From Thermoanaerobaculia bacterium (GTDB lineage: Bacteria; Acidobacteriota; Thermoanaerobaculia; Gp7-AA8), in contig JADGNY010000071.1 in NCBI GenBank assembly GCA_017883235.1, positions 1-35,604 of the forward strand: DNA of 35,604 nt. The letters run 5' to 3'. Below are positions 1 to 35,604 of the stretch, piece by piece. The position numbers and the translations under genes are program-made. The first letter of the stretch is position 1. Each line of letters begins with the position of its first letter. The notes under the pieces were generated by a model that saw nothing but the letters and a program-made list of their open reading frames with translations, was not told the DNA's origin and made no database searches.

Positions 1-190
1 CTGTCATCCTGAGCCGCCGGAGCCGCGTAATCGCGGAGCGATTGCGCGGCGCAGGACGGTCGAAGGACCCCCAAGTTGTATCCCGGTTGGGCGGCGGAAC
101 GTCGACATCCACCGCCCTGTCCGGGTTTCAACTTGGGGGTCCTTCGGCGCGCTCTGCCCCTCCGGGGCGGCCGCCGCCTCAGGATGACAG
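1..190. repeat. Palindromic intergenic element with nested arms
   Basis: The outer arms CTGTCATCCTGAG (1-13) and CTCAGGATGACAG (178-190) are perfect reverse complements. An inner 16-bp perfect pair lies at 63-78 and 129-144. The element could fold into a long nested hairpin and contains no convincing gene. It begins exactly at the window edge, so its true left end may lie outside. It looks like a dispersed intergenic repeat of the REP/MITE-like kind; mobility is not shown. Confidence 0.75.
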
Positions 191-219
191 TGTTCATCAC
201 CAACATCCCTCGTTACTGG

Positions 220-843
220 TCATCCCAACGGGGTGATCGTCGGCCGATGCAGCCAACTGCCGGGATCGCCGATGATGAAACGTACAGGGAACCAGCCGTG
301 GCTGGCCTTGACCAGGCCGAGGTGACGGGAGTCAGGCGGGACGTCGAATGCCAGGCGGCTCTGGAAGGAGGCGCCAGGAGCGACGAACGACGTCAGTGGT
401 TCATCGGCGAGGCCTGCTTGCGTGAGCGCCACCTGGCCGGACAGCGAGATCGCGATGCGCCGTCCGCGGTCGTCGATCAGGTAGACGTCGATGTCGGTCT
501 CGCGTTGCGGGCTTCCCTTGGCGCGGCTGCTCACGCGCAGGGTAACGACGTAGAACGTACCGGCGGCGTTTGCCGCACCGATCGCCTTTTGCCGCGCCGC
601 CTGCTCGACGGTGATGCACCAGTCGTCGAAACATCGTGCCTCGCCGATCGGAATCTCCTTCCGCGGCTCCGCCAGTGAGACGCCGATCAGCACGAGCATG
701 TAGGCGGCGACGCACGCCAGCAGCCGGATGAATGTCGTCCTCGCGGCGCGGAATCGTCCGCGGAGAGCCAGATAGGCGATACGGCCGATGGTGATGACCG
801 CGGCCGCGAAGCAGAGCAGGAAGAGAAGATCGAAGAGCGACAT
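220..843 (-). CDS. Hypothetical two-helix membrane protein with extracytoplasmic domain
   Basis: The 207-residue protein has two hydrophobic segments near the N-terminus (about residues 3-24 and 40-58). A soluble domain of about 140 residues follows, with alternating beta-like stretches (FYVVTLRVSS, IDVYLIDDRGRRIAIS, LAFDVP). The domain resembles DUF4352-type immunoglobulin-like extracytoplasmic domains, but I cannot name the family. An in-frame ATG at 861 exists. I prefer 843 because a TACAGT hexamer at 850-855 on the same strand ends 6 nt before it, the leaderless-promoter spacing seen elsewhere in this window. No function is assigned. Confidence 0.6.
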   Translation of the reverse strand: MSLFDLLFLLCFAAAVITIGRIAYLALRGRFRAARTTFIRLLACVAAYMLVLIGVSLAEPRKEIPIGEARCFDDWCITVEQAARQKAIGAANAAGTFYVVTLRVSSRAKGSPQRETDIDVYLIDDRGRRIAISLSGQVALTQAGLADEPLTSFVAPGASFQSRLAFDVPPDSRHLGLVKASHGWFPVRFIIGDPGSWLHRPTITPLG

Positions 844-849
844 GCCATT

Positions 850-855
850 ACTGTA
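850..855 (-). promoter_or_regulatory. Putative -10 element, leaderless start
   Basis: TACAGT read on the minus strand lies 6 nt upstream of the ATG at 843. No Shine-Dalgarno sequence is visible, so transcription would begin at or next to the start codon. Confidence 0.4.
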
Positions 856-884
856 TGGCAAGTACTTGGCGGTGACAAGTAGAT

Positions 885-962
885 GGTTATCGGTTATCGG
901 TTATCGGTTGTCGTGGTGCCGGTGCTGCTCTTCTTCTCTCCGACAACCGATAACCGACAACC
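885..962. repeat. Heptamer-built inverted repeat (GGTTATC type)
   Basis: The left arm (885-913) is four tandem 7-mers, GGTTATC three times and then GGTTGTC. The right arm (941-962) is the reverse complement of such an array. The two arms could form a hairpin between the divergent genes at 843 and 1001. The same heptamer type recurs at 30717-30885. Confidence 0.8.
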
Positions 963-979
963 CCCACCCCACTCCGCAG

Positions 980-985
980 TAGAAT
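980..985 (+). promoter_or_regulatory. Putative -10 element for the sigma factor gene
   Basis: TAGAAT lies 15 nt upstream of the ATG at 1001. No clear -35 is present; the repeat arm ends just upstream. An mRNA starting about 7 nt downstream of the hexamer would have only a few leader bases. Confidence 0.35.
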
Positions 986-1000
986 GTGCGCTCCAAAATC

Positions 1001-2173
1001 ATGGCCCGGTATGAAGAGCGAGACGATTCGTACGATCTCCTGAATCAGTATCTTCATGAGATCGCCCAGGTGCCTCGGCTTACCCCCGAGCGGGAGCACG
1101 AGCTCGGGAAGCGTATTCAGGAAAACGACAAGGCCGCGCTGGAGGAACTGGTCAAGGCCAATCTCCGCTTCGTCGTGTCGTATGCGAAGAAGTACCGCAA
1201 CTCCCACGTGCTCTTTCTCGATCTCATCAACGAGGGGAACATCGGCCTGATCCACGCGGCCAAGAAGTTCGACCCCGACAAGAACGTCAAGTTCATCACC
1301 TACGCCGTTTGGTGGATCCGGCAATCGATCCTGCACGCGCTGTCGGAGCAGGGGGGGGCGTTCCGTCTGCCGCCGAAGCGCGCCAATCTGATGTACCGCC
1401 TGGAGAGGGCCATCGCCGCGGCGATGACGGACGGGAAGGAGATCCCGACCGCGGACGAGTTAGCGGCGGAGCTCGGCGTCAGCGTCAAGGAAGTGCAGAC
1501 GCTGCTGCGTGCGAACAGTGACAACTTCTCCCTCAACGCGGAGCTGGACGACGAGTCGCACACGGAGCTGTCCGAGGTCATCGAGCAGACCACCGTCCCT
1601 TCCGCCGAGGACACCATGCAGGTGCAGGGGCGGCGGGACGAGCTGCTGGCCCACATGTCCGAGCTGTCGCCGAAGGAGCGCCTCGTCCTCAGCCTCCGGC
1701 ACGGCGTGACGGACAACGTGCCGAAGCGGATCGATGAGCTGGCCGGCCTTCTCAATCACCCGCGCGAGAAGGTGATGGCTGTCCTGAACGTGTCGACGGC
1801 CAAGGTCTGCGAAGCCCTGTCGATCACGCAGAGCGAGCTTGCGCAGTTGCTGCTCTACACCAATCCGAATGCGAAGGCTTGGTGGCGCTTCTGGTATGAG
1901 CTGGCCGACCTCGGCGCGGAGATGACCCCGCAGATCGATCAGGCGCGCATGCCGATGCTCGAGTCGCTCAAGCAGCAGGGGGCCGTACAGAAGACGGTCG
2001 AGTCGCTGCCGATCGAGGAGAAGACCATCCTCAAACTCCGCTACGGCGTGCTGCAGGACGACGAGCTGACCCTGCGCGACATCGGCGAGATCCTCGGCCT
2101 CTCCCGCGAGCGCGTGCGGCAGATCGAGTCTCGGGCGGAAGCGAAGTGCCGGCGCTCGGTGCGGCGGCGGTAG
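1001..2173 (+). CDS. Sigma-70 family RNA polymerase sigma factor with duplicated region 4
   Basis: This is a promoter-recognition subunit of RNA polymerase, 390 residues from the ATG at 1001; a GTG at 986 would add five residues. Region 1.2 is at about 10-42. Region 2 is at about 45-118 and includes the core-binding DLINEGNIGLIHAAKKFD and the -10-recognition segment FITYAVWWIRQSI. Region 3 is at about 125-190. The C-terminus has a canonical region 4 (about 332-382) with the helix-turn-helix TLRDIGEILGLSRERVRQIE. Unusually, residues about 218-268 look like a second, degenerate region 4 (LSPKERLVLSLRHGV against LPIEEKTILKLRYGV). No long region 1.1 or non-conserved insert is present, so this is probably a group 2 or alternative factor rather than the housekeeping one. 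Confidence 0.9.
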   Translation: MARYEERDDSYDLLNQYLHEIAQVPRLTPEREHELGKRIQENDKAALEELVKANLRFVVSYAKKYRNSHVLFLDLINEGNIGLIHAAKKFDPDKNVKFITYAVWWIRQSILHALSEQGGAFRLPPKRANLMYRLERAIAAAMTDGKEIPTADELAAELGVSVKEVQTLLRANSDNFSLNAELDDESHTELSEVIEQTTVPSAEDTMQVQGRRDELLAHMSELSPKERLVLSLRHGVTDNVPKRIDELAGLLNHPREKVMAVLNVSTAKVCEALSITQSELAQLLLYTNPNAKAWWRFWYELADLGAEMTPQIDQARMPMLESLKQQGAVQKTVESLPIEEKTILKLRYGVLQDDELTLRDIGEILGLSRERVRQIESRAEAKCRRSVRRR

Positions 2174-2264
2174 AGTCCCTGAGGATTGCAAACAAAAACT
2201 GTGAAATAGGTTGCCAAGGGTGGGAAAACTCCTCCCGAGACCGTCCATATGTAAGGAGATTCTC

Positions 2265-2984
2265 ATGCCAGACGATGTGAACACGAGCGCAGCCGCAATA
2301 ACCATCGCGAAGTGGTGCTTCACCTGGGACCCAATGGACGAGTCGGGCTCCGGCACCGGGAGGATGGCTCTCGAGCTGAAGAACAAATGGCCCAAAGCCT
2401 CGGTCATCAATGTCGCGTTCCTCGACGGCGTCAAATCGGTGCAGGACCAGATCAAGAAAGTCGTGAACGAGTGGACCGCTCCGGAAACGGCGAACCTGCA
2501 GATCGCCTTCGTCAAGGACGCGAACAACTCCGACGTTCGGATCACCTTCAAATTTCCGGGATCGTGGTCGGTGATCGGAACCTCCTGCCAGACCTTGCCG
2601 AAGACGACGGCCACGATGAACTTCGGCTGGCTCACGCCGAAATCGAAGGCGGATGAGGTGCGGCGGGTCACGCTCCACGAATTCGGCCACGCGCTGGGGC
2701 TCATTCACGAGCACCAGAACCCGGTCGGATCCATCCCGTGGAACAAGGATGCCGTCTTCAAAGATCTTTCCGGGCCGCCGAACAACTGGGACAAGGCCAC
2801 GATCGAGCACAACATGTTCGAAGTCTACAAGGTCGACGACGTCGACGCGACGGCGGTCGACCCGATGTCGATCATGATGTATCCGATCCAGAAGACTTGG
2901 GTCACTGATCCGAAATTTGTGGCCGGGCTCAATACCGATCTTTCGCCGACGGACAAGAACAAGATCCACAAGCTTTACCCATAG
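2265..2984 (+). CDS. Metzincin-type zinc metalloprotease, apparently cytoplasmic
   Basis: The 239-residue protein carries the extended zinc motif HEFGHALGLIHE (His138, Glu139, His142, His148) and a downstream Met-turn SIMMYP at about 202-207, which defines metzincins (astacin/matrixin clan MA(M)). The ATG at 2265 is chosen because AAGGAG at 2253-2258 sits 6 nt upstream; the longer frame from 2211 lacks this. No signal peptide is visible, and the catalytic domain begins almost at once, leaving no room for the usual inhibitory propeptide. The next gene starts 3 nt after the stop, indicating co-transcription with the caspase-like gene. The substrate is unknown. Confidence 0.85.
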   Translation: MPDDVNTSAAAITIAKWCFTWDPMDESGSGTGRMALELKNKWPKASVINVAFLDGVKSVQDQIKKVVNEWTAPETANLQIAFVKDANNSDVRITFKFPGSWSVIGTSCQTLPKTTATMNFGWLTPKSKADEVRRVTLHEFGHALGLIHEHQNPVGSIPWNKDAVFKDLSGPPNNWDKATIEHNMFEVYKVDDVDATAVDPMSIMMYPIQKTWVTDPKFVAGLNTDLSPTDKNKIHKLYP

Positions 2985-2987
2985 GCC

Positions 2988-4085
2988 ATGGCCAGGGACG
3001 ATTGGGCCATCGCCGTCGGCGTCAAGAGCTACTTCGATCCCGACCTCGGCGGTCTGGAAGGGCCGGAGAACGATGCGAACGAGTTCTACAAATGGGTCGT
3101 GTCGAACGACGGTGGGGCCGTGCCGCCCGGGCAGGCGCAGCTCATCCTCTCTTCGATGTATCACCCGCCATTCCAGTCGGCTACCGACGCCATGCCGACC
3201 GCGGAGGCGGTGAAGGTCGCGTTCGACCACCTCAGATCGATCGCCGATGAGAACCAGAAGAAAGAGAACGGCCGCGTGGTGGGGAGGCGTCTGTACCTCT
3301 TCTTTTCCGGGCACGGCTTCGCACCCTCCCATCGCGACGACCTCACGGCCATGCTCACCGCCGAGGCGCGCGTGAAACAGGAAAAACTCCCACACATCCT
3401 CTGCTCGTATATGGCGGACTTTTTCTGGCGGGCTAGGTTTTTTGAGGAGATCCTCCTCTTCGTCGACTGCTGCCGCTCGATCATGGAGTGCGCGCAGCTC
3501 TACATGCCATACGAGGAAGAGCGCGGCAGAGACTACGAGAGCGTGCGGCGCTTCTACGGGTACGGCGCGCGCGTCGCGAAAGAATCACGCGAGTGGAAGA
3601 TGCCCGACGGCCAGGTGCACGGCGTCTTTACCCGAACGCTCATCGATGCCCTCAACGGCGCCGGCTACGACCCGAAAGACCCGACGAAGATCACTGCGGA
3701 GTCGTTGCGCGACCAGCTTTACAACGGCTTCAAGGCAAACATGGCCCCGGCCGACCGGGACCGCATCGGTCTCCCCAAGGAACCTGAAATCGACTACGAA
3801 CAGAAGCCCAACTCGAACTTCACCATCTCCTCGAGCGCGTCGCTGATATCGTTTCTGACCGGAGCGACCAAGCCGACCTTCCCGGTAAAAATTGTCAGCG
3901 ACACCGCCGCGGGCAAACAGGCCACCGTGCGAGACAAGAACTTCAAGGTCGTGGCCCGGCCGGTACTGACCGCCGTCACGGACCTCTCCCTCGAGCGCGG
4001 TCTCTACGCCATCGAGGTCGGCGACAGCGATGGCACAACGTTCGAAGTCACGGGCGGAACGGAGGCGGTCAATGTTCGGGTCTAG
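2988..4085 (+). CDS. Caspase-like (metacaspase/orthocaspase) cysteine protease
   Basis: The 365-residue protein has a peptidase C14 p20-like domain. It starts with DWAIAVGVKSY and a GPENDA loop, the catalytic His109 is in LYLFFSGHGF, and the catalytic Cys is in LFVDCCRS (Cys161 or Cys162). Residues about 195-250 supply the p10-like part (HGVFTRTLIDAL). After a Ser-rich linker the last 65 or so residues form a beta-rich module (DKNFKVVARP then GLYAIEVGDSDGTTFEV) that resembles the N-terminus of the next protein. There is no signal peptide. The start lies 3 nt after the metzincin stop and the end overlaps the next gene by 14 nt, so translation is probably coupled. Confidence 0.85.
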   Translation: MARDDWAIAVGVKSYFDPDLGGLEGPENDANEFYKWVVSNDGGAVPPGQAQLILSSMYHPPFQSATDAMPTAEAVKVAFDHLRSIADENQKKENGRVVGRRLYLFFSGHGFAPSHRDDLTAMLTAEARVKQEKLPHILCSYMADFFWRARFFEEILLFVDCCRSIMECAQLYMPYEEERGRDYESVRRFYGYGARVAKESREWKMPDGQVHGVFTRTLIDALNGAGYDPKDPTKITAESLRDQLYNGFKANMAPADRDRIGLPKEPEIDYEQKPNSNFTISSSASLISFLTGATKPTFPVKIVSDTAAGKQATVRDKNFKVVARPVLTAVTDLSLERGLYAIEVGDSDGTTFEVTGGTEAVNVRV

Positions 4086-5541
4086 CGCGCCACCCAATGT
4101 GACCTTCGACGTCGCCGCCGCCGACGACGCGACGGAGATCTTCCTCATCAACGGCGATTTCGAGCTCGTGGCCAAAGGCGTCGGAAAAGCGACGTTCTCC
4201 GCGCCTGCCGGCCTGTATAAACTAAAGGTCCGTAGCGGAAACACGACACTGGAGAACGTCATCTCGGTTCGCGAGGGAATGAAGCCGATCGCCCTCGATC
4301 CCGTTCAGTTCGTGTCGCCGGTGCCGCTGACGAATACCGCGACGACGGTAGCGTCTCACGAGGCCGCGGTGCACGAGGTGGCCGATGCGGAAGCCGGCAG
4401 CGACGCTGTGATCGTGATCGTTGTTCGCCTCTCGAAATCACAACCACAGCCAGAGAATCCGGCGCGCGGCCTGAAGCTGATGACGATGGACGGCCAGACC
4501 GTCGCGGACGTTGAGACGCAGGGGAAGATTGGCGGCGATCCTTCGCAGTCGATCGTCACACTCCGCGCCACCGTGTCGCCGGACCCCTACCGTCTCTCGC
4601 TGGCGCGCACGGACGGCCGCCTCGTCGAGCAGATCGTCGTCGCCAGCCTCTTCTGGCAAACGCAGGTCTTCATGTTCGTCGATGCAAGCGGGCGCGCCGA
4701 TCTTGCGAACGCGACGATCACGATCCAAAAGGGCTTTACGCCGTCTGATGAAACGCTGCGTCTCGAACAGATCGCGCTCGGAGCGTTTCGCGACGACCGC
4801 AAGATCCTGTCCGACACCATGCGTGCGCGGATCGCCGATCGCAACGCACCCCCGATGCTCGCTCTCGTCGGCGCGTTGCTGCTGATCCGCGAAGCGAAAA
4901 CCTCGAAACAGGAGGTGGAGGACAGCGGCGGGAAGGGTGTGCGGATCGACAATCGCGCAGCCGTTGCCGCTATCGTCACGAATCTGCGCAAGGCGCTCGG
5001 CCCCAATTCACATCCCGACATCGAGGCGATCGCTATCGGCGCCGGGAACGAGAATCCGGAATACGAGTTCCGATCGCCGCCGATGTTCCGGGCGAGCTGG
5101 CGACTCTTGCTGAAGGCCTCGGCCACCGATCCGAAGCTCATCGCGCCGAGCTCTTTTGCCGCGCGCGTCGCCACGCGCGCCTGGGGCGACGGCCCGTGGC
5201 TCCTCTACTTCGATCCTGATGATGCCGCCGCTACAGAGCGGACGACGGTGTGGCAGAGCGGTGCGCTCGGTCTTCTCGCGGAACTCGGAGAGACGGTGCG
5301 GTCCGCGCCGAGTGCGCCGTCTCTCTTCGGGAAAGCACGTGCGTTCTTCACGCCGATGGTGCGGCGGGCGTTTCCGGACCCGCTGAAGATCGAGATCGCG
5401 CATGCGATCGCGGAGAAGGCCGCGCCGGACGTCCGCAAGATCCGCGCGCAACTCGACGAGACCAAGTGCAGACTGCTCGTCAAGCGTCTCGGCGTTCCCA
5501 TGAGCAGCATCGACGCATGGCTGGACGAGATCCAGAAATGA
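4072..5541 (+). CDS. Unrecognised caspase-partner protein with beta modules and helical C-terminus
   Basis: The 489-residue protein starts at the ATG at 4072, supported by GGAGG at 4061-4065 with 6-nt spacing; it overlaps the caspase gene by 14 nt. I recognise no catalytic motif. Residues about 7-75 form a beta-rich module (NGDFELVAKG, then GLYKLKVRSGNTTLENV) matching the caspase C-terminal tail in pattern. A second related module lies at about 125-205 (MDGQTVADV, then PYRLSLARTDGRLVEQIVV). Residues from about 225 onward are mainly helical, with a C-terminal QLDETKCRLLVKRLGVP segment. I infer an adaptor or effector working with the caspase; a TPR-free helical scaffold is equally possible. Confidence 0.65.
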   Translation: MFGSSAPPNVTFDVAAADDATEIFLINGDFELVAKGVGKATFSAPAGLYKLKVRSGNTTLENVISVREGMKPIALDPVQFVSPVPLTNTATTVASHEAAVHEVADAEAGSDAVIVIVVRLSKSQPQPENPARGLKLMTMDGQTVADVETQGKIGGDPSQSIVTLRATVSPDPYRLSLARTDGRLVEQIVVASLFWQTQVFMFVDASGRADLANATITIQKGFTPSDETLRLEQIALGAFRDDRKILSDTMRARIADRNAPPMLALVGALLLIREAKTSKQEVEDSGGKGVRIDNRAAVAAIVTNLRKALGPNSHPDIEAIAIGAGNENPEYEFRSPPMFRASWRLLLKASATDPKLIAPSSFAARVATRAWGDGPWLLYFDPDDAAATERTTVWQSGALGLLAELGETVRSAPSAPSLFGKARAFFTPMVRRAFPDPLKIEIAHAIAEKAAPDVRKIRAQLDETKCRLLVKRLGVPMSSIDAWLDEIQK

Positions 5542-5557
5542 ATCCGCATCGCGGCAA

Positions 5558-5809
5558 ATGAGCGCGGCCGCGATCGCCGTGACCATCTTCTCCGCCCTGC
5601 TGCTTGCGGAGGTCGTCGGCGACCGCTCGCTCTACGCGATCGCGTCGCTCACGGCGCGCTTCGGCGTGCGCTCCGTGCTGGTCGGCGCCGCGCCGGCCTA
5701 CGCGCTCAAAGCGTTGATGGCGGTGCTGGCGGGGAATGCCGTCTCGCATTTCCCGCCTGCCGTGGTGGCCGTGCTGAGCTGCGCGACGTGGCTCATCGCA
5801 GCGTCCTGA
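5558..5809 (+). CDS. Small Gdt1/TMEM165-like (UPF0016) single-repeat membrane protein
   Basis: The 83-residue protein has three hydrophobic segments. It opens with LLLAEVVGDRSLYAIASLTARFG, close to the E-x-G-D-[KR]-[ST] cation motif of the Gdt1/TMEM165 family but with one extra residue between Glu and Gly. Full-length family members have two such repeats in about 200 residues; only one is present, so it would have to dimerise. It starts 16 nt after the preceding stop and probably closes the metzincin-caspase operon. Manganese or calcium transport is the family role; for this copy it is inference. It could also be a generic small membrane component of the system. Confidence 0.5.
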   Translation: MSAAAIAVTIFSALLLAEVVGDRSLYAIASLTARFGVRSVLVGAAPAYALKALMAVLAGNAVSHFPPAVVAVLSCATWLIAAS

Positions 5810-5853
5810 ATCACGCGCGCTGGATCGGGTAGGTAGTCCTGCTCTTCAGCCAT
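5698..5853 (-). CDS. Possible small ORF (51 aa) with strong ribosome binding site
   Basis: An ATG at 5853 on the minus strand is preceded by GGAGGT (5864-5859) with 5-nt spacing, one of the best Shine-Dalgarno sequences in the window. The predicted peptide begins MAEEQDYLPDPARVIQ and then runs antisense to the end of the Gdt1-like gene. Only the first 14 or so residues lie outside that gene, so this may be the 5' remnant of a lost gene rather than a working one. No homology is recognised. Confidence 0.25.
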   Translation of the reverse strand: MAEEQDYLPDPARVIQDAAMSHVAQLSTATTAGGKCETAFPASTAINALSA

Positions 5854-5906
5854 GATGTACCTCCGCAGAGAAGCCTATATCCGAACCGTTAACGAGAAGA
5901 TAAATC

Positions 5907-6866
5907 CTAGGCGGTTTTTCCGGAGGCCGCTTTCTTCAACAGCTCCGCCACCGGTACGCCAACGCGCTCCAGCGATTCGAAGGAGCCGACGTCGCTCCAG
6001 CCGAAGTTGCCGCGGATGGCGGCGACGCGTGGCGCTTTCTCCATCAACGCGTAGTCGATCGAGATCGACGGCATCGCCTCGTAATGCTCGACACGCCTTC
6101 CCGGATCGCCGCTGGTGACGATGCGGTCGGCCAGCGAGGCGATCTCGGGCGCGGCGGCTTCGAGCGCGCGGCGGAAGACGCTGGCGCGCCAGACGAACAT
6201 CCCGGCGTTCCAGCAGTAGCCGCCGGAACGAAGGTACTCATCGGCGGCTTCCTGTGATGGTTTCTCGCGGAATCCATCGACACGGAGGATGGGAGTCGGG
6301 AGTCGGGAGTCGGGAGTCGGAGCTTGGGAGTCAGAAGCCGTATCTCCGACCCCCGACCCCCGACCCCCGACCCCCGCGAAATCGATCTCGTCGCCCAGTT
6401 GCAGATACCCATATCCCGCATTCGCTTCCGCCGGCTCGATGCCGATCGTGACGAGATAATCGGAAGAGGCGGCGAAATCGTACGCCCGGGCGAGCACGCG
6501 AATGAATTCGTCCTCGTCCGCAATGTAGGAATCGGATGAGAGGACGGCGATGACGGCATCCTCGATGATCGATTCGATGGCGAAGCAACAGACCGCAATG
6601 GCCGGCGCCGTGTTCCGCCGCGCGGGCTCGGTCAATATGTTGACTTCCGGAAGCGTGGGGAGATAGGCCGCGCACTTCGGCGCGTACTGCTCATTGGTCG
6701 AGACGAAGATCGATGACGGTTCCATCAGCCGCGACACCCGGTCGAACGTCATCTCGATCAACGAGACACCGTCGAAGATCCGCAGGAACTGTTTGGGGTT
6801 TTCGTCCGAGGAGAGAGGGCGGAGGCGCGTGCCGGAGCCGCCGGCCAGGATGAGGGCAGTTCTCAC
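5907..6866 (-). CDS. manC: Mannose-1-phosphate guanylyltransferase with repeat-derived insertion
   Basis: The enzyme makes GDP-mannose from mannose-1-phosphate and GTP for glycan synthesis. The 319-residue protein has the nucleotidyltransferase signature [11 protein letters not shown] (9-19), NPKQF (23-27), a [12 protein letters not shown] segment, [10 protein letters not shown] and WNAGMF. The GTG start overlaps the upstream glycosyltransferase stop by 4 nt (GTGA), so the two are coupled. Residues about 165-193 (rich in G, S, P, T and D) are encoded by a heptamer inverted repeat inserted in frame between two conserved strands. Family function is clear; whether the insert is tolerated is not known, though the frame is open throughout. 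Confidence 0.85.
6291..6377. repeat. Heptamer inverted repeat (GGGAGTC type) inside the guanylyltransferase gene
   Basis: The left arm has tandem GGGAGTC units from 6291, and the right arm (about 6354-6377) has tandem GACCCCC units, the complementary sense. The element keeps the reading frame and adds about 29 codons. It is the same family as 6878-6971 and 29154-29228. Confidence 0.8.
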
Positions 6867-8380
6867 GGCGCCCCCGAGGGAGTCGGGAGTCGGGGGTCGG
6901 GGGTCGGAGAGGATCTCGCTTCATCAGGGTTGAGGGTCGCTCCGGTCTCCGACTCCCGACCCCCGACCCCCTGCTTCCGGCCTACGGCAATCAGACTCAA
7001 CCCGCTCTTCGGTCTCGCTCCATCCAGCGCCTTGAGCAAAGGAACCATCCGGTCGAAGATCTTCGACTGCGCGGCCGGCAGCGCGTTTCGTTTGAAGACG
7101 TTCGAGTTCAGCCTCCAGGCCAGCCTGGCAACGCGGTTCTGGTAGACCGCCTCTTCCACCTCGAAGCCGGCCGCCTGCAGCTTCGCCACCAGCTCGTCCT
7201 TGTCGTAGCGGCGCTGATGGCCGATGCCGCGGTCGAGCGCGCCGAAGAGCTCCTTTCCGGCAGGAACGAAGATGATGATCCGTCCGCCGGGAACGAGCAG
7301 CTTGTTGGCGCGGAGCAACGCCGCCGCGTCGTCATTCGTGTGCTCGAGGACGTTGATGCAGAGGATCGTATCGAAGTTGTTGGCGGCCAGATCGAGCGCA
7401 TCGTCAGAATCGAGATCGAGGCGCTCCACCATCATGCCCGGCCGGCGGCGGAAGGCGTTCCGAAGGCGGTCGATGTACGGCGTTTCCTTGTCCGTGGCCA
7501 CGATCAGCTCGCGCCCGTACAGAAAGCGGGTCATCGTCCCCGATCCGGCGCCGGCTTCCAGCACACGCTGGCCGACGTATGGCGCGATGCGCTCCCAGAT
7601 CCACTGGTTGTATCGCTTGAGCGAGCCGCGGCGCCGCAGCGTCTTGTACGTGGCCGGCTCGTTGGAGGGATCGTCGAAGAGACCGTAGCGGAAGATCGTC
7701 CAGATGGCGCTGAAGCCGTCCTTCCAGTTGATCTTCTTTCCCTCCCAGTAATCGCGGCCGTAGTACGAGATCGGGACCTCGTAGATGCGGTAGCCGCGCC
7801 GGGCCACCTTCGCCGTGATCTCCGGCTCGATCCCGAATCGATTCGACTTTAGGTTGATCGACTGGATGACCTCGCGGCGGAAGACTTTGTAGCAGGTCTC
7901 CATGTCGGTGAGGTCGAGGTTGGTGGTGCAGTTGGAGAGGAAGGTCAGCAGGTTGTTGCCGAGGCGGTGCCAGTAGAGCATCACCCGCCGGGGATAGCCT
8001 TCGAAACGCGAGCCGAAGACGACGTCGGCGTGGCCGTCGACGATCGGCTGGATCAGCTTCGGATATTCGTTCGGGTCGTATTCGAGATCGGCATCCTGGA
8101 TGATGACGATGTCCCCAACCGCCTCGGCGATACCGCGCCGGATGGCGGCCCCTTTCCCCATGTTCACCGGCTGAAAGACGTGGCGGATCTCCGGCCACTG
8201 CGCGGCCAGCGCAGCGACGACGCCTGCGGAGCCGTCGGTCGACTTGTCGTCGACGACGATGATCTCCTTGTCGATCGGGACCTCCCTGACGTGGCGCAAC
8301 AGCTCGGCCACGGTGGAACGCTCGTTGTAGCAGGGGACGATCACCGACAGAAGGGGTGGTTTGGAAGGAAGATCCGGCAT
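6863..8380 (-). CDS. Polyprenyl-phosphate-type GT2 glycosyltransferase fused to SAM methyltransferase
   Basis: The 505-residue protein starts at the ATG at 8380 ([20 protein letters not shown]). Residues 1 to about 240 are a GT2 domain of the dolichol-phosphate mannosyltransferase type: [18 protein letters not shown], the DxD motif in QDADLEYDP, and FGSRF. Residues about 285-440 are a class I methyltransferase ([14 protein letters not shown], then [12 protein letters not shown]). There are no C-terminal membrane helices. The last 35 or so residues are translated from a GGGAGTC-type repeat and are unlikely to be structural. Translation is coupled to the guanylyltransferase downstream, so the pair probably activates and transfers mannose or a related sugar. 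The upstream 34 codons of the open frame are rejected because a TACAAT lies between them and the ATG. Confidence 0.85.
6878..6971. repeat. Heptamer inverted repeat forming the 3' end of the glycosyltransferase gene
   Basis: The left arm (about 6879-6910) carries GGGAGTC and GGGGGTC units. The right arm (about 6944-6971) carries the complement. On the minus strand it encodes the Pro/Ser/Gly-rich C-terminal tail and ends just before the stop. Confidence 0.8.
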
Positions 8381-8390
8381 TTGGAGCGCG

Positions 8391-8401
8391 TATTGTAAGC
8401 T
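8391..8401. promoter_or_regulatory. Overlapping divergent -10 elements
   Basis: Only 31 bp separate the divergent ATGs at 8380 (minus) and 8412 (plus). The minus strand reads TACAAT (8397-8392), 11 nt before its ATG. The plus strand reads TATTGT (8391-8396) or TAAGCT (8396-8401), 15 or 10 nt before its ATG. One symmetric AT-rich box may serve both genes with very short leaders. Confidence 0.45.
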
Positions 8402-8411
8402 GTTGAAAACG

Positions 8412-9788
8412 ATGATCGATTCAGCGGAAAGACCGCCCCACGAAACGAACGAGGTGCTGCGGAAGTTCCTGCACATCGGCATGGGCTTCGGCGCGTTGCT
8501 CCTGCTGCGGATTCCGTGGCGCTACGCCGCGCTGATCGGCGTGGCAGCGATCATCGGCAACTGGCTGTTGCTCCACCGCATCGCCGGGCGCCGCGTCTCG
8601 CGGCATGAGCGCGGCTGGGACGTTGGCCTCATCCTCTATCCTTTCGCCGTCACCGTCCTGATCGTCGTCTTCAACTGGCATCTCGAGATCGCGGCCGTGG
8701 CCTGGGTGCTCCTCGCATTCGGCGACGGATTCTCGACGGTCGTCGGCCAGCGTCTGCCGCTGGCGGCGCTGCCGTGGAACCGCGTCAAGTCGTGGGGCGG
8801 ATTCGCGGCCTTCATCCTCTTCGGAGGGGCGGCGGCATTCGCCATCGCCCGGCTCTTTGGCGCGCCGCAGGATGTCGCCATCGCCGCGGCGGTGCTCGTC
8901 AGCGCCATCGCCGAGTCGTTGCCTCTCGGCATCGACGACAACGCGACCGTGCCCTTCATCGCCGCCGGCGTGCTGGCCGCGATGGCCATCAAGCCGTGGG
9001 TGACGGTGACCTCCGCCCCGCCGATCGCCTGGCCGTGGATCATCGTCAACACGGTGCTGGCAATCGTTGGCTACGCGCTACGCGGCGTCGACGTCTCCGG
9101 CGCGCTGGTGGGATGGATTCTCGGATGCGTGGTGATCCTCGGCGGCGGTCCGCCTCTCTACGTCGCCCTGCTTACCTTCTTCATCCTCGGCACGCTGGCG
9201 ACGAAGCTCGGCTACGCGCGCAAGGCCCGCGAGGGGATGGCGCAGGAGAAGGGAGGGCGGCGCGGCGCCGGCCATGCGGTTGCCAACGTCGGCGTCGCGG
9301 CGATCTGTGCCGTGGCCTGCTGGCGCGGTCTCGGCCTCGTGCCACTGTTCATGGGAATCGCGGCGCTGGCGACGGCGGCCGCCGACACCACCGCTTCTGA
9401 GGTCGGGCAGCTCTTCGGAAAGCGGGCCTTCCTGCCGCTCTCGTTCCGGCGCGTCGAGCGCGGCACGGAGGGAGCGATCTCGATCGAAGGGACGCTGGCA
9501 GGCATCGTGGCCGGCCTCCTCGTCGCCATCGCCGGCACCGCACTGGCCGCACATCAATTCCGTCCGGGGTTTATCGGCAGTGAGTCGATCTACAAATCGA
9601 ACGTCATCGTCGTGCTCACCGCCTGCGCCTTCCTCGGCTCCTACCTGGAATCGATCCTCGGCAGTTGGAACCGCCGCCACGGCTCGCCGATCGCCAACGG
9701 CACCCTCAACTTCGCCAACACGATGTTCGGCGCCTTCCTCTTCTGGGTGGCGTGTCACTGGGTGCCGATGTTCGAGTCCGCTTTCTAG
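8412..9788 (+). CDS. DUF92 / dolichol-phytol kinase-like membrane protein fusion
   Basis: The 458-residue protein has many transmembrane segments. The N-terminal half starts with [15 protein letters not shown], the typical opening of CTP-dependent dolichol/phytol kinase-like (VTE5-type) proteins, and has [12 protein letters not shown] in a cytoplasmic loop. The C-terminal half is a DUF92 domain (VTE6 phytyl-phosphate kinase relatives) with [14 protein letters not shown] and [12 protein letters not shown]. In plants the two activities phosphorylate phytol in sequence; here a one-chain isoprenoid-alcohol kinase is an inference. The start at 8412 follows a leaderless-type promoter. It is divergent from the GT2 gene, which may itself use a polyprenyl phosphate. 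Confidence 0.75.
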
Positions 9789-9814
9789 CGCTGCGCGCGT
9801 TGTCGGAGCATGAC

Positions 9815-11086
9815 GTGAATCAGAAGAAACCAAAACGTAAAACGCCGCTGCGGCAGTTCCTTTCCGCGCTCGGTCCGGGCATCGTTACGGGGGCGGCGGA
9901 CGACGATCCCTCCGGCATTGCGACGTACTCGATCGCCGGCGCGCAATTCGGCACGTCGATGCTCTGGACGGCATTTCTCACCTGGCCGCTCATGGCCGCC
10001 GTCCAGATGATGTGCGCGCGGATCGGCATGGTCTCGGGATACGGACTCGCGCAGGCGCTGCGGCGGAAGTTCCCCCGCCCGGTCGTCGCGCTCCTGGCCC
10101 TGGCGCTGCTCATCGCGAACACCATCAACATCGGCGCGGACCTCCTTGGCATGGCGGACGCGGCGCATATGTTGACCGGTGTGAACTCGCACCTCTACGT
10201 CATCCTCTTCGGTGTCGGCATCAGTGCCGCGACGGTATGGCTGCGGTACGGCCAGATCGCGAACACGCTGAAGTGGCTGGCGCTGTTTCTCTTCGCCTAC
10301 GTCGTGACGGCGTTCATCCTGCGGCCGGCCTGGGCGCCGATTCTTCGCGACGCCATCCGTCCGATCATGCCGCACCAGCCGACCGCCTGGGCAACGTTGG
10401 TGGCCATCCTCGGCACGACCATCAGCCCGTACCTCTTCTTCTGGCAGGCGTCGCAGGAAGTGGAGGAGGAGAAGTTCATCGGCCGGAAGCTGACGATCGA
10501 GCGGATCGGCGCGAGCCCGCGTGAGATCGTCAACCGAAAATTCGACATCGGTTTGGGAACCTTCTTCTCGAACGCCGTGATGTTCTTCATCATCGTGACG
10601 ACGGCGATCACGCTTCATCGCCACGGCATTACGAACATCGAGACCTCGCGGCAAGCCGCCGAGGCACTTCGTCCCCTGGCCGGTTCGGGCTGTTACTTCC
10701 TTTTCACGGCGGGTCTGATCGGGACGGGACTCCTGGCCATTCCGACGCTCTCCGGCTCCGCCGCATACGCGCTTGCCGAGACGTTCGGCTGGCATCAGGG
10801 GCTTGACGAGAAGATCGACAAGGCTCGATCTTTCTACGCCGTCGTCCTGCTGTCGATGGCCGTTGGCATCGGGCTGGACTTCGCGAACATCAATTCTGTT
10901 CGCGCGCTCTACTGGACCGCGGTCATCAACGGAGTGCTCGCGCCCTTCCTCCTGTTGGGGATTCTGCTCGTGGCCAGCGATCGCAAGATCATGCATGGCC
11001 AGCCGAGCTCACGTCTCGGCATTGCCACCGTTGCCGTGACCATGCTGCTCATGTTTGGTGCATGTATAGGGATGTTCGTTTTCTGA
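9815..11086 (+). CDS. NRAMP-related divalent metal transporter, non-canonical motifs
   Basis: The 423-residue integral membrane protein has about 11 helices and the NRAMP fold signature GPGIVTGAADDDPSGIATYSI at its first helix. The GTG at 9815 is chosen for GGAG at 9805-9808 with 6-nt spacing. The canonical metal-binding DPGN of helix 1 is DPSG here (31-34). The helix-6 MPH region is replaced by GTTISPYLFFWQ (about residues 200-211), so the methionine ligand is missing. This marks a diverged NRAMP-related subgroup whose substrate may be magnesium or another hard cation rather than manganese or iron; that is inference. It follows the DUF92 gene by 26 nt. Confidence 0.8.
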   Translation: MNQKKPKRKTPLRQFLSALGPGIVTGAADDDPSGIATYSIAGAQFGTSMLWTAFLTWPLMAAVQMMCARIGMVSGYGLAQALRRKFPRPVVALLALALLIANTINIGADLLGMADAAHMLTGVNSHLYVILFGVGISAATVWLRYGQIANTLKWLALFLFAYVVTAFILRPAWAPILRDAIRPIMPHQPTAWATLVAILGTTISPYLFFWQASQEVEEEKFIGRKLTIERIGASPREIVNRKFDIGLGTFFSNAVMFFIIVTTAITLHRHGITNIETSRQAAEALRPLAGSGCYFLFTAGLIGTGLLAIPTLSGSAAYALAETFGWHQGLDEKIDKARSFYAVVLLSMAVGIGLDFANINSVRALYWTAVINGVLAPFLLLGILLVASDRKIMHGQPSSRLGIATVAVTMLLMFGACIGMFVF

Positions 11087-11088
11087 AG

Positions 11089-11291
11089 GCGCTTCGCGCG
11101 TTGTCTGCGCTGTCGCGCGTTGTCTGCGCGCGGCGCGTAGTCGGTGGTCTACAGTTGCGAGGGGCACGACGTTCGGCGGTAGTTACGGGCTCCGCGCTGT
11201 CGTTCATTCTCTGACCACGCGGCCCGCAGGCCGCAAACAACGCGCGTAAGCGCAGACAACGCGGCGAAGCCGCAGACAACGCGCGAAGCGC
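11089..11291. repeat. Inverted repeat between nramp-like and zinc-ribbon genes
   Basis: The outer arms at 11089-11109 and 11271-11291 are 21-bp perfect complements of the form GCGCTTCGCGCG plus TTGTCTGCG. Further partial copies of the CGCAGACAACGCG unit lie inside each arm. The element fills the gap between convergent genes and may act as a bidirectional terminator. A fragment of the same unit (GCGCTTCGCGCGTTG) occurs at about 12923-12937. Confidence 0.7.
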
Positions 11292-11293
11292 AG

Positions 11294-11491
11294 TCAGTGC
11301 ACGTTACGCAGAGCCGCGCGGAAGACCGGCCCGTTCTGGAGCTCGCCGACGACGCGCTCAAGTCCCCGGTTGCTCTGCAGGGCGACGTGCTGCGCGTACT
11401 CATCGCAGACGGGGCAGAGGCGGCGATTCATGTCGGCATCCGGAACGCGCGTGCCACAGAGCCGGCAGGTTGAATCAGCGTTCAGTGCCAT
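11294..11491 (-). CDS. Small zinc-ribbon protein
   Basis: The 65-residue protein has two CxxC knuckles (Cys9/Cys12 in CRLCG and Cys26/Cys29 in CPVCD) spaced as in a zinc ribbon, followed by a helical tail. The start MALNADSTC at 11491 is chosen over upstream in-frame ATGs because TACAAT (11504-11499) ends 7 nt before it and overlaps the alternative starts. The partner or nucleic acid bound is unknown. Confidence 0.6.
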   Translation of the reverse strand: MALNADSTCRLCGTRVPDADMNRRLCPVCDEYAQHVALQSNRGLERVVGELQNGPVFRAALRNVH

Positions 11492-11498
11492 GTGTGAC

Positions 11499-11504
11499 AT
11501 TGTA
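11499..11504 (-). promoter_or_regulatory. Putative -10 element, leaderless start
   Basis: TACAAT on the minus strand lies 7 nt upstream of the ATG at 11491, with no Shine-Dalgarno sequence. Confidence 0.45.
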
Positions 11505-11568
11505 GCATCCACCGTGACGTCCGGGCTACCCGAGGGCGTTGCACGTGTTCAAAATCTGCCCAAAAACT

Positions 11569-12918
11569 ATGACCAGCGATCTCAAGAAAATCGTCATCGT
11601 CGGAAGGCCGAATGTCGGCAAGTCGACGCTCTTCAACCGGTTGGCCGGCAAGCGCCGCGCCCTCACCCACGACATGCCCGGCATGACCCGCGACCGCCTC
11701 TCCGACATCATCACCCTCGATAACGGAAGGCGCTACGAGCTCACCGACACCGGCGGTCTGGAGTATGGCGACTCGCCGATGTCGGCCTTCGCCGGCGAGA
11801 TCCGGGATCAGGCCCGGCGGGCTCTCGAGACCGCCGACTTCATCCTCTTCGTCGTCGATGGCGCGGCCGGCATCCTGACCGAGGACCGCGACATCGCCCA
11901 GGAGCTGCGGCCTGCCTCGGGGCGGACGCTGTTGCTGGTCAACAAAGTCGACCGCCGCGACGCCGAGGCCAATGTGCCGGAGTTCTATGAGCTCGGATTC
12001 GAGCGGATGCTGCCGCTTTCCGCCGAGCACGGCGAAGGGATCGACGAGCTGTTCGACATCATCGGGGAGATCGTCCCGCCGGAGTCGATCGAAGAAGTGG
12101 GCGAGGACGACTACGGCCCGATCCGTATCGCCATCATCGGACGGCCGAACGTCGGCAAGTCATCGCTGCTCAACAGGCTGGCCGACGAAGAGCGCGCCGT
12201 CGTCTCGCCGATCTCCGGCACCACGCGCGACGCCATCGACACCCAGATCGAGCGAGGCAGCCGGAAGTACCTCATCATCGACACCGCCGGCATCCGGCGG
12301 AAGGGGAAGACGCACGACGAGGCCGAGAAGCTCTCCGTCATCTCCGCGCGCAAAGCGATCGAGCGCTGCGAGATTGCCCTGGTCATGATCGACGCCAACG
12401 ACGGCGTGACCGGACAGGACGCCACGGTGGCCGGATACGCCGAGGATGCCGGGAAGGCGGCCATGCTCCTCGTCAACAAGTGGGACGCCTCGGCGCACGA
12501 ACAGGACGATTACAAGAAGGTGGAGGAGGAGATCCGTTTCAAGCTGAAGTTCCTCCCGTACGCGCCGGTGGAGTTCATCTCCGCGAAGACGGGTCGCCGC
12601 GTCGAGAAGATCTTCCCCCGGATCGATGAGATCGTCGACGGCTATCGCAAGCGTTTCCCCACCTCGCAGTTGAACCAGATCCTCGAGCGCGCCATCGCCG
12701 CCCACCAGCCGCCCTCCGTGAAAGGGAAGCCGCGCCGCTTCTACTACACCACCCAGCTCAAGACCCAACCGACGACCATCGCCCTCTTCTCGAACACCGA
12801 CGACACGCTGCATTTCTCGTATCGGCGGTTCCTGGAGAACCAGTTCCGCGATGGGCTGGGGCTGGTGGGATGCCCCATCCACCTTGTGCTCCGTGCGCGG
12901 AAGGGGATGAAGAAGTGA
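11569..12918 (+). CDS. der: Ribosome biogenesis GTPase Der (EngA)
   Basis: This is a double-GTPase for 50S subunit assembly; at 449 residues it has the usual length. The first G domain has GRPNVGKST, DTGG and NKVD. The second has GRPNVGKSS, DTAGIRRKGK and NKWD. A KH-like C-terminal domain follows (about 355-449). The ATG at 11569 matches the normal N-terminus (MTSDLKKIVIVGRPN); an upstream TTG at 11539 in the same frame is less likely. No clear Shine-Dalgarno sequence precedes it. Confidence 0.97.
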   Translation: MTSDLKKIVIVGRPNVGKSTLFNRLAGKRRALTHDMPGMTRDRLSDIITLDNGRRYELTDTGGLEYGDSPMSAFAGEIRDQARRALETADFILFVVDGAAGILTEDRDIAQELRPASGRTLLLVNKVDRRDAEANVPEFYELGFERMLPLSAEHGEGIDELFDIIGEIVPPESIEEVGEDDYGPIRIAIIGRPNVGKSSLLNRLADEERAVVSPISGTTRDAIDTQIERGSRKYLIIDTAGIRRKGKTHDEAEKLSVISARKAIERCEIALVMIDANDGVTGQDATVAGYAEDAGKAAMLLVNKWDASAHEQDDYKKVEEEIRFKLKFLPYAPVEFISAKTGRRVEKIFPRIDEIVDGYRKRFPTSQLNQILERAIAAHQPPSVKGKPRRFYYTTQLKTQPTTIALFSNTDDTLHFSYRRFLENQFRDGLGLVGCPIHLVLRARKGMKK

Positions 12919-12970
12919 GGCTGCGCTTCGCGCGTTGAAGGCAGTTAATGAGCGCAGCGAATTACAACAG

Positions 12971-13096
12971 GAGCGCTGGCGTCTCGCCGGCTGGCCCGGA
13001 GGCGTCTCGCCTCCGGTCTGGCAAGACTCCACACATTCGCTGGTAACCCTCAGCGGCGAGACCGCCGCTGGGCCAGCCGGCGAGACGCCAGCGCTC
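12971..13096. repeat. Long inverted repeat with 27-bp perfect arms
   Basis: The arms at 12971-12997 and 13070-13096 are perfect reverse complements with core GCGTCTCGCCGGC, and shorter hairpins lie between them. The same arm sequence is found at 32675-32896, so this is a dispersed element. It follows der and may stop transcription. Confidence 0.85.
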
Positions 13097-13371
13097 CGAC
13101 CGTGAACCGCTTAAGTTCAGCCATTGGAGGCAAGTGACAGCCGGGATGCCAGGTCAACACGACCTCACATGTGAGAAATACGGGCTGGCTGACCACCAAT
13201 TCCGGTAAATGCGGCGCACCCCTGGAGTCCAATCATAGACTCGTGGAGTCTGATCATCTGAAAGGCAGCTCACTGCCTCCGGGGAACAGGCACACTTCGC
13301 CCCCCATCACTCCCCGCACTCGACTCCCGCATCACCTGCTATACTCTCCCCGTTCTTGGTAAATTTTTCCG
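13097..13371. other. Intergenic stretch upstream of zapA
   Basis: No gene is supported here. The region holds a short imperfect palindrome (TGGAGTCcaatcaTAGACTCg, about 13226-13245) and the zapA promoter box at its right end. The remaining sequence shows nothing recognisable. Confidence 0.5.
13340..13345 (+). promoter_or_regulatory. Putative zapA -10 element
   Basis: TATACT is close to the consensus TATAAT and lies 26 nt upstream of the zapA ATG. No convincing -35 hexamer is seen 15-18 nt upstream. Confidence 0.5.
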
Positions 13372-13665
13372 ATGGACGGTGAATACGACTCGACGACTAC
13401 GGTCGAGATCTTTGGTCAGACGTATAACGTTCGTGGAGAGGGAGACCCGAACTATTTAACGGAGCTTGCGCGGTTCGTCGATTCCAGGATGCGCGAGGTC
13501 GCGGCGCAGGTCGCCACGGTCGACCCAATGAAAATCGCCATCCTGGCGGCTCTCAATATCGCCGATGAGTTTTCCCGCTACAGAAAAGAACGCGCGAATG
13601 CGGTCGGAATCTGGATCGAGAAAACAGAGGAAATGTCGGAGCGGCTCGGGAAGATCATCACCTGA
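13372..13665 (+). CDS. zapA: Cell division protein ZapA
   Basis: ZapA binds FtsZ and bundles its filaments at the division ring. The 97-residue protein has the typical layout: an N-terminal beta part with VEIFGQTYNVRGEGDPNYLTELARFVDSRM, then a long helix (about 50-97) with IAILAALNIADEF that dimerises as a coiled coil. It is followed directly by a structured RNA and rny, a neighbourhood in which zapA and 6S RNA are often found together. Confidence 0.9.
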   Translation: MDGEYDSTTTVEIFGQTYNVRGEGDPNYLTELARFVDSRMREVAAQVATVDPMKIAILAALNIADEFSRYRKERANAVGIWIEKTEEMSERLGKIIT

Positions 13666-13692
13666 GCCATATGTTTTTCAGACAGGCAGTTT

Positions 13693-13911
13693 CGGAGTCC
13701 CTGCAGAGTTCGTGATGAACGATCTAACTCTTGAACCGATGCTTTTCTTACTTCGGGTGCTCGCGTCTTCGCGCCGCGTGCAGGCCGTCGTCCCGAACGG
13801 CTTGTCCGTCCGGGATATGGAGACGGTAGCCTAAACGGCACGGGTAGAGCGCCCACCTGTTTCGGCAGGTTCAAGTAAGAATCCTACACACGGCTCAGGC
13901 GGGGCTCTCCG
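13693..13911 (+). ncRNA. ssrS: Probable 6S RNA
   Basis: The 3' side of zapA lacks a gene but folds as one long rod with nested helices: CGGAG/CTCCG (13693-13697 with 13907-13911), CTTGAACC/GGTTCAAG (13730-13737 with 13868-13875), GGGTGCTC/GAGCGCCC (13755-13762 with 13847-13854), CGTCTTC/GGAGACG (13764-13770 with 13819-13825) and GTCCCG/CGGGAT (13790-13795 with 13811-13816). A closing stem, an internal open region and a long terminal arm are the shape of 6S RNA, which binds RNA polymerase in stationary phase. Position after zapA supports this. Exact ends are uncertain, and about 220 nt is slightly longer than usual. Confidence 0.65.
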
Positions 13912-13958
13912 AATTTCCTCGCGACTGTTGCAAGCCTCCCGACTGGGGAGGTGCAGTT

Positions 13959-15533
13959 TTGAGTATCAACTTTAGTTATGTGATTGCAGTGCTCATCGGT
14001 GTCGTGGGGGCAATCGTCCTCGCCGCTCTCTGGGCAGCCGTTTCCCGTAAACGTGGCGCCGCGCTTCTCGACGAAGCACGCCGCAGCGCCGACCGAATCC
14101 TCGAGGACGCCCGCAAGTCCGCCGAGTCGAAGAGCAAGGAATCCGACCTCGAGGTCAAGGAAAAACTTCTGCAGATGCGGTCGGACTTCGACCGCAAGTC
14201 ACAGCAGCGCAATGACGAGCTGAAAACCAGCGAGCGCCGCCTGCAGCAGAAGGAAGAGAACCTCGACAAGAAAACGCAGCAGCTCGACTCCCGCATGGCC
14301 GAGGTCGAGAAGCGCGACCGCGCCATCGGCGAGCGCGAGAAAACGCTGGAGCAGCGCGAAGGGGAGCTCGGTGACCTCATCGAAGCGCAGCGCCACAAGC
14401 TCGAACAGGTGGCCGGACTCACGGCCGACGAGGCCAAGCGCGAGCTGATTCGCGGCATCGAGAACGACGCCAAACTCGAGGCGGCCCAGATCATCAAACG
14501 CATCGAAACCGAGGCCAACGAGTTCGGCCATCTCAAGGCGCGGAAGATCCTCGGCATGGCCATCCAGCGGATGGCATCGGATTACGTCGCCGAGAACACC
14601 GTTTCGGTCGTCGATCTCCCGAGCGAGGACATGAAGGGCCGCATCATCGGCCGCGAAGGACGCAACATCCGCGCGCTCGAGCTGGCCACCGGCGTCGATC
14701 TCATCGTCGACGACACGCCGGAGGCGGTCATCCTCTCCGGCTTCGATCCGATCCGCCGCGAGATCGCACGCATTTCGCTCGAACGGCTCATGCAGGACGG
14801 CCGCATCCATCCCGCCCGCATCGAAGAGCTGGTCGAGAAGGTTCGCCAGGAGCTCGATCAGAAGCTGTTCGAAGAAGGGGAGGCCGCGGCGTTCTCGCTC
14901 GGCATCACCGATATCCATCCCGAGGTCCTGAGGCTGCTCGGCAGGCTCCGCTACCGTACCTCGTACGGCCAGAACGTTCTGATGCACTCGCTCGAGGTGG
15001 CGCAGCTGGCGGCGCTCATGGCCATCGAGCTCGGCGTCAACGACACCATCGCCAAGCGTGGCGGACTGCTGCACGACATCGGCAAGGCCATCGACCGCGA
15101 GATGGAAGGGACGCACCTCGAGCTCGGCCGGCAGGTGCTCGAGAAGTACGATGAGAAGCGCGAGATCATCCACGCCATGGAGTGCCATCACGGCGACTAC
15201 GACCCGACGACGGTCGAGGCCGTGCTGGTCAACGCCGCCGACGCCCTCTCCGCGGCGCGCCCCGGCGCGCGCCGCGAGATCCTCGAAAACTACGTGCATC
15301 GCCTCGAACGGCTCGAAGGAATCGCCAACTCGATGGAAGGCGTTTCGAAGAGCTTTGCCATCCAGGCCGGGCGCGAGCTTCGCATTATCGTCGACGCGGA
15401 AAAGATCACCGACGAGCAGTCGATCTGGCTCTCGAAAGACGTCGCCCGCAAGATTGAAGCAGAGCTGCAGTATCCGGGTCAGATCAAGGTGACTGTGATC
15501 CGGGAGATGAGGGCGGTCGATTACGCGAAGTAG
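13959..15533 (+). CDS. rny: Ribonuclease Y
   Basis: This is a membrane-anchored endoribonuclease that starts mRNA decay. The 524-residue protein has the family order: an N-terminal membrane helix (about 6-28), a long charged coiled coil (about 35-170), a KH domain with [15 protein letters not shown] (about 223-237), and an HD domain with LMHSLEVA and HDIGKAID (about 340-375). The start is a TTG at 13959, chosen because GGAGGT at 13947-13952 is 6 nt upstream and the membrane helix follows directly. The gene is followed by ymdB, as in other bacteria. Confidence 0.96.
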
Positions 15534-15540
15534 TTAGTGG

Positions 15541-15627
15541 GCTCTTAGCTCTCAGCTCTTGGCTCTTAGCGGGGCGACGAGCTGGGAGCCGGTTCTCCTA
15601 ACAGCTAAGAACTAACAGCTAAGAGCC
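15541..15627. repeat. Heptamer-built inverted repeat (GCTCTTA type)
   Basis: The left arm (15541-15570) is GCTCTTA, GCTCTCA, GCTCTTG, GCTCTTA in tandem. The right arm (about 15596-15627) read in reverse complement is GCTCTTA, GCTGTTA, GTTCTTA, GCTGTTA. It lies between rny and ymdB and ends 8 nt before the ymdB ATG, so it could affect translation of ymdB. Confidence 0.8.
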
Positions 15628-15635
15628 TGCAACCC

Positions 15636-16424
15636 ATGATCAACATCCTCTACATCGGTGACGTCGTCGGCCAGCCGGGCCGGAAGGCGCTCCATCAGAA
15701 ACTGAATCATGTCGTCGATCGGGAAAAGATCGATTTCACGATCGTCAACATCGAGAACGCTGCCGGCGGATTCGGCGTCACCGAGGCCATCATGGAGGAG
15801 CTGTCCGAGCTTCCCATCAACGCCTACACTTCGGGCAATCACATCTGGGACAAGAAGGACTTCGTTGAGAACTACGACCACTACGAGCATGTGGTCCGTC
15901 CGGCGAACTATCCTCAGGCTAATGCCGGCAAGGGGCGCGTGATCCGGCAGACGGCGGCCGGCGTGAACGTGGCCGTCGTGCAGGTCATGGGAAACGTGTT
16001 CATGCCGCCGTGCGACAACCCGTTCTACGTGATGGAGCGCGAGTTGAAGGAGATCGGCGACGCGGCAAGAGTAATCATCGTCGACATCCATTGCGAGGCC
16101 ACCTCGGAGAAGCAGGCCATGGGCAGGCATCTCGACGGCCGTGTCTCCGCCGTCGTCGGAACGCATACGCACGTGCCGACGGCCGATGAGCGGATCCTGC
16201 CGCTGGGGACCGCGTTCCAGACCGATGTCGGGATGACCGGCGCCTACGACTCGATCATCGGATTCCGTCCCGACGAGGTGCTCTACCGTTTTCTGATGAA
16301 TACGCCGAAGAAGCTGGAAGTGGCCAGGCGCGATATCCGCCTCACCGGGGCTATGATCGAGGTCGATGAGACGACCGGCCGGGCCTCGCGGATCGTCCGG
16401 ATTCAAGAGAGAGTCGAGGAGTAG
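15636..16424 (+). CDS. ymdB: YmdB-family metallophosphoesterase (TIGR00282)
   Basis: The 262-residue protein belongs to a family of metal-dependent 2',3'-cyclic nucleotide phosphodiesterases. Metal-site motifs are GDVVGQPGR (9-17), ENAAGGFG, SGNHIWD, DIHCEATSEK and GTHTHVPTADE. The length is normal. It sits directly after rny, a partnership known from Bacillus, where YmdB influences RNase Y activity. The stop overlaps the next gene's GTG start by one base (TAGTG), so the next gene is probably co-translated. Confidence 0.93.
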   Translation: MINILYIGDVVGQPGRKALHQKLNHVVDREKIDFTIVNIENAAGGFGVTEAIMEELSELPINAYTSGNHIWDKKDFVENYDHYEHVVRPANYPQANAGKGRVIRQTAAGVNVAVVQVMGNVFMPPCDNPFYVMERELKEIGDAARVIIVDIHCEATSEKQAMGRHLDGRVSAVVGTHTHVPTADERILPLGTAFQTDVGMTGAYDSIIGFRPDEVLYRFLMNTPKKLEVARRDIRLTGAMIEVDETTGRASRIVRIQERVEE

Positions 16425-17014
16425 TGCGACTCGGCGTGATTACGCTCGGGCATGTTCATGCCGAGGAGCTCACCGCTCTGACGCCGCACCTCCAGCATCT
16501 CGAACAGCTCGTTCTCGATGTGCCGTTTGATGATCCGTTATCGAAGCATCGCGCGGAATTGAATCGCGCCGTCGACGCGGCATCGGACGACTGGCTGCTC
16601 ATCGTCCGCGAGCGCGAGATCGTCGATGACGCCATCGCGCGCGAGATCACCGAAGCCATGCGCGTGCAGAACGCCTGGGGATTCCGGATCCGCTCGGTGC
16701 CGATGTACGCCGGCAAGCCGCTGCGCATTGGTGTGAATGACGGCGAGCTGCGGCTGTTTCATCGCCGGCATCTGCTTCGACGCGGCGAGTTGGGTGTGCA
16801 GGGAACCGTCATTCGACTGAGCAATGTGCTTCGCTCGATGAGTTTCGACTCTTCGGATGCGCATCGCGAATACCTGGCGAAGAACGGTGTGCCGCATTCG
16901 CTGTTGCGGCGGCTGCTGCTGTTCGCGCATCACGTGGCCGTCACCCGCGCGCACGACGCGAACACGTTGCGGTATCTGTGGTTTGAGGCGGGGTACGACC
17001 ACGGAGCCCGGTGA
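16424..17014 (+). CDS. Hypothetical protein, GT2-like C-terminal segment without catalytic N-terminus
   Basis: The 196-residue protein starts at GTG overlapping the ymdB stop. The segment DDWLLIVREREIVDDAIAREI, followed by WGFRIRSVPMYAGKPLRIG and then GELRLFHRRH, follows the order seen in the second half of WaaE/KdtX-type GT2 glycosyltransferases. In those proteins the first motif carries a catalytic or metal-binding D-x-D; here it reads VREREI, and the N-terminal nucleotide-binding motif (SVIIPTYN type) is absent. It is probably a non-catalytic relative or a shortened enzyme. The link to ymdB by overlap is unusual and its role is unknown. Confidence 0.6.
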   Translation: MRLGVITLGHVHAEELTALTPHLQHLEQLVLDVPFDDPLSKHRAELNRAVDAASDDWLLIVREREIVDDAIAREITEAMRVQNAWGFRIRSVPMYAGKPLRIGVNDGELRLFHRRHLLRRGELGVQGTVIRLSNVLRSMSFDSSDAHREYLAKNGVPHSLLRRLLLFAHHVAVTRAHDANTLRYLWFEAGYDHGAR

Positions 17015-17033
17015 TTCATACGCAACGCTTGCA

Positions 17034-17077
17034 GCACAGAGACACAGAGATCACGGAAACCTCTGTGTTCTCTGTGC
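17034..17077. terminator. Hairpin between convergent genes
   Basis: GCACAGAGACACAGAG (17034-17049) can pair with CTCTGTGTTCTCTGTGC (17061-17077) with one bulge. It lies between the convergent genes ending at 17014 and 17101. No T-run follows, so termination is inferred from position. It shares the CACAGAG unit with the repeat at 26840-27207. Confidence 0.45.
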
Positions 17078-17100
17078 CTCCGTGGTGAAGGTCTCTCGAC

Positions 17101-17475
17101 TCACGCCATCAGCGGCTGCAGCGACGGTTTCCCTGACGACAACGCCCGCAATGTTCCATTTGCGCGGAACTGGCGCGGCGACATGCCGAATCGTTCCCGG
17201 AACTGCTGGCGGAAGTAGTTCTCCGAGTCGAAGCCGCAGCGGCGTGCGATCTGGGAGATGCGCATGTTGCCGCCCTTCAGGAGGCGGGCGGCTTTTTCCA
17301 TGCGCTTCTCTTTCAGGAAGTGGCTGAGCAATCGGCCGGTAATCCGATGAAAGCGCCCGGAGACGTACTGTCGCGTGTATCCGAGCTCTTTGGTCACGGC
17401 TTCGACTGTCAATTCTTCGTCCGCGCGCATACGACGGCGCACCGTCTTGATCAGAGCGCGTAAGAGGCCATCCAT
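17101..17475 (-). CDS. AraC-type HTH transcriptional regulator, DNA-binding domain only
   Basis: The 124-residue protein consists almost entirely of the two helix-turn-helix motifs of the AraC/XylS family: LTVEAVTKELGYTRQYVSGRFHR, then RISQIARRCGFDSENYFRQQF with FGMSPRQFR. The sensory N-terminal domain of the family is missing. The ATG at 17475 is chosen because AGGAGG lies 6-7 nt upstream, and the earlier ATG at 17490 overlaps that site. It is divergent from the TonB-like mini-ORF at 17571; control of that gene or of itself is possible. Ligand and targets are unknown. Confidence 0.85.
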   Translation of the reverse strand: MDGLLRALIKTVRRRMRADEELTVEAVTKELGYTRQYVSGRFHRITGRLLSHFLKEKRMEKAARLLKGGNMRISQIARRCGFDSENYFRQQFRERFGMSPRQFRANGTLRALSSGKPSLQPLMA

Positions 17476-17570
17476 AGCGGTCCTCCTCATGGAAGCGCCA
17501 GGCCCGCTGCTGTACTCTTGAGTGAGTTCAGAGCGCGCACCCGGCCATTAATCGACGTAAGTGTGGCGAC

Positions 17571-17750
17571 ATGATAGTCCAAATCGATCCGAACGGCGAC
17601 GTCTGCGCCGCGAGAATTCTGCGAGGCCTCGATGCCGAATTCGATCGTGCCGCGATCGTCTCGGTGAAGCGATGGAAGTTCCGGCCGGCCATCAGCAATG
17701 CGGGCAAACCGGTAACCGGAGCGTTCAGCGTTACCGCCAAGGCCGACTGA
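17571..17750 (+). pseudogene. Orphan TonB C-terminal domain fragment
   Basis: The 59-residue frame MIVQIDPNGDVCAARILRGLD, continuing FDRAAIVSVKRWKFRPA and then AGKPVTGAF, follows the TonB C-terminal pattern (IDPNGxVxxxxIxRGLxxxxDxAAxxxxxxWxFxPAxxxGxPV). It also aligns with the C-terminus of the pseudokinase at 27223-29070. The membrane anchor and proline-rich linker of a TonB protein are absent: the frame upstream runs only to a stop at 17523-17525. It is likely the remnant of a larger gene, though a free domain expressed with mazG, 18 nt downstream, cannot be excluded. Confidence 0.6.
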
Positions 17751-17756
17751 CGCGGC

Positions 17757-17762
17757 TACACT
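17757..17762 (+). promoter_or_regulatory. Putative -10 element, leaderless start
   Basis: TACACT lies 6 nt upstream of the mazG-like ATG at 17769, with no Shine-Dalgarno sequence. Confidence 0.4.
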
Positions 17763-17768
17763 CATGCC

Positions 17769-18083
17769 ATGAGCTTTGCGCCGATCCAGAAGGAAGTCGA
17801 CGACTACATCTCCCAGTTCAAAGAAGGCTACTTTCCGCCGCTGTCGATGCTGGCGCGTTTGACCGAGGAACTGGGCGAGCTGGCCCGTGCGCTGAGTCAC
17901 GACGCCGGATTCAAGAAGCCGAAGAGCGGGGAGGCGAAGGGAGATGTGGCCGAAGAGTTGTCTGATCTGATCTTCGTCGCCGTATGCCTTGCCAACTCCC
18001 TCGGCATCGATCTCGATGAGGCCTTCGGCGCCGCGATGACGAAGTACCGGGTCCGGGATGCCGATCGCTGGACGAGGAAATAG
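17769..18083 (+). CDS. MazG-like nucleotide pyrophosphohydrolase
   Basis: A 104-residue single-domain protein of the all-alpha NTP pyrophosphatase superfamily, which hydrolyses (deoxy)nucleoside triphosphates to monophosphates, often as house-cleaning. The magnesium-binding pattern is present: EELGELARAL (ExxE) in the second helix and DVAEELSDLIF (ExxD type) in the third. It is followed by DADRWTRK, typical of the short YpjD-like members. Exact substrate cannot be told from sequence. Confidence 0.88.
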   Translation: MSFAPIQKEVDDYISQFKEGYFPPLSMLARLTEELGELARALSHDAGFKKPKSGEAKGDVAEELSDLIFVAVCLANSLGIDLDEAFGAAMTKYRVRDADRWTRK

Positions 18084-18236
18084 CGGTTGCGCGGGTTTCG
18101 GGGTTGCGGGGTCTCGCCGTGGATTGCTCGCTTGCCAACGTGACAACTTGGAACCCCCTTCTGAACATGAGAGTGACGCGCCGGCGATTTTCCCCCCCAA
18201 CACCCCGCCCCCGGAATGACAGATCCCCCCGCGTGT

Positions 18237-18242
18237 TACGAT
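18237..18242 (+). promoter_or_regulatory. Putative extended -10 element, leaderless start
   Basis: TACGAT, preceded by TGT (TGn extension), lies 8 nt upstream of the ATG at 18251. ATGACA at 18216-18221 is a possible -35 with a 15-bp spacer. Confidence 0.45.
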
Positions 18243-18250
18243 TTATCCCA

Positions 18251-18928
18251 ATGCGGCCCGTTTCCATTTTCCTGGCGCTCGCGCTCTTCGGCGCCTCTCT
18301 CCAGGCGCAGGTGCACCTGATCATCAAGCGCGACGGCAGGAAGGTCATCTCGAACTTCGGCGCGGCGTCGTCGTCGCATGGGAGCGATTGGAGCTGGTGG
18401 GCCAGACAGCGCGACCGGCGCTCCAGTTACGACAGCTTCATCGACCGCTATGCGGCCCAGTATCGCGTCGACCCCGTGTTCGTCCGGGCGGTCATCCAGG
18501 TCGAGTCCGACTTCAATCCCCGTTGCGTCTCCAACAAAGGCGCCCGAGGGTTGATGCAGCTCATGCCGGAGACCGCGCGGCAATACGGTGTGCGCAACGT
18601 TTTCGATCCCGAGGACAACATTCGTGGCGGCGTGCACAACCTGGCCGACCTGCTGGCGCGTCATAGCGGCGATCTCCGCCGCGTGCTGGCCGCGTACAAC
18701 GCCGGAGATGGCGCCGTGGCCAAGTATCGCGGGATCCCGCCATATGAGGAGACGATGACGTACGTGAAGCGGGCGCTGACGGTCTACTACGGTTCGCCCT
18801 ACCAATCCAGCCAGGTGGCCAGCTTCGCGGCCGCCTACCGCGGCCGCAAACTGACCGGTGGATTCGGCGCGAGCGTGCAACCGATCGTGGCCATGCTTCC
18901 CGGCATGCGTTACCTCGGCACCCGTTGA
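18251..18928 (+). CDS. Lytic transglycosylase (SLT domain), exported
   Basis: The 225-residue protein cleaves peptidoglycan glycan strands in the periplasm. It has an N-terminal signal peptide (MRPVSIFLALALFGASLQAQ) with probable cleavage after the AQ region, then an SLT domain. The catalytic Glu is in VIQVESDFNP, followed by GARGLMQLMPETARQYGV and the VLAAYNAGDGAV motif. The start at 18251 is preferred over the longer frame from 18104, whose first 49 codons would precede the signal peptide and include a promoter box. Confidence 0.93.
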   Translation: MRPVSIFLALALFGASLQAQVHLIIKRDGRKVISNFGAASSSHGSDWSWWARQRDRRSSYDSFIDRYAAQYRVDPVFVRAVIQVESDFNPRCVSNKGARGLMQLMPETARQYGVRNVFDPEDNIRGGVHNLADLLARHSGDLRRVLAAYNAGDGAVAKYRGIPPYEETMTYVKRALTVYYGSPYQSSQVASFAAAYRGRKLTGGFGASVQPIVAMLPGMRYLGTR

Positions 18929-18945
18929 GCGGTACGAGCCGCTGA

Positions 18946-18951
18946 TACAAT
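18946..18951 (+). promoter_or_regulatory. Putative -10 element, leaderless start
   Basis: TACAAT lies 10 nt upstream of the ATG at 18962. TTGAGC at 18925-18930 could be a -35 with a 15-bp spacer. No Shine-Dalgarno sequence is seen. Confidence 0.45.
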
Positions 18952-18961
18952 TCGCCACGGT

Positions 18962-20281
18962 ATGCCCGAACGTGACCCTCTCGTAGCGCCGCCGTTCGAC
19001 CAAGGCGTCTTCCTCCTCCACTACAACCGCGGCCGTGAAGCGTTTCAGGAGGCCAGGTACGCCGAGGCCAGGCGGGAGCTGGAAAATGCGCAGCGGCTTC
19101 GCCCTGACGATGCCGACGTACTCAACCTCCTCGGTCTGGTCTACTTCAAGACGAACGCCTTCCCCGAGGCCGAAGTCATCTATCGAAGGCTGGCGCAGGA
19201 GAATCCGAACGTTTTCATTCTCCACTCCAACCTGGGGCTGATCCTCTTCAAGCAGGGGAAGCTGGATGAGTCGGAGCAATACCTGCTTCGCGCCATCGAG
19301 CTGCGCCCGAACTACGCCAAGTCGCATCTCTATCTCGGCCTGCTCTATCGCCAGCGCCGGAAATTCAGTGCCGCGCTCGAGCACCTTCGCTTCGCCGGCG
19401 CCGAAAAGATCGTCCGCGAGGTGGAAGCCGAGATGAGGCCGCAAGGCTCTGTCCCCGCCGCCAGCCCCATCCAGCCGATTCGCCGTGAGACCAAAGTCAC
19501 CACGCAGAAGATCGTTCCGCTCGCCCCCGCGCGCACGGGCGAGGTGAAGCCGCTCATGACCCAGCCCGGCAGAGTGCCGATGCCAGCCGGAGCGCCGGTC
19601 ACGATGCCCGACACCGCCCTTACCGCCGCGCGTAAGCTGCAGGACGCCGTCGATGAGACGCAGCTCGCCGAGGAAAAGCGGCTCGATCTCGCCCACAAGA
19701 TCGAAGGGGCGTCGAAAACCTTCACGCTCCACGAGAACGGTTTCCTGGAGATCAACTTCGGCCGCAGCGTTCACGTCAAGCGCGGCACGGTCTCGAGTTA
19801 CTCCGGCAATCTCAAGTTCGTCGCCGAGTCGGGGCTCCTCGGCACGACCGCGCAGACGTTGGTCAAAGCAGTCGGGCAGGGGAAGATTTTCGTTTACGAG
19901 AAGGGGCGCAAGACCTTCCTGCTCGATCTCAACGAGGAATTCATCTACGTCGAGGGGAGCAACCTCCTGGCGCTCGAAGACACGCTCACATACCGCGTCG
20001 AGCCGATCTACGACAGCACCTACCAGCGCAAGATCGACACAGTGAAGATCTTCGGCAAGGGCTCGCTGGCCATCTCCACGCATATCGAGCCGCTTACGCT
20101 CCGGGTCACGCGCGAATATCCGCTGTCGATTTCGTCGAATGCGCTCGTGGCCTGGACCGGCAATGTGATCCCGGCCGTGATGGACGACAAGTCACTCGAG
20201 AACGTAATGATCGAGAATGCCGATGAGGCCGGATTCAAGATCCGCTTCGAGGGCGACGGCGTCGTTGTCAGCGAACAGTAA
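18962..20281 (+). CDS. TPR protein with AIM24-like C-terminal domain
   Basis: The 439-residue protein has no signal peptide. Residues about 15-140 contain three to four tetratricopeptide repeats (NRGREAFQEARYAEARRELENA; VLNLLGLVYFKTNAFPEAE; HSNLGLILFKQGKLDESEQYL; SHLYLGLLYRQRRKFSAALEHL). A Pro-rich linker follows (about 160-220). The C-terminal 200 residues resemble the AIM24/TerD-fold domain, with LEINFGRSVHVKRGTVSSYSG, GKIFVYEKG and LSISSNALVAWTGNV. In other bacteria this pairing is of unknown function; a protein-interaction scaffold is the safest statement. Confidence 0.8.
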   Translation: MPERDPLVAPPFDQGVFLLHYNRGREAFQEARYAEARRELENAQRLRPDDADVLNLLGLVYFKTNAFPEAEVIYRRLAQENPNVFILHSNLGLILFKQGKLDESEQYLLRAIELRPNYAKSHLYLGLLYRQRRKFSAALEHLRFAGAEKIVREVEAEMRPQGSVPAASPIQPIRRETKVTTQKIVPLAPARTGEVKPLMTQPGRVPMPAGAPVTMPDTALTAARKLQDAVDETQLAEEKRLDLAHKIEGASKTFTLHENGFLEINFGRSVHVKRGTVSSYSGNLKFVAESGLLGTTAQTLVKAVGQGKIFVYEKGRKTFLLDLNEEFIYVEGSNLLALEDTLTYRVEPIYDSTYQRKIDTVKIFGKGSLAISTHIEPLTLRVTREYPLSISSNALVAWTGNVIPAVMDDKSLENVMIENADEAGFKIRFEGDGVVVSEQ

Positions 20282-20318
20282 CAGTAAGCGCAAGTAACGA
20301 ATGTTACTGTTGGGGCAG

Positions 20319-20324
20319 TACAAT
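20319..20324 (+). promoter_or_regulatory. Putative -10 element deciding the start at 20334
   Basis: TACAAT lies 9 nt upstream of the ATG at 20334 and downstream of an in-frame ATG at 20301, which argues for the shorter protein. Confidence 0.4.
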
Positions 20325-20333
20325 CCTGTTCCT

Positions 20334-20615
20334 ATGGCGAAAAGCGATAAACCAAGCCCCCCGGTTATTAAGGCTGACTCGTGGGCCAAGATCACAGTCG
20401 TACTTCTGGACAGGCATGTGGCCTATCTCGATCTGATCGCGGTCGATATCCGTCTCGAGCACGGCTTTGCGATCTCCCGCGCCGAGCTCATTCGATCCCT
20501 GATTGAGGCCGCGAGCCACAGCGGACTGGTTCTCTCCGATGCCGCCGACATGAAGCAGATGATCGAAATGCTTCGCGGCGTCTGGAGCGGCGGCAAACCA
20601 CGGCGCAAGCGGTAA
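20334..20615 (+). CDS. Small ribbon-helix-helix-like protein
   Basis: The 93-residue protein is rich in Lys and Arg at both ends. The centre reads as a strand (KITVVLL) followed by two helices (DRHVAYLDLIAVDIRLEHG and SRAELIRSLIEAA), the arrangement of a ribbon-helix-helix DNA-binding fold. The fold assignment rests on this pattern only. The start at 20334 is preferred because a TACAAT precedes it; the ATG at 20301 would add 11 residues. It could be a transcriptional regulator; no antitoxin partner is visible beside it, as the next gene is fpg. Confidence 0.55.
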   Translation: MAKSDKPSPPVIKADSWAKITVVLLDRHVAYLDLIAVDIRLEHGFAISRAELIRSLIEAASHSGLVLSDAADMKQMIEMLRGVWSGGKPRRKR

Positions 20616-20632
20616 TCGTGTCACCGGCATCG

Positions 20633-20638
20633 TAGACT
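20633..20638 (+). promoter_or_regulatory. Putative -10 element, leaderless start
   Basis: TAGACT lies 10 nt upstream of the fpg-like ATG at 20649. No Shine-Dalgarno sequence is seen. Confidence 0.35.
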
Positions 20639-20648
20639 TCTCCGATCC

Positions 20649-21431
20649 ATGCCGGAGTTGCCGGAGGTCGAGCTGTACTGCCGCTACGTTGCGCGTCATG
20701 CGCTGCAGCAGCGCATAACGTCGGTGCGCGTCCTCGATGAGCGCATCCTGGGCGTCCGGAAGGCGGTGCTGCTGCGAGCCTTGACCGGCCGGCAGCTCAC
20801 GCGCGTGCGGCGCCATGGCAAACACCTGTTCGCCGACGCCGGCTCGACCTGGCTGCACATTCACTTTGGAATGAGCGGCGACCTCTACTGGTACCAGGGC
20901 GATGCCGGGCAGCCGCGGTTCGCACGCGTCATTTTCGATTTTGAGGACGGAGCCCGGCTCGCGTACGACGATATGCGCCTTTTCGGAGTCGTCGAGGTCA
21001 CGCCCGATCCAGACGCCTTCATCACCGAGCATCGTCTCGGTCCCGATCCGCTCGATTCCGCGTTCCGGCTGCCACTTTTCCGTCGCATCGTGACTGGTCG
21101 GCGCGGCGCCGTGAAGTCGCTGCTGCTGTCGCAGGACATCATCGCCGGAATGGGAAATCTCTACGCAGACGAGGCGCTGTACCGAGCGTCGATCCATCCA
21201 CGCCGGGCGGTGGACACACTCTCCGCGGCCGAGGTCAAAGCGATCTTCCATTCCATGCGTGCCATTCTGAAGGAGGCCATCGCTTTCAAATCCCGCGGTG
21301 GCGATTACCCGGGACGCTACCTCGTGCAGCACCGCGAGGAAGGCGATCGCTGCCCGCTCTGCGGCGGCACGATCCAGCGAACGGTGGTGTTCGGCAGAAC
21401 GACGTATTTTTGCGGAAGGCACCAGAAGTAA
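20649..21431 (+). CDS. Fpg/Nei-family DNA glycosylase
   Basis: A base-excision repair enzyme that removes oxidised bases and nicks the strand. The 260-residue protein has the N-terminal PELPEVE (catalytic Pro2, Glu3), the Lys in RRHGKHLF, the helix-two-turn-helix GMGNLYADEALYRASIHP, and a C-terminal zinc finger. The finger reads CPLCGG, 14 further residues, then FCGRHQK: the fourth ligand position is His where Fpg normally has Cys, with spacing otherwise unchanged, and the conserved Arg (GRTTYF) is kept. I cannot tell Fpg (8-oxoguanine) from Nei (oxidised pyrimidine) specificity by eye, although the PELPEVE opening favours Fpg. Confidence 0.92.
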   Translation: MPELPEVELYCRYVARHALQQRITSVRVLDERILGVRKAVLLRALTGRQLTRVRRHGKHLFADAGSTWLHIHFGMSGDLYWYQGDAGQPRFARVIFDFEDGARLAYDDMRLFGVVEVTPDPDAFITEHRLGPDPLDSAFRLPLFRRIVTGRRGAVKSLLLSQDIIAGMGNLYADEALYRASIHPRRAVDTLSAAEVKAIFHSMRAILKEAIAFKSRGGDYPGRYLVQHREEGDRCPLCGGTIQRTVVFGRTTYFCGRHQK

Positions 21432-21505
21432 CGGGGCTACGCGGTCTCGCGGTTGCGGGATTCGGAGACGTCGCCCATGGGGGAGTATGTCAGGATTACA
21501 TCCTC

Positions 21506-22210
21506 ATGCGTATTCGGGTCGGCACCAGCGGCTACAGCTATAAAGAGTGGAAGGGGACGTTCTACCCCGAGGATCTTCCGGCGGCGAAGATGTTGCCGTA
21601 TTACGGCGAGCGCTTCGATTCCGTCGAGATCAACAACACCTTCTACCGGATGCCGGACGCGAAGATGGTAGGCAAGTGGGGCGAGCAGGTGCCGGACGCG
21701 TTCACGTTCGTGCTCAAGGCGCCGCAGCGGATCACCCATCAGAAGAAGCTGGCCGGCACGGCGGACGACGTCCGTTTCCTCTTCGATGCTGCCGAGACTC
21801 TGGGGCCGAAGCTCGGTCCGGTTCTGTTTCAGCTTCCACCGTATTCGCGGAAGGATCCGGTGCGCCTTCGGGAGTTCGTCTCCTCGCTGCCGGCCGCGCG
21901 CAAGGTTGCCTTCGAGTTCCGCCACGACTCGTGGTTCGACGACGAGATCTACGACATCCTCCGCGGGCGGGACATCGCTCTCTGCGCGGCGGATACCGAT
22001 GAAGTGACCGATGTCGAGAAGCTCCTGGTGCCGACGGCATCGTGGGGATACATGCGTCTGCGCAGGGCGGAGTACGCCGAGGAGGAGTTGGAGGCGTGGG
22101 CGGAACGGGTGAAGCGGCAGGCCTGGAACGAGGCGTATGTGTTTTTTAAGCATGAGGACGAGGGGAAGGGGCCGCGCTTCGCGGTCGACTTCCGTGCGCG
22201 GCTTCGTTGA
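21506..22210 (+). CDS. DUF72 (YecE-like) family protein
   Basis: A 234-residue TIM-barrel-like protein of the DUF72 family, recognised by MRIRVGTSGYSYKEWKGTFYPEDLP, SVEINNTFYRMP, FVLKAPQRITHQKKL, VLFQLPP and VAFEFRHDSWF. The biochemical function of the family is not established. The start at 21506 matches the conserved N-terminus; the longer frame from 21410 overlaps fpg and lacks similarity. The stop overlaps the TTG start of the acyltransferase gene by 3 nt, suggesting co-translation. Confidence 0.9.
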   Translation: MRIRVGTSGYSYKEWKGTFYPEDLPAAKMLPYYGERFDSVEINNTFYRMPDAKMVGKWGEQVPDAFTFVLKAPQRITHQKKLAGTADDVRFLFDAAETLGPKLGPVLFQLPPYSRKDPVRLREFVSSLPAARKVAFEFRHDSWFDDEIYDILRGRDIALCAADTDEVTDVEKLLVPTASWGYMRLRRAEYAEEELEAWAERVKRQAWNEAYVFFKHEDEGKGPRFAVDFRARLR

Positions 22211-22953
22211 CGGCGCGGCGCGCCCTCGCTAACCTTCGCCAAGTGTCACTGCTGCGGAGCCTGATGGTCTGCTCGATGTTGCTCACGCTGAAGTACGTGA
22301 GCAAGATCTTCTATCGCTACGACGTCGACTGGGTCGGCGACGTTTTGCCGAAGCCGTGGCATCAGATCCGGCTGGTGGCCTTCCTCAATCACACCAGCCT
22401 CTTCGAGCCGGTGTTCCTCGGCGGCGTCCCCAATCACTTCCTCTGGCGTCTGGCCGCGCACGGCGTCGTCCCGGCGGCGGACAAGACCACGGGCCGGCCG
22501 CTCGTCGGCATGATCTTCAAGTTCGTCGCCCATCACGTTGTGGCTATTACCCGCGAGCGCGATCACACCTGGTTCAATCTGCTGAACAAAATCGACCCGA
22601 ATTCGATGGTCATCATTCTCCCCGAGGGGCGGATGAAGCGCGCCAACGGTCTCGACCTCCACGGCAATCCGATGAGCGTCCGCGGCGGCATTGCCGACAT
22701 CCTCCTGGCCATGAAACAGGGGAGGATGCTGGTCGCCTACAGCGGCGGACTGCATCACGTGCAGCACCCGGGCGGCCTGCCGCGCATCTTCAAGACCGTC
22801 CGTCTGCGCCTGGAGATCCTCGACATCGCCGGCTACATCGAGGAGATGATGCGCAGCGGCGGCGCCGATCAGTTCAAGAAGAACGTGATGCGCGACCTCG
22901 ACCGCCGCCGCGATTTCTATTGCCCCGATGAGGGACTTCGGAAGACGGCGTAG
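22207..22953 (+). CDS. PlsC-like acyltransferase with HX4E motif
   Basis: The 248-residue protein belongs to the lysophospholipid/glycerol-phosphate acyltransferase superfamily. Block I reads NHTSLFEP, giving H-x4-E instead of the usual H-x4-D catalytic pair. Block III is present as ILPEGRMKRANG. A hydrophobic N-terminal stretch (about 14-30) may associate with the membrane. The start is a TTG at 22207 overlapping the DUF72 stop. An Asp-to-Glu change in the charge-relay position could keep activity, but a related transferase with another acceptor is equally possible. Confidence 0.72.
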   Translation: MTARRALANLRQVSLLRSLMVCSMLLTLKYVSKIFYRYDVDWVGDVLPKPWHQIRLVAFLNHTSLFEPVFLGGVPNHFLWRLAAHGVVPAADKTTGRPLVGMIFKFVAHHVVAITRERDHTWFNLLNKIDPNSMVIILPEGRMKRANGLDLHGNPMSVRGGIADILLAMKQGRMLVAYSGGLHHVQHPGGLPRIFKTVRLRLEILDIAGYIEEMMRSGGADQFKKNVMRDLDRRRDFYCPDEGLRKTA

Positions 22954-22975
22954 GCCGGCTTCCGTAGCCGTTCAA

Positions 22976-23099
22976 TCCTGACGGCGAGCGCAGCGAGCCT
23001 TGTCAGGATCTCCGGTTAGGCCGCGCGGCAGTCGGTTCCAGTAGATCCCTCGCGGCTCCACCGGAGATCCTGACAGGTTCGCTGCGCTCGCCGTCAGGA
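22976..23099. repeat. Inverted repeat between convergent genes
   Basis: The arms at 22976-23015 and 23061-23099 (core GACGGCGAGCGCAGCGA and TCAGGATCTCCGG) are complementary over about 39 bp with one small indel. It lies between genes ending at 22953 (plus) and 23115 (minus) and may work as a two-way terminator. Confidence 0.8.
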
Positions 23100-23114
23100 T
23101 GCAGCTACGAGCAC

Positions 23115-23816
23115 TTATCTGCGTCGCAGCAACTGCCACGCGGCAATGGCGATTCCGACGAAGGCGAGCGCGATGAGCCACTTGTTTCCGGCCAGCGTCC
23201 GCCAAGCTGATTCCTGAGGCTTCGCCTTGGAAGGCGACATGGCGCTCATCCGCATTCTCTCCCCGCTGGTGCGCATCGATTCCGATACGGCGCTCTTGAA
23301 TACCGCGAGTGTCTTCGGCTCATCCGCGGGAGCGACGGCCATGCCGCGCTGTGTATCGATGTGGATGACGTTCGACGGCATCGGCACGATCAGCTTCTCG
23401 CCGTGATCGCCGGCGGCGACGTTGTATGTTCCCTGGTCAAAGTAGAGCGGGGTCAGGCCGACGCGCGTGTTGCGGAGGAACACCACATGCTCGTCGCCGA
23501 CATTGAACACCGGGACGCCGATGGTCTCCTGGTGGATACCATTCACGCTGCCGCCGGGGGTGGCGATGATGACCTGGCCCGCGGCGTCTCCCTTCATCGA
23601 CTGCTCGACGGCAAAGGTCGCGTACGTCACGATCCAGCGTCCGGTGGAATCGTAGCGAGCCTCTGTTTTGACGCATTTGCCGAGGATGATGGCGGCGGCG
23701 TGGTCGACCTTCTCATCGAAGCTCGCCGCCTGCGCCACAGAGGCCTGAGCGGCTGGCGCGGCGATGGCCAGTGCGACGAGCGCCATGAGAGGGAGCAGAC
23801 GGTTATTTGTGATCAT
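23115..23816 (-). CDS. Hypothetical exported protein with C-terminal membrane anchor
   Basis: The 233-residue protein has a signal peptide (LLPLMALVALAIAAPAAQA, about 7-25), a beta-rich extracytoplasmic domain (about 30-140) and a C-terminal hydrophobic helix ending in a basic tail (WLIALAFVGIAIAAWQLLRRR). The segment ADHAAAIILGKCV in spirit (VDHAAAIILGKCVKTEARYD) with VEQSMKGDAAGQVIIATPGG and VGDEHVVFLR recalls small OB-fold-like secreted domains, but I cannot name a family. The tripartite tail resembles processed C-terminal sorting signals, although no recognition motif precedes it. Start chosen at the signal peptide ATG. Confidence 0.65.
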   Translation of the reverse strand: MITNNRLLPLMALVALAIAAPAAQASVAQAASFDEKVDHAAAIILGKCVKTEARYDSTGRWIVTYATFAVEQSMKGDAAGQVIIATPGGSVNGIHQETIGVPVFNVGDEHVVFLRNTRVGLTPLYFDQGTYNVAAGDHGEKLIVPMPSNVIHIDTQRGMAVAPADEPKTLAVFKSAVSESMRTSGERMRMSAMSPSKAKPQESAWRTLAGNKWLIALAFVGIAIAAWQLLRRR

Positions 23817-23825
23817 CCTGAGCTC

Positions 23826-23831
23826 ACAATA
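23826..23831 (-). promoter_or_regulatory. Putative -10 element, leaderless start
   Basis: TATTGT on the minus strand lies 9 nt upstream of the ATG at 23816. Confidence 0.4.
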
Positions 23832-23868
23832 AGCAATCGATACGCCACAATATTGCAGGGTATATGTG

Positions 23869-23890
23869 GCACAGACACTCTTGTCTGTGC
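23869..23890. repeat. Short palindrome (GCACAGACA / TGTCTGTGC)
   Basis: Nine-base arms with a 4-nt loop lie just downstream of the topoisomerase gene (minus strand). A diverged copy (GGCACGGACACTC and then TTGTGCC) is at 35418-35441. It is a likely terminator or small dispersed repeat. Confidence 0.5.
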
Positions 23891-23897
23891 TCAGCGG

Positions 23898-24947
23898 CTA
23901 CGCCGCGCGTGGCCTTCGGCGCCGGTCCGCGATCGTCTCACGCAGAAACTTCAGCAGCGCCCGCTCCTCAATCGACAACCCCACCCGAACCACCGGCGAG
24001 CCTTTGTGCTGTTTGCGCAGCATCTCGAACGGCTTTCCTTCCATGTACTCTTCGAGCAGGCGCGGGCAGATGTACGACGAGCGGCAGACGGCGGGGGTGT
24101 TCCCGAGCTGTTTGGCGGTGGCGACGACGGCCATCTTGATCTTGCGTTTGCGCTCCGTCTTGCTCGATCCCTGACGGGTCATGCCGAGGGCGATGGAACA
24201 GAGGAGAGTGCCGGCCCAGGTGCGGAAATCTTTCGCCGTGAAGTTCTTGCTGATGATCGACTGGATGTAGTCGTTCACATGGCGGTCGCTGACACCGCGA
24301 ACCTTGCCGTTGTCGATGTAGGCGAAGAGCTTCGGCTCGCCGAGCGCCTTCAGCCGCCGCACGATCGCGGCGACTCTCGCATCGACGATGGCCCGCGTCT
24401 GCGCCTTGCGCCACTTGCCGAGGTAATCGAACTGCAGCATCGATCCCTCGACCTTCACATGCTTGCCGAGGATGGTGGTCAGCCCGTAGGTCGCCTCCGA
24501 CTGCGCGCTCTTGTCATTGCCGACGCGGAAGAACCCCTGATCGATGAGGCGCACGATGGCGGCGAGCACGTGCTCGCGCTCGAGGTCCGACCGCTTCAGA
24601 TCGGCGCGGACGCGGCGCCGAAGAGCGGGGAGCGACTCACCGAACTCGACCACCCGCTGGAACTTCTCTTCCTCCCGCTGCGCCCGGAATCGCCAATGGT
24701 AGAGGTACTGCGTGCGTCCTTTGCGGTCGACGCCGACGGCCTGGAGCGGCGCCGCGTCGCCGCGGGCGATCCGGACGTCCTGCCAGGCCGGCGGGATGCG
24801 CAGCTTGCGGATGCGCGCCAGCGTCTTGTCGTCGTCGATCGGTGAGCCGAGAGCGCTGCGATAGGTGAAGCCCGATTCTTTGGTTCCCTCGCGACGGATA
24901 CCGTGAAGATTGAGGTACCACCGTCGTTGCACTCCCTTTATCGGCAT
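23898..24947 (-). CDS. DNA topoisomerase IB (poxvirus-type)
   Basis: The enzyme relaxes DNA supercoils through a 3'-phosphotyrosine intermediate. The 349-residue protein has the typical bacterial TopIB layout: an N-terminal domain with RRWYLNLHGI (residues 8-17, close to the canonical YYRxDG region), WQDVRIA and GRTQYLYHWRF, and a C-terminal catalytic domain with FFRVGND, KDFRTWAGT, and LGNTPAVCRSSYICP containing the active-site Tyr. No Shine-Dalgarno sequence is evident. It is divergent from the GT-C gene, with about 30 bp between starts. Confidence 0.93.
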   Translation of the reverse strand: MPIKGVQRRWYLNLHGIRREGTKESGFTYRSALGSPIDDDKTLARIRKLRIPPAWQDVRIARGDAAPLQAVGVDRKGRTQYLYHWRFRAQREEEKFQRVVEFGESLPALRRRVRADLKRSDLEREHVLAAIVRLIDQGFFRVGNDKSAQSEATYGLTTILGKHVKVEGSMLQFDYLGKWRKAQTRAIVDARVAAIVRRLKALGEPKLFAYIDNGKVRGVSDRHVNDYIQSIISKNFTAKDFRTWAGTLLCSIALGMTRQGSSKTERKRKIKMAVVATAKQLGNTPAVCRSSYICPRLLEEYMEGKPFEMLRKQHKGSPVVRVGLSIEERALLKFLRETIADRRRRPRAA

Positions 24948-24979
24948 GTTGTGCGCGATTTTTGCGAGAATGGTGCCGC

Positions 24980-26827
24980 TTGACGGACGCTGGCAGCGAG
25001 CAGGATGCAGTCAACGGCGGCGCGGTCGAGCCGCTGACCTCCCGTCAGCGGATGATCGTCATCGTCCTGGCGCTCGTGGTTGCACTGACGCGGCTGCTGG
25101 CGGTCTCCCATTCGATGTGGGATTGGGACGAGGCGCTTTTCGTCGCCGCCCTGCATCATTACGACGTCGCACAGCATCATCCGCACCCGCCCGGGTTCCC
25201 GCTGTTCTTCGCATTGGCCAAGGTTGCGCGCGCCGTCGGGCAGGACGACTTTCATGCATTGCGCGGGATCAGCATCCTGGCCTCGCTCTTCCTCTTCCCG
25301 GCGCTTTTCGCACTGGCGCGGTCGCTTCGATACCGATTCCGGACGTGCATCGTCGCCGCGCTGCTCTTCTGTTTTCTGCCGAACGTCTGGTACTGGGGAG
25401 GGACCGGCTTCACCGACGAGCTCGCGCTCGTGACCGCGCTGGCGGGAGCAGCGCTGCTGCTGCGCGATGACCGGCGGCGCGGCACGTACCTGGCCGGATG
25501 CATCTTCTTCGCCGCGACGATGCTGGTGCGCGCGCAGAACGTGTTGATGGCCTGGCCGTGGATCGTCGCTTCGTGGCGTCGGTTGCGCGCCCGGCGCGGT
25601 GGCGAGGTGATCGCCGGAACTGCGCTGATTATCGTCCTCGTCGTCACCGGCTACGGCATCGCCGCGAAGCTGACCGGGATCGACGAATACATCTTCGCCA
25701 CGAAGTGGCATCAGCACTATGTCGCCACCGTCGACGGTGCGCTGAATCCGACGCGGACGCCGATGCGGTTCCTCCTGCAGGATTTTCTCTTCGATCCGTT
25801 CGAATCGCGCGCGGCGTCGACGTTGATGTTCTTCTTCACGCTCCTGGCCTTCCTGCGTCCGCGGCGTGCACAGCGCGATATCGTCCTGACATTCGAGCCG
25901 GGCTTTCTGCTGGCGTGGTTTCTACTGAGTCCGACCGGCATCAGCCGTCTCTCGCTCGCGTATGTCGCCGCGAACGTTCTGCTCGCGGCGGATGGGCTGG
26001 ACGTCGCGGCGACGTTCATCGCCGCGCGCGTGCGTGCGCTCCCTCGGGAGCGGCTCGCGGCGGCGTTGCAGGCCATCCTCGCCGCCGTCATCATCGGCCG
26101 CTACGTCGTCTGGGTCTGGCCCGGCTTGCGCGCGGTGCGAAAGACCGACTCGCCGCCGGTGCAGGCGATGCGCTGGATCCGGCAGAACGTCCCTCGGGGG
26201 GCGAAGGTCTACGCGGCCGGAGGCCTGGAGCCGTTCGTCGCCTACTTCCTCACCGATTACAAGGTCATCCCCACCGAGGATCGCTTCGATCCATCCAAGG
26301 CACCGGCCGACAGGAACGCTGTGTACGTTGCCGACTTCGCCAGCTCGTCCGCGCAGGCGATCAATTTCCGCCGCAGGCGCGAGCATCTGTGGGCGCTTTT
26401 CAATCGACGCTATTTCGAGGTCTCGGTAGTCCCGATCGCCGGTTGGATCAAATTCGGTGCCGGCTGGTACGGAGACGAGGAGGGAGGCGATGGAGATCAC
26501 TGGCGATGGATGGCGAGCGAAAGCCACATGCTGCTCGCACCGCTCGGCCATCGCGCGCAGCTCGGCCTGACCATTCAATTTCCTCTCGATGCCGAGCCCC
26601 CGCCCACGGTGACGGTCACGCTCGACGGTATCGTGGTCGATCGTTTCGTTCCGAGGAAGGCCGATGTGGAACGATCGTACGTCGTCGTGTCGCGGAGCGG
26701 AGTGCCGGACGACCTGATGCTCTCGGTCGACCACGCCGTCAATTTCTCGCGCCTCCACCGCAGCAACGACCCCCGAGACCTGGGGCTGGCGTTGCATCGG
26801 ATTCTCTGGAAGGAGATTAGCGACTAG
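24980..26827 (+). CDS. GT-C type membrane glycosyltransferase (PMT-like)
   Basis: The 615-residue protein has about 10 hydrophobic segments in its first 400 residues, followed by a soluble C-terminal region (about 400-615). The first external loop has the acidic pair MWDWDEALF, as in polyprenyl-phosphate-sugar-using GT-C enzymes (GT39/GT83-like). It is likely to transfer a sugar from a lipid carrier to an extracytoplasmic acceptor. The start is uncertain: TTG at 24980 (MTDAGSEQD) is chosen, and TTG at 24962 would add six residues; neither has a Shine-Dalgarno sequence. The GT2 enzyme at 6863-8380 could make the lipid-linked sugar, an inference only. Confidence 0.75.
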   Translation: MTDAGSEQDAVNGGAVEPLTSRQRMIVIVLALVVALTRLLAVSHSMWDWDEALFVAALHHYDVAQHHPHPPGFPLFFALAKVARAVGQDDFHALRGISILASLFLFPALFALARSLRYRFRTCIVAALLFCFLPNVWYWGGTGFTDELALVTALAGAALLLRDDRRRGTYLAGCIFFAATMLVRAQNVLMAWPWIVASWRRLRARRGGEVIAGTALIIVLVVTGYGIAAKLTGIDEYIFATKWHQHYVATVDGALNPTRTPMRFLLQDFLFDPFESRAASTLMFFFTLLAFLRPRRAQRDIVLTFEPGFLLAWFLLSPTGISRLSLAYVAANVLLAADGLDVAATFIAARVRALPRERLAAALQAILAAVIIGRYVVWVWPGLRAVRKTDSPPVQAMRWIRQNVPRGAKVYAAGGLEPFVAYFLTDYKVIPTEDRFDPSKAPADRNAVYVADFASSSAQAINFRRRREHLWALFNRRYFEVSVVPIAGWIKFGAGWYGDEEGGDGDHWRWMASESHMLLAPLGHRAQLGLTIQFPLDAEPPPTVTVTLDGIVVDRFVPRKADVERSYVVVSRSGVPDDLMLSVDHAVNFSRLHRSNDPRDLGLALHRILWKEISD

Positions 26828-26839
26828 CAAAGGCTTTTA

Positions 26840-27207
26840 ACCACAGAGGCACAGCGCGGCGAAGCCGCAACCAAAACGTGGATGCCGGTTAGGGCGCGGC
26901 AAGCACGGCCCCCTCATCCGCCTTCGGCACCTTCTCCCCCAGCTGAAAAGCGCTGGGGGAGAAGGGCTCTCGATGTTAGGAAGGCGCGAGCTCTTTTCGG
27001 GGCGACGTCACGTTTGCGAAGATTTCTTCCAAAACCATGCGGCCCCGAGAACAAGAGCTCGCGCTTCCCTACATCGAGAGTCCTTCTCCCCCAGCGCTTT
27101 TCAGCTGGGGGAGAAGGTGGCGAAGCCGGATGAGGGGGCGGTGCTTGCCATGCCCTTGCCGGCATCCACGTTTTGGTTGCGGCTACGCCGCGCTGTGCCT
27201 CTGTGGT
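26840..27207. repeat. Composite 370-bp palindrome of nested inverted repeats
   Basis: The outer arms (26840-26888 and 27159-27207) are 49 bp with one mismatch. Inside are further paired arms around TTCTCCCCCAGC / GCTGGGGGAGAA units (about 26932-26966 and 27083-27117) and around CTCGATGT / ACATCGAG (about 26970 and 27072). No gene is supported in the gap from 26828 to 27222; the open frames seen there are artefacts of the GC-rich palindrome. The two flanking genes converge on it. Confidence 0.85.
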
Positions 27208-27222
27208 GAAATCATCTTTGAC

Positions 27223-29070
27223 TCACCGCTTGAACGAAATCGACTGCGGGCGCCACGTCTTGACGCGCTTGCCGTCCTTGATTGCCGGCGTAAACCGCAC
27301 CGCTTTCATCGCGCGCGTCGCGGAGTCGTTGAAGCCGAAGCGGGAGTCGCCGCGGAGAATCTTCACGTCGACGACGTCGCCGTTTTCCGAGATCAGGGCC
27401 GAGAGGATCACGATCGCTTCCGCACGCTGCTGCGCGGCAAGAGGCGGATAGTACGGGCGGATCTCCGAGAGAGGCTGGGGAAGCTTATCCAGCTCCGTCA
27501 CGTCGACGACGTCCCCCTCGTGGATCGTGGCGACGGGAGGTTGCGTAAGCGCCGGTGCGGCGAGGGCAGGTTGCGGCTGTGGCGGGACGACCGGCGCCTG
27601 CTGGGCGACGGTCTGCGTCGGCGGCTGATTCTCCGGCCGCGAATTCACGCGCCGCTGGTCGAGCGCGGCGGCGGAGCCGCGATCGTCGATCTGCTTCTGC
27701 GGTTGCGGCGGCGTGATCAGGTTGGCCGTCTGCACAGGGGCATTCTTCGACTGCTCCTGCTTGAGCTTCTTGTTCATGTCCGCCTGCAGCTTCATCATCT
27801 CTTCCTGCATCTTCTGCTCAACCGCGACCTCGAAGGCCTTCTTCTGCGCGGCGGGGTCGAGCGGGGCCGTGCTGGTTTGCGGCGCGGCGGCGATGACCGG
27901 ATGGGAGATGACGACGTTCGGCTTCGGCGGGGGAGTGGCGGCATGCAGCACCGGCGCGGCCGGTTTCGGCTTGAACATGAAGAACGCGCCGGCGCCAACC
28001 GCGAGCACGACCACGGCGGCAGTGGCATACAGCGGCATGCGGCTCTTCGCCGGCGCCGGCGCCGCTTCGACCTCGGCGGCTATCGCCACCGGCGCGTACG
28101 CCGCGACATTGACCTTCGACTCCCTCTCGCGGTCCAGCGATTCCGCTTCCATCTCTTTCTTCAGAAGGTTGCTGAGGTAGAAGGCGAGATTGAACGTCGA
28201 CGCCGAGTAGTTCCCTCCGTGCACGAGCGACGAGAGCACCTGCTTCATTTCGCCGATCGATGCATAGCGGGCATTGGGATCGATGGCCAGCGATTTCTCG
28301 AGGAGGGCGCGAATATCATCGGGGATCGGTTGCCCGGAGGATGTCTTCGCCGCGCGGATCGTCTGCGCGAACGCGCTGCCGGTCATCGCGTCCGGCGGCT
28401 CGTTGCCGGTGACGAGGAGGTAGAGAACCGCGCCGAGCGAGTAGACATCGGTCGTCTTCGAGACCTCGGCCGAGGCACGGTACTCCGCAGCGAAATACCT
28501 GCCCAGCTCCGCGGCTACCTTCGAATCGGACATCGAGGCGATGAGACCTTTTCCGATCTGCTGGCCGGCCACGCGGATCTCGCCTTCATCAGTGATCCAG
28601 ACGAACTGCGGGATCAGCGCGCCGTGTGCGAGACGATTGCCGAGGTAACGGAGATCGGCCGTCGTCGACAGAGAGAGCGCGATCTTTTCGGCGATGACGA
28701 TGGCCTGATCGATCGGTATCGGATTCGCGGTGACGCCCGCGCCGCCGCGGGCGCGATCGACGATATGCCGCAGCGAGCGTCCGCCCGAATACTCGTGCGC
28801 GATGAAGGGGATGCCGTTGGCGACGTCGATGGTCTGATCTTTGGCGAAGGTCGTCCCGCTCAGCAGTGGAACAAGCTGGTTGGTCTCGCCCGCGCTTTGA
28901 ACCAGAGCCGCGCGATTGCCGCCCGACAGACGCCGGACCGCCATGATCGGACCGAGTTGCCCACCGTCGACGCGCCCCGCGCGCCAGAGATCACCGAGAG
29001 CATCGGTTTCTAATTTCTTGAAGAGGATGAACGGACCGAACTGTTCGTACGGACGGTTTTTCGCAGACAT
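27223..29070 (-). CDS. Pseudokinase with transmembrane helix and TonB C-terminal domain
   Basis: The 615-residue protein has a kinase-like domain (about 10-285), a membrane helix (346-366), a long Gln/Pro-rich linker with a charged helix (about 395-440), and a TonB C-terminal domain (about 535-615; NGDVVDVKILRG, then AMKAVRFTPAIKDGKRV). Kinase fold marks include TTDVYSLGAVLYLLVTG and a C-lobe ending YASIGEM. The catalytic residues are missing: the VAIK Lys is Arg (AVRRL), HRD is replaced by HGALIPQF, and DFG by VAGQ. It therefore probably senses or binds rather than phosphorylates, linking cytoplasm to periplasm. The ATG at 29070 is chosen; the upstream open frame is repeat DNA. Confidence 0.82.
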   Translation of the reverse strand: MSAKNRPYEQFGPFILFKKLETDALGDLWRAGRVDGGQLGPIMAVRRLSGGNRAALVQSAGETNQLVPLLSGTTFAKDQTIDVANGIPFIAHEYSGGRSLRHIVDRARGGAGVTANPIPIDQAIVIAEKIALSLSTTADLRYLGNRLAHGALIPQFVWITDEGEIRVAGQQIGKGLIASMSDSKVAAELGRYFAAEYRASAEVSKTTDVYSLGAVLYLLVTGNEPPDAMTGSAFAQTIRAAKTSSGQPIPDDIRALLEKSLAIDPNARYASIGEMKQVLSSLVHGGNYSASTFNLAFYLSNLLKKEMEAESLDRERESKVNVAAYAPVAIAAEVEAAPAPAKSRMPLYATAAVVVLAVGAGAFFMFKPKPAAPVLHAATPPPKPNVVISHPVIAAAPQTSTAPLDPAAQKKAFEVAVEQKMQEEMMKLQADMNKKLKQEQSKNAPVQTANLITPPQPQKQIDDRGSAAALDQRRVNSRPENQPPTQTVAQQAPVVPPQPQPALAAPALTQPPVATIHEGDVVDVTELDKLPQPLSEIRPYYPPLAAQQRAEAIVILSALISENGDVVDVKILRGDSRFGFNDSATRAMKAVRFTPAIKDGKRVKTWRPQSISFKR

Positions 29071-29153
29071 ACTCTCTCGGGACCCCCAGGTTTTGTATGC
29101 GGTGCGGGGAGGATAACACAAAAGGTTATTGGTAGTAGTTATTTGTGTAATAA

Positions 29154-29228
29154 ACGGGGGTCGGGAGTCGGGGGTCGGAAAAACACGGACGGAGCTCCGA
29201 CCCCCGACTCCCGGCCCCCGACTCCCGT
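29154..29228. repeat. Heptamer inverted repeat (GGGGGTC/GGGAGTC type)
   Basis: The left arm (29154-29178) carries GGGGGTC and GGGAGTC units. The right arm (29197-29228) is complementary. It lies between mltG, whose stop begins at its right edge, and the pseudokinase gene, both on the minus strand. Confidence 0.8.
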
Positions 29229-30289
29229 TATTTAGCTTTCTGATCCCGGTACCACTGAACCTGCCAGATCTGCACGTTCCGGTCGTGGTCGGCCATGTTC
29301 GTGGCAAAGGCGTGCGTCCCGTCGTGTTTGGCGACGAAGTAGAGGAAGTCGCTCTTCGACGGCGCCGCCGCGGCCTGTAGCGAAGCCAGGCCGGGATTGG
29401 CGATCGGGCCCGGCGGCAGGCCGTGGAAACGATAGGTGTTGTAAGGCGAGTCGATCTGCAGGTCGGCTTTGCGGATGTTGCCGTCCCAGCGCCCGGCCAG
29501 TTTCAGCGCGTAGATCACCGTCGGGTCGGCGCCGAGGAGCATCTTGAGGTTGATGCGATTCATGTAGACCGACGCCACCAGCGGCCGCTCCCGCGGCATG
29601 CGCGCCTCGGTCTCGACGATCGAGGCCAGCGTCACGGTCTGATGGAGATTCAGGCCGGTGGTGATGTAGTTCATCTCACCGCCGAAGTGCTTGCGGAAGT
29701 TCGCCACCATCGCCTGAATGATGGCCCGCGGCGGCGTGCCGGGATCGAATTTGTAGGTGTCGGGGAAAAGATACCCCTCGAGCGTCTTCGCCTCGGGGGC
29801 GATATCGCGGATCAGTTCCGGATTGACGGTGAGCCTGTCCCACTCCGCGTCGCGGCCGAATCCCTCCTGCACAAAAATGTGTGCAACGGCGAAGCGGTCC
29901 AGCCCTTCGCGGACCGTGACGCTCTTGGCGTTGACGTCGCCGCGGATCAACTTGTCGAGGACTTCCTCCGCCGTCATCGGTTTGGAGAACTCGTAGATGC
30001 CTGCCTTGATCCTGTCGTTGTAACGGACGACCTTCATGTAGATCAGCGGGAAGTATTCATCCCGGATGATCCCTTCGGCTTCGAGGTGCTTGAGGATCGC
30101 GGCGGTGCGGAGGCCGTGATGGACTTCGACGTCTTTGAACGGTTGCGTGTAGTTCTTGTACGGCGAGCGCATGGCCCGCAGGAAGAACCAGCCGCCGCCG
30201 ACGCCGAGGATGACGGCAAAGATGCCGACGGTCATCAGCGAGTGCAGCAGCTTGCGGCAGCCGCCGCGGCCGCGCGCGCGCCGGGCTAT
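29228..30289 (-). CDS. mltG: Endolytic murein transglycosylase MltG
   Basis: MltG cuts nascent peptidoglycan strands at the inner membrane. It has one N-terminal membrane helix (MTVGIFAVILGVGGGWFF), then a LysM-like part, then a YceG domain with LEGYLFPDTYKF, catalytic ASIVETEARMP, LGADPTVIYAL and SPYNTYRFHGLPPGPIANPG. No ATG, GTG or TTG exists in frame between the ruvX end and an ATG at 30235. A perfect AGGAGG (30300-30295) lies 5 nt before an ATA at 30289 that overlaps the ruvX stop as ATAG. I annotate 353 residues from this ATA tentatively; from 30235 the protein has 335. Function is certain, the start is not. Confidence 0.9.
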   Translation of the reverse strand: MARRARGRGGCRKLLHSLMTVGIFAVILGVGGGWFFLRAMRSPYKNYTQPFKDVEVHHGLRTAAILKHLEAEGIIRDEYFPLIYMKVVRYNDRIKAGIYEFSKPMTAEEVLDKLIRGDVNAKSVTVREGLDRFAVAHIFVQEGFGRDAEWDRLTVNPELIRDIAPEAKTLEGYLFPDTYKFDPGTPPRAIIQAMVANFRKHFGGEMNYITTGLNLHQTVTLASIVETEARMPRERPLVASVYMNRINLKMLLGADPTVIYALKLAGRWDGNIRKADLQIDSPYNTYRFHGLPPGPIANPGLASLQAAAAPSKSDFLYFVAKHDGTHAFATNMADHDRNVQIWQVQWYRDQKAK

Positions 30290-30693
30290 GACGCCCTCCT
30301 GGCGAGGTCGTCGAGGTAGGACTGCAGAATGACGGCGGCGGCGTGCATGTCGATCTCGCGCTGAGCGTCCCGTCGCTTCGTTCCGCTCTCGCGCAATTGC
30401 CGGGAAGCCTCGGTGGTGCTGAGGGCCTCGTCCCAGAGGACGACCGGTTTGCACGTTTTCTGCCGCAGCCGCTCCGCGAAATCGCGGAACTTCTGCTCGC
30501 CGGTGTCACTGTGCGCGCGCCGGGGAACGCCCACCACGATCGTTTCCGCGTCGAGCTCACGGGCGATGCCGGCCAGTTTGTCGACGATCTCCCCTTCGTT
30601 CTTCACCACCGAATGCGGTGTGGCAATGGTTCCGGACGCGCTCACCGCCACCCCGATGCGCCGGCCACCGTAATCGATGGCGATGATCGACAT
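30286..30693 (-). CDS. ruvX: RuvX/YqgF Holliday junction resolvase-like protein
   Basis: The 135-residue RNase H-fold protein starts at the ATG at 30693 (MSIIAIDYGGRRIGVAVS), with the catalytic Asp in AIDYG, then VVGVPRR, LWDEALST and the C-terminal acidic EIDMHAAAVILQSYL. In E. coli YqgF acts in 16S rRNA 5'-end processing; resolvase activity has been reported for other members. A TACAAT box 7 nt upstream supports a leaderless start. It overlaps mltG at its 3' end, so the two form an operon. Confidence 0.93.
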   Translation of the reverse strand: MSIIAIDYGGRRIGVAVSASGTIATPHSVVKNEGEIVDKLAGIARELDAETIVVGVPRRAHSDTGEQKFRDFAERLRQKTCKPVVLWDEALSTTEASRQLRESGTKRRDAQREIDMHAAAVILQSYLDDLARRAS

Positions 30694-30700
30694 GGAGAGG

Positions 30701-30706
30701 ATTGTA
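30701..30706 (-). promoter_or_regulatory. Putative -10 element, leaderless start
   Basis: TACAAT on the minus strand lies 7 nt upstream of the ruvX ATG at 30693, with no Shine-Dalgarno sequence. Confidence 0.45.
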
Positions 30707-30716
30707 CTTGGTGACT

Positions 30717-30885
30717 GGTTGTCGGTTATCGGTTGTCGGTTGTCGAGTTGACTCGGTGTCGGGTTGCGTACAATGTGGATACCGGTCCGCGGGTTGCAAC
30801 GTTGCTCGGTTTGCGCGGGCAACCCGACAACTGACAACCGATAACCGACAACGCGCGATAGCGCAAGCAACCGATAACCGACAAC
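30717..30885. repeat. Heptamer-built inverted repeat (GGTTATC/GGTTGTC type)
   Basis: The left arm (30717-30745) is GGTTGTC, GGTTATC, GGTTGTC, GGTTGTC. The right arms (about 30824-30852 and 30868-30885) are the reverse complement, the second being a partial extra copy. It fills the gap between divergent ruvX and pilT and is the same family as 885-962. Confidence 0.8.
30769..30774 (+). promoter_or_regulatory. Possible pilT -10 element within the repeat
   Basis: TACAAT at 30769-30774 with TTGACT at 30748-30753 (15-bp spacer) is the only promoter-like pair upstream of pilT. The leader would be about 120 nt and would include the right repeat arms. Confidence 0.35.
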
Positions 30886-30900
30886 GCGCGCAGCGCCACC

Positions 30901-32046
30901 ATGAAGAACTTCAATCTCGACGCCATCCTCGAGGCGATGCTGAAAACGTCGGACCGGGTCTCCGACCTCAATTTCTCCGTCGGACGGCCGCCGCAGGTGG
31001 AAGTCGACGGACAGCTCGTTCCGGTCAACTTCCCCGGACTCCCGCGTCTGACTCCCTACCAGACCGAGATGATCGCCATGCACATGCTGCGCGGCGACCG
31101 CGAGCTGACGCGCGCCTTGCTGAGCAGCGGATCGGTCGACCTGTCGTACTCCATTCCGCAGAAGACGCGATTCCGCGTGAACGTCTTCTCGCAGCGCGGC
31201 ACCTACGCCATCGTCCTGCGCGTCATCCCCGAGGGCGTTCCGACGCTGGAATCGCTGAACCTGCCGCCGGAGCTGGTGAACATCTGCAGGCTCAAGAACG
31301 GCATCGTGCTCGTTACCGGGCCGACCGGTTCGGGAAAGTCGACCACGCTGGCCGCGCTGATCAACAAGATCAACCACGACTACGCGTACCACATCATCAC
31401 CATCGAAGATCCGGTCGAATACATGCACAAACACATCAAGGCGACCGTGAACCAGCGCGAGCTGGGATCGGACACGAAGAGCTTCGCCCACGCGCTGCGC
31501 TCCGCGCTGCGGCAGGCACCGAAGGTGATCCTGATCGGCGAGATGCGCGACGTCGAGACCATCGAGATCGCCATGGAAGCGGCGGAGACGGGACACCTGG
31601 TCCTCTCGACGCTGCACACCATCGATGCCGCCAAGACCATCGACCGGATCGTCGGCGTCTTCCCGAAGGATATGGAGTCGCAGGTGCGCACGCGTTTCGC
31701 GCAGTCGTTCCGCTACGTCCTCTCGCAGCGTCTCCTGCCGAAGATTGGCGGCGGACGGATCGCGGCGCTGGAGGTCCTGAAGTCGACGATGCGCACGCGC
31801 GACTACGTGCTCAAAGGCGAGACCGAGGGACGGTCGCTGATCGACGCCATGCACGATGGATCGGTCGACGGGATGCAGACCTTCGACGACGAGCTCGAGA
31901 AACTGTGGACTGCCCGCGTGATCACGCGGGAGATCGCGCTGGCGTACTCCACGAACCCAACCAACCTTGCCCTTCGCCTCGGCGAAGGCGCCGAGTCCGA
32001 AACGGTGGCCTCAGGCGACGAATCGATGTTGTCGATGCTGGAGTAA
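30901..32046 (+). CDS. pilT: Type IV pilus retraction ATPase PilT
   Basis: This hexameric motor depolymerises type IV pili, giving twitching. The 381-residue protein has the PilT order: an N-terminal PAS-like domain with SDLNFSVGRPPQVEVDGQLV, FRVNVFSQRG, Walker A GPTGSGKSTT (from residue 140), the Asp box IITIEDPVEY, Walker B ILIGEMRD and the His box HLVLSTLHT. The tail after about 340 is longer and acidic (GEGAESETVASGDESMLSMLE). The canonical PilT AIRNLIRE motif is not seen: the equivalent region reads EGRSLIDAMHDGS, so it may be a PilT/PilU-type paralogue. Confidence 0.93.
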   Translation: MKNFNLDAILEAMLKTSDRVSDLNFSVGRPPQVEVDGQLVPVNFPGLPRLTPYQTEMIAMHMLRGDRELTRALLSSGSVDLSYSIPQKTRFRVNVFSQRGTYAIVLRVIPEGVPTLESLNLPPELVNICRLKNGIVLVTGPTGSGKSTTLAALINKINHDYAYHIITIEDPVEYMHKHIKATVNQRELGSDTKSFAHALRSALRQAPKVILIGEMRDVETIEIAMEAAETGHLVLSTLHTIDAAKTIDRIVGVFPKDMESQVRTRFAQSFRYVLSQRLLPKIGGGRIAALEVLKSTMRTRDYVLKGETEGRSLIDAMHDGSVDGMQTFDDELEKLWTARVITREIALAYSTNPTNLALRLGEGAESETVASGDESMLSMLE

Positions 32047-32050
32047 GGCG

Positions 32051-32647
32051 ATGAAGATCACCTGTACCTCCTGCCAGAAAGCGCTCTCCCTCGACGAGAC
32101 GAAGCTTCCGATGAAGCCGGTCCTCGTTCCCTGTCCCGTCTGCGGTACGAAGCTGCCGGTCGACCGCCGCAACCTGGAGATGGCCGCAGCCGCCTCGGAC
32201 ACGACCGCTCCCGTGCACGAAGAGGATGACGGTTTCGGCGCGAAAGCGATGATCGTCGGCAACGATTCTCCCGCCTTGCGCCAGGCAGCGAAGCTGATCG
32301 GCTTCATGCCGGTCGTCATCGCCGCTCCGCCACAAGCCCGCGACTACTTCATGCACGAGTACCCGCCGGTGGTGATGCTCAACCCCGCCCAGATCACCAC
32401 GCCGCCTCTGGCCGATTTCGCCCCGATCGTCTCTCTCACTCCGACCGACCGGCGAAAAGCCTTCTTCATCCTCTTCTCCGACAACCTCCGCACCCTCGAC
32501 GGCAACGCCGCCTTCCTCTATGGCGTGAACCTCGTCGTCGCCCCCAAAGACCTCGGCGCCTTCCAGCAGATCTACAAAGAAGCGTTCGGCTACCACGAGC
32601 GCCTCTACGCGCCGCTGACGGCGGCCGTGAAGGCGATGGCGGGGTAG
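32051..32647 (+). CDS. Zinc-ribbon protein with receiver-like domain, linked to pilT
   Basis: The 198-residue protein starts 4 nt after the pilT stop, so it is co-transcribed with it. It has an N-terminal zinc ribbon with CTSCQK (Cys5, Cys8) and CPVCGT (Cys28, Cys31), of the MJ0042/finger type. After an acidic linker, residues about 57-195 look like a degenerate response-regulator receiver fold (AMIVGNDSPALRQAAKLIGF, then PPVVMLNPAQI in place of the phosphorylated-Asp strand). No phosphoacceptor Asp is visible there. A role in pilus control, like other pseudo-receivers in motility, is inferred from position and fold pattern only. Confidence 0.6.
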   Translation: MKITCTSCQKALSLDETKLPMKPVLVPCPVCGTKLPVDRRNLEMAAAASDTTAPVHEEDDGFGAKAMIVGNDSPALRQAAKLIGFMPVVIAAPPQARDYFMHEYPPVVMLNPAQITTPPLADFAPIVSLTPTDRRKAFFILFSDNLRTLDGNAAFLYGVNLVVAPKDLGAFQQIYKEAFGYHERLYAPLTAAVKAMAG

Positions 32648-32674
32648 GGGGCCCGGGTCGCAGGGCGGTTTTTC

Positions 32675-32896
32675 GGAGCGCTGGCGTCTCGCCGGCTGGC
32701 CCGGCGTGCGTCCCGCCGCCGGGTTACCGCAAATGTTTGGAGTCTTGCCGGTCGGGCGGCGGTGGTTTCCGGAGCGCTGACGTCTCGCCGGCTGGCCCGT
32801 GGGCGTCTCGCCCCCGAACCGTCAAGACTCCCAACATTCGCGGGTAACCCGGCGGCGGGACGCACGCCGGGCCAGCCGGCGAGACGCCAGCGCTCC
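32675..32896. repeat. Nested long inverted repeat with 54-bp perfect outer arms
   Basis: The arms at 32675-32728 and 32843-32896 are perfect complements and continue imperfectly inward for about 30 bp more. A third partial copy of the arm start lies inside at about 32770-32799. The arm shares its first 27 bp or so with the element at 12971-13096. Confidence 0.88.
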
Positions 32897-32917
32897 GTTT
32901 CGCTATTCAATTTAACG

Positions 32918-32958
32918 GAGTCTCCCTCTCCCCGCTCGACGCGGAGAGAGGGACTCTC
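32918..32958. terminator. Imperfect hairpin between convergent genes
   Basis: GAGTCTCCCTCTCCCCGC pairs imperfectly with GCGGAGAGAGGGACTCTC around a 5-nt loop. It lies between genes ending at 32647 (plus) and 32989 (minus). No T-run is present, so termination is inferred. Confidence 0.45.
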
Positions 32959-32988
32959 AATAGGTTGATGCCGTCAGACGACGAACGA

Positions 32989-35259
32989 TCATCGCCCTCC
33001 CGACACCAGCACTCCGTCGACGATGACGTCGACGACCGGCGTCACGCCGGGGGCTCCGGCGATGGTGAAGGTGTACGTACCAAGCTGATCCTGATCGGCG
33101 GGGGTGGCGCTGCGCAGTCTCCCTCCGCTGCGGACGCGCGCCTGCACCAGCGGCGCGTAGCCCGGTCCGAAGTAGTTGCCGAAGCGGTCGCGCGGCGTGA
33201 CCGTGAGCGTCCAGACGCCAAACGCGTCGCCGGTCAGGGTGATGGCGGTGGCGGCCGAATCGGCGCGCGGCTTCACGTCCTCCTCGAGCCGCTCTTCGCG
33301 CACCACGTGGCCGGTGAGCGGCGTGTCCCAGTCGAGCGTGGCCTCGAAGACGTAGGTGCCGGGAATGAAGGTGTCGGGGAACGTCGCGCCATAGAATCCA
33401 CGTCCCTGATCCGTGAGCGTAATGACGGCGACGTCCTTCGGCGTGGTGCTGTCGATCAGCGGCTGCCCGAGCGCCGCGATCTTGTAATCGTACGGAGTCA
33501 GGATGTCGCCGGTGGGCGTGATGGTGTTGCCGCCCGGCGTCTTGATGTGCGACGCGTGAAGGACGTTGCCCATGCCGTCGGGCTGCCGCTGCATGCGGAC
33601 CTTGATGGCGCCGGCCGGCAGGCCGGGCAGCGGCTTGCCGTCCCAGTCGACCAATACGTGAATGCCGAGCGGGTCGCCGGTGACGGCGTGGAGGTTGTCG
33701 AGCGAGAACTGATAGTCGAGCTCCTTCTCCAGAAACATCACATTGAGAAGGTACGGCACCGCGTCGGCGCTCTTGAGGTCGCGCTTCACGCGCACGCTCC
33801 ACGCGCCCGACTTGAATCCCTGGCTCATGTCAAAGGCCTGGATGGAGGCCTGCGGCGTCTTCTTCGACGACGTAGGAATCGCCGGCACGCTGGCGCCCGG
33901 CGGATAGACGTCGAGGTCGAGCATCTGCCGCGCCGGCGGCGCCCACTGCACGGTGAAGACGACGCGCTGCGGCGAGCGGTCGACGGTCACCGGAACGGCC
34001 GCGCTCGGACCCGTGCCGGTCAGCGTGTCCAGCACCCGTGTCGCCATCGACGCCGTGTTGCCCTTGAGGATGGCCACCAGCGTCATTCCGAACACGTCGA
34101 ACATCGTCGATGAGGTGATGGCCTGATACGACGCGCCTGAAGTCTCGAACGAGATGTTGCGGAGCAGCGTGTCGTCAACCTGTGCCGGTGTTCCGAAGGC
34201 GATGGTCTGGATGGGGATGAAGCGCTTGCGCAGCTCCTGCGGCAGGCCGGCCACTGGCGTCAGGCCGAGGAAGCCGGTGCCGGTCGGCGTGATGAGCGGT
34301 GCCGTGTTCTGGATGCCGTCCGTGATGAGGATGACGTTGAGATCGTTCTTGGGATCGGCCTTCCACTGGCTCATTCCTTCGTTGATGCCGGCGCCGATGG
34401 AGGTCGAGTTGCCCGGAACGAGCGCGTTGGCCTTGGTGATGATGGCGTCCCAGGCATTGGCTGCGCCGCGCTGCAGGAAAAAGTTTGCCGGAGGATCGGC
34501 GCCGATGAGCGTCTGCGGCTGCGCGGTGGAGTCGAAGAAGACCAGCCCCATGCGATCGCCCGACCACTCCGGCCCGCCTCCGGGCGGCGCGTCGAGCAGC
34601 TCCCACTGGCCGACGAAGTTCTGTACCGCCGACTTGAGGATGTCGATTTTCTTCGGTCCGCTCAGCGCGCCGGGCGGAAGATCGTTCATGCTGCCCGACT
34701 TGTCGAGCACCAGTGCCACGTCGAACGTGTTGCGGCCCTTGTACGTCGCCGTGAGCGCCGGCGCCACGCCGTCGTCGTTCGGAATCAGGCTGGCCGGCGT
34801 GTCGCCGGTGTGCTTCGACACCTGCGAGCACTCCGCCATCGGCGCGGCCACGACGTAGGTCGACATCCGGTAGGCGGTGACGTCCTGCGCGCCGACGAAG
34901 CGCATGGGGATTTGCTTCTCGACGGCGAACGTGCCCGCGCAGAAGTCGGCCCCGAAGTTCGACAGCGGCACGTAAGTGATGCGGACGTTGTTGCCCGTCA
35001 GCGCCTCGTAGGTCACCGAGTCTCCGGCCACAACGAGGGTGTCGCCGAGGTTGAGGGTGGTGCTGCCGTTGACCACGAGCTGCGAGCCGGCCGGAGCGGC
35101 GCTCAACTCGAGGATGACCCGCACCATCCCCGATTCCTGGTTCGGGATGCCGCGGACCGGAATGTCGAGGATCCAAGCCTCGCTCGCCGCGGCCGTGGAC
35201 GGCAGCAGCGCGGAGGCGAACGCAACAAGTACAGCGAGAGCGACAAAGGCTCGTTTCAT
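32989..35259 (-). CDS. Exported von Willebrand factor A domain protein
   Basis: The 756-residue protein has a signal peptide (AFVALAVLVAFASALLPSTAAA) ending near residue 25. A beta-rich domain follows (about 28-165). A VWA domain begins at FDVALVLDKSGSMND (MIDAS motif D-x-S-x-S at about 186-190) and continues through STSIGAGINEG and NVILITDGIQ to about residue 400. Several beta-sandwich segments follow (about 420-756), including DRFGNYFGPGYAP near the end. It is likely a secreted or surface metal-dependent adhesion or assembly protein. The ATG at 35259 is chosen for the signal peptide and an AGGAAG 5 nt upstream. There are no membrane helices at the C-terminus. Confidence 0.85.
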   Translation of the reverse strand: MKRAFVALAVLVAFASALLPSTAAASEAWILDIPVRGIPNQESGMVRVILELSAAPAGSQLVVNGSTTLNLGDTLVVAGDSVTYEALTGNNVRITYVPLSNFGADFCAGTFAVEKQIPMRFVGAQDVTAYRMSTYVVAAPMAECSQVSKHTGDTPASLIPNDDGVAPALTATYKGRNTFDVALVLDKSGSMNDLPPGALSGPKKIDILKSAVQNFVGQWELLDAPPGGGPEWSGDRMGLVFFDSTAQPQTLIGADPPANFFLQRGAANAWDAIITKANALVPGNSTSIGAGINEGMSQWKADPKNDLNVILITDGIQNTAPLITPTGTGFLGLTPVAGLPQELRKRFIPIQTIAFGTPAQVDDTLLRNISFETSGASYQAITSSTMFDVFGMTLVAILKGNTASMATRVLDTLTGTGPSAAVPVTVDRSPQRVVFTVQWAPPARQMLDLDVYPPGASVPAIPTSSKKTPQASIQAFDMSQGFKSGAWSVRVKRDLKSADAVPYLLNVMFLEKELDYQFSLDNLHAVTGDPLGIHVLVDWDGKPLPGLPAGAIKVRMQRQPDGMGNVLHASHIKTPGGNTITPTGDILTPYDYKIAALGQPLIDSTTPKDVAVITLTDQGRGFYGATFPDTFIPGTYVFEATLDWDTPLTGHVVREERLEEDVKPRADSAATAITLTGDAFGVWTLTVTPRDRFGNYFGPGYAPLVQARVRSGGRLRSATPADQDQLGTYTFTIAGAPGVTPVVDVIVDGVLVSGGR

Positions 35260-35488
35260 GGGACTTCCTTTCTTCAAGAAATAGAGAGAGATTGGGCGGC
35301 GCTGCCGGAAGCGCCGATCGAATGTGAACGAGTCCACAATCGGTCGCCGACCGGCGGCCTGCCGTGTTCCAGATCACAAGCGGGGCGATTCAGCAGTGCG
35401 CCGCACGTATGCAATGCGGCACGGACACTCGTATTTGTGCCCTGGAGATTGGACGTTACGACGCCGCGATAGCGGCTCAAGACGGTAG

Positions 35489-35524
35489 CCAGGGGTGCGA
35501 GCGTTTTTTTGCGAGCACCCCTGG
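35489..35524. repeat. Hairpin with T-rich loop
   Basis: CCAGGGGTGC (35489-35498) pairs with GCACCCCTGG (35515-35524). The T7 run is in the loop, so it is not a standard intrinsic terminator. Confidence 0.65.
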
Positions 35525-35546
35525 AACCCGATGCGATCTGAAATCG

Positions 35547-35604
35547 TGCCGCGTCAGCGGCACTGGATGGAGTCCCCGATTACTCCAGTGCCGCTGACGC
35601 GGCA
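35547..35604. repeat. Inverted repeat with 21-bp perfect arms at the window end
   Basis: The arms at 35547-35567 and 35584-35604 (TGCCGCGTCAGCGGCACTGGA and its complement) are perfect around a 16-nt loop. The element may extend beyond the window. Confidence 0.75.

Follow-up and report, generated by a model that had tools for sequence, protein, structure and literature searches.

A heptamer hairpin inserted in frame in manC

The manC gene of a soil Acidobacterium contains, in frame, a hairpin of tandem G-rich heptamers, which is best explained as one copy of a palindromic repeat family abundant in the genus. The gene lies on contig JADGNY010000071.1 of a Thermoanaerobaculia assembly (GCA_017883235.1), in a stretch of 35,604 nucleotides that was analysed as a whole and is called the window here. 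Three genomes of the genus were available in all, each a draft of many contigs: that of the window, G000, and those of its congeners, G001 and G002.

The initial annotation had placed the hairpin in frame in a mannose-1-phosphate guanylyltransferase, and this is borne out. The product has the expected domain (Table 1), and the frame stays open across the element, whose sense strand (6291-6377) has a predicted fold of -72.8 kcal/mol (z = -9.0 against 200 dinucleotide shuffles). There are 14 occurrences of the two-unit motif GGGNGTCGGGNGTCGG in the window, spread over three hairpins; 100 dinucleotide shuffles gave none.

Table 1 The manC gene, its hairpin and the related hairpins of the window.
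Feature	Position	Strand	Basis
Mannose-1-phosphate guanylyltransferase (ManC-type) ORF, host of the insert, 319 aa	5907..6866	-	Pfam NTP_transferase, E 4e-36; PDB 2x5s
Heptamer hairpin element, in frame, net gain of 28 codons	6291..6376		Alignment of relatives; fold z -9.0
G-rich arm, GGGAGTC x4	6291..6320	+	Repeat units in the sequence
Hairpin loop, 25 nt, without a long match to other sampled loops	6321..6345		Loop comparison
C-rich arm on the plus strand (CCGACCC units), GGGGGTC x4 on the minus strand	6346..6376	-	Repeat units
Glycosyltransferase/methyltransferase gene upstream of manC (ORF up to 8482), C-terminus extended in frame by the second hairpin	6863..8344	-	Pfam; gene calls
Second hairpin, same type as that of manC, arms 6878-6907 and 6949-6971, translated	6878..6971		In-frame reading
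Third hairpin, same type, intergenic, arms 29155-29178 and 29197-29227, abutting the stop end of ORF 29228-30235	29155..29227		Repeat listing

Aligning ManC with its relatives confirmed the insertion. The distance between the conserved GYGYL and FREKP segments is 48 residues in the window protein and 20 in all 15 same-family loci, a reading in which G008 gave a partial match only and G014 none; among 109 aligned relative loci, some genomes being counted twice, it never exceeds 42. A loop common to all ManC proteins is ruled out by the same-family distances. The net gain is 28 codons (84 nt), slightly below the figure of about 29 first proposed, and the loop is as new relative to family relatives as the arms. 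A search for genomes lacking the insert found that both congeners do so; it is present only in G000, so that the copy came in, or was retained, only in that lineage.

The insert could also be mapped on a ManC structure. The mannose-1-phosphate guanylyltransferase 2x5s aligns on either side of it (query residues 3-162 and 194-302 with chain residues 3-159 and 163-270) and has three residues where the window protein has 31. An AlphaFold2 model made from an alignment of 43 sequences (mean pLDDT 92.3, pTM 0.90) falls below a pLDDT of 50 at residues 168-177 and 179-185, between the strands 153-160 and 193-201. The insert would thus emerge from a turn between two β-strands, where it is predicted to be disordered; judging from the model, we infer that the enzyme keeps its fold and carries the insert as a disordered loop. 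Among 43 ManC-type proteins, the window protein included, 34 columns are invariant. In the pairwise comparison with G001, dN is 0.166 and dS 1.3, without excess divergence of G000, and the amino-acid identity between G000 and G002 (0.739) is similar to that between G001 and G002 (0.746). This substitution pattern speaks against a pseudogene, a reading that we reject. Since the insert leaves the predicted fold intact, the product is probably active and the element probably neutral or mildly costly.

The second hairpin of the window lengthens the C-terminus of the upstream glycosyltransferase, for which seven relatives were compared. The five from outside the genus stop 1-20 residues past a GRK motif (GKK in one) and that of G001 stops 23 residues past it; none of these six has heptamer peptides. 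The G002 protein has a 27-residue tail with GVGSGGLGVG.

Several other repeats occur in the window. Further heptamer types (GGTTATC/GGTTGTC; GCTCTTA/CTAACAG-like) stand in facing pairs at 885-962, 15541-15626 and 30717-30852. A separate, unrelated palindromic repeat with GGAGCGCTGGCGTCTCGCCGGCTGGCC arms is found at 12970-13098 and 32674-32897; its arms have 137 and 144 matches genome-wide with at most two mismatches, and a reversed control has none. A large inverted repeat at 26836-27211, with 148-nt arms that are 92% complementary and lie 80 nt apart, occupies the spacer beside ORF 27223-29070 and has CTTCTCCCCCAGC...GCTGGGGGAGAAG cores. At 11083-11297, between two genes, imperfect 18-19-nt tandem repeats (GCGCTTCGCGCGTTGTCT) are arranged in inverted fashion. 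In a search of the whole window against Rfam at gathering score, the sole match was a 6S RNA gene at 13695-13909 (RF00013, 81 bits); the manC hairpin has no match there, and a known RNA family is rejected on that basis.

A palindromic repeat family of the genus

We sampled 61 stretches of G000, 1.06 of 6.92 Mb, which cover 158 of the 214 exact matches of our search pattern; they were mostly picked around known copies, so the numbers below are counts and not densities. Genes were called with a codon-usage script. In ten stretches chosen blind to hits (166 kb) there are 10 arrays of period 7 against 0-2 for each of the periods 4-6 and 8-12, and in the whole element-centred sample (1.06 Mb) 175 against 0-13 for other periods. 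Pairing of arrays gave 84 hairpin rows, 57 of them of TCGGGNG type; one locus is counted twice (overlap of L130 and L131), two rows of L144 overlap, and the third hairpin of the window is missed.

The plan that recurs is CGGGNGT four times, an inner end CGGAG, a loop and then the mirror image. Loops measure 9-45 nt in 59 of the 63 strict elements of G000, and whole elements are mostly about 60-130 nt long. The dominant units are GGGAGTC and GGGGGTC, of which GGGAGTC alone fits the loose form GGGANTN. In G000, 39 of the 63 left arms have four complete units, as do 39 of the 63 on the right; the counts for left and right arms are 8 and 11 of 25 in G001, and 6 and 8 of 19 in G002. In these two congeners, arms with two or three units are at least as frequent as those with four.

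The family is narrowly distributed. With overlapping starts counted, the hairpin pattern was found in 4 of 396 Acidobacteriota genomes, a set that includes G000 and omits G001 and G017: 111 times in G000, 43 in G002, once in G010 and twice in G382. A three-unit pattern, searched in 60 genomes including G000, matched 214 times there, 123 times in G002, 57 in G001, 25 in G017, and once each in G010 and G033. The viral_contigs collection held no exact match of the hairpin pattern with loops of 6-36 nt, and within that range carriage by phages is not borne out.

Copies inside genes and their tolerance

The element had initially been described as intergenic outside manC, which does not hold: besides the translated copy at 6878-6971, 15 of the 63 strict G000 hairpins lie inside ORFs, that is, with at least 60 nt of one called ORF on either side. 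In the sampled stretches of the congeners the figures are 11 of 25 (G001) and 3 of 19 (G002). When all heptamer types are taken together, 18 ORFs of G000 enclose 19 of the 84 rows. Copies in genes are nonetheless fewer than expected from the coding share, 0.79 in the G000 stretches.

Many host genes are conserved. By Pfam and NCBIfam, those of G000 include MutS, NadD, NuoG, DnaE (a fragment at a contig end), threonine synthase, pyruvate dehydrogenase E1, an aconitase/isopropylmalate dehydratase fusion, a decarboxylase, an MFS transporter and a sulfatase, among others; 2 of 20 host proteins have no Pfam match. Among the hosts in the congeners are LpxB, an Lhr-type helicase, a UvrA-like protein and apolipoprotein N-acyltransferase, with 2 of 10 unmatched. 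In the NadD insert of G000 (L121, 9911-10076), a GGTTGTC-type array is nested inside the loop of a TCGGGGG-type hairpin.

The units GGGAGTC, GGGGGTC and GGGTGTC, and the G002 form GTGGGGA, are free of stop codons in all frames of both strands. Because seven is not a multiple of three, each arm encodes the same heptapeptide cycle (GSRESGV, DSRLPTP) in any phase, and because the 7-nt unit cycles through all frames and the heptamer holds no stop in any, the arms are open in all six. A fraction of 0.504 of all heptamers is likewise stop-free in six frames, so the property is helpful and not special. Among 27 copies wholly or nearly wholly within ORFs, 11, 10 and 6 start at codon phase 0, 1 and 2, respectively.

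We consider it probable that a selfish or neutral palindromic repeat enters genes, and that frame and the tolerance of a floppy loop decide which copies survive. A copy would persist where its net length change is a multiple of three, where its arms are stop-free in all six frames, and where the protein tolerates a flexible segment rich in Gly, Ser, Pro and Arg.

Shared sites and renewal of the arms

Six genes have in-frame heptamer sequence at a site common to two or three of the species. The MutS proteins of the three genus members each carry an insert, with 32, 34 and 66 residues between anchors; seven other family genomes align without one, and the five that keep both anchors have 9-12 residues. 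The NuoG anchors are 49, 46 and 63 residues apart in the genus and 20-23 in eight other family genomes. In NadD a heptamer peptide is found at one site in all three members, with 64 residues between anchors in G000 and 38 in both G001 and G002, against 29-39 in seven other family genomes; as this loop varies in the family, G000 alone shows a clear net gain. G000 and G001 share an in-frame copy in pyruvate dehydrogenase E1 and in a TonB-domain gene. At the site of the threonine synthase copy, G002 has a segment of its own, perhaps a decayed copy.

These shared sites bear on whether the manC hairpin could be an assembly artefact or mark a pseudogene. The assembly is a draft of 246 contigs and the ManC insert is seen in one genome only; the same sites are nevertheless occupied in frame across species, the manC frame is intact and its substitution pattern is normal, and such an origin is hardly credible.

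At these distances synonymous sites, as judged from ManC, are close to saturation, yet at the shared sites every species has kept its heptamers in the arms; the loops can be aligned only with difficulty. The type of heptamer also differs: arms of G002 are of GTGGGGA type in MutS, in the L141 gene and in the outer part of NuoG, and those of G000 and G001 of GTCGGGA type. The inner NuoG units of G002 and its NadD arms are still of GTCGGGA type. Since the arms remain heptameric as loops diverge, and since their type differs in G002, we infer that they are renewed and not merely inherited. Heptamer gain and loss after insertion would provide the renewal.

Arms that stay heptameric over such distances could instead point to a role at the level of DNA or RNA, with coding incidental: four G-runs in an arm might form a G-quadruplex, or the stem might slow ribosomes or protect mRNA. 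The modal four units per arm in G000, as in the repeats of Xanthomonas, are also consistent with it. Both congeners, however, have a manC without the hairpin, and we regard retention for such a role as improbable.

Clues to the mode of spread

Copies of a MITE share an interior, as do copies of the Rickettsia palindromic elements (RPEs), which have a family consensus that includes it. We compared loops of at least 12 nt, 100 of those of the 107 strict elements in G000, G001 and G002. No interior of the RPE kind was found among them, and the manC-type element differs from MITEs in the same respect. One pair of heptamer arrays aside, the longest shared words are 13 nt; once heptamer fragments are masked, the longest word tested, 12 nt, is shared by a single pair. 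Even so, loops have short words in common at about two to three times the rate of shuffled ones (a 9-nt word in 41 pairs against 13.4). The missing common loop argues against a simply copied element, which should show one.

In the flanks, no convincing target duplication was found at a fixed offset, the best of 108 offset tests giving 5 of 107 elements against 1.2. Flank matches of at least 4 nt occur in 39 of 107 elements against 28.9 expected, a value reached by 16 of 1000 shuffles, and those of at least 5 nt in 6 of 107 against about 6.9. Insertion into palindromic targets is not borne out; flank complementarity is not clearly above shuffles (z from -2.3 to 1.8 at 15 positions).

As to machinery, the search covered Y1 transposases and reverse transcriptases. 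Flanks of up to about 1.5 kb around nine Y1 transposase loci and three reverse-transcriptase loci of the genome contain no array of the manC type; one unrelated AGCGCGC run lies near Y1 loci. Neither REP elements driven by a RAYT nor a neighbouring reverse transcriptase as the driver is borne out by these loci.

Mobilization in trans by a transposase, as for a classical MITE or REP element, would fit a hairpin of high copy number whose abundance is limited to one genus (4 of 396 genomes), in a genome with nine Y1 matches, and also the slightly raised numbers of 4-nt flank matches and of short words common to loops. The lack of a convincing fixed-offset duplication and of a long common interior, together with the Y1 surroundings free of such arrays, counts against this origin and leaves it unlikely.

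The two arms of a hairpin do not behave as copies of each other. In G000 the two arms have the same variable base N in 61 of 207 unit pairs (0.295), below the shuffled 0.423 (z -4.1); no significant departure is seen in G002 (z -1.1) or G001 (z 0.5). Between neighbours within an arm the agreement exceeds chance, with z of 1.9 in G000, 3.1 in G002 and 4.9 in G001. With agreement below chance in G000 and at chance in the congeners, we reject the notion that the arms are inverted copies of each other. In the L141 gene, which is unassigned, about 200 bp of coding DNA lies between the arms in all three species. Relatives without arms have this DNA too, with other sequence of similar length where the arms stand. 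A second candidate for arms flanking host DNA is L120 (6798-6970), where the 110 nt between the arms overlap a called gene start and may be coding.

Such observations could mean that the hairpin is not the travelling unit at all, and that its arms are separately written arrays, made by slippage, end-addition or a template switch from other arrays, which face each other across whatever DNA lies between. The absence of a long sequence common to the 100 loops, the low agreement between arms of G000 beside the high agreement within arms, the host DNA enclosed in the L141 gene and the change of heptamer type in G002 all argue for this reading. So does polarity: over all types (ten stand in facing pairs across the genome sample, including several close variants) the purine-rich arm leads 81 of the 84 rows, and 78 have the G-rich arm first. 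Yet the manC loop is itself new relative to the family; the arms of G000 have a central length of four units and a recurrent inner end, CGGAG/CTCCG, as in a defined unit; and single arrays of TCGGGNG type number 9 against 57 pairs, weaker arms being allowed in pairs. Moreover, between-arm agreement does not depart significantly in G002 or G001, and the low value in G000 could also result from loss or poor assembly of perfect palindromes. The GTCGGGA-type units kept in NuoG and NadD of G002 and the excess of short words common to loops count against it as well. Separate writing of the arms, which overlaps with the main reading of a palindromic repeat, has a minor though appreciable chance of being right.

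More speculatively, and with a low chance in our estimate, the genus might have a heptamer-writing activity, distinct from hairpin transposition, that adds about four G-rich heptamers independently to DNA ends or strands, which then meet head to head like fused telomeres, and that later rewrites arrays already placed. It would account for the differing loops, the arms around intact host DNA and the low arm agreement of G000, as well as for the purine-rich-first polarity over several types and the type changes in one species. As the favoured heptamer is stop-free in any frame, it would seed disordered segments in essential proteins.

For the palindromic repeat favoured here, the most likely route of spread would be a non-autonomous, selfish process that relies on putative machinery, with renewal of the arms after insertion.

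Relation to known repeats

The closest architectural parallel is in Xanthomonas, where G-rich GGGAATC heptamers show a preference for four units, 70 and 75 convergent heptamer pairs occur in two genomes, 7-11% of the heptamer repeats are intragenic, and repeat oligonucleotides form G-quadruplexes in vitro (Rehm et al. 2015, PMC4692102). Going by these descriptions, the present element is alike in its tandem G-rich heptamers, its modal four units (in G000) and its convergent pairs, the G-rich arm leading in all 57 TCGGGNG-type hairpins of the G000 sample; it differs in its units, GGGAGTC and GGGGGTC instead of GGGAATC, and belongs to another phylum. The portions of the Xanthomonas account drawn on here do not mention conserved enzymes with in-frame inserts, sites left empty or one heptamer type giving way to another.

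The RPEs are the functional parallel. They are palindromes of 105-146 bp (about 150 elsewhere) with a conserved peptide, found in frame in conserved Rickettsia genes and dispersed in spacers, and belong with the protein-coding palindromes of Rickettsia and Wolbachia; a guanylate kinase with an RPE insert is active, with changed substrate affinity (PMC2229807, PMC10969869). On the descriptions given there, our element likewise is a palindrome found in frame in conserved protein genes and in spacers; it is unlike an RPE in its arms made of heptamer arrays, its size of mostly about 60-130 nt, its differing loops and its high-GC Acidobacteriota host. The likeness to RPEs drawn in the initial annotation therefore stands, the insert being in frame, absent from the close relatives compared and in a gene that looks functional; the suggestion that a heptamer-built version in an unrelated high-GC bacterium would be a new case stands less firmly, in view of the convergent hairpins of Xanthomonas (PMC4692102, as far as described there). 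It seems fair to say that the element works like an RPE and has the architecture of the Xanthomonas convergent repeats.

Two further groups are more distant. The TAACTGA heptamer repeats of Beggiatoaceae and Cyanobacteria (MacGregor 2015, PMC4679880) are similar, as described, in forming dispersed arrays of few heptamers restricted to some lineages. They differ in being almost all direct and not paired into hairpins (169 direct sets and one indirect in the main genome), in having stops in all frames of one strand, and in lying mostly just upstream of start codons (PMC4679880). ERIC, Correia and YPAL are MITEs fused in frame with genes (PMC2229807, PMC10969869). The manC-type element resembles these, on the same partial accounts, in being a small non-autonomous hairpin that is sometimes translated; several MITEs have a target duplication, of which no convincing case at a fixed offset was seen in our element. 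In the open text of PubMed Central we found no report of heptamer hairpins or in-frame palindromic repeats in Acidobacteria, and in open papers none of heptamer-built palindromes in frame in conserved genes.

Altogether, manC and its counterparts add another, well separated example of conserved genes with dispersed palindromes in frame, which the reviews, in the parts covered, describe chiefly from Rickettsia. The case joins two literatures that are separate in the papers covered, on heptamer simple-sequence repeats and on protein-coding palindromes. Its simple unit allows one to ask what makes an insert tolerable, and since some sites are common to the three congeners and others are not, one can test in genes such as mutS, nuoG and manC how inserts arise, are renewed and disappear. 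In this genus, a repeated DNA element seems to add floppy loops to proteins.
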